Virus record (IMG/VR): IMGVR_UViG_3300028800_000285
Span: 1-26,307 of that record
Origin: a virus
Reading direction: 5' to 3' (one strand)
Length of the DNA stretch: 26,307 nucleotides
Shown here: positions 1 to 26,307 of the stretch, one piece after another
Layout: each line of letters opens with the position of its first letter
Position numbering within the stretch: position 1 is the first letter of the stretch
Made by a program: the position numbers and the translations under genes
The notes under the pieces: model-generated
Databases searched by the model: none
What the model was told of the DNA's origin: nothing
The model's input: the letters and a program-made list of their open reading frames with translations, nothing else

Positions 1-6
1 GAAGCA

Positions 7-156
7 TCACGTCGCATCCACGATCACTGCCCCCGACTTCTCGTGGCAGTGATACGCCGGGTCCTTCGGGTCTGGCGTGAAGACACGCGACTGCGTGTTG
101 CACGAGGCGAGGGCGAGACTGATGAGCGCGAGCAGCGCGAGGCCTAGGGCCTTCAC
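7..156 (-). CDS. Small lipoprotein (possible outer spanin-like)
   Basis: A 49-residue protein made of a hydrophobic signal (about residues 3-16) ending in a lipobox of the form L-A-S-C, with Cys at about residue 18, followed by a short polar tail. It is therefore probably an exported, lipid-anchored protein. The GTG start overlaps the stop of the upstream gene (GTGA), which is the usual junction in this operon and is why the much longer open frame through the neighbouring gene is rejected. It lies last in a possible lysis/export cassette, and small phage lipoproteins there often act as outer-membrane spanins. That role is inference from position and lipobox only; no inner-membrane partner was identified. 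Confidence 0.6.
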   Translation of the reverse strand: MKALGLALLALISLALASCNTQSRVFTPDPKDPAYHCHEKSGAVIVDAT

Positions 157-521
157 TTGCAGGCCGCCCTTGCCGCGCACGACGTCGCCTTCTTGAGGCA
201 GTCGAGCGGGAGGTTCGTGAGGTGCGACGCCACGACCTGACGGCAGGTCGAGACGCAGAGCGGCTCGGGCGGCTGGCATTTGAGGTAGACCGCGTTCGCG
301 CACGCCTCCTCGCACGGGTCGAGCGCAGGCGCTGGACCCGGCGTGGGAACCGGAGCCGGCGGTACCGGCGTGGGAGCGGGAGTGGGACCCGCGTCCGCGA
401 CGACGGGAGGAGGAGAGGGCGCGGGGCCCGGTCCAGGGCTCGGGGGCACTGGGGTCGTGCACTGCGCCGCGAGGCAGCAGCCGGCGAGAAAGCACACGAG
501 GTGGATGAGATGCGTCTTCAT
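153..521 (-). CDS. Pro-rich, Cys-rich secreted lipoprotein
   Basis: 122 residues. The N-terminus has a short hydrophobic signal with a lipobox-like L-A-G-C (Cys about residue 15) and a second candidate L-A-A-Q-C a few residues later. A long Pro/Ala/Val/Gly-rich stretch (about residues 23-68) follows, then a globular tail with at least seven cysteines, suggesting disulfides outside the cytoplasm. The Pro-rich lipoprotein architecture recalls Rz1-type outer spanins, although the Cys-rich tail is unlike them and resembles exported proteins of myxobacteria. ATG start at 521, three bases after the peptidase stop; its own stop overlaps the next start (GTGA). Real gene likely; function uncertain. 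Confidence 0.7.
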   Translation of the reverse strand: MKTHLIHLVCFLAGCCLAAQCTTPVPPSPGPGPAPSPPPVVADAGPTPAPTPVPPAPVPTPGPAPALDPCEEACANAVYLKCQPPEPLCVSTCRQVVASHLTNLPLDCLKKATSCAARAACK

Positions 522-524
522 GGC

Positions 525-1337
525 TCACGCCTTCCTGACCGCGAACACATCGAGGTCCGTCGCTTGCTGCACAAACTCCTCGGTGACCCAGATGGTCCCG
601 TTGAAGCCCCAGACGGAGTCGTCACTACCCCAGGAGCCGACGAGCTGGAACTCCTTCTTGCTCGACGCCGCCGTGCGGTACGCGCCGTAGAACTCCCAGT
701 GCCCGCCGCCGTTCGGATCGTTCAGATCCGCGGCGCCGTACGCGGGGTCCCCCGCCTTCCAGTTCTCGAAGCCAGTGTCCACGAAGGAGCCGTCACCGAC
801 GGCCCAGCCGGCGTAGATCGCCGAGCAGAGGTCGTCGATGCGCTGCTTCCCCGTGTCCGTGATGCCGTACCAGCCGATGAGCTTGAACTGGGCTTCCTGC
901 GCCAGCTCGTCGAGCGTGGGCTCGTCGTTGATCGTGCTCGGCTCGCAGTCGGAGTAGTACCCCTGCGACGTCGGCGCCTTGATCGCCCGAATGCCCCACT
1001 CGGTCGAGCCCCGCATCGCCGAGTTCGGCATCGCGCCGTCGTCGGTGAGCAGCACGCTCGGATCCGCGCGATCGATGCAGCGAGCGACGTCGTACCAGCC
1101 CTTCGGGCTCGGAACGAACGAGAGCTTCTGCCCCTTCGACCAGAGCGACGTGTAGGCCGCGCCAGACGAGCCGTGCCCGATGCACGAGGAGGTACGGTTC
1201 TGGTCCATCCGCGGCGGGTAGAACTGCTCCAGGGTCGCGGCACTCGGGTAGGCCGCTGCGACCTGACCCCGGAGAAGACGAAAGCTCGTCTTCATGTGCC
1301 CGGCGGGGTTCGGGATGTAGCCCTTTGCGTGAATCAC
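525..1337 (-). CDS. Papain-like (C1-type) cysteine peptidase
   Basis: 270 residues with the papain-fold signature in order. Gln46 lies six residues before Cys52 (segment QNRTSSCIG), the same spacing as Gln19-Cys25 of papain. Gly-Gly-Gly-His lies at about 210-213, followed by hydrophobic strands and a terminal GSWG...WGFNG block equivalent to the papain NSWG...WG.NG block. Cys and His are present, but the catalytic Asn position appears to be Gly (about residue 234), so activity may be altered. No clear signal peptide. GTG start at 1337 overlaps the stop of the holin-like gene. Family assignment is by motif; its role (host lysis, virion processing or attack on host proteins) is unknown, though the neighbours are membrane and lipoprotein genes. 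Confidence 0.7.
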   Translation of the reverse strand: MIHAKGYIPNPAGHMKTSFRLLRGQVAAAYPSAATLEQFYPPRMDQNRTSSCIGHGSSGAAYTSLWSKGQKLSFVPSPKGWYDVARCIDRADPSVLLTDDGAMPNSAMRGSTEWGIRAIKAPTSQGYYSDCEPSTINDEPTLDELAQEAQFKLIGWYGITDTGKQRIDDLCSAIYAGWAVGDGSFVDTGFENWKAGDPAYGAADLNDPNGGGHWEFYGAYRTAASSKKEFQLVGSWGSDDSVWGFNGTIWVTEEFVQQATDLDVFAVRKA

Positions 1338-1822
1338 GGCTTCACCTCACCCACGCACACGTCGACAGGTGCGTTTGGTGACTCTGCCGGGTGCGACGCA
1401 CGATACGCGCGCGACGCCTTCACGTGACCGAAGAGCGACGCTATCTCCTCGGCCGTGAGGCAGATCGCTCCGATGACCGGGTTCCCCGAGTCGAGCACCG
1501 TGCACGCCTCAGTGACGATGCTCTTCGCCGTCATGCCCGCGCAGCCGATGACGAAGCCGAGCACGACGAACACCATGGCGACCGTGTTCGCCCCATCCGT
1601 CGGCTTCTTCGCTCGCGGCCCGATGTTCAGCGCTCCGCCGACCTCTGCCAGGAGGTTCACGTAGTCGACAGTGATCGTGTTCACGATATTCCCGAAGCGA
1701 GGGAACCGTGGTGCCACGACCTTCTGCACGAACTGGTTGACGGCCGTCGTGAGTGCCCCGAGCGCCAGAAGCGAGGGCCACCACGTGGTGATGAGCGCGA
1801 GGACGTTGGTGAATACAGACAT
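1334..1822 (-). CDS. Holin-like membrane protein
   Basis: About 162 residues from the ATG at 1822. It has a hydrophobic helix near residues 5-28, a second at about 85-108, and a polar Pro-rich C-terminus. Size, two membrane spans and position just upstream of a hydrolase-like gene fit a holin or membrane accessory protein, but there is no family-specific motif. An in-frame TTG at 1858 would add 12 residues. I prefer 1822 because the bases around 1853-1858 read TTGACC on the coding strand and could be a -35 box, with TACCGT 17 bp downstream, giving a nearly leaderless message. Its stop overlaps the peptidase start. Confidence 0.55.
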   Translation of the reverse strand: MSVFTNVLALITTWWPSLLALGALTTAVNQFVQKVVAPRFPRFGNIVNTITVDYVNLLAEVGGALNIGPRAKKPTDGANTVAMVFVVLGFVIGCAGMTAKSIVTEACTVLDSGNPVIGAICLTAEEIASLFGHVKASRAYRASHPAESPNAPVDVCVGEVKP

Positions 1823-1829
1823 GACCGGG

Positions 1830-1858
1830 ACGGTAGCGATGTCAGCCAGACAGGTCAA
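1830..1858 (-). promoter_or_regulatory. Possible promoter for the holin-like gene
   Basis: Minus strand TTGACC (1858-1853), a 17-bp spacer and TACCGT (1835-1830). The -35 is good and the -10 is poor. Transcription would start about at the ATG at 1822. It resembles the layout at 18746-18774, where a TTGACC promoter also sits directly before an ATG without a Shine-Dalgarno sequence. Tentative. Confidence 0.25.
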
Positions 1859-1907
1859 CGTTTCCGGGCCGGCGCGATGCGTTGAGTCATTTTGTTCTTG
1901 ACACTCG

Positions 1908-1929
1908 GGCGGCTTCTTTCAGAAGCGCC
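1908..1929. repeat. Inverted repeat in the 1859-1963 gap
   Basis: GCTTCT and AGAAGC arms around a 3-nt loop, extended by GGC/GCC after a one-base bulge. It lies in the only gene gap of this part of the operon, upstream of the holin-like gene. No T-run follows on either strand, so it is at best an attenuator, RNA-stability hairpin or protein site. Confidence 0.35.
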
Positions 1930-1963
1930 GTGTGCAGTGAACCTCGCGACGAGGCAGCGCTTT

Positions 1964-2236
1964 TCAGTATTCGCTGCACGCAATGATGCGCGGTGCTCGG
2001 CCGCGCAGAAACTCGCCCCACATGGACCGGTGCTCGTCGTCGCAGCTCGTGTAGCGGAGCTTCTCGGCGCGCTCGGGCAGACACTCGTAGATGTCCGCCT
2101 CCTCAAAGTCCTCGGCGTCCGAGCCGGTGCTCTCGCCCTCGGCCATCAATATCTCGAAGGCGTGATTGCGATGCAGCGCGGAGACCCAGTACATCGCGCC
2201 GCCCACCTTCGCCTCGTACAACTTCGTCTCGACCAT
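1964..2236 (-). CDS. Hypothetical acidic protein
   Basis: 90 residues, not recognised. Start chosen at the ATG at 2236 because GGAG lies at a good distance upstream and the preceding gene stops at 2238-2240; a longer in-frame reading would run through that gene. The middle is strongly acidic (Glu/Asp run around residues 33-50). The protein has an aromatic N-terminal half that could form a small beta sheet. It is the last gene before a 105-base gap with a hairpin. Confidence 0.6.
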   Translation of the reverse strand: MVETKLYEAKVGGAMYWVSALHRNHAFEILMAEGESTGSDAEDFEEADIYECLPERAEKLRYTSCDDEHRSMWGEFLRGRAPRIIACSEY

Positions 2237-2237
2237 G

Positions 2238-2678
2238 CTACCGCTCCACCCCCGCGCTCTGCGACTCACCCCTTCGGAGCGCACGCGCTGCTGTCCATCG
2301 GTCACACAACCAGCTCTCTAGCCAGGTCGAGGCTCGGCTCCCGTCGGGGTCGCGATGCCACACAGTGCATGAGCCGCGCCAGCAGCTGATCTCGCCGCCG
2401 TAGTTCATCGTGATGAGCGCCTCGTCTCTGTATCCAGTCCATTGGAGATGGACCAGACTCAGGCTGCTGTCGCGCCCAGCGATCGCCTCAGTGAGCCGTC
2501 GGCTCCCGTCGCGACGGATGCGCCAGATGTCGGTCCAGTACTTCACGTGGATGTCGATGCCGAACGGCCAGAAGATGAGCGTGCGGACGTCGAAGCGACC
2601 GGATGGACCGAACACCTCGAACAGCAGACCGATCAGCAGATACGCCGCACCGAACGCGAGCGCGAGGGTCACCATCAC
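2238..2678 (-). CDS. Hypothetical membrane-anchored protein
   Basis: 146 residues from GTG (ATG three bases later is equally possible; GGAG upstream serves both). An N-terminal membrane helix (about residues 3-24) is followed by an Arg/Trp-rich soluble part. The start overlaps the stop of the DUF1653 gene as GTGA. No family recognised. It could sit in the host inner membrane or in a virion membrane; the sequence does not decide. Confidence 0.6.
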   Translation of the reverse strand: MMVTLALAFGAAYLLIGLLFEVFGPSGRFDVRTLIFWPFGIDIHVKYWTDIWRIRRDGSRRLTEAIAGRDSSLSLVHLQWTGYRDEALITMNYGGEISCWRGSCTVWHRDPDGSRASTWLESWLCDRWTAARALRRGESQSAGVER

Positions 2679-3226
2679 CCGATCTCCGACAGGAAGAAGT
2701 GCCCCCGTCCGTGCTCCAGGATCCAGGCGCCGACCGACAGCACCCGAGCCCCGTCCCCGGCGTCATGGACGAGCATCAGCGCCCGCTCGACAGGCAGCTC
2801 GCTCCAGTCCCACGGCACCTCCGCGAGCTGCTCCGCGTACTCCGCTGCGGCGCCGGACCACTCGATCCACTTCGCGAGGAGCGCCTCCGCATCGGCCTGG
2901 TCCTTCGCGATGATGTGGTGGCTCTCGGCGTCGCCAGTCGCCACGAACATCCGGAGCGCTGCATCTGGGCCGCGCTCGGCCGCCGGCTCGTCACTCGGGA
3001 GAATGCCCACGTACTCGAAGCGAGGCCGGCCGTCCTTCAGGACGTCCAGGAAGCCGTCCGGCTCCCCCGGCTCCGGGTCCGCCGGTCTGGTGTTGAGGCC
3101 GCCGTAGGTGAGCGAGACGTAGAGCACCCACGGCTTCCGGCTCTCGTGGTGCGTCGCGACGCCGACCACCGTGTAGAGGCCACCCTTGTAGTGGCGCCAG
3201 AGCCCAGTCTTCAGCTCCCGGCTCAC
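2675..3226 (-). CDS. DUF1653-domain protein
   Basis: 183 residues. The N-terminal ~70 residues match the DUF1653 pattern: W-R-H-Y-K-G-G-x-Y-x-V, then A-x-H-x-E, a Tyr-containing strand, a W/R-P block and terminal R-F-E-Y-V. This small beta-rich domain is widespread in bacteria and phages and has no settled biochemical role. Here it is fused to about 110 extra residues with helices rich in Ala/Glu/Trp and no recognised motif, so the protein is longer than a typical stand-alone DUF1653 protein. ATG start at 3226 overlaps the next stop (ATGA). Confidence 0.8.
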   Translation of the reverse strand: MSRELKTGLWRHYKGGLYTVVGVATHHESRKPWVLYVSLTYGGLNTRPADPEPGEPDGFLDVLKDGRPRFEYVGILPSDEPAAERGPDAALRMFVATGDAESHHIIAKDQADAEALLAKWIEWSGAAAEYAEQLAEVPWDWSELPVERALMLVHDAGDGARVLSVGAWILEHGRGHFFLSEIG

Positions 3227-3492
3227 GACATCCCCCGCACATGCTCGACCGCGTCACGCATGTTTTCGAGCGCCCGCTCCAGCGCCTCCTGCGGCGAGGA
3301 GCCCATCGTCTTCGGGGAGATGAGCTGAGCCCCGATCGTGACCTGCGCCTCCCACCAGAGGCCGACCGGCCTCGCCACGGCAAGGAACGGGCGCTCCTTC
3401 TGAGCCTCGTTGGAGAATTTCGGCCAGCTGATGTCCATCCAGCGCATGTCGGCGCTGCGCCACGTGAATTGCTCGTACTCGTTGTTGCTCAT
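3223..3492 (-). CDS. Hypothetical protein
   Basis: 89 residues. The start is the ATG at 3492, which overlaps the preceding stop (ATGA); upstream in-frame codons belong to the shadow of that gene. Aromatic-rich N-terminal half, then a probable C-terminal helix with Glu/Arg/Leu pattern (residues about 65-85). The form G-S-S-P-Q-E-A-L-E-R-A-L resembles the loop-helix end of small HicB-like or dsRBD-like folds, but this is too weak to name. Co-transcribed with the DUF1653 gene. Confidence 0.6.
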   Translation of the reverse strand: MSNNEYEQFTWRSADMRWMDISWPKFSNEAQKERPFLAVARPVGLWWEAQVTIGAQLISPKTMGSSPQEALERALENMRDAVEHVRGMS

Positions 3493-3890
3493 TTGAAAGC
3501 CTCCTCGGTGAGGTATCGGATGACGTCCTCTCGAATGACCAGATCGTTCACGCTCGTGAGCATGTACCGGGTCGGCAGCCCCGACGCCGTGTGCACGAGC
3601 GCCACCTGCGGCACCGAGCCGGGGACGTACACGTCGAGCACGTTCGGGATCACCCAGGGGGTGAGCCGCGCCTCCGGAGCTGTCGTCCAGAGCCACGTGT
3701 GATCCACGAAGCCGAAGCGACCGTCCTGGTGAGGAAGCTTGAGGAACTTCCCGACGGCGCGAGCCAGCTCGTGGCACCGGATGGGCTCCCCTCCGATCTG
3801 GTACGGCGCCTTCGCAACGAGCACCTGCGCCTGGAGGAGCAGGTAGATCTCCTCCTCGCTGAAGACCTCCTTCTCGGCGTACGAGATCAC
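3489..3890 (-). CDS. Hypothetical protein
   Basis: 133 residues from GTG at 3890, overlapping the upstream stop (GTGA). The core reads C-H-E-L-A-R-A-V-G-K-F-L, then D-G-R-F-G-F-V-D-H-T-W-L-W, then P-W-V-I-P-N-V-L-D-V-Y-V-P-G-S-V-P. Ordered helix, strand and strand elements around a conserved-looking Cys-His, Asp and His-Thr-Trp suggest a small enzyme or a catalytically derived fold. The layout faintly recalls papain/NlpC-like Cys-His proteins, but I cannot assign it. C-terminus ends in a charged helix. Confidence 0.6.
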   Translation of the reverse strand: MISYAEKEVFSEEEIYLLLQAQVLVAKAPYQIGGEPIRCHELARAVGKFLKLPHQDGRFGFVDHTWLWTTAPEARLTPWVIPNVLDVYVPGSVPQVALVHTASGLPTRYMLTSVNDLVIREDVIRYLTEEAFK

Positions 3891-4315
3891 GGAAGCACCT
3901 TCCTCAGCTCGTCCAGATCGAGTTTCAGGACGCCAGCCGCCCGGAGCTTCTTCATCGTCAGGCCAGCGCTTCGACACAGGTCCCCAGGCTTCTCGGGGCG
4001 ACGGATGGTGGCGGCAAGCGCCGTCGCATATCCACGGATCCAGGCAGCGTCGATCACATCCCGAGGATGAAGATGAAGCCGTAGTTGTTTTGCAACCTGC
4101 TGGAGACGCGCTTCGTAGTCCCCCGCCTCCTGATCCTCGAAGCTATCCCACCCGATCTGATCGTCGATGATGGTCCGGAGCCTCCGAAGCCGCTCCGAGT
4201 CCTCCGGGTCCGTGTCCGCCCCGAACGGCCCAGCGCCAGGCGGCAGCGGGTGCTTCAGCTTCACCGGGCGCGTCTTCGGGCGACTAGTGCGCTTCGCGGC
4301 GCGCTTCTTCTTCAC
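3887..4315 (-). CDS. Hypothetical basic protein
   Basis: 142 residues starting at GTG 4315 (GTGA overlap with the upstream stop). The first 25 residues are extremely basic (Lys/Arg runs), suggesting nucleic-acid contact. The rest is helical, with Asp/Glu-rich and Arg-rich helices and a C-terminal Leu-rich helix. No family recognised. Confidence 0.6.
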   Translation of the reverse strand: MKKKRAAKRTSRPKTRPVKLKHPLPPGAGPFGADTDPEDSERLRRLRTIIDDQIGWDSFEDQEAGDYEARLQQVAKQLRLHLHPRDVIDAAWIRGYATALAATIRRPEKPGDLCRSAGLTMKKLRAAGVLKLDLDELRKVLP

Positions 4316-4599
4316 GCCGCCGCCTTCGCTCGCCTGAGCCAGTAGAGCGACGACTCGATGAGCGTCTCGGGCAGGTTCGGGTCCTCGTTCCCCAGCCACT
4401 CGGTGAGCCGCACGATGGTGTGCTCCAGCGTGTCCTGGCCGTCGCCCGTGGTCCCTCGGGGCGCCCGCTCCAGCCAGTAGAGGGCTGACTCGGCCAGCTC
4501 GATGGGGAAGATCCGCTGGCCTCGCAGGTAGCCCAGCAGCTCGGCAATCGCCCCCGCGAGCGTGTACTCGGGGCGGCTCTCTTTTTTCGCGGCCAGCAT
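4312..4599 (-). CDS. Small helical protein with a two-fold internal repeat
   Basis: 95 residues, ATG at 4599 directly before the ATPase stop. Two similar units are visible: one ends E-S-A-L-Y-W-L-E-R-A (about 38-47) and one ends E-S-S-L-Y-W-L-R-R-A (about 83-92), each preceded by a helix containing L-x-x-x-L or L-T-E-W-L. This suggests duplication of a helical hairpin. Unknown function; being adjacent to the HerA-like ATPase, it could be a partner. Confidence 0.6.
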   Translation of the reverse strand: MLAAKKESRPEYTLAGAIAELLGYLRGQRIFPIELAESALYWLERAPRGTTGDGQDTLEHTIVRLTEWLGNEDPNLPETLIESSLYWLRRAKAAA

Positions 4600-6258
4600 C
4601 TACTTCTCCTCCTTGATTCGGACCTTGGCGCCCGGTGCCTTCTGGTAGCCATCCGACTCCTTCGTGAGGAGCCCCATCGCGAGCAGCTTCTCGCACTCAC
4701 GATGGACGTTGCCGCCGTTCGCGCTCGGCCCCGTCCGGCTCAGCTCCTTCACGATGGCGTTCGACGTCTTCGCCTCGTTCATGAAGCCGAGAGAAAGGAG
4801 CCGCGCGATGCGACCACGGAGCGAGCTGCCGTCGAGCGTGACCTCGGTCTTCGTGACCTGCACCTCCAGCTCGGTACCGGACGCGAGGAGCGTGATGAGC
4901 GACGGGGCCTCCTCGATGAGCCGGGCCTTGATCTTCTGATAGAGCGCTTCTTCTTTCATGGTCCATCCTTCCGGGGGAATCGTGTTCTTGGGGTAAACGA
5001 AGTCGAACACCCTGGACTTCGTCGCTGGGTCCATGTGGATCGCGGGGGGCGCATCGGGCAGCTCTGGCGACCGCGACTCTCTCACCTGAAACTGCGAGAC
5101 GTACTTTCCTGCGAACATCATCTCACCATCGACGATGACGTTCCTGCAGGCCGTGGCCAGGCGCTTGACCTCGATATTCAGGATTCGATCGAAGTGAGCG
5201 CCGAGCCGCTCCCAGTCCACAGGGGCGGGGACCTCGACGCGCGAGGGCACCGCGGCGGCACTTTCCGCGAGTGCCTTCTCGGCCTTCACCCGGAGCGCGC
5301 GCTCCTCGGCGAGCGCCGCTTGGAGCGCCTTCGGGTCTTCGAGCCGCACCGCCTCGATGGTCTTCGCAAGGCTCGCGCGAAGCGCATCGAGCGCCGGCTT
5401 CGCGAGCCGCGTAGGCTCCGCCCGGCGCTTCCCCAGCTCCGGCGTCGCGCTCGAATCGAACGTCTCAGGCCGACGCACCGCATGCACCCCGAACTCATTG
5501 ATCGCCGGGTGCGCACACGCGAAGAGCGCCGTCCCTCGGGGGAGATCGTTGAGCGTCGCCACGAGAGAAGCGGCCTTCTCCTTCGAGGTCTTCGTGCCGA
5601 GCCACTTCTTCACTCGGTCCTGGTCGAGCGTCCCCGGGGCGCGGAAGCTCACCAGCATCTCGCAGATCTCACTCACCCCCTTGTTGAGGTCGCTCCCCCG
5701 CTGCGTCATGAACACGCGACCGAGCGCGTGCTTCCGCCCGAGCTTCGCGAACGAGAGCATCGCCGCGAGGCAGCGCTTCGCCTCCTTCGTGCCGTCCGGA
5801 TTCTGGGGGATGAACTCCTGCGCCTCGTCGAAGAACACGACCAGCGACTCCCGGTTGTGGTGGTAGAGAGAGCGCGCGAAGTCGGCCAGGAACTGGAAGT
5901 AGTCCGCGCCGCCATCGAAGTGCTCGAAGTCGAGGATGGTGCTCTGGGACAGGTGAGCGATCGTCTCGCCGAGGACCGCACCCGCCTTGATGTTCAGCGG
6001 GATGTCCGCGTGGTCGCCCCCGAAGACGACGACGGGGAGCCCCTCGCTCTTCCCGTCAGCGGAGCTTTTGAGACCCCAGTGGTCCCCCTTCCTGTCGATG
6101 ACACAGAAGCGGATGCCGGCACGCGCCGCCTCCTCCGCGAGGACGCGACCGAAGGTGCTCTTCCCGGTGTCGGGGACACCATAGACCACCGTCGGGAGCA
6201 GCAGCGCTTCGAGAGGGAGCGAGAGCGTCGAGGAGACATGGATTGCGGAACTCTTCAT
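4600..6258 (-). CDS. HerA/DUF87-like ATPase (FtsK-HerA superfamily)
   Basis: 552 residues. Walker A is GVPDTGKST (27-35). After it come a V-I-D-R-K-G-D strand (53-59) and a conserved F-G-G-D-H-A-D segment (79-85). Walker B is LVVFFDEAQEF (139-149), and a T-Q-R sensor-like strand lies at 185-187. This order is typical of HerA/DUF87 ATPases, ring motors that move DNA. The second half has a coiled-coil stretch (about 300-345) and a C-terminal region (about 440-552) that looks like one or two winged helices. Phages carry such proteins, usually with unknown role; packaging, DNA segregation or repair are options. ATG at 6258 overlaps the upstream stop. Unlike the other left-arm genes it is long and has intact catalytic motifs. 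Confidence 0.8.
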   Translation of the reverse strand: MKSSAIHVSSTLSLPLEALLLPTVVYGVPDTGKSTFGRVLAEEAARAGIRFCVIDRKGDHWGLKSSADGKSEGLPVVVFGGDHADIPLNIKAGAVLGETIAHLSQSTILDFEHFDGGADYFQFLADFARSLYHHNRESLVVFFDEAQEFIPQNPDGTKEAKRCLAAMLSFAKLGRKHALGRVFMTQRGSDLNKGVSEICEMLVSFRAPGTLDQDRVKKWLGTKTSKEKAASLVATLNDLPRGTALFACAHPAINEFGVHAVRRPETFDSSATPELGKRRAEPTRLAKPALDALRASLAKTIEAVRLEDPKALQAALAEERALRVKAEKALAESAAAVPSRVEVPAPVDWERLGAHFDRILNIEVKRLATACRNVIVDGEMMFAGKYVSQFQVRESRSPELPDAPPAIHMDPATKSRVFDFVYPKNTIPPEGWTMKEEALYQKIKARLIEEAPSLITLLASGTELEVQVTKTEVTLDGSSLRGRIARLLSLGFMNEAKTSNAIVKELSRTGPSANGGNVHRECEKLLAMGLLTKESDGYQKAPGAKVRIKEEK

Positions 6259-6914
6259 TGCGGCGCCTTTGCGAGAGCTGCGGTAGCCGCCTCGTAAATG
6301 CTCGGCTCCTCTGCCCAAACGATCCCACCCGGGAACTCCAGGCGCACGTACCACTTGTCGATGTCGAGCCCGTGGAACGAGTACCTGCGCTTCGACCCGC
6401 GCGCTTTCCAGGCTTCGAGCATCGGGACCCTGTATTCCATCGACCGAGCGAGCTGCTGGCGCTCGACCAGACGGTCCGCCAGCTCGCGCGCTTCGCGAAT
6501 GGTCGTAAGGAGGTCGAGGCCCACGGCTTCGACGTAGCTGCGGTTGGTCGCGGCGACGCGCCACCGAACACGGAAGCCGGCCTTCAGCTCGAAGGGGCCG
6601 CGTTCGATGTGATACCCGTTCTTCTCGGGCTGCTCGACGTTGGTGCGCCAGTAGATTTCGAGAGAATCGAATGCCTCGTGCATCTCGCCCGGGTCGTGTT
6701 TGATGCTGTACCAGTCGCAGTTTTCGCCGCGACGGAGCATCTCCAGCGCTTGCTTGCCTGGGTCGCCGACGGGCGCGGTAGACGTCCGAGGCGATTCTGT
6801 CAGCGGCGATCCGACCGTCGCAGACGGGGGCTGCGCCTGCCGAATCCTCTGGACCCACCACGCGCAGCTCCAGACGACGGAGAGGGCCCACCCAGCGAGC
6901 GCGAAGTAGATCAT
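6255..6914 (-). CDS. N-terminally membrane-anchored protein
   Basis: 219 residues. One membrane helix (about residues 2-22), a Pro/Ser/Thr-rich linker to about residue 50, then a soluble domain with alternating strands and a long Arg/Glu helix (about 135-160) followed by W-Y-V-R-L-E-F strands. Topology suggests the soluble part hangs from the inner membrane. The stop overlaps the ATPase start (ATGA), so the two are translationally coupled; a membrane anchor for the HerA-like ATPase is a reasonable guess only. Confidence 0.6.
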   Translation of the reverse strand: MIYFALAGWALSVVWSCAWWVQRIRQAQPPSATVGSPLTESPRTSTAPVGDPGKQALEMLRRGENCDWYSIKHDPGEMHEAFDSLEIYWRTNVEQPEKNGYHIERGPFELKAGFRVRWRVAATNRSYVEAVGLDLLTTIREARELADRLVERQQLARSMEYRVPMLEAWKARGSKRRYSFHGLDIDKWYVRLEFPGGIVWAEEPSIYEAATAALAKAPQ

Positions 6915-6921
6915 CGGTTTC

Positions 6922-7143
6922 TCACTTCGACCACAGCTGAATGGTTTGCTGGTACAGCCAGACCCTACTTAGCCAATCGGCGGCGCCGAGCATAACGGCT
7001 ACCAGGAGCGCGAAGACCACAGCGATCGGTGTGCCGATGCGCACAATCGCTCGCCGACGACGCGCATCTGCCTTCAGCGAGTCCGGAAGGACGTCCGTTT
7101 CGTCCACGGCCGTAACCCAACCGTCGCCGTCTTTGAGCTTCAC
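6922..7143 (-). CDS. Small single-span membrane protein
   Basis: 73 residues from GTG 7143 (GTGA overlap with the DUF1643 gene). A polar acidic N-terminus is followed by a basic Arg cluster at 28-31 and then a strong membrane helix at about 36-55. The positive-inside rule places the N-terminus in the cytoplasm. No family recognised. Adjacent to another membrane-anchored gene. Confidence 0.6.
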   Translation of the reverse strand: MKLKDGDGWVTAVDETDVLPDSLKADARRRRAIVRIGTPIAVVFALLVAVMLGAADWLSRVWLYQQTIQLWSK

Positions 7144-7739
7144 TGGAACCTCTCGATCGGCGTGGCGTAGCCGAGCATGAGCGGATGCCGCGGCGAGCCG
7201 TCCGCGTTCACCCCGAGGCACTCCACGTGCCCGCTGCTGCGAAACTGGACGGTTCCCTGCTGCGCGAGCCCACGGAGCTTCGGCGGGATTCGTCCCCACG
7301 CGGCGATGTGGCGCCCCAGCATGGTCGGACGCGAGAGCGCCCACTGCAGAGCCAGCTCGTTGACCGGACCGCGGACGTTTATCCCGGCGTGGTGCGCTCG
7401 AACCATCTCGCGCGGGTCCGTCGCCGAGTACGCCAGCATGTTCACGACGAGGAAGCCGCCGGCTCCGCCACGGCGCGAGAAGCCCTCGCACTTCCGAACA
7501 GTCGGGTCGTTGTCGGGAGTGCCGTCCGGCTTCGTGCCGCGCGCCGTGGACGGGTTGATCATCCCCCAGACCCAAAGCGGGCGCGGCGGCTGAGGTCCGT
7601 CCGCCCAGTAGCCGTCGAAGAAATAATCGTCCCACATGCGCCCGAGTACGTAGCGGTACACGTTGTCGGGTGACGTGACAGCCCATGCCTGTTCGGTGCC
7701 GACGGTTACGAGGCCGAGGTCTGCGAGGATGGGCTTCAC
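7140..7739 (-). CDS. DUF1643 family protein
   Basis: 199 residues. The central part matches DUF1643: R-Y-V-L-G-R-x-W-D near the N-terminus, then M-I-N-P-S-T-A, then D-N-D-P-T-V-R-K-C-x-G-F, a Gly-rich turn and V-V-N-M-L-A-Y-x-A-T-D-P, followed by a G-x-x-A-A-W-G-like segment. Such proteins are common in phages and mobile DNA. The strict N-P-S and D-P-T motifs suggest an enzyme, but the reaction is not established. GTG start at 7739 overlaps the stop of a 55-residue gene. Confidence 0.85.
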   Translation of the reverse strand: MKPILADLGLVTVGTEQAWAVTSPDNVYRYVLGRMWDDYFFDGYWADGPQPPRPLWVWGMINPSTARGTKPDGTPDNDPTVRKCEGFSRRGGAGGFLVVNMLAYSATDPREMVRAHHAGINVRGPVNELALQWALSRPTMLGRHIAAWGRIPPKLRGLAQQGTVQFRSSGHVECLGVNADGSPRHPLMLGYATPIERFQ

Positions 7740-7903
7740 GGCTTCCTCTGCTCATCCGCGGCAACCAGCGCAGCGATCTGCCGGAGGGCCTCGTCCTTCG
7801 TGATCTCCCCGGCACGACACGCCTTCTCGACCTTCGCGATGGCCCGGATTGCTTGGCGCTCCGCTTCGCTGACCTCGCGGCTCTCGGGGCTCTCGGGGCT
7901 CAC
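7736..7903 (-). CDS. Small hypothetical protein (55 residues)
   Basis: A short gene found by reading the gap between two coupled genes: GTG at 7903 forms a GTGA overlap with the stop of the upstream gene, and its TGA forms another GTGA overlap with the DUF1643 start. The product is a charged, mostly helical peptide beginning with a tandem S-P-E repeat and ending D-E-Q-R-K-P. Coupling at both ends and AGAGGAAG before the next GTG support it as real. Function unknown. Confidence 0.6.
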   Translation of the reverse strand: MSPESPESREVSEAERQAIRAIAKVEKACRAGEITKDEALRQIAALVAADEQRKP

Positions 7904-8142
7904 AGCTGCTCCTCGGGCGGCGTCACCGTCCAGCCGGCGAGCCGCAGGTGATTCGCGAGCGCCGAGACGTCGAGAGCGGCGACCGCTCGGACGTGACTCT
8001 CGATCGTGAGGACCATCGTGCCGTCGTCCGATGGCCCCTCGATGCCGACATCGGCAAGCCCGTGGCAGCCGTAGCGCGTCGTGAAGGGGCCGCGCAGCGG
8101 GTCCTGCGTCGCTCTCCAGCCTTCGAGGCTACTCGGGCGCAT
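7900..8142 (-). CDS. Hypothetical protein
   Basis: 80 residues, ATG at 8142 within the end of the upstream gene (14-base overlap). The C-terminal half has a strand, then helix A-L-A-N-H-L-R-L-A-G-W and strand T-V-T-P-P, similar to a small alpha/beta domain. Not recognised. Confidence 0.55.
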   Translation of the reverse strand: MRPSSLEGWRATQDPLRGPFTTRYGCHGLADVGIEGPSDDGTMVLTIESHVRAVAALDVSALANHLRLAGWTVTPPEEQL

Positions 8143-8767
8143 CGGGCTTCTCCTCCCCCTCGGGCTCGAACCACGACGGGCATTTCTTCTTCATCAGCGC
8201 GAGCACCTCCTCGGGCTCGTACGTCTGCGTGGCGATGCGCTCGCACGCCCAGACCGTCGCGCGATCGCAGACCTTGCGGATGACGACCTTCAGCTCCTCG
8301 ATGCACTCGGCGGACGCCGCCTTGCTGAACATCGTGCCGCCGTCCGGGTCGCCGTAGTCCTCCCCTAGGTACTCATCGAGCTGGTCGAGGGTGCTATTGG
8401 CAAAAGCCTGGACCGTCGAGTCCGAGATCACGCCACGGCGGAAGCCTCGGATCTCGAACGAGCCGTGCTCCAGGATGATCCTAGCCGTGTCGCAGCCCAG
8501 CGTGAGCATCCCATCCACGTACTCTTCGAGAGCCTCCTCGGCGGACTCGCACGTCAGGGTCTCGCACTCACGAGCGTCGTAGAAGTCGCAGGTCTCGAAC
8601 GGCGTGAGCGGGCGCATCTCCAGGCCGTCGCACAAGGTGTCCGACTCGTCCCCATCGAACTTCACCCACGGACCGGCACCGCTCACGAGAGCGACCGTGC
8701 CGCACCGGCCCGAGTGAATGGCGATGATGCGCTCGCCCGGAGCGTACACGTGCGGGGTCTCGCTCAC
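8129..8767 (-). CDS. Conserved phage protein with KOW/SH3-like N-terminus
   Basis: 212 residues. Residues about 12-53 form a small beta barrel pattern (G-E-R-I-x-A-I, G-R-C-G-T-V-A-L-V, W-V-K-F-D, M-R-P-L) like KOW/SH3-type domains in many phage proteins. The rest is helical: an E-E-A-L-E-E-Y-V-D helix, a segment L-D-E-Y-L-G-E-D-Y-G-D-P-D-G, and A-T-V-W-A-C-E-R-I near the end. I recall this last combination from uncharacterised phage proteins. GTG start at 8767 with GTGA overlap. Function unknown. Confidence 0.65.
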   Translation of the reverse strand: MSETPHVYAPGERIIAIHSGRCGTVALVSGAGPWVKFDGDESDTLCDGLEMRPLTPFETCDFYDARECETLTCESAEEALEEYVDGMLTLGCDTARIILEHGSFEIRGFRRGVISDSTVQAFANSTLDQLDEYLGEDYGDPDGGTMFSKAASAECIEELKVVIRKVCDRATVWACERIATQTYEPEEVLALMKKKCPSWFEPEGEEKPDAPE

Positions 8768-9585
8768 TTTCCGTCCTCCGCTGGCGGCTCGTACTGCAGT
8801 CGCTCTCGAATGGTGGTGAAGTGGACGCCCTCTGGGAAGTACTCCTCCACGACCTGCGCGGCTTTTTCTCGCGCCATCGCGAAGCCTTCCTGCCGCCCCA
8901 GCTCACGGTTCTCGGCGCCGCGCTGTGCGAGCAGCTCCCGCAGCGTGTCGGCCGCCATGACCACGGGGCACACGAGGCTCTCGACATGGTCGCCTTTGCC
9001 CTGCCAGAGCCAGACGTGTTCCTGATCGGTAGCGACGGCGCTCAGTTCCGCCCGAGCCTGCACCAGCTCTGCGCGCTCCTTGCGCCACTCATCGGCGATG
9101 TTCTCGTTCGCCTTCCTGAGCGCGGCGTTTTCGGCAAGCATCTCCTTCTCCGTCGGCCCCGAGTCAGCAACCTCAAGACGCCCCTGCTTCCAGTCTCTCA
9201 AGGCCCCCAAAACGGGCGCCACCAGCTGCAGCCACCCTTCGCAGCCCCGACCCCCTTCCGCGAAGTCCGGGGATCCGGCGCACCAAGAGAGCGCATCGAG
9301 CGCACGGAAGAGCAAGCGGTCGCGCTCAGCAACGCGCTGACTTATTACATCGCGCGGTGACTGGGGGAGGTACGGCCCCGGCACGGGCGCTGGCTTCGCA
9401 GCGCCATCCCTGTACCCGGGCAGGAACTGCACGCCGACCGTGGGCACGACAGCGGGGCGCCACACGAAGCCGCAGCTCTGGCAGGCGTGCGTGTGGTGCG
9501 GCTTCGTCGCAAACTCACCCGCGTCCACGTGCCGCTCGTGGCACATCGGGCAGAACAAGATCATCGGAACCGGGATCGCGCTCAT
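8764..9585 (-). CDS. Phage zinc-ribbon protein
   Basis: 273 residues. The N-terminus carries a zinc ribbon: C12-x2-C15, then H-V-D-x-G and H30-H31-T-H33, then C35-x2-C38 followed by W-R-P and T-V-G-V. This is a frequent phage module. The middle (about 130-200) is a coiled coil rich in Glu/Ala/Arg, and the C-terminus has another helix and an acidic tail. Good Shine-Dalgarno (GAGAGGAAA) before ATG 9585, which overlaps the upstream stop. Probably nucleic-acid associated; exact role unknown. Confidence 0.75.
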   Translation of the reverse strand: MSAIPVPMILFCPMCHERHVDAGEFATKPHHTHACQSCGFVWRPAVVPTVGVQFLPGYRDGAAKPAPVPGPYLPQSPRDVISQRVAERDRLLFRALDALSWCAGSPDFAEGGRGCEGWLQLVAPVLGALRDWKQGRLEVADSGPTEKEMLAENAALRKANENIADEWRKERAELVQARAELSAVATDQEHVWLWQGKGDHVESLVCPVVMAADTLRELLAQRGAENRELGRQEGFAMAREKAAQVVEEYFPEGVHFTTIRERLQYEPPAEDGK

Positions 9586-9911
9586 GATTTTCCTCTCTCC
9601 GCCAACGTCGGGGCGAAGTCCTTTGCGGTCTCTTCCGCGTCTTCGATGAGCCGGCGGGCCTCGTCCACCTCGCCGCCGTGGGCGGCCTGAAGAGCGCGCT
9701 GCCACTTCCAGATCGCACTGCAGATGGCGGCGGGAAGCCCGCACTCGCAGAGGCACCCCCAGTACGCTCGGTGCAGCTTGATCGCCGCGCGACGTGACAC
9801 CTCGACAGAGAGCCCCGCCTCGCGGAGGGCGTCGCGGAACTCCCGGATCGCCGCCAAGCTCAGCTTGCGAGGTCTGCGCGGCCTCCCGTATTCCGCTAGA
9901 ATGAAACTCAT
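9582..9911 (-). CDS. Hypothetical helical protein
   Basis: 109 residues. The start is put at ATG 9911, 3' of a structured non-coding stretch; an earlier in-frame start at 9962 would use part of that RNA. The N-terminus has a basic patch (R-P-R-R-P-R-K), then helices; a cluster C-L-C-E-C-G (about residues 51-56) could bind metal. Unlike most genes here it is not coupled to an upstream gene, and it may be controlled by the RNA before it. Confidence 0.6.
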   Translation of the reverse strand: MSFILAEYGRPRRPRKLSLAAIREFRDALREAGLSVEVSRRAAIKLHRAYWGCLCECGLPAAICSAIWKWQRALQAAHGGEVDEARRLIEDAEETAKDFAPTLAERGKS

Positions 9912-9931
9912 CGACTGCTCTTCTGCCTTCT

Positions 9932-9957
9932 CGAAAAGAAGCCGGTCTCTCCCGGCT
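9932..9957 (-). terminator. Hairpin with U-rich tail at the RNA 3' end
   Basis: On the minus strand, AGCCGG and CCGGCT arms (9957-9952 and 9945-9940) around a 6-nt loop are followed by TTCTTTTC. This resembles an intrinsic terminator just before the ATG at 9911, so it could end or attenuate leftward transcripts. Confidence 0.4.
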
Positions 9958-10136
9958 GTCACGGCCTCGGGCGGTACCGCCCTCTGCGGGTTTGGACTCC
10001 CGCTCCAGCTTTCTCGCCCACCGTGGGCACGTACTACCTCTGCTGGCTTGAGGTGCGGGCTTCCCCGGCTTTCAAGACTTCGTCCCGCAAAATCCCAGGT
10101 TCCCCGCTCGCCGTGAGGCGGGCGTGGTGCCGGGGG
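9932..10136 (-). ncRNA. Highly structured RNA, possibly HEARO/omegaRNA-like
   Basis: This non-coding island can form at least seven perfect stems when read leftward. They are a 7-bp closing stem (10129-10135 with 10063-10069), 10118-10122 with 10103-10107, 10050-10054 with 10036-10040, 10023-10028 with 10016-10021, 9999-10003 with 9986-9990, the 14-base palindrome 9969-9982, and 9952-9957 with 9940-9945. The loop 10041-10049 carries GCTGG, which can pair with CCAGC at 10005-10009, giving a pseudoknot. Conserved-looking unpaired bits on the minus strand include GGGGAAGCC, CCTCAAG and GAGGTAGTAC. These recall HEARO/omegaRNA, which often sit next to ATGA, as here before ATGAG at 9911. No IscB-type gene is present. 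RNA identity is inference; the pairing is seen directly. Confidence 0.5.
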
Positions 10137-10160
10137 ATGAGATCTGTATCTCTAGCTCTT

Positions 10161-10183
10161 ATCGGCTAGCTTGGCTAGCCGAT
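10161..10183. promoter_or_regulatory. Perfect 10-bp inverted repeat with GGCTAGC core
   Basis: Arms ATCGGCTAGC and GCTAGCCGAT with a 3-base spacer. It contains GGCTAGCTTGGCTAGCC (10164-10180), nearly the same word found at the divergent promoters (15921-15935) and at 25164-25180. It lies between the Lar-like stop and the structured RNA. Operator is the best reading; a terminator hairpin is possible, but no T-run follows on the leftward strand. Confidence 0.5.
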
Positions 10184-10210
10184 TTCTGACGAGGGCCTGC
10201 TCCGCGGGAT

Positions 10211-10552
10211 TCAATCCGTCGAACGCTTTCTGGGCGCGTGCTCGCGAGCCTGGGCGAGCGAGGCTTCGAGCTGGGGAGCGAGATCGGGCATGTCATCGAA
10301 GTACGCGGCCCCTTGGACTCTCGACATTCCATCGGGTAGGGAGGGGAGTGGCCGGGAGCGCTCGTTCCAGGCTTCGAGCGCCATGTCGTAGAGCCGGTCC
10401 CCGGCGAGCCCTGAGCAGCGGGGGCCGCGCGCGAAGCAAGAGCTGCACGCCGCCCAGCAGTACACACGGTCGCTCAGCCCTGGGGCCGCGTCCGTGACGA
10501 GATCAGGCTCGTTCGTTTCGCCGCAGTGAGCGCACGGGAGCGGGGCGCTCAT
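10211..10552 (-). CDS. Lar-like restriction alleviation / zinc-finger protein
   Basis: 113 residues. N-terminal C7-x2-C10, then C-W-A-A-C-x2-C about 25 residues on, an R-G-P-R segment and then A-L-E-A-W-N-E-R. This arrangement (two Cys pairs followed by a helix ending in A-W-N-x-R) is the pattern of Lar-type proteins, phage and prophage products that dampen type I restriction. The C-terminal ~50 residues are extra and Pro/Arg-rich. Start ATG 10552 overlaps the upstream stop. Family match is by motif; anti-restriction activity is inferred. Confidence 0.65.
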   Translation of the reverse strand: MSAPLPCAHCGETNEPDLVTDAAPGLSDRVYCWAACSSCFARGPRCSGLAGDRLYDMALEAWNERSRPLPSLPDGMSRVQGAAYFDDMPDLAPQLEASLAQAREHAPRKRSTD

Positions 10553-10809
10553 GGTGCGGCATCCCGGAGCGCGTCGAGCGCCTGCTGTAGCTCCGCGCGG
10601 CGCGCGTCCGCCAGCTCGCGCGTCGCATGAAGCCGCCCCTGCGCCTCGGGCAGGAAGTCGATGAAGACGCTGCGGCCCCTCGGGATGCGCATGGCCCATC
10701 CCCCCTCGACCGCGCGAGCCTCGACCTCGACGACCTGATAGCCGTCGGCGGTCCCCTTCACGCCGTACATCGTCGTGTACGGCGTGACCCCGATCGCCTC
10801 CTCAGCCAT
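10549..10809 (-). CDS. Hypothetical small protein
   Basis: 86 residues from ATG 10809, eight bases inside the end of the upstream gene. N-terminal half is a compact beta pattern (Y-Q-V-V-E-V-E-A-R-A-V-E-G-G-W-A-M-R-I-P, under 20 residues apart), then a C-terminal helix rich in Ala/Arg/Leu. Not recognised. Confidence 0.55.
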   Translation of the reverse strand: MAEEAIGVTPYTTMYGVKGTADGYQVVEVEARAVEGGWAMRIPRGRSVFIDFLPEAQGRLHATRELADARRAELQQALDALRDAAP

Positions 10810-11647
10810 GCAGGACCCCCGCCACGTCCGGGATCCCCCGAGCGTACGATTCGAGACCCGGGATGGAGAGATGCACGAGGAGCCCGAGCAGCTCCTCCCC
10901 CGACGGGACCTCCCAGTCGTGGACGCAGAACGCGCGCTCCTCGTCCACGTCGTAGAGCGAGCGGAAGCTCGTGTGCCCGAGCGCGTGCCGGCTCGTCCGC
11001 GACGTGAGCAGGTACCGGTGCCCCGTCTCGACGCCGAGCGCGACGAACTGCCCGCGCTCCTCGTAGTCCTCCACCTGCTCCTCGGTGAGGAACGCGCGGA
11101 GCACCGCGTTCGCGCGCTGCTGCGCGTCGTCGAAGTCGGGAGCGGGGCAGCCCAGCACCGGCTGCGCCACCGTGACCGCGCGCTCGGGGCGCTCAACCTT
11201 CGCCGGCTTCGGGGGCGGTTCCGGGATCGGCGTAATGGCCTCGGCCCGCGAGGCGCTCTCCTCGTGCGAAGCCGGTGAGTCGATGATCTTCAGCGTCGCC
11301 TCGCTCACCTCCTCCATCCGGCCGCTCGTGAAGCGCACCGCCGAGACCTGCTTCCGGTGCGGCTTCAGCTTCTTCTGCAGGAAGTCCTGCACCCGCGAGA
11401 TCGGAGCATTCAGCTGCAGGCTCTGCTCCCGGAAGCTCCCGAGATCCACCGAGCGCACCGCCTCCTCCGTCGCCCACACGCTCTGGAGAGCCCCCGGCTT
11501 CGTCGCTCGCTGGAAGAGCGCCTTCACCACCTCCTTCTCGGTCGGGGAGAGGCCCACCAAGATCAGGCGCGTCGCCTTGTCCGTCACCTTCTCCAAGGTG
11601 ATGTCGCCGTACATCGAGGGCAGGAACCACTTGAACTTCTGATCCAT
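10802..11647 (-). CDS. Hypothetical protein, possible virion component
   Basis: 281 residues. ATG 11647 has GGAG seven bases upstream, so the start is well supported even though another frame stays open across it. N-terminus K-W-F-L-P-S-M-Y-G-D-I-T-L-E-K, then L-S-P-T-E-K-E-V-V-K-A-L-F, a short domain of about 130 residues, a Pro-rich linker (about 138-160) and a C-terminal domain with W-E-V-P-S-G-E-E-L-L. Not recognised. It precedes the Lar-like gene and follows the paralogous pair; I guess a structural or assembly protein, with low certainty. Confidence 0.55.
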   Translation of the reverse strand: MDQKFKWFLPSMYGDITLEKVTDKATRLILVGLSPTEKEVVKALFQRATKPGALQSVWATEEAVRSVDLGSFREQSLQLNAPISRVQDFLQKKLKPHRKQVSAVRFTSGRMEEVSEATLKIIDSPASHEESASRAEAITPIPEPPPKPAKVERPERAVTVAQPVLGCPAPDFDDAQQRANAVLRAFLTEEQVEDYEERGQFVALGVETGHRYLLTSRTSRHALGHTSFRSLYDVDEERAFCVHDWEVPSGEELLGLLVHLSIPGLESYARGIPDVAGVLHG

Positions 11648-12317
11648 CTGACTTCTCCGCTTCTGTTGAGCCGCCCACCTTCGTGATGAGCGCGTCGATT
11701 CGTTTCGAGATCTCCCCGAGCTGCGACGGGGTCATCCCGTCGCTGAACTTCTTCCGGATGTCGAGGAGGTCCTTCAGCTCGTCCGCCTGCGCCTCGCGCT
11801 CGCGAGCGGCAGCCGAGGCGCCCTGCGCCTCCAGCTGCGGCCGGAGAGCACCGAGGATCTCGCGCGCCAGCTGCTGCTGGTCACCGCCCCCGCCCATAGG
11901 CATGGGCATATACGCACCGACCCCGCCATCGTCAGGAGCGTCGATGTACTCCGCGTCCCCGATGGCGTTGATCTGCCCGTACGCCCCGCCGTACGCACCT
12001 CGCTTCACATCCTTCGCGCGGAGCGCCCCCTCGTTCTGGAGCTTCTGAGCGATCACGCTCAGGCGGCTCACACGCGAGAAGCGCTGCTTGTCGTCGCTCT
12101 CCAGCTCGCACTGCATCAGGTCGACCATCGCGGCAAGCGCCGCCTCGTGCTTCTCTTTGTTCACTAGCAGTCCTCCAGACTTTCTGACCGCGTCAGCGTG
12201 ATCGGACACGTCGAACGCGAGCTTCTCTTCATCGTTCGCCTTGCGCAGCTCACCACCCGGCAGCTCGATGAGCGGCTCCTCGTCGAGCGGCAGCCTGCAC
12301 GCGAAGAGCTGCGGCAT
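11193..12317 (-). CDS. Hypothetical protein; C-terminal third suspicious
   Basis: 374 residues as an open frame, but only about the first 220 look like a normal protein. There is a Leu/Glu-rich N-terminus, a Gly/Tyr/Met-rich stretch around residues 105-147 (many G and M-P-M-P), then a coiled coil (about 150-215). Beyond about 11650 the frame lies over the next gene for 455 bases and becomes Ala/Gly/Glu-rich, as expected of a shadow reading. Either the stop has been lost by a 1-base indel, or an unusually long overlap or frameshift product exists. ATG 12317 overlaps the preceding stop by one base (TGATG). Unknown function. Confidence 0.5.
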   Translation of the reverse strand: MPQLFACRLPLDEEPLIELPGGELRKANDEEKLAFDVSDHADAVRKSGGLLVNKEKHEAALAAMVDLMQCELESDDKQRFSRVSRLSVIAQKLQNEGALRAKDVKRGAYGGAYGQINAIGDAEYIDAPDDGGVGAYMPMPMGGGGDQQQLAREILGALRPQLEAQGASAAAREREAQADELKDLLDIRKKFSDGMTPSQLGEISKRIDALITKVGGSTEAEKSDGSEVQVVPALDVRRHHLGEGDGQGDAPDLGGPLPDREGGGEGALPASDEAGGSPERVGDGGGGALGGSRELPGAEPAAECSDLAGAGLPAEEAEAAPEAGLGGALHERPDGGGERGDAEDHRLTGFARGERLAGRGHYADPGTAPEAGEG

Positions 12318-12820
12318 CAGCGCATCCGCTCCTCTCCGAATAACGTCGCCTTGAACTCAGCACCGGCGCGCGACAGAGCGGCGTAGGCCCGCACCCGCAG
12401 CTCGATCGTGTGCCCCGGCGCGAGAACGGGCCACCCATCGACGCACGTGAGCGGATTCTTGTTGGCGAGCGCGGCGGCGACCGAGGTGCTGCAGTACCGG
12501 TTGCCGTCCGTATCGGAGAGCTGCACCTGGCTCCCGAGCCGCAGGGAGACGATGCCGAAGCCGCGCGACCAGATCACGAACCGCCGGGGCCGGTACGGAT
12601 TCTGGATCTTGTTCACTATGACCAGGATCGGCTCGTCGCGATCGACCGTGCCGCTGAAGTCGTAGACGCTCTCCACCCAGCCCTGCGCGACGCCGTCGGG
12701 GAACACCTCCGACTCGGTCCGGGGAGGGGGAGAGGGAAGCGAAGGCGCCACGGGCACGCTCGGCGACGGAGGACTCATCTCCTCGGCGAGTGCGGCCCAT
12801 CTGCTCTTCGGCTCCGTCAC
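12317..12820 (-). CDS. Beta-rich protein, paralogue of the next upstream gene
   Basis: 167 residues from GTG 12820. Begins with S-R-W-A-A-L-A-E-E-M-S-P (about residues 6-17), a Pro/Ser-rich linker, then a domain of predicted strands (V-Y-D-F-S-G, I-L-V-I-V-N, F-V-I-W-S-R-G-F-G-I-V) ending A-x-F-K-A-T-L-F-G-E-E-R-M-R. The neighbour (12817-13449) has the same opening motif (S-R-W-D-A-L-A-E-E-L-S-P) and the same ending type (F-Q-A-M-I-V-G-E-E-Q-V-L-R), so they arose by duplication. Paired small beta-barrel proteins of unequal length occur as capsid proteins of sphaerolipovirus-type phages; that link is a guess. Confidence 0.6.
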   Translation of the reverse strand: MTEPKSRWAALAEEMSPPSPSVPVAPSLPSPPPRTESEVFPDGVAQGWVESVYDFSGTVDRDEPILVIVNKIQNPYRPRRFVIWSRGFGIVSLRLGSQVQLSDTDGNRYCSTSVAAALANKNPLTCVDGWPVLAPGHTIELRVRAYAALSRAGAEFKATLFGEERMR

Positions 12821-13449
12821 CGAAGCACCTGCTCTTCACCGACGATCATCGCCTGGAACCGGATGCCGCGCGAGCGGGGATTCTTGAGCCGCTCGTCCAC
12901 GACGCGTTCCACGCGCGGCGTGACGCGGAGAGCAATGTTGCCCCCGGCGAACAGAACGTGGTGGGGCGACGGAAGCATAAGCTTCGAGAGACTATGGGGA
13001 TCGGCTGCGAACGTAGAGTCCCAGGACTCGCACAGGAACGAGTCGCCCAGGATCTCTCCCGGGAACACCAGGGCGTTCGCCGCCGCGAGCGTCTTGATCA
13101 CAAATCCCGGGCTCTGCACGAGGAGCCACATCAGCTTGAACGGGCGCTCCACGCGCCGCAGGAAGGTCTCTCCGGCGCCGGGCTGCACAAGCCCGTCGAA
13201 CGAATACCTACAATGCGACCACTGGCCTCCGAGATCGGGTGGAAGCAGCCCCTGGTCAGAGGCGTACACCGGAACGTCAGGCTCCAGCGGAGCGGGGCTC
13301 AGCTCCTCGGCGAGCGCGTCCCACCGCGACTGCGGGCGCGCCGGTGGCTCTTCTCTTGGCATCTTCTTCGGCATCGCTCGTCGCTGTTCGTATTCTTCGA
13401 GATCTCCGAGCACCTCGGCGAGGAGAGCGTTGATGGCCTCATCGTCCAT
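12817..13449 (-). CDS. Beta-rich protein, larger paralogue
   Basis: 210 residues from ATG 13449 (11 bases inside the previous gene). N-terminal acidic helix (about 1-25), a basic Pro-rich stretch, then S-R-W-D-A-L-A-E-E-L-S-P (about 41-52), a Pro-rich linker and a strand-rich domain (C-R-Y-S-F-D-G-L-V, L-M-W-L-L-V-Q-S-P-G-F-V-I-K), ending G-I-R-F-Q-A-M-I-V-G-E-E-Q. It shares order and ends with the 167-residue protein next to it. Possible structural pair; no database evidence here. Confidence 0.6.
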   Translation of the reverse strand: MDDEAINALLAEVLGDLEEYEQRRAMPKKMPREEPPARPQSRWDALAEELSPAPLEPDVPVYASDQGLLPPDLGGQWSHCRYSFDGLVQPGAGETFLRRVERPFKLMWLLVQSPGFVIKTLAAANALVFPGEILGDSFLCESWDSTFAADPHSLSKLMLPSPHHVLFAGGNIALRVTPRVERVVDERLKNPRSRGIRFQAMIVGEEQVLR

Positions 13450-13651
13450 CTGCCTCAGCCTTCTCCTTCGCCGTCTTCTGGAACTTGTCGAGCACCTCGA
13501 TGCACACGAGCGCGAGCAGCTGCGGCTCCACGTCCGAGAACGTGACCCTGTGCGGCCCCGGCCACCGGGAGTGAACGTAGCGCAGCACGCGCGCCCGCTG
13601 CTCGTCCGTGAGCGCGATGAGCGCGTCGAGGGCCGCCTGCTCAGGGTCCAT
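13439..13651 (-). CDS. Small helical protein
   Basis: 70 residues, ATG at 13651, overlapping both neighbours by 11 bases. Helix-rich: L-D-A-L-I-A-L-T-D-E-Q-R-A-R-V-L-R-Y-V, then W-P-G-P-H-R-V-T-F, then a long C-terminal helix with Lys/Glu. The first half resembles small helix-turn-helix-like or 'DEQR' motifs seen in phage proteins. Not recognised. Confidence 0.55.
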   Translation of the reverse strand: MDPEQAALDALIALTDEQRARVLRYVHSRWPGPHRVTFSDVEPQLLALVCIEVLDKFQKTAKEKAEADGR

Positions 13652-14588
13652 CGAGGTTCACCTTCAGCAGCTCCGAGAGCTGCCCCATCGCCATCCTGAA
13701 CCGCTCCTGGAAGGCCTCGTCGTGGTTCGCTACTTCGACAGCCATCTGCCGTAGCAGTAGCTCGGCCGAGAAGTCCTCGCCAGCGAGCACCGCCGCTTTC
13801 GAGTTCGTGATGAGCTGCTCCGTCTGGAACTCGTCCTGGAGCGCCATCACGAGCGCGATGGCCCACAGCATCTGCTGCTCGTGCGTGAACTGCCACCAGT
13901 CCCTAGCCCCCTGCCGGGGCCACCGGATGAGCACCTTCGTCGCCTCGGTCAGGAGCGACGGCATGGTCTCTTCGGCGAACACCTGCTGCGCCCGGTCCAT
14001 CGCCTCGTCCCGGAGCAGCTCCGAGCAGCAGGAGACCCAGAGCTTCGCGCGGGCCTTCTGGAAGCCGGCCCAGGTGACCCCGTCGGAGTCGGCGCACACG
14101 ATGTGCCGGATGTCCCCCTCGGTGATGAGCGGGAGGCCGCTGTGGCCCATGAGCGCGATGCCGCTCGGGCTCCAGTCAGTCGGCTTCGTGTACACGAACG
14201 ACTCGCTCAGGGCCGGCGCCATCACGTCCAGGTAGCGCACCGGGTTCGAGAGGAAGCAGCAGTGGAGCAGCGTCTGCGCGTAGCCCGAGCGGAGCGTGAC
14301 GCCGAGGCCCCCGAGCGCGAGGATGCCGCGCCCACAGCAGTGCGCCTGGTCGAGGTTCCCGCCAGCGCACGCGCAGGCCACCGAGAACGTCGCCTCCCAG
14401 AAGCCGGGGACGTTCGAGCGCGCATTCAGCTTCGGCTTCCGAGCGCCGACCGCGTACCAGCCGGAGTAGGAGCCGATGCGGGCCCACCGCACCCACGGGC
14501 GACCGTCCTTCGTGCGCGCGGGGCCGTCGGTCGTGACGTCGAGCGCGTCGAAGTCGGGACGCACGGAGACGCGGATGGGGGCGGTCAC
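13641..14588 (-). CDS. Putative peptidoglycan-hydrolase-like protein
   Basis: 315 residues from GTG 14588 (GTGA overlap with the upstream gene; an in-frame longer start is less likely). A segment with C-G-R-G-I-L-A-L-G-G-L-G-V-T-L-R-S-G-Y-A, then Q-T-L-L, then a helix-rich part with L-R-D-E-A-M-D-R-A-Q-Q-V-F-A-E-E, resembles the layout of some phage lysozyme/transglycosylase-like proteins, in which a Gly-rich G-x-x-x-x-L-x-x-G-x-x-Q-x-L-L block is followed by an x-Q-x-x helix. Several Cys pairs (A-C-A-C, H-C-C, S-C-C) suggest metal or disulfides. No convincing catalytic Glu assigned; low-to-moderate confidence. Confidence 0.35.
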   Translation of the reverse strand: MTAPIRVSVRPDFDALDVTTDGPARTKDGRPWVRWARIGSYSGWYAVGARKPKLNARSNVPGFWEATFSVACACAGGNLDQAHCCGRGILALGGLGVTLRSGYAQTLLHCCFLSNPVRYLDVMAPALSESFVYTKPTDWSPSGIALMGHSGLPLITEGDIRHIVCADSDGVTWAGFQKARAKLWVSCCSELLRDEAMDRAQQVFAEETMPSLLTEATKVLIRWPRQGARDWWQFTHEQQMLWAIALVMALQDEFQTEQLITNSKAAVLAGEDFSAELLLRQMAVEVANHDEAFQERFRMAMGQLSELLKVNLDGP

Positions 14589-14704
14589 CGGGGAGCCTCC
14601 ACGCAGGTGCACCGGGCGCTGTCGTGATTCCGGATCGCGCGCGCGACGTCATCCACCGACGACGCGAGGATCAGTAGACCCAAGAAGACGAGGACGCCGT
14701 TCAC
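14585..14704 (-). CDS. Very small membrane peptide (39 residues)
   Basis: GTG at 14704 overlaps the upstream stop (GTGA) and its TGA overlaps the next GTG in the same way, so coupling at both ends supports it. A short hydrophobic stretch (about residues 4-15, V-L-V-F-L-G-L-L-I-L-A) is followed by a charged tail with C-T-C. Could be a membrane peptide or a short signal; unknown function. Confidence 0.5.
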   Translation of the reverse strand: MNGVLVFLGLLILASSVDDVARAIRNHDSARCTCVEAPR

Positions 14705-14994
14705 GTTGCAAGCCAGCCCGTCAGGAGCGCTATCGCGTAGGCAGCGAGAGCCACGGTGAACGTGTGCGCCAGGCTCTTCCCGTCATCAGGGCTGCTCCGC
14801 ATCTTCAGAATGCCGAAGAGCGTATGAAGCCCCACCGCGTGACCGAGCCGGAGCGGTGGCCACCCGAACACCGGGACCACGTGCCAGCCCCAGAGGCGCA
14901 TCACCACGAAGCCCTGGAACACACAGAGGGCGGGGAGGAGCAGGAGAGCGAGCGCGTCCCAGCCGGTAGCCTTCTTCTTTTCGACGGTACTCAT
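14701..14994 (-). CDS. Small multi-span membrane protein
   Basis: 97 residues from ATG 14994. Two clear membrane helices (about 13-34 and 76-96) with a Trp/Pro-rich amphipathic part between them. The basic N-terminus (K-K-K) indicates a cytoplasmic N-terminus. ATGA overlap with the previous gene. No family; could be a holin-like or virion-membrane protein. Confidence 0.6.
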   Translation of the reverse strand: MSTVEKKKATGWDALALLLLPALCVFQGFVVMRLWGWHVVPVFGWPPLRLGHAVGLHTLFGILKMRSSPDDGKSLAHTFTVALAAYAIALLTGWLAT

Positions 14995-15503
14995 GATCCG
15001 AGGATCTCCTTCATCCGGATGTCGCCGATTGCGGTCCGGAGCTTCGCGATGTCGTTCTCCATCTTGCGCTTCGCCGTCGTAGCGTCGATGTACGACTGGT
15101 GCATCGTCGTGTGGTTTTTCTTGACGCTCTCCAGCTCTCCCTGCGCGAGAGCGAGCTTCTTCTCGGCAGCCTTGAGATTCGCCTCGGCCTCCTCCTTCTC
15201 CTTCACCCGCTCCGCGCCCGACGTGCGCCAGCCGGCGTTCTCGCTTCTCAGGGCGTCGATGACCTCGTGCGGGTCCCGAGCGAGGACGTACCAGATCTTG
15301 GTCGTCTCCCGGTGGACCAGGCGGTTCATGAACCGCCCCTCGCTCCCGCTCTCGTTCTCCGTGAGCTGCACCGGCTGCACCTCCGGCACGACAGCAAGGA
15401 GCCGCCACCCGTACGAGGCGCCGTACTTCATCTCGTCTGCCGAGACCACCTTCACGTCCGTGCCCGGCGGCAGATCGAACTTCTGGATCTCCATGATGCT
15501 CAC
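14991..15503 (-). CDS. Coiled-coil protein
   Basis: 170 residues from GTG 15503 (ATG three codons on is an alternative). N-terminal ~75 residues are globular with strands (W-R-L-L-A-V-V-P, I-W-Y-V-L-A-R). A clear coiled coil follows (about 93-160), rich in Lys/Glu/Ala heptads. Position as the second gene of the leftward unit indicates early expression. Not recognised; may scaffold or bind a partner by its coil. Confidence 0.65.
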   Translation of the reverse strand: MSIMEIQKFDLPPGTDVKVVSADEMKYGASYGWRLLAVVPEVQPVQLTENESGSEGRFMNRLVHRETTKIWYVLARDPHEVIDALRSENAGWRTSGAERVKEKEEAEANLKAAEKKLALAQGELESVKKNHTTMHQSYIDATTAKRKMENDIAKLRTAIGDIRMKEILGS

Positions 15504-15838
15504 CAGCTCCCATGCAAGCGCTTGCTCGCCTTCAAGACCGCCGACGCCATCGCGCCGAGCGACTCCGCCTCACGCTCGATGACAGCGGCGAGGAAGTGAC
15601 GACCCGCAACGAGATCGCGGAGCGAGTCGAGCGCCTGTTTGCGATCGAATGGCTGACCGCGCGGCGTCAGCTTCGCGAGCGTCGCCGCGACGCCGTTCGC
15701 GATCGCGATGTCGGTCGACTCCATGATGATGTCCGAGCCGGCGAGCACGAGGTAGTCCACCTGGGTGCCGAGCACCTGCCGCGACACGCGGACCTCGCTC
15801 GACTCGTAGCAGCCGTCTTCGTTGATTCGCTCGTTCAT
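15500..15838 (-). CDS. First gene of the leftward operon, hypothetical
   Basis: 112 residues. The ATG at 15838 follows GGAAGGAG at a good distance, so the start is secure; the long upstream in-frame extension crosses the promoter. Helix-rich with a central D-Y-L-V-L-A-G-S-D-I-I-M strand pair and C-terminal helices. It is the promoter-proximal leftward gene and may be an early regulator, but no DNA-binding motif is clear. Confidence 0.65.
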   Translation of the reverse strand: MNERINEDGCYESSEVRVSRQVLGTQVDYLVLAGSDIIMESTDIAIANGVAATLAKLTPRGQPFDRKQALDSLRDLVAGRHFLAAVIEREAESLGAMASAVLKASKRLHGSW

Positions 15839-15917
15839 GAGTGCTCCTTCCGTCCCGAAAGAATCGAGCGCGCCACCGGGACGTGGGGACGGTGCCCCAG
15901 GGCGCGCTCTACCGGGA

Positions 15918-15946
15918 GTGATAGCCAAGCTAGCCGCTCGTGTCAA
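15918..15946 (-). promoter_or_regulatory. Leftward promoter
   Basis: On the minus strand TTGACA (15946-15941), a 17-bp spacer and TATCAC (15923-15918), close to the sigma70 consensus. Transcription would start about 15910, 70 bases before the ATG at 15838. A GGCTAGC-type box fills the spacer. Confidence 0.7.
15921..15935. promoter_or_regulatory. GGCTAGC box inside the leftward promoter
   Basis: Minus strand GGCTAGCTTGGCTAT lies between -35 and -10 and overlaps the -10. Two tandem GGCTA units are 9 bp apart, almost identical to sites at 10164-10180 and 25164-25180. Likely repressor or activator site. Confidence 0.5.
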
Positions 15947-15947
15947 A

Positions 15948-15964
15948 CGGACACAGTTTGTCCG
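15948..15964. promoter_or_regulatory. Inverted repeat between the divergent promoters
   Basis: CGGACA and TGTCCG arms with a 5-bp spacer, overlapped by a second small repeat (CAAAC at 15944-15948 and GTTTG at 15956-15960). It lies next to the -35 of the leftward promoter and upstream of the rightward unit, an ideal place for a shared regulator. Confidence 0.45.
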
Positions 15965-15971
15965 GGCTTTC

Positions 15972-16016
15972 TTGACGGCTAGCCAGGCGGGGCGCAGGCT
16001 AGCCACCCACAAGGAG
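15972..16016 (+). promoter_or_regulatory. Rightward control region: TTGACG, two GGCTAGCCA boxes, RBS
   Basis: TTGACG at 15972-15977 is a possible -35. Identical GGCTAGCCA words at 15977-15985 and 15997-16005 are exactly 20 bp apart, about two helical turns. A strong AAGGAG ribosome site is at 16011-16016. No good -10 was found at the expected distance, so the exact rightward promoter is uncertain. Confidence 0.4.
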
Positions 16017-16023
16017 AGTGATG

Positions 16024-16776
16024 ATGCAAGCGATGGTGGTTCACGATGATCTCGAAAGCTTTCGACCCTGGCGCACGTTCTGGTGGAACATCGCATGGTG
16101 GTTGCTGCGTCAGCTACGCGGGGTAGAGATCTCCACCCTACTCACCAGCAAGACGCTACACTGCAATTTCCCTGACGGCTTCGCGCCGACCGCGCAGTAC
16201 CCGTACCCCGACGCCGTCACGCTCGGCTACGCGCGGCGGATGTTGACCGCCGACGTTCAGGAGGGAGCGACGTGTCCGTGCTGCACACAGTTCGCGAAAG
16301 TCTACGCGCGCACCATCACGTCCTCGATGGCGTACGCGCTCATCATGATCCACAAGCGACCGGGTGCCGCGACGGACGACCCAGCGCTCGACGCCGCCGA
16401 GGAGGCCGCAGGGATTCGGATGCCGTCGTCCGAGCCATACTTTCACGTCCCCGATTACCTCTCCTCCGTCTGCAAGCTCGGACCGACGACGCGCGGCGGT
16501 GACTGGGCGAAGCTCACCGCGTGGGGGCTCATCGAGGAGCAAGAGGGGAAGCGCGAGGACGGCTCGTCGCGCACCGGCTTCTATCGCATCACCGACAAGG
16601 GACGCGCGTTCGTGAAGGGTGCGATCCCTCTCCCGAAGCACGCGCTCTTCTACGACGGCACCGTGCTTCGGCTCGACGCCTCGGAGCTGATCTTCATCAA
16701 GGACGCACTCGGGAAGAAGTTTAGCTACGAGGAGCTGATGGCACCGGCACCGTCGGGGCTCACTGGGACGGCATGA
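16024..16776 (+). CDS. Conserved phage protein, winged-helix-like with C-x2-C
   Basis: About 250 residues. Three in-frame starts are close together (GTG 16018, ATG 16021, ATG 16024); 16024 gives the best spacing from AAGGAG. A-T-C-P-C-C-x-Q-F-A-K-V-Y lies near residue 81, then a helical A-L-I-x-I-H-K, H-V-P, G-G-D-W-A-K-L-T-A-W-G-L-I-E, then G-F-Y-R-I-T-D-K-G-R-A-F-V, and finally K-F-S-Y-E-E-L-M. I recognise this order from uncharacterised phage early proteins. The G-L-I-E ... G-R-A-F-V part is a typical winged-helix wing/strand pattern, so DNA binding is plausible. First gene of the rightward unit. Confidence 0.7.
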   Translation: MQAMVVHDDLESFRPWRTFWWNIAWWLLRQLRGVEISTLLTSKTLHCNFPDGFAPTAQYPYPDAVTLGYARRMLTADVQEGATCPCCTQFAKVYARTITSSMAYALIMIHKRPGAATDDPALDAAEEAAGIRMPSSEPYFHVPDYLSSVCKLGPTTRGGDWAKLTAWGLIEEQEGKREDGSSRTGFYRITDKGRAFVKGAIPLPKHALFYDGTVLRLDASELIFIKDALGKKFSYEELMAPAPSGLTGTA

Positions 16777-17822
16777 CGACCTACGGCGCAGCCGCTTGGA
16801 TCCAGCGACACCGTCGGATGATCTACGGCTCCTGGACGGAGGCCGAGACCGTGGGTCTCTACGACGAGACACGCCGAGCTGTGTACGCAGCGCTCGGAGA
16901 GACGCCGCCGGCAGAGACGTACTCCTCACTGCCGGCGCTAGCGGACTACGAGGAGCCCACGCTTCAAGCGGCGTGGCTTCGTCCGATGCGTGTTCCGGAC
17001 GATGGGTACGCCTACGAGTGCTCAGCGTGCAAGCAGCTGTTCGATACGGTTGGGGAGGGGTGCCTGCGCTGCGACGCCGCGCTCTGTCCCGACTGCGCTA
17101 GGCTACACGGCTGCGAGGCCACCGAGGACGCAACCCTTGCTGACATCGCGCCGGCCTTCGACTGTATCCGCCAGCGGGTGTGGCAGATCGAGCAGGTGGC
17201 TCTTGAGAAGCTCCGGAAGCTCGTTCATCGACTTCCCGATGGACACGTTTGGTTCAACGGTGACCGTGCGAGTGAAGTCGAGAGCGCGAGGGTCTCTTTT
17301 CAGAAGAGGGAAGCGGAGCAACGCGAACGGCTGGCGAAGCAGGTAGCTGAGGCGACAGCGTCACGGCAGACGCGCCTGGCGAAGCAGGCCGCAGAGGCGC
17401 CAGCGAACTTGGCGGCGCACCGCGCGCATGCGGCCGAGACGAAGCCCTTCACGATCCATCTCGGACACGAAGAGATCCTCTGGGTGACTCATGACGGCAG
17501 GATCGCTCTCTACGGCAAGTGGCTCGACGAGCAGAACCGTTCGCTCGGGAAAGCCGTCTGGCGATGGGGCACCACCTATCTTTGGGAGACAACGGTGCCC
17601 GGCAAAGCCGTGTGCTTCGCGCATCGCTCGTTAGTCGACGGCACGGTAGGCGCCGTGTTCCTGCAGCTGCATCGCGGGGGACAAATGTTCGTCGCACAAC
17701 ACGATGCTCCTGAACGGTGCGACCGCGTCCCGCTCTACGCCTACGAGGTGCTCCGAGCTTTGTGGGATTGGCTGTACCGTCAGCGTCAGGACATGGAGCG
17801 CGTCATCGCGTCCGCCTCGTGA
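16773..17822 (+). CDS. Zinc-finger / coiled-coil protein
   Basis: 349 residues, ATG 16773 overlapping the upstream stop. Residues about 80-114 carry C-S-A-C, C-L-R-C, C-P-D-C and a following C, a treble-clef/RING-like spacing. A coiled coil lies at about 178-220 and contains a 15-residue tandem repeat, R-L-A-K-Q-x-A-E-A twice. The C-terminal domain (about 225-340) is strand-rich with many Trp/Tyr. The order finger, coil, beta domain suggests a modular adaptor. No named family recognised; a link to the preceding conserved phage protein is positional only. Confidence 0.6.
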   Translation: MTTYGAAAWIQRHRRMIYGSWTEAETVGLYDETRRAVYAALGETPPAETYSSLPALADYEEPTLQAAWLRPMRVPDDGYAYECSACKQLFDTVGEGCLRCDAALCPDCARLHGCEATEDATLADIAPAFDCIRQRVWQIEQVALEKLRKLVHRLPDGHVWFNGDRASEVESARVSFQKREAEQRERLAKQVAEATASRQTRLAKQAAEAPANLAAHRAHAAETKPFTIHLGHEEILWVTHDGRIALYGKWLDEQNRSLGKAVWRWGTTYLWETTVPGKAVCFAHRSLVDGTVGAVFLQLHRGGQMFVAQHDAPERCDRVPLYAYEVLRALWDWLYRQRQDMERVIASAS

Positions 17823-18565
17823 CCGTCCGCCGCATGAAGGGCACGCTCGCTCCCGAGCTGGTCGCTCGGGCGACGCGCATCGGACGCGAGCGGCACGCGG
17901 CGCGAGGCGAGACCGTTCGCTCGGTGCAGCTCGACGAGCAGGAGGCGCTCGCCGAGCAGGCCGTGGGCATCGCGCTCAATCGCGAGTGGAAGGGCGAGTG
18001 GAGGAGCGTCGAGAAGTGGAAGGTCTGGTCGAAGCTCGGCATCGACGTGACCGGCATCCAGGTGCGCCGCACGAGCTACACGACGGGGACGCTCTCCGTG
18101 CACGAGAGCGATCCGGACGACCACGTGTTCATCCTCGTGCTCGACCGCGACGCGCCCGAGTTCGTCGTCGCCGGCTGGATGCTCGGACGGGACGCGAAGA
18201 AGCCCGCGTACTGGACTCACGAGGAGGACTCCGTTGCGCCGCCGACGTTCGAGGTGCCGCAGACCGAGCTGAAGGCCGCGTGGGATCTCCGGCTCTCTCC
18301 CGAGCACACCGGAGACGGGGAGCGGAAGCGAGACCCGGCGCAGGACTTCGGGGGCAAGGGGAGGTTCCCGCAGCGGCGCTACGCCGACGACGGGAAGCAC
18401 CCGAGCAAGTACGGCAACATCATCACCTCGAAGTTCGCGCTCCCGTGCTGCCGCTGCCAGACCATCATCCCCGCGGGCGAGCTTGTCGGCGGGAACCTCG
18501 TCACCGGCACCATCCACGGGGACCCGGGCGAGTGCCGGAAGGCGAAGCCGCGGGCCTCGCTGTAG
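17819..18565 (+). CDS. Conserved phage protein, possible nuclease fold, C-terminal zinc ribbon
   Basis: 248 residues from GTG 17819 (GTGA overlap; ATG 17834 is a later option). Core elements: a helix ending A-L-N-R-E-W, then K-L-G-I-D-V-T-G-I-Q-V-R-R-T, an H-E-S-D-P-D-D strand, F-I-L-V-L-D-R and V-A-G-W-M-L-G-R-D-A-K-K. I know this order from phage proteins and it resembles PD-(D/E)XK-type layouts, though the acidic/Lys motif is not fully convincing (Q-V-R at the second position). The C-terminus has C-C-R-C ... and a later C about 30 residues away, a possible zinc knuckle. Last gene before the terminator. Confidence 0.55.
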   Translation: MTVRRMKGTLAPELVARATRIGRERHAARGETVRSVQLDEQEALAEQAVGIALNREWKGEWRSVEKWKVWSKLGIDVTGIQVRRTSYTTGTLSVHESDPDDHVFILVLDRDAPEFVVAGWMLGRDAKKPAYWTHEEDSVAPPTFEVPQTELKAAWDLRLSPEHTGDGERKRDPAQDFGGKGRFPQRRYADDGKHPSKYGNIITSKFALPCCRCQTIIPAGELVGGNLVTGTIHGDPGECRKAKPRASL

Positions 18566-18575
18566 CAGCGCTACA
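18561..18575. repeat. TGTAGC/GCTACA hairpin overlapping the stop codon
   Basis: Perfect 6-bp arms with a 3-nt loop; the stop TAG of the upstream gene is in the left arm. A second copy of the same arms follows at 18581. The pair may be a tandem terminator or operator. Confidence 0.5.
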
Positions 18576-18580
18576 TTTCG

Positions 18581-18602
18581 TGTAGCGGCTGCTACATTTT
18601 TT
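18581..18602 (+). terminator. Intrinsic terminator
   Basis: TGTAGC and GCTACA arms with a 4-nt loop are followed directly by six T residues, the form of a rho-independent terminator. The stem is short, so read-through into the replication module is possible. Confidence 0.6.
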
Positions 18603-18625
18603 GTGGGGACAAGAAGCGGGACGCA

Positions 18626-18714
18626 CAACTGCACCGGGGCGACTGTGCGCGCCGGATCCAGCCCAGGCCGGTTTTCTCCGTGCACCCGCGCAACTGCACC
18701 GGGGCGGCTGTGCG
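18626..18714. repeat. Two 24-bp direct repeats, 65 bp apart
   Basis: CAACTGCACCGGGGCG followed by A or G and then CTGTGCG occurs at 18626-18649 and 18691-18714 with one mismatch. The first copy is flanked by CGCACA (18622-18627), complementary to TGTGCG (18644-18649), so it can form a long hairpin or a dyad site. They lie upstream of the regulator and replication genes and are candidate iterons, centromere or regulator sites. Confidence 0.55.
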
Positions 18715-18729
18715 GGCGCGGTTTGTCAC

Positions 18730-18759
18730 CACCGGTACAACACCGTTGACCTACCGGTG
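18730..18759. promoter_or_regulatory. ACCGGT box ladder (operator)
   Basis: ACCGGT (18731-18736), ACCGTT (18742-18747) and ACCGGT (18753-18758) are spaced exactly 11 bp, one helical turn, flanking and overlapping the -35. Outer boxes extend to a 7-bp inverted repeat (CACCGGT/ACCGGTG). This is how ribbon-helix-helix proteins bind in arrays, so autoregulation by the next gene is likely. Confidence 0.55.
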
Positions 18760-18774
18760 AGAGGCCTGATAGAT
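18746..18774 (+). promoter_or_regulatory. Promoter of the regulator/replication unit
   Basis: TTGACC (18746-18751), 17 bp, ATAGAT (18769-18774). The predicted start (about 18781) is only a few bases before the ATG at 18786, and no Shine-Dalgarno is present, so the message would be leaderless or nearly so. Confidence 0.55.
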
Positions 18775-18785
18775 CCGTCGGTCCC

Positions 18786-18977
18786 ATGTCCGAAGCAGCG
18801 CCGAAGCTCATGCCCCAGCGGTTCGATGTGCGTCTCGACGAGGACGACAACGAGCTGATGAACCGGCTCGTCATGAAGGAGAAGCTCTCCAAGGCGGAGA
18901 TCATGCGCCGCGCGCTCCGCGTGTACGCCAAGTCCGTTGGACTAGAGGAAACACCGTCAATTTCTGTCGTTTCGTAG
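18786..18977 (+). CDS. Ribbon-helix-helix (CopG/Arc-like) regulator
   Basis: 63 residues. One strand (R-F-D-V-R-L-D, about 12-18) followed by a helix (E-L-M-N-R-L-V-M-K-E, 23-32), a turn and a second helix (S-K-A-E-I-M-R-R-A-L-R-V-Y-A, 35-48) is the ribbon-helix-helix fold, which binds DNA as a dimer with the strand in the major groove. The ladder of ACCGGT boxes just upstream suggests it represses its own promoter and so sets replication gene expression, a copy-number-type role. The ATG has no obvious ribosome site. Confidence 0.75.
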   Translation: MSEAAPKLMPQRFDVRLDEDDNELMNRLVMKEKLSKAEIMRRALRVYAKSVGLEETPSISVVS

Positions 18978-18995
18978 TCCGAAGGGGGAGACGCG

Positions 18996-20099
18996 ATGCG
19001 GTACGAAATCGACTCGTTGATGCACGAGGACGAGAAGTTTCTCGCTCTCTCTGACGCTGGGCAGGCCCTCTGGACCCTGCTCCTCACAGGCCCCCAGCGC
19101 CGCCGGATCCCTGGGCTCCAGCACGTCACGCTCACCTTGCTAGCCGAGACGAGGCGGCGCACCCGAGCGCAGGTCGAGGAGGCGCTCGACGAGCTGCTGA
19201 AGGCCGAGATGGTGCGGTACGACCCGAAGGCACGCGTGCTCCTCCTCCCGAACCAGCCCTACTTCAACGACCGGCCGAACGGGAACATGATCCGGGGCTG
19301 GTTCACCGAGTGGAAGGGCATCCCCGACTCCCCCCTCAAAGAGGAGTTCGTCCGCATCCTCCAGAACGCTCTCGACTTCACTCCCGGGAAAGGGTCAGCG
19401 GACCGGATCCAGGGGTGGTCGGAGACCTTCGCGACCCTCACCACGAAGACCAAAAAGGGAAGGGTTACCCCCTCGGATGGGGGGGGGAAGGGTTCCGCCG
19501 AAAATGGGCCTGTGGATAAAACAGGGGAAGGGTTACCCGAAAAAGTGGCAATCCTTCCAGAAGGGTTACCATCCCAGAGGGACCCCCAACCCCGGCTGCG
19601 TGTCGTGCCCAGCACACCAGCGCAAGCTATCGGTATCCCGTCTGTTTCTGCCTCTGCATCCCCCTCATCTTCTCTCTCTCCTTCTCCTACTACTACGACT
19701 GGAATGGTTCCGAAAGGATTGGGGGAACAGACTGGATCTGGATCGTTGTATGGATCTGATCTGAGATCTGAGTCTGATCCGGATCCGGAGAGAGGGGATG
19801 CAAGGGGGGAGAGGCCGGCCAAAATTCGATGCCCGTCCGACCTCTGGGACCGGTTCCCGACGGACACCAAGGCGACGCTGAGCACGTTCCCGATCCCCGA
19901 GTGGGCCCAGCGCGCGAGCTGCCTCGGTTTCGCCGCCCGGTACGCCGGCCGCGCCGATGACCTCCGGCTCTTCGATGCCTGGGTCGCGTCCGCAGTCCGC
20001 GCCATCCAGGCCGACTGGAACGACCCGAGTAAGCGCCCGAAGGAGCCAGAGCCCGAGACGCCGCCGAAGGCTCGGCGAAAGTGGAAGAGGTTCGAGTGA
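18996..20099 (+). CDS. Replication initiator (lambda-O-like), with origin inside
   Basis: 367 residues. A strong GGGGGAG precedes ATG 18996. The N-terminal ~100 residues look like a winged helix: a W-T-L-L-L-T-G-P helix, I-P-G-L, T-L-T-L-L-A-E, then V-E-E-A-L-D-E-L-L-K-A-E-M-V-R-Y-D and the wing V-L-L-L-P-N-Q-P-Y-F. A low-complexity linker (about 150-285) covers the iterons and a Ser/Pro/Thr tract. The C-terminal ~80 residues are helical and probably contact the helicase loader. Position directly before loader and DnaB supports an initiator. It would bind the iterons within its own gene, as lambda O does. Seen: fold pattern and repeats; family name is inference. Confidence 0.65.
   Translation: MRYEIDSLMHEDEKFLALSDAGQALWTLLLTGPQRRRIPGLQHVTLTLLAETRRRTRAQVEEALDELLKAEMVRYDPKARVLLLPNQPYFNDRPNGNMIRGWFTEWKGIPDSPLKEEFVRILQNALDFTPGKGSADRIQGWSETFATLTTKTKKGRVTPSDGGGKGSAENGPVDKTGEGLPEKVAILPEGLPSQRDPQPRLRVVPSTPAQAIGIPSVSASASPSSSLSPSPTTTTGMVPKGLGEQTGSGSLYGSDLRSESDPDPERGDARGERPAKIRCPSDLWDRFPTDTKATLSTFPIPEWAQRASCLGFAARYAGRADDLRLFDAWVASAVRAIQADWNDPSKRPKEPEPETPPKARRKWKRFE
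19457..19570. other. Replication origin: four iteron-like repeats
   Basis: GGGAAGGGTTACC-type words at 19457-19470, 19485-19496 (one base shorter: GGGAAGGGTTCC), 19525-19538 and 19558-19570 (CAGAAGGGTTACC). They fall in three different reading frames of the host gene, so they are conserved as DNA and not as peptide. A-tracts lie between them. The layout is that of phage origins inside an initiator gene. Confidence 0.65.
19511..19519 (-). other. Perfect DnaA box
   Basis: TGTGGATAA on the plus strand is TTATCCACA on the minus strand, the E. coli consensus DnaA box. It sits between the second and third iteron, so host DnaA may help opening. Confidence 0.6.
19647..19697. other. Polypyrimidine tract
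   Basis: About 50 bases nearly all C/T on the plus strand, downstream of the iterons and encoding Ser/Pro/Thr. It is locally poorer in G+C than its surroundings and may help unwinding. Confidence 0.4.
19735..19785. repeat. GATC cluster
   Basis: Seven GATC sites in 51 bases (19735, 19741, 19753, 19758, 19765, 19776, 19782), far above chance in this DNA. Clustered Dam sites are known from oriC and P1 oriR and can serve methylation-dependent control. Confidence 0.55.
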
Positions 20100-21043
20100 A
20101 CCAACCGGGGTCGATCGCTCGTCGCATAGCCGAGGACGCAGCGCGCATGGCGCGCGAGCGCGAGCAGGAATTCACGACGCTCGCACGCGGCCGAACGGTG
20201 CGCGCGTTCGTGACCGAGGAGCACGGCAAAGCGATTGCAGATCTCTTGCCCAAGGATCTCTCGCTAGCGCAGTACTCGCGCAAGGTGACCGACGGTGACA
20301 TCGAGACTGCTCGCAAGCGCCTCGTGCTCTGCGCGACGTGTCCGCCGCACGGCGGCGGCTGCGCGTCGGAGTTCGAGCAGCTCCGTGGTCGCGCGCCGTG
20401 CTGGAGCGACTCGGACGGGCTGCACATGGACTGGTGCCCGAAGTGGCCCGCGTACATCGTGCGCGAGAAGCTCGCTCTCGTCGGCACACCGGCGGTGCTG
20501 CTCGGCGCTCGCTTCGAGACGTACGTGCCGAAGACGCCGAAGCAGATCGACGCGCTCACGCAGTGCACCGAGTGGACAAAGAACTTCAGGCGCACCGACT
20601 CGCGGAGCAACCTGATCATCGCCGGCACCGAGACTGGCATCGGGAAGACACACCTCGCCGTCTCGGCGCTCGCGCAGCTCATCGTGAATCGTCGCGTGCG
20701 TCACGCGATGTTCACCGGCGTCGCCGAGTTCTTCGATCGGCTGCGCCGCTCGTTCTCGGACGACGTGGATCGCGATCTCGTGAGCCGCGCGTCCAAGGTG
20801 GACTTGCTCGTGCTCGATGATCTGGCAGCGCAGAGCACGACCGATTGGGTGCGCGAGCAGCTGTACCTGATCGCGAACGCGCGCTGGGGCTCCGGGCTCC
20901 CGACGATCATCACGACGAACGCGCAGGGCGAGGAAGAAGAAGCCGCGCTCGAAGCAACGCTCGGCCCTCGCTCGTCGAGCCGACTCTTCGGTGGCGCGTT
21001 CCGGGCCGACGTGAACGGCGAGGACCAGCGCAGTGATGGCTGA
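20096..21043 (+). CDS. dnaC: DnaC-like helicase loader (AAA+)
   Basis: 315 residues. GTG 20096 overlaps the initiator stop and has AGAGG at good distance; an earlier GTG at 20081 is less likely. Residues about 80-118 hold a Cys cluster (C-A-T-C, C, C, C), possibly zinc or Fe-S. The AAA+ core follows: Walker A G-T-E-T-G-I-G-K-T-H (about 177-186), Walker B L-L-V-L-D-D-L-A (about 238-245), and a sensor T-T-N near 279. This matches DnaC/IstB-type loaders, which place DnaB on origin DNA. The next gene is DnaB, overlapping by 11 bases. The C-terminus has a typical R-S-S-S-R-L arginine-finger-like element. Family clear; gene symbol by analogy. Confidence 0.85.
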   Translation: MNQPGSIARRIAEDAARMAREREQEFTTLARGRTVRAFVTEEHGKAIADLLPKDLSLAQYSRKVTDGDIETARKRLVLCATCPPHGGGCASEFEQLRGRAPCWSDSDGLHMDWCPKWPAYIVREKLALVGTPAVLLGARFETYVPKTPKQIDALTQCTEWTKNFRRTDSRSNLIIAGTETGIGKTHLAVSALAQLIVNRRVRHAMFTGVAEFFDRLRRSFSDDVDRDLVSRASKVDLLVLDDLAAQSTTDWVREQLYLIANARWGSGLPTIITTNAQGEEEEAALEATLGPRSSSRLFGGAFRADVNGEDQRSDG

Positions 21044-22457
21044 CGTGGTTCCGATCACGCGCGCCCCGCAGGTCGCGCCGAACGATCTCGACGCCGAGGC
21101 CGCCGTGCTCTCGGCCATTCTGATCTCCCCACTGCGCTACGACGACATCGCGTCGCTACTTCGCCCCGACATGTTCTACTCGGGGCCGAACAAGCTCATC
21201 TTCGAGGTCATCGTTCAGTTTCGCGAGGCGGGCACGGCGATCGATGCCGTGACCATTGCGAGCGCGCTGAAGAGCGCGGACAAGCTCGCCGCAGTCGGCG
21301 GCACGACGTACATATTTCAGATCATCGACGCGACCCCGGCGGTCGCCAACATCAGCGAGCACGCGCTCATCGTGCGCGAGAAGTGGCGGCTCCGGCAGGC
21401 GAGCGATCGCGCGCGCACGCTGATAGCAACCATCGCGGGCGGCGTCGCGAACGAGGACGTGCAGGCCCTCCTCGAAGAGGCCGAGCGTCTCATCGGGGAG
21501 ATCGCGTACCAGACCGAAGCGAAAGAGCTGGTCCCGATTCGAGACCCGCTCGACCGCGCGTTCGCGGCGCTCCAGGCGATGGTCGAGCGCGGCGCGCTGA
21601 TCACGGGCACGCCGACCGGATTCAAGACGCTCGACGAGCCGACGAGCGGCTTGCACAAGGGCGACTTGTACATCGTCGCGGGACGCCCCGGCACGGGCAA
21701 GACGGCGCTCGCGATGGGCATCGCCGTGAACGTCGCGACGTCGGGTCTCGGCGCCGCCGTGTTCTCGCTGGAGATGCCGGAGGAGCAGCTCGTGACGCGC
21801 ATGCTCGCGAGCGACACGCGCATCGATCTCGGTCTCTTCCGGAAGCCGCGCGAGATCGGAAAGAAGATCGACGAGATCATCGTCTCGGTCGCGAAGCTGG
21901 AGAAGCTGCCGCTCTGGATCGATGACTCGGCGGCGATCTCGGTCCCTGAGATCCGAGCGCGCGTGCGGCGGCTCAAAGCCGACATCGCGAACAAGCGCAC
22001 GGCGATGCCGGTGGACGATCTCGTCCTCGTCGTCATCGACTACATCCAGCTCGCGCAGGGCTCGTCCAACTCACGCAGCCGCGAGCAAGAGGTCTCGTCG
22101 ATCTCGCGCCAGCTGAAGCAGCTCGCGAAGGACGAGCAGGTTGCCGTCATTGCGCTCTCGCAGCTGAATCGCAAAGTCGAAGAGCGAAAGGGCAACGACA
22201 AGCGTCCGCAGCTCTCGGACTTGCGCGAATCGGGCAGCCTGGAGCAAGACGCGGACACGGTGCTGTTCGTGTATCGTCCCGAGATGTACTCGGACGAGGC
22301 CGAGGTAAAAGGCATCGCGGAGATCATCATCGGGAAGCAGCGAAACGGTCCGACGGGGATCTACAAGCTCGCTTTGGCCAAGGAATACGTGCGTTTCGCC
22401 GAGCTTGAACAGAGCGAGTTCGACGAGTACGATGGATTCCAGAACGGCATCCCCTGA
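21036..22457 (+). CDS. dnaB: Replicative DNA helicase DnaB
   Basis: 473 residues from ATG 21036 (GTG 21033 also possible). The N-terminal domain opens N-D-L-D-A-E-A-A-V-L-S-A-I-L, standard for DnaB. The ATPase domain has Walker A G-R-P-G-T-G-K-T (216-223), A-A-V-F-S-L-E-M (about 239-246), Walker B V-V-I-D-Y-I-Q-L (about 331-339), the S-Q-L-N-R motif and D-L-R-E-S-G-S-L-E-Q-D-A-D. Length is normal for the family. It unwinds the replication fork as a hexamer loaded by the preceding protein. All key motifs are intact, so it is likely functional and replaces or supplements the host helicase. Confidence 0.95.
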   Translation: MADVVPITRAPQVAPNDLDAEAAVLSAILISPLRYDDIASLLRPDMFYSGPNKLIFEVIVQFREAGTAIDAVTIASALKSADKLAAVGGTTYIFQIIDATPAVANISEHALIVREKWRLRQASDRARTLIATIAGGVANEDVQALLEEAERLIGEIAYQTEAKELVPIRDPLDRAFAALQAMVERGALITGTPTGFKTLDEPTSGLHKGDLYIVAGRPGTGKTALAMGIAVNVATSGLGAAVFSLEMPEEQLVTRMLASDTRIDLGLFRKPREIGKKIDEIIVSVAKLEKLPLWIDDSAAISVPEIRARVRRLKADIANKRTAMPVDDLVLVVIDYIQLAQGSSNSRSREQEVSSISRQLKQLAKDEQVAVIALSQLNRKVEERKGNDKRPQLSDLRESGSLEQDADTVLFVYRPEMYSDEAEVKGIAEIIIGKQRNGPTGIYKLALAKEYVRFAELEQSEFDEYDGFQNGIP

Positions 22458-22470
22458 GCGGTCTTTCCCG

Positions 22471-22647
22471 ATGGCCAAACGCGACCCAGACGACGTCACG
22501 CTCTACGACCTGGATCCGAAGTTCCAGGACCGGCTCCTGAAGTGGCTCGTCAAAGACCACGTCGCCGTCGCGATCTTGCCGCTCCGTGAGGGCCGCTTCC
22601 AGATCACGTTCGACCCGGGTGACGTCGTCGAGACCGATTGGATCTAG
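22471..22647 (+). CDS. Small hypothetical protein
   Basis: 58 residues from ATG 22471 (an ATG at 22432 would overlap the end of dnaB). Composition: acidic N-terminus, helix F-Q-D-R-L-L-K-W-L-V, two strands V-A-V-A-I-L-P and F-Q-I-T-F-D. A compact alpha/beta mini-domain; no clear ribosome site; not recognised. Confidence 0.5.
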   Translation: MAKRDPDDVTLYDLDPKFQDRLLKWLVKDHVAVAILPLREGRFQITFDPGDVVETDWI

Positions 22648-22665
22648 GAAGCACTCAACCACGCG

Positions 22666-23607
22666 ATGGGCTCGCGCTCTCGCACGCGGTACGTGAGCCC
22701 GGAGTTCGAGCATCGCGTGCATGCGTTCCTGAGCGAGTACGACGCGGGGCTCACGTTCATGGCGCTGCGAGCTGACCCCGAGCAGTTCGAGGTGATGATC
22801 TCGGACAAGCGCGGCGCCGTGGGCCGCACGACCGACGTGGACTTCGAGTTCGCGCTCGTCGTCGCCGAGGATGCGTTCCTCGGAGCGCAGCCGGCGCATC
22901 GGCTTGGAGCCGAGGAGCACGCGCTCTTGCAGCAAGCACTCGTGCCTCCGGCGCAGCGCGAGGACGAGCGCGAGGAGCAGCAGGAGCGCCTGCGCCGCGC
23001 GCTCATGGAGCCGCGGGCGGAGCTGGAAGCGAACCGCAGCGAGTCGTACGGCGCGTGGGTCGGCGACGTCGTGAACGCGCTCACGCCGCCGCCGTACTTC
23101 GACGACATCGCGCCCTTGTACTGGCGCCAGCTGTACCAGGCGGGCTTCTCGCCACGCGAGGCAGCGACCGAGGCCGAGGGCGCGTGGCTGCAGGAGCGCG
23201 GCTACGCGGGCAATGGGCAGCGCCCGCCGCCCCCGCCGCGAGTCGGTCACCCGCGCGTGCGGCAGCCGAGCGCGCTCGGGCATGCGAGCCGCATGGTGCG
23301 CTCATACGACGACAAGCCGTTCAATCCAGAAGCGCCGCGCGAGCATTACGCGAGGCCGCACCACTTCGCGGTGAACATGGATCCGGATGCAGCGCTCACT
23401 CGGTACTGGGAAGCTGTGGACGCCGGGGACATCGCCGAAGCGCGGGATGCGAAGTCCGACCTGATGGACTGGATCGAGCGCGGCGGCTTCGAGCCGGACT
23501 GGGAAGCGTCGGGGCACTCGCGCGCGGAGTTCTTGGCGCTCACCGGCGCGTCGATGCGCAGCCGTCACGGCTCGCCGCACGGCAGAGCGTCTTCGACGCG
23601 GCGCTAG
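22666..23607 (+). CDS. Hypothetical protein with coiled coil
   Basis: 313 residues. N-terminal ~65 residues form an alpha/beta unit (R-Y-V-S-P-E-F-E-H-R-V, L-T-F-M-A-L-R-A, F-E-V-M-I). A coiled coil (about 85-125) with Gln/Glu/Arg follows, then a Pro-rich, Arg-rich linker (about 185-205) and a helical C-terminal domain with Y-W-E-A-V-D-A-G-D-I-A-E-A-R-D-A-K. The weakly spaced AGGAAG upstream makes the start slightly uncertain. Not recognised; lies downstream of dnaB in the same unit. Confidence 0.55.
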   Translation: MGSRSRTRYVSPEFEHRVHAFLSEYDAGLTFMALRADPEQFEVMISDKRGAVGRTTDVDFEFALVVAEDAFLGAQPAHRLGAEEHALLQQALVPPAQREDEREEQQERLRRALMEPRAELEANRSESYGAWVGDVVNALTPPPYFDDIAPLYWRQLYQAGFSPREAATEAEGAWLQERGYAGNGQRPPPPPRVGHPRVRQPSALGHASRMVRSYDDKPFNPEAPREHYARPHHFAVNMDPDAALTRYWEAVDAGDIAEARDAKSDLMDWIERGGFEPDWEASGHSRAEFLALTGASMRSRHGSPHGRASSTRR

Positions 23608-23609
23608 CG

Positions 23610-24014
23610 ATGGGGATGCGCCTCGTCCCCCGCCCCGTGCGTGACGTGCCGGGCTACCGGAAGAAGAAGTGGGTCGAGGCCCTGCTCACAAAGCAGGCTG
23701 CCATCGAGGACGTGCTCGAAGTCCCCATTGGTCGGATGCTCGGGTGCGGGCACTGGGGCTGCGTGTTCGAGAGCACGACGCCGTTCGTGGTGAAGTTCTC
23801 GATCGATCCGACCGAGGGCCCCATCTGGTCGAAGATCGTGGGCCTCGTGCGGGAAGAGCAGTACGGGGGCATGGGCTTCCCGAACATCAAGAGCATCACG
23901 CGGCTGATGCCGGACATCTCGCACAGCGGGAAGAAGCGAAAGGTCTGGGCCATCGTGCGCGATGGGCATCGAGCCCGTGTTCACGGATGTGCGCGGCTCG
24001 CTTCGCTTCAGTGA
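23610..24014 (+). CDS. Protein-kinase-like N-lobe (5' part of a frameshifted gene)
   Basis: 134 residues as read. The Gly-rich loop G-C-G-H-W-G-C-V-F is at 45-53 and a V-V-K strand with Lys62 follows; both fit the kinase N-lobe. The frame then runs K-V-W-A-I-V-R-D-G and becomes unlikely sequence until a stop at 24014. Deleting one G of GGG at 23964-23966 joins it to the next frame and gives V-R-D-G-I-E-P, a natural kinase hinge. Either a pseudogene, a sequencing error or a programmed frameshift. ATG at 23610 lies two bases after the upstream stop. Seen: motifs and frame break. Inference: one original gene. Confidence 0.65.
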   Translation: MGMRLVPRPVRDVPGYRKKKWVEALLTKQAAIEDVLEVPIGRMLGCGHWGCVFESTTPFVVKFSIDPTEGPIWSKIVGLVREEQYGGMGFPNIKSITRLMPDISHSGKKRKVWAIVRDGHRARVHGCARLASLQ

Positions 24015-24522
24015 GTTCACTCGGGCCAAGTACAACCTCGCCGAGGGCGACTGGTTCGGGGACCTCGCGCGTAGCGGGCCCGACGGGAAGGATCTCGACG
24101 AGACGTTTGGAGCGCTCGGCAAGTACCGCACGGCGGCGACCGACTGGCACGTCTGGAACGCGCAGTGGCGCGGTCGCGAGTCAGCGGCGGCGAAAGCTGC
24201 GCGAGAGGACATTCGGAGCAGGTACGGCGTCTACAGCGGCGACGCCTCGGGGCTCCGCAACAAGATCGAAGAGAAGATCCAGCGCATCGCCGAGATGGGC
24301 TTTCAGGGTGGCGCGTGCGCGCCGCTCGGCGAGTCGCTCGCGATGCTCGCCTCGAACGGGGTGTATCTCCGTGACGTGCACCTGATGAACATCGGGTGGC
24401 ACGTGCTGACGAGCACCAACGACTGGACGCGGCTCGTGGTGTTCGATCCCGGGCACACGCCGGCGGGGCCCGCGGCCGACATCGAGGAGACGCTCATCTC
24501 TAACGGCCGCGAGGCGCTGTGA
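23962..24522 (+). CDS. Protein-kinase-like C-lobe (3' part of the same gene)
   Basis: 186 residues as an open frame starting at ATG 23962. It contains the kinase catalytic segment R-D-V-H-L-M-N-I-G (about 138-146; Asp and Asn of the H/RDxxxxN motif) and a metal-binding F-D-P-G-like element (V-V-F-D-P-G). The Gly-rich loop and Lys of this fold are in the upstream frame. The internal ATG could permit separate translation, but a lone C-lobe is not expected to work. The full protein would be about 303 residues. Substrate unknown. Its stop overlaps the next gene (GTGA). Confidence 0.65.
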   Translation: MGIEPVFTDVRGSLRFSEFTRAKYNLAEGDWFGDLARSGPDGKDLDETFGALGKYRTAATDWHVWNAQWRGRESAAAKAAREDIRSRYGVYSGDASGLRNKIEEKIQRIAEMGFQGGACAPLGESLAMLASNGVYLRDVHLMNIGWHVLTSTNDWTRLVVFDPGHTPAGPAADIEETLISNGREAL

Positions 24523-24842
24523 GAAGCCCGCGTTACCTGAGCCTATGGCTCATCGACCAGTACATGTCTGCGGCCAGGAAGCTCGGCGTGTCGGCCGTGG
24601 CGCGCAGCCCGCGTGGCTTTATGACCGCGTACCGCCGTGCCGGCGGAGATCCGAATCGGCTATCGGATCACTGGGCGCGGAAGCGCGACAACTTCGTGTC
24701 GCGACACATGTCGCAAGTGAAGGCGCATGGTGAGCCGCTCTGGAAGGACGGCGTGCCAACGCGGCGGCACCTGGCGCTGATCATGTGGGCGTACTCCCCG
24801 ACCCCGGCGCGGGTGGCAAAGCTCGCGTCGAGGATGTCGTGA
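24519..24842 (+). CDS. Hypothetical protein coupled to the kinase-like gene
   Basis: 107 residues from GTG 24519, overlapping the kinase stop. Basic and helical, with A-Y-R-R-A-G-G-D-P, R-H-M-S-Q-V-K-A-H-G-E-P-L-W and P-T-R-R-H-L-A-L-I-M-W-A-Y-S-P near the end. The last motif looks strongly conserved. Because it is translationally coupled to the kinase it may be its substrate or partner; this is inference. Confidence 0.6.
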   Translation: MRSPRYLSLWLIDQYMSAARKLGVSAVARSPRGFMTAYRRAGGDPNRLSDHWARKRDNFVSRHMSQVKAHGEPLWKDGVPTRRHLALIMWAYSPTPARVAKLASRMS

Positions 24843-25129
24843 CAGAGACCCTCTTCGAGTTCATGGCGCGTGTCCGCGCCGAGCGCGAGGCGTTCGTCGC
24901 GAAGGTCACCCGCTCGATGAGGGAGACCGGCTCGTTCCTGGCGCCGATGCGCCACGGGAGCGGCTGGGTCACGCTCTTCCGCTCGACGCGCCCGAACGTG
25001 TCCTGGCAGGTGACGTTCTGGGAGGGGAACCCCGCGACGGATGAGAGCGCCGCGCCGACCGGGCACATCGACGTGCACGGCACCGTGGACGACGCGGCCC
25101 GGGAGATGATCGGGCTCGTTCGCCGCTGA
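24839..25129 (+). CDS. Hypothetical protein
   Basis: 96 residues from GTG 24839 (GTGA overlap). Helical first half (F-M-A-R-V-R-A-E-R-E-A-F-V), then strands G-W-V-T-L-F-R and W-Q-V-T-F-W. Small alpha/beta protein, not recognised. Ends before a short promoter-like gap. Confidence 0.55.
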   Translation: MTETLFEFMARVRAEREAFVAKVTRSMRETGSFLAPMRHGSGWVTLFRSTRPNVSWQVTFWEGNPATDESAAPTGHIDVHGTVDDAAREMIGLVRR

Positions 25130-25143
25130 ATCGCACTTCCCGG

Positions 25144-25172
25144 TTGACGAGGCCCCCGCTGCTGGCTAGCCT
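25144..25172 (+). promoter_or_regulatory. Possible promoter with GGCTAGC operator
   Basis: TTGACG (25144-25149), 17 bp, TAGCCT (25167-25172). GGCTAGCCTGGCTATCC covers 25164-25180 and therefore the -10. The ATG at 25183 would be almost at the transcription start. The -35 is good, the -10 weak. Confidence 0.35.
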
Positions 25173-25180
25173 GGCTATCC
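25164..25180. promoter_or_regulatory. GGCTAGC box, third intergenic copy
   Basis: Two GGCTA units 9 bp apart, matching 15921-15935 (minus strand) and 10164-10180. It lies directly before a start codon, so binding would block expression of the following gene. Confidence 0.5.
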
Positions 25181-25182
25181 AC

Positions 25183-25482
25183 ATGGGAAGCAGCCGTCCG
25201 GAAGCGGACACGAGCAAGCTCGAAGCCGACGTCACGCCGTGGTGGTGGGCGCCGTACTGGGACGCGCGCATGCCTGAGATCCAGAGGGCGCTGCGCGTGC
25301 TCACGTCGATTCGTCACGTCGAGGTGACGGGGATCTCCATCTCGCGCTCGGGGCTCAAGCTCACGATGGCGGTGACGCTGCGGACGGACATGGCGAAGCT
25401 GGAGCAGGAGGCGGCGGACCTCCACTGGTTCTTGGACGAGATGGTCAAGCTGCCGGTGGCGCAGACGGAGATGGTGAACTGA
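25183..25482 (+). CDS. Hypothetical protein
   Basis: 99 residues from ATG 25183; the TTG at 25144 is taken as a -35 box and not as a start. Contains W-W-W-A-P-Y-W-D, then a helix, a beta pair (V-E-V-T-G-I-S-I, L-K-L-T-M-A-V-T-L), and a long C-terminal helix. It looks like a small alpha/beta fold. Not recognised; its own operator suggests separate regulation. Confidence 0.55.
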   Translation: MGSSRPEADTSKLEADVTPWWWAPYWDARMPEIQRALRVLTSIRHVEVTGISISRSGLKLTMAVTLRTDMAKLEQEAADLHWFLDEMVKLPVAQTEMVN

Positions 25483-25872
25483 ATGGCGACCGACGAGGCG
25501 AATGTCACCGGGTGGTACGAGCTGATCTCCCGCCACGGAGAACGACAGTTTCTGTTCCTCGTTGTTCTTGGGAGAAGCGCGCTGCCGGGCCACGGCGGCG
25601 CCACGCTCGCCGAGCTGAGGGAGCTATACGAATCCTCCGGCGGCCGCGTCCAGCGCCTGGTCGCGCCCTTCGAGGAGCGAGCGGAGGCGACTGACGAGGC
25701 GAGGGGCTTCGAGGAGATCGGGCGCGAGGTCGAGCGCCTCTGGCAGAGGGCCCAGCAGGAGAAGCACGTGCACGCACGGCTTGGTCAGGACGTGGACACG
25801 CTGATGACGTGGGGCTCTGAGGCGCGTCGCGCTGCGCGCCGTCTCGGGGCCGAGTGGCAAAGGAGCGGGTGA
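25483..25872 (+). CDS. Hypothetical coiled-coil protein
   Basis: 129 residues, ATG one base after the previous stop. Strand-rich start (F-L-F-L-V-V-L-G), then helices with Glu/Arg heptads from about residue 40. Not recognised. Confidence 0.5.
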   Translation: MATDEANVTGWYELISRHGERQFLFLVVLGRSALPGHGGATLAELRELYESSGGRVQRLVAPFEERAEATDEARGFEEIGREVERLWQRAQQEKHVHARLGQDVDTLMTWGSEARRAARRLGAEWQRSG

Positions 25873-26307
25873 GCGGCATGAAGACACAAGAAGACGTGCT
25901 CGCAGCAGTCAAAGGCGGGCGAGAATCGGATTGCATCGACGGTCGCGACTACGCGCGGCTCTCGGAGTTCTTTCCGGCAAGCGAGGTTCCAACGTTCGGC
26001 TTCGAGCTGAACGATGGCGCTGCGCCAACGTGGAGGCAGCGAGAGTGGACGCCGTCCACCGTCATGGAGCAGCTCCGCGCGGACGTGGCCTTCGGCTTCG
26101 AGAAGGCGATCGACAAGCGCGGCATCTCCGCGAACGCCATGTTCTACGTCGTTCGCATGTGGCTCTGGATCCTGGAGGACGAGCTGTACCAGGAGGAGCC
26201 GACGGACGAGGGGTACGCGCACTACGGGCTTCCGCTGCTCAAGGCCGTCGCGGTCAAGTTCGGGTTCCCGAACGCTATCGGGGACGACCTCGGCAGCGAG
26301 CCCAAGT
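25869..26307 (+). CDS. Hypothetical protein, cut by the window end
   Basis: Open frame of 146 codons from GTG 25869 (GTGA overlap; ATG 25878 also possible) with no stop before 26307, so partial at its 3' end. Aromatic: W-T-P-S-T-V-M-E-Q-L, then helices with R-M-W-L-W-I-L-E-D-E-L and Y-G-L-P-L-L-K-A-V-A-V. Real by continuity and coding look; not recognised. Confidence 0.6.
   Translation, partial: MSGMKTQEDVLAAVKGGRESDCIDGRDYARLSEFFPASEVPTFGFELNDGAAPTWRQREWTPSTVMEQLRADVAFGFEKAIDKRGISANAMFYVVRMWLWILEDELYQEEPTDEGYAHYGLPLLKAVAVKFGFPNAIGDDLGSEPK

Follow-up and report, generated by a model that had tools for sequence, protein, structure and literature searches.

What does a phage keep in some 300 bases that lie between two of its genes and encode no recognizable protein? 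The question is raised by positions 10210-9912 of the window (the whole 26,307-nt stretch of viral DNA analysed here), where an earlier note had remarked on about 300 non-coding bases. The gap indeed measures 299 nt; it is flanked by two minus-strand genes and runs from the stop of a Lar-like gene at 10211 to the next ATG at 9911. Neither strand of 10210-9912 holds an ORF matching Pfam or PHROG, and none of the minus-strand frames that run through it is gene-like, the sole possible extension being that of the downstream ORF from GTG 9962. The upstream neighbour (10211-10549, minus strand) encodes a Lar-like restriction alleviation protein (phrog_599), and a terminase-large-subunit-like ATPase (phrog_2666) is encoded at 4603-6252 on the minus strand. 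The window has no tRNA. Within the gap, the interval 9932-10136 had been read as a compact structured RNA, possibly of the HEARO/omegaRNA kind. Our answer is that the interval contains, on the minus strand, what is, as judged from sequence comparison, one copy of a very widespread and uncatalogued phage RNA family.

Fold energy alone is weak evidence for 9932-10136: the minus strand has an MFE z-score of -1.21 and the plus strand one of -0.69. The longer interval 9906-10215 reaches z = -3.15, and a separate 10-bp palindrome at 10161-10183 adds to its low folding energy. This palindrome is a perfect 10-bp inverted repeat, ATCGGCTAGC-TTG-GCTAGCCGAT, situated just past the end of the Lar-like gene. 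The pairings that the earlier note had named are present, including the 7-bp closing stem (UCACGGC at 10116-10110 with GCCGUGA at 9965-9959, minus strand) and the pseudoknot (CCAGC at 10046-10042 with GCUGG at 10009-10005, minus strand), but in DNA this rich in GC its perfect stems as a group do not exceed chance (32 against 27.7 in shuffled sequences, with 26 of 100 shuffles reaching 32). The claim of a structured RNA on the minus strand therefore holds, although most of the stems counted in its favour are at chance level. What raises the element above chance is comparative evidence, namely a covarying 3' element, and not folding.

In a low-stringency search of phage records, positions 9967-9929 and a core at 9964-9941 recurred in unrelated phages, in gaps that carry no annotation. 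The 21-mer TGACAGCCGGGAGAGACCGGC (minus strand, 9961-9941) occurs in at least 120 IMG/VR stretches with unrelated flanks. Two forms of the loop of a 3' hairpin, P3, namely GGAGAGAC and GGAAAGAC, were found in at least 120 IMG/VR stretches each, against a single stretch for a control in which the loop octamer was rearranged. We then left the stem open in two patterns. Among the matches listed for pattern 1 (GTGACAG-NNN-GGAGAGAC-NNN-CA) there are 168 distinct copies, in 135 of which the three open P3 pairs are all Watson-Crick; the departures comprise 29 G-U against 2 A-C pairs, and with many G-U and few A-C departures, the motif strand is identified as the functional single strand. Pattern 2 (CTGACAG-NNN-GGAAAGAC-NNN-CA) has 102 non-redundant copies among the matches listed, whose pair cells are Watson-Crick in 290 cases, G-U in 16 and mismatched in none; 86 of these copies are fully Watson-Crick, compared with 20.8 when the 3' strands are swapped among copies.

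A second stem, S2, joins the four letters before UGACA to a 4-mer farther upstream, which usually has an A in front of it. This pairing is present in 119 of 202 copies (65 in swapped controls, at most 83) and in 43 of 100 copies of a second set (20.8 in swapped controls, at most 30). In a 41-sequence alignment, S2 and P3 are paired in 99.2% of cells, six of the nine pairs show compensatory changes, and 50 cells have changes in both partners (9.9 in shuffles). Three of the four S2 pairs have compensatory changes in this alignment, but the 41 sequences were picked for S2 pairing, so the support for S2 leans on the swapped controls. Moreover, the letters around the upstream strand of S2 (S2a) can pair mutually to give a pseudoknot; this pairing, S1, is seen in 26 of 72 copies against 7.3 in controls, none of 300 controls reaching it. 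Junction and loop together hold about 20 near-invariant letters. These comparisons show a conserved 3' module in which P3, with loop GGAGAGAC or GGAAAGAC, comes after S2 and the invariant UGACA; its stems vary in concert and its loops do not change, and in a subset of copies S1 brackets S2a into a pseudoknot. The earlier note had proposed to look for compensatory changes in related phages: P3 and S2 do covary among family copies, but close relatives of the window phage were found neither through its packaging ATPase nor through the downstream gene. A kink-turn reading of GAA...UGA was rejected, the flanking C-helix being unsupported (position -6). One subgroup of copies (L025, L060, L098, L099, L137 and others) has a conserved hairpin, GAGUAGG...CCUGCAACGUC, upstream of S2a, and another has GCGACACCUGC in common.

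The covariance model R1 finds one clear member in the window, at 9979-9941 on the minus strand (34.3 bits, E 1e-7), the second-best window score being 10.8 bits. UGACAG followed by a stem and a GGRRAGAC hairpin is matched exactly at 9961-9941 (minus strand), and the 3' end of the element, 9965-9941, reads GCCG-UGACA-GCCGG-GAGAGA-CCGGC on that strand. The parts of the element and its surroundings are as follows.

9941-9956, minus strand: P3 hairpin, GCCGG (9956-9952), loop GAGAGA (9951-9946) and CCGGC (9945-9941); family hallmark GNNN-GGAGAGAC-NNNC.
9957-9961, minus strand: UGACA linker from S2 to P3, invariant in the 41-sequence alignment.
9962-9965, minus strand: S2b, GCCG, the 3' strand of the upstream stem; S2 is supported family-wide.
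9969-10003, minus strand: two small hairpins within the candidate S2 loop, GCGGG (10003-9999) with CCCGC (9990-9986) and GGGCG (9982-9978) with CGCCC (9973-9969).
10015-10029, minus strand: S2a candidate 2, CGGU (10023-10020), in the loop of the hairpin UGCCC-A-CGGU-GGGCG; candidate S1/S2 pseudoknot of the kind seen in other copies.
10031-10136, minus strand: upstream part of the interval, with hairpin ACCUC/GAGGU (10054-10036), whose loop pairs with 10009-10005.
10110-10116, minus strand: S2a candidate 1, UCACGGC, with seven Watson-Crick pairs to 9965-9959 (the closing stem).
9585-9911, minus strand: downstream protein gene, 109 aa, without known family; its start codon lies 29 nt past P3, the usual family spacing.

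The window's GCCG at 9965-9962 can pair well at two places, 10113-10110 and 10023-10020, and about 3% of swapped controls yield a fit such as candidate 2 within 60 nt. For S1 the window offers UGCCC/GGGCG as a candidate, S1 being limited to a subset family-wide. When compared with other copies by blastn and nhmmer, 10031-10136 shows no similarity, and the part of the whole interval that is shared is the last ~25 nt only. The conserved part is these last ~25 nt with an S2 partner, whereas the upstream stems had been stressed before. The hairpin with a U-rich tail that had been described is P3 (9956-9941), the sole terminator-like site found; U-rich sequence does follow P3 in the window, whereas the letter after P3 is A, not U, in 150 of 177 family copies.

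Copies occur in phages of Stenotrophomonas, Pseudomonas, Cronobacter, Brevundimonas, Aeromonas, E. coli, Klebsiella, Acinetobacter, Rhodobacter, Phaeobacter and cyanobacteria. Genome contigs provide 71 stretches with the element from many bacterial phyla (Pseudomonadota, Chloroflexota, Cyanobacteriota, Planctomycetota, Spirochaetota, Bacillota, Bacteroidota, Acidobacteriota, Myxococcota and others), and the copies sampled there adjoin integrase, anti-repressor, portal and head genes. There are one to four copies per genome, and several gaps hold tandem copies. Annotated copies sit mostly in gaps between genes; a coding gene across the stretch in homologues had been named as a finding contrary to an RNA. 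Most copies have a gene or tRNA just downstream. A co-directional tRNA lies within 300 nt of 31 of 201 copies (2.5 expected) and, in the second set, 13 of 102 (1.9 expected), with none antisense in either set. In particular, 15 tRNAs of the first set start 4-15 nt past P3, and start codons are enriched 20-30 nt past P3 across the family. The genes downstream are varied (head-tail adaptor in 12 members, portal, HNH, anti-CBASS, ADP-ribosylglycohydrolase and others), and copies that lack a co-directional next gene occur in Marchewka, Bajun, RcCWillis and Alexa. Altogether, copies are shown to occupy gaps without coding sequence in phages and prophages across many phyla, co-directional with tRNA genes and often packed between them.

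Other features were observed around some copies. Four contigs of 23-25 kb from one genome of Stappia albiluteola (L230, L243, L252, L284) carry one copy each, possibly in several related prophages. Long non-coding stretches of 0.3-1.5 kb, past repressor-like genes or near terminase, hold several structured RNA modules (L308 571-2086; L310 1184-2313; L309 2280-3313; L289 1308-1993; L286 2971-3281; L296 1424-2127), and phages from different genera have these modules in common in a mosaic pattern; one module in L289 is RprA-like, below the Rfam cut-off. The Brevundimonas jumbo phage Marchewka has a permuted tmRNA match (L290 3883-3998, 52 bits) near tRNA-Cys, and a tmRNA is annotated in Bajun. 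A tmRNA-like reading of some flanks was dropped, as these proved on inspection to be ORF ends.

Applied to the P1 genome, R1 returns a candidate at 71155-71197 (17.1 bits, genome-wide E 0.011), in the unannotated gap from tRNA-Ile2 to ban. This candidate is the 3' end of a conserved RNA of ~180 nt (P1 71011-71202; L437 812-1003), also present in mEp390, PAT1, BUCT708 and others, with its own consensus structure that ends in S2, UGAC and P3. DNA matching the P1-type RNA is found in 1,089 of 5,426 complete E. coli genomes (the rows shown annotate no RNA there) and also in P1, P7, phiV10, cdtI and others; no published name for it was found. Its conserved 5' domain of ~120 nt was not detected in the window, so that only the 3' module is common to the window copy and the P1-type RNA. 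We regard the latter as a probable related form, the link resting on the 3' module (R1 at 17.1 bits in P1) and on habitat, and not on the whole molecule.

Could the gap instead hold something already known, or no RNA at all? An orphan HEARO/omegaRNA guide, serving an IscB nuclease encoded elsewhere, was a suggestion of the earlier note, and a true HEARO (119.9 bits) does lie ~50 nt upstream of a family copy on IMG/VR contig L318 (657-896, minus strand). We nevertheless give this identity next to no credence: the Rfam HEARO model (RF02033) is silent in the window even at E<=10, although it detects true HEARO elsewhere at up to 165.6 bits, and the sequence pieces cited in its favour (GGGGAAGCC, CCTCAAG and GAGGTAGTAC) are absent from the HEARO consensus and from within the HEARO RNA of all six example loci. 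A pattern of the three pieces had 0 matches in an IMG/VR search. It was also remarked that no IscB-like nuclease is near, and no HNH or IscB was found among the window proteins scanned. Coding sequence or chance folding is scarcely credible: the interval's z of merely -1.21, and a GTG at 9962, within the element, that might serve as start codon of the downstream ORF, are set against the same 21-mer and covarying stems in at least 120 contigs with unrelated flanks and the mostly intergenic position of annotated copies. A hairpin acting as DNA, whether a recombination site or a single-strand hairpin promoter, would also tolerate G-T pairs, and some copies are mosaic modules common to distant phages; we hold it very improbable, however, given the strict co-direction with tRNAs (0 antisense), the position within arrays of other structured RNAs, and the pseudoknot and loop conservation. 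Searching Rfam at gathering thresholds and at E<=10 gave only a chance match to Giardia U6 in the window. In the window, as in the other scanned loci that carry it, the element has no overlap with an Rfam 15 family, self-cleaving ribozyme families included, and motif strings and subject terms retrieved no description from open-access papers (subscription journals were outside the scope). A covarying family with no Rfam overlap in the loci scanned supports the third alternative that had been offered, a new phage RNA class.

As to function, the near-constant UGACA and P3 loop, together with independence of any gene, suggest that the RNA either has a conserved partner in the host or is active by itself. 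We see about an even chance that the element is a small non-coding RNA released from longer phage transcripts and working with conserved host machinery. It would be made as part of such transcripts and freed by processing as an RNA of ~70-190 nt, for example through the enzymes that process the adjacent tRNAs; it may then work with a host component conserved across bacteria, such as the ribosome, RNA polymerase or an RNase. The packing with tRNAs, the tandem copies and the copies without a next gene favour a small freed RNA, and a conserved host component is suggested because the module is near-unchanged in phages of unrelated hosts and tracks no single phage gene. Three traits of the window copy count against this reading: its two possible S2 partners, the U-rich sequence past P3 and the lack of a tRNA. 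Much would also fit a cis-acting leader, whose nascent RNA might bind RNA polymerase, block Rho, or steer processing or translation, and so secure expression of the downstream tRNA or gene. A gene or tRNA stands just downstream of most copies; spacing is tight (tRNAs at 4-15 nt, start codons enriched at 20-30 nt, that of the window at 29 nt); and copies are co-directional irrespective of gene identity, some lying ahead of untranslated tRNA arrays. The HK022 put RNA is an antiterminator whose nascent RNA binds RNA polymerase. It is likewise built of two stem-loops (PMC9378689). Such a leader is the main rival, but we consider it rather unlikely: several copies lack a co-directional downstream gene, tandem copies occur without intervening genes, and no family match falls at HK022 put, the only notable match in that genome lying in IS903. 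A narrower reading, P3 as a structured Shine-Dalgarno, was not adopted: a start codon follows P3 by 4-13 nt in some copies that show no obvious SD, but most copies of the 20-30-nt class have their own. A new self-cleaving ribozyme of pistol-like topology, with UGACA as the candidate cleavage linker, appears improbable; the compact pseudoknot, the ~20 near-invariant junction and loop letters, and a scattered distribution independent of genes and hosts, beside tRNAs and ORF starts, speak for it, but Rfam ribozyme families match no copy and S1 is clear in a subset only.

Beyond the freed RNA that we prefer, it is possible, with a chance somewhat short of even, that this is among the most widespread phage non-coding RNA families and that it acts on a universal host machine (RNA polymerase, the ribosome or an RNase) or is a new class of self-cleaving ribozyme. 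A fixed RNA core common to phages of many phyla implies a shared target or a built-in activity, and the family has been overlooked even next to a tRNA gene of the model phage P1. The P1-type form is present in about one-fifth of complete E. coli genomes, so its function is directly testable in laboratory strains. The old question of the stable non-tRNA RNAs in phage tRNA arrays (e.g. T4 RNA C and D) now has a conserved and tractable example. The novelty is the RNA family itself; its function may yet be of a known kind.

Several known systems invite comparison. HEARO is likewise a structured non-coding RNA of ~200 nt found in many bacteria, and once beside a family copy (L318), but its consensus and structure are different, the window has neither a model match nor, among the proteins scanned, a nuclease gene, and the present family lacks multi-copy IS-like bursts. 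The C4 antisense RNA (RF01695) of P1, P7 and prophages is another small structured phage RNA found in P1; there, C4 lies at 48.3 kb and the family element at 71.2 kb, and the C4 model misses the window and the element in every tested phage, with a control match elsewhere in P1. HK022 put shares with the element its phage origin, two stem-loops and a place in early operons, but it was described for lambdoid phages, whereas the present family spans many phyla; its candidacy as a relative was rejected. T4 RNA C and RNA D (species 1 and 2) are likewise small and stable and sit among the tRNAs of a phage array (T4 annotation), and we know of no function for them; the T4 tRNA region gives R1 no score above 2.4 bits, and that one falls outside RNA C and D, while the T4 genome has no match. 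In the pistol ribozyme a hairpin loop pairs downstream, a second hairpin follows, and cleavage takes place in the linker before the last hairpin. The family has a similar order of hairpin-loop pseudoknot and hairpin, in which the invariant UGACA may be the counterpart of the cleaved linker, but the conserved letters are different and no Rfam ribozyme matches. The P1-type RNA has an extra conserved 5' domain of ~120 nt relative to the window copy and shares with it S2, a UGAC linker, P3 with a related loop (GGAAGAGA/U) and the family's tRNA habitat.
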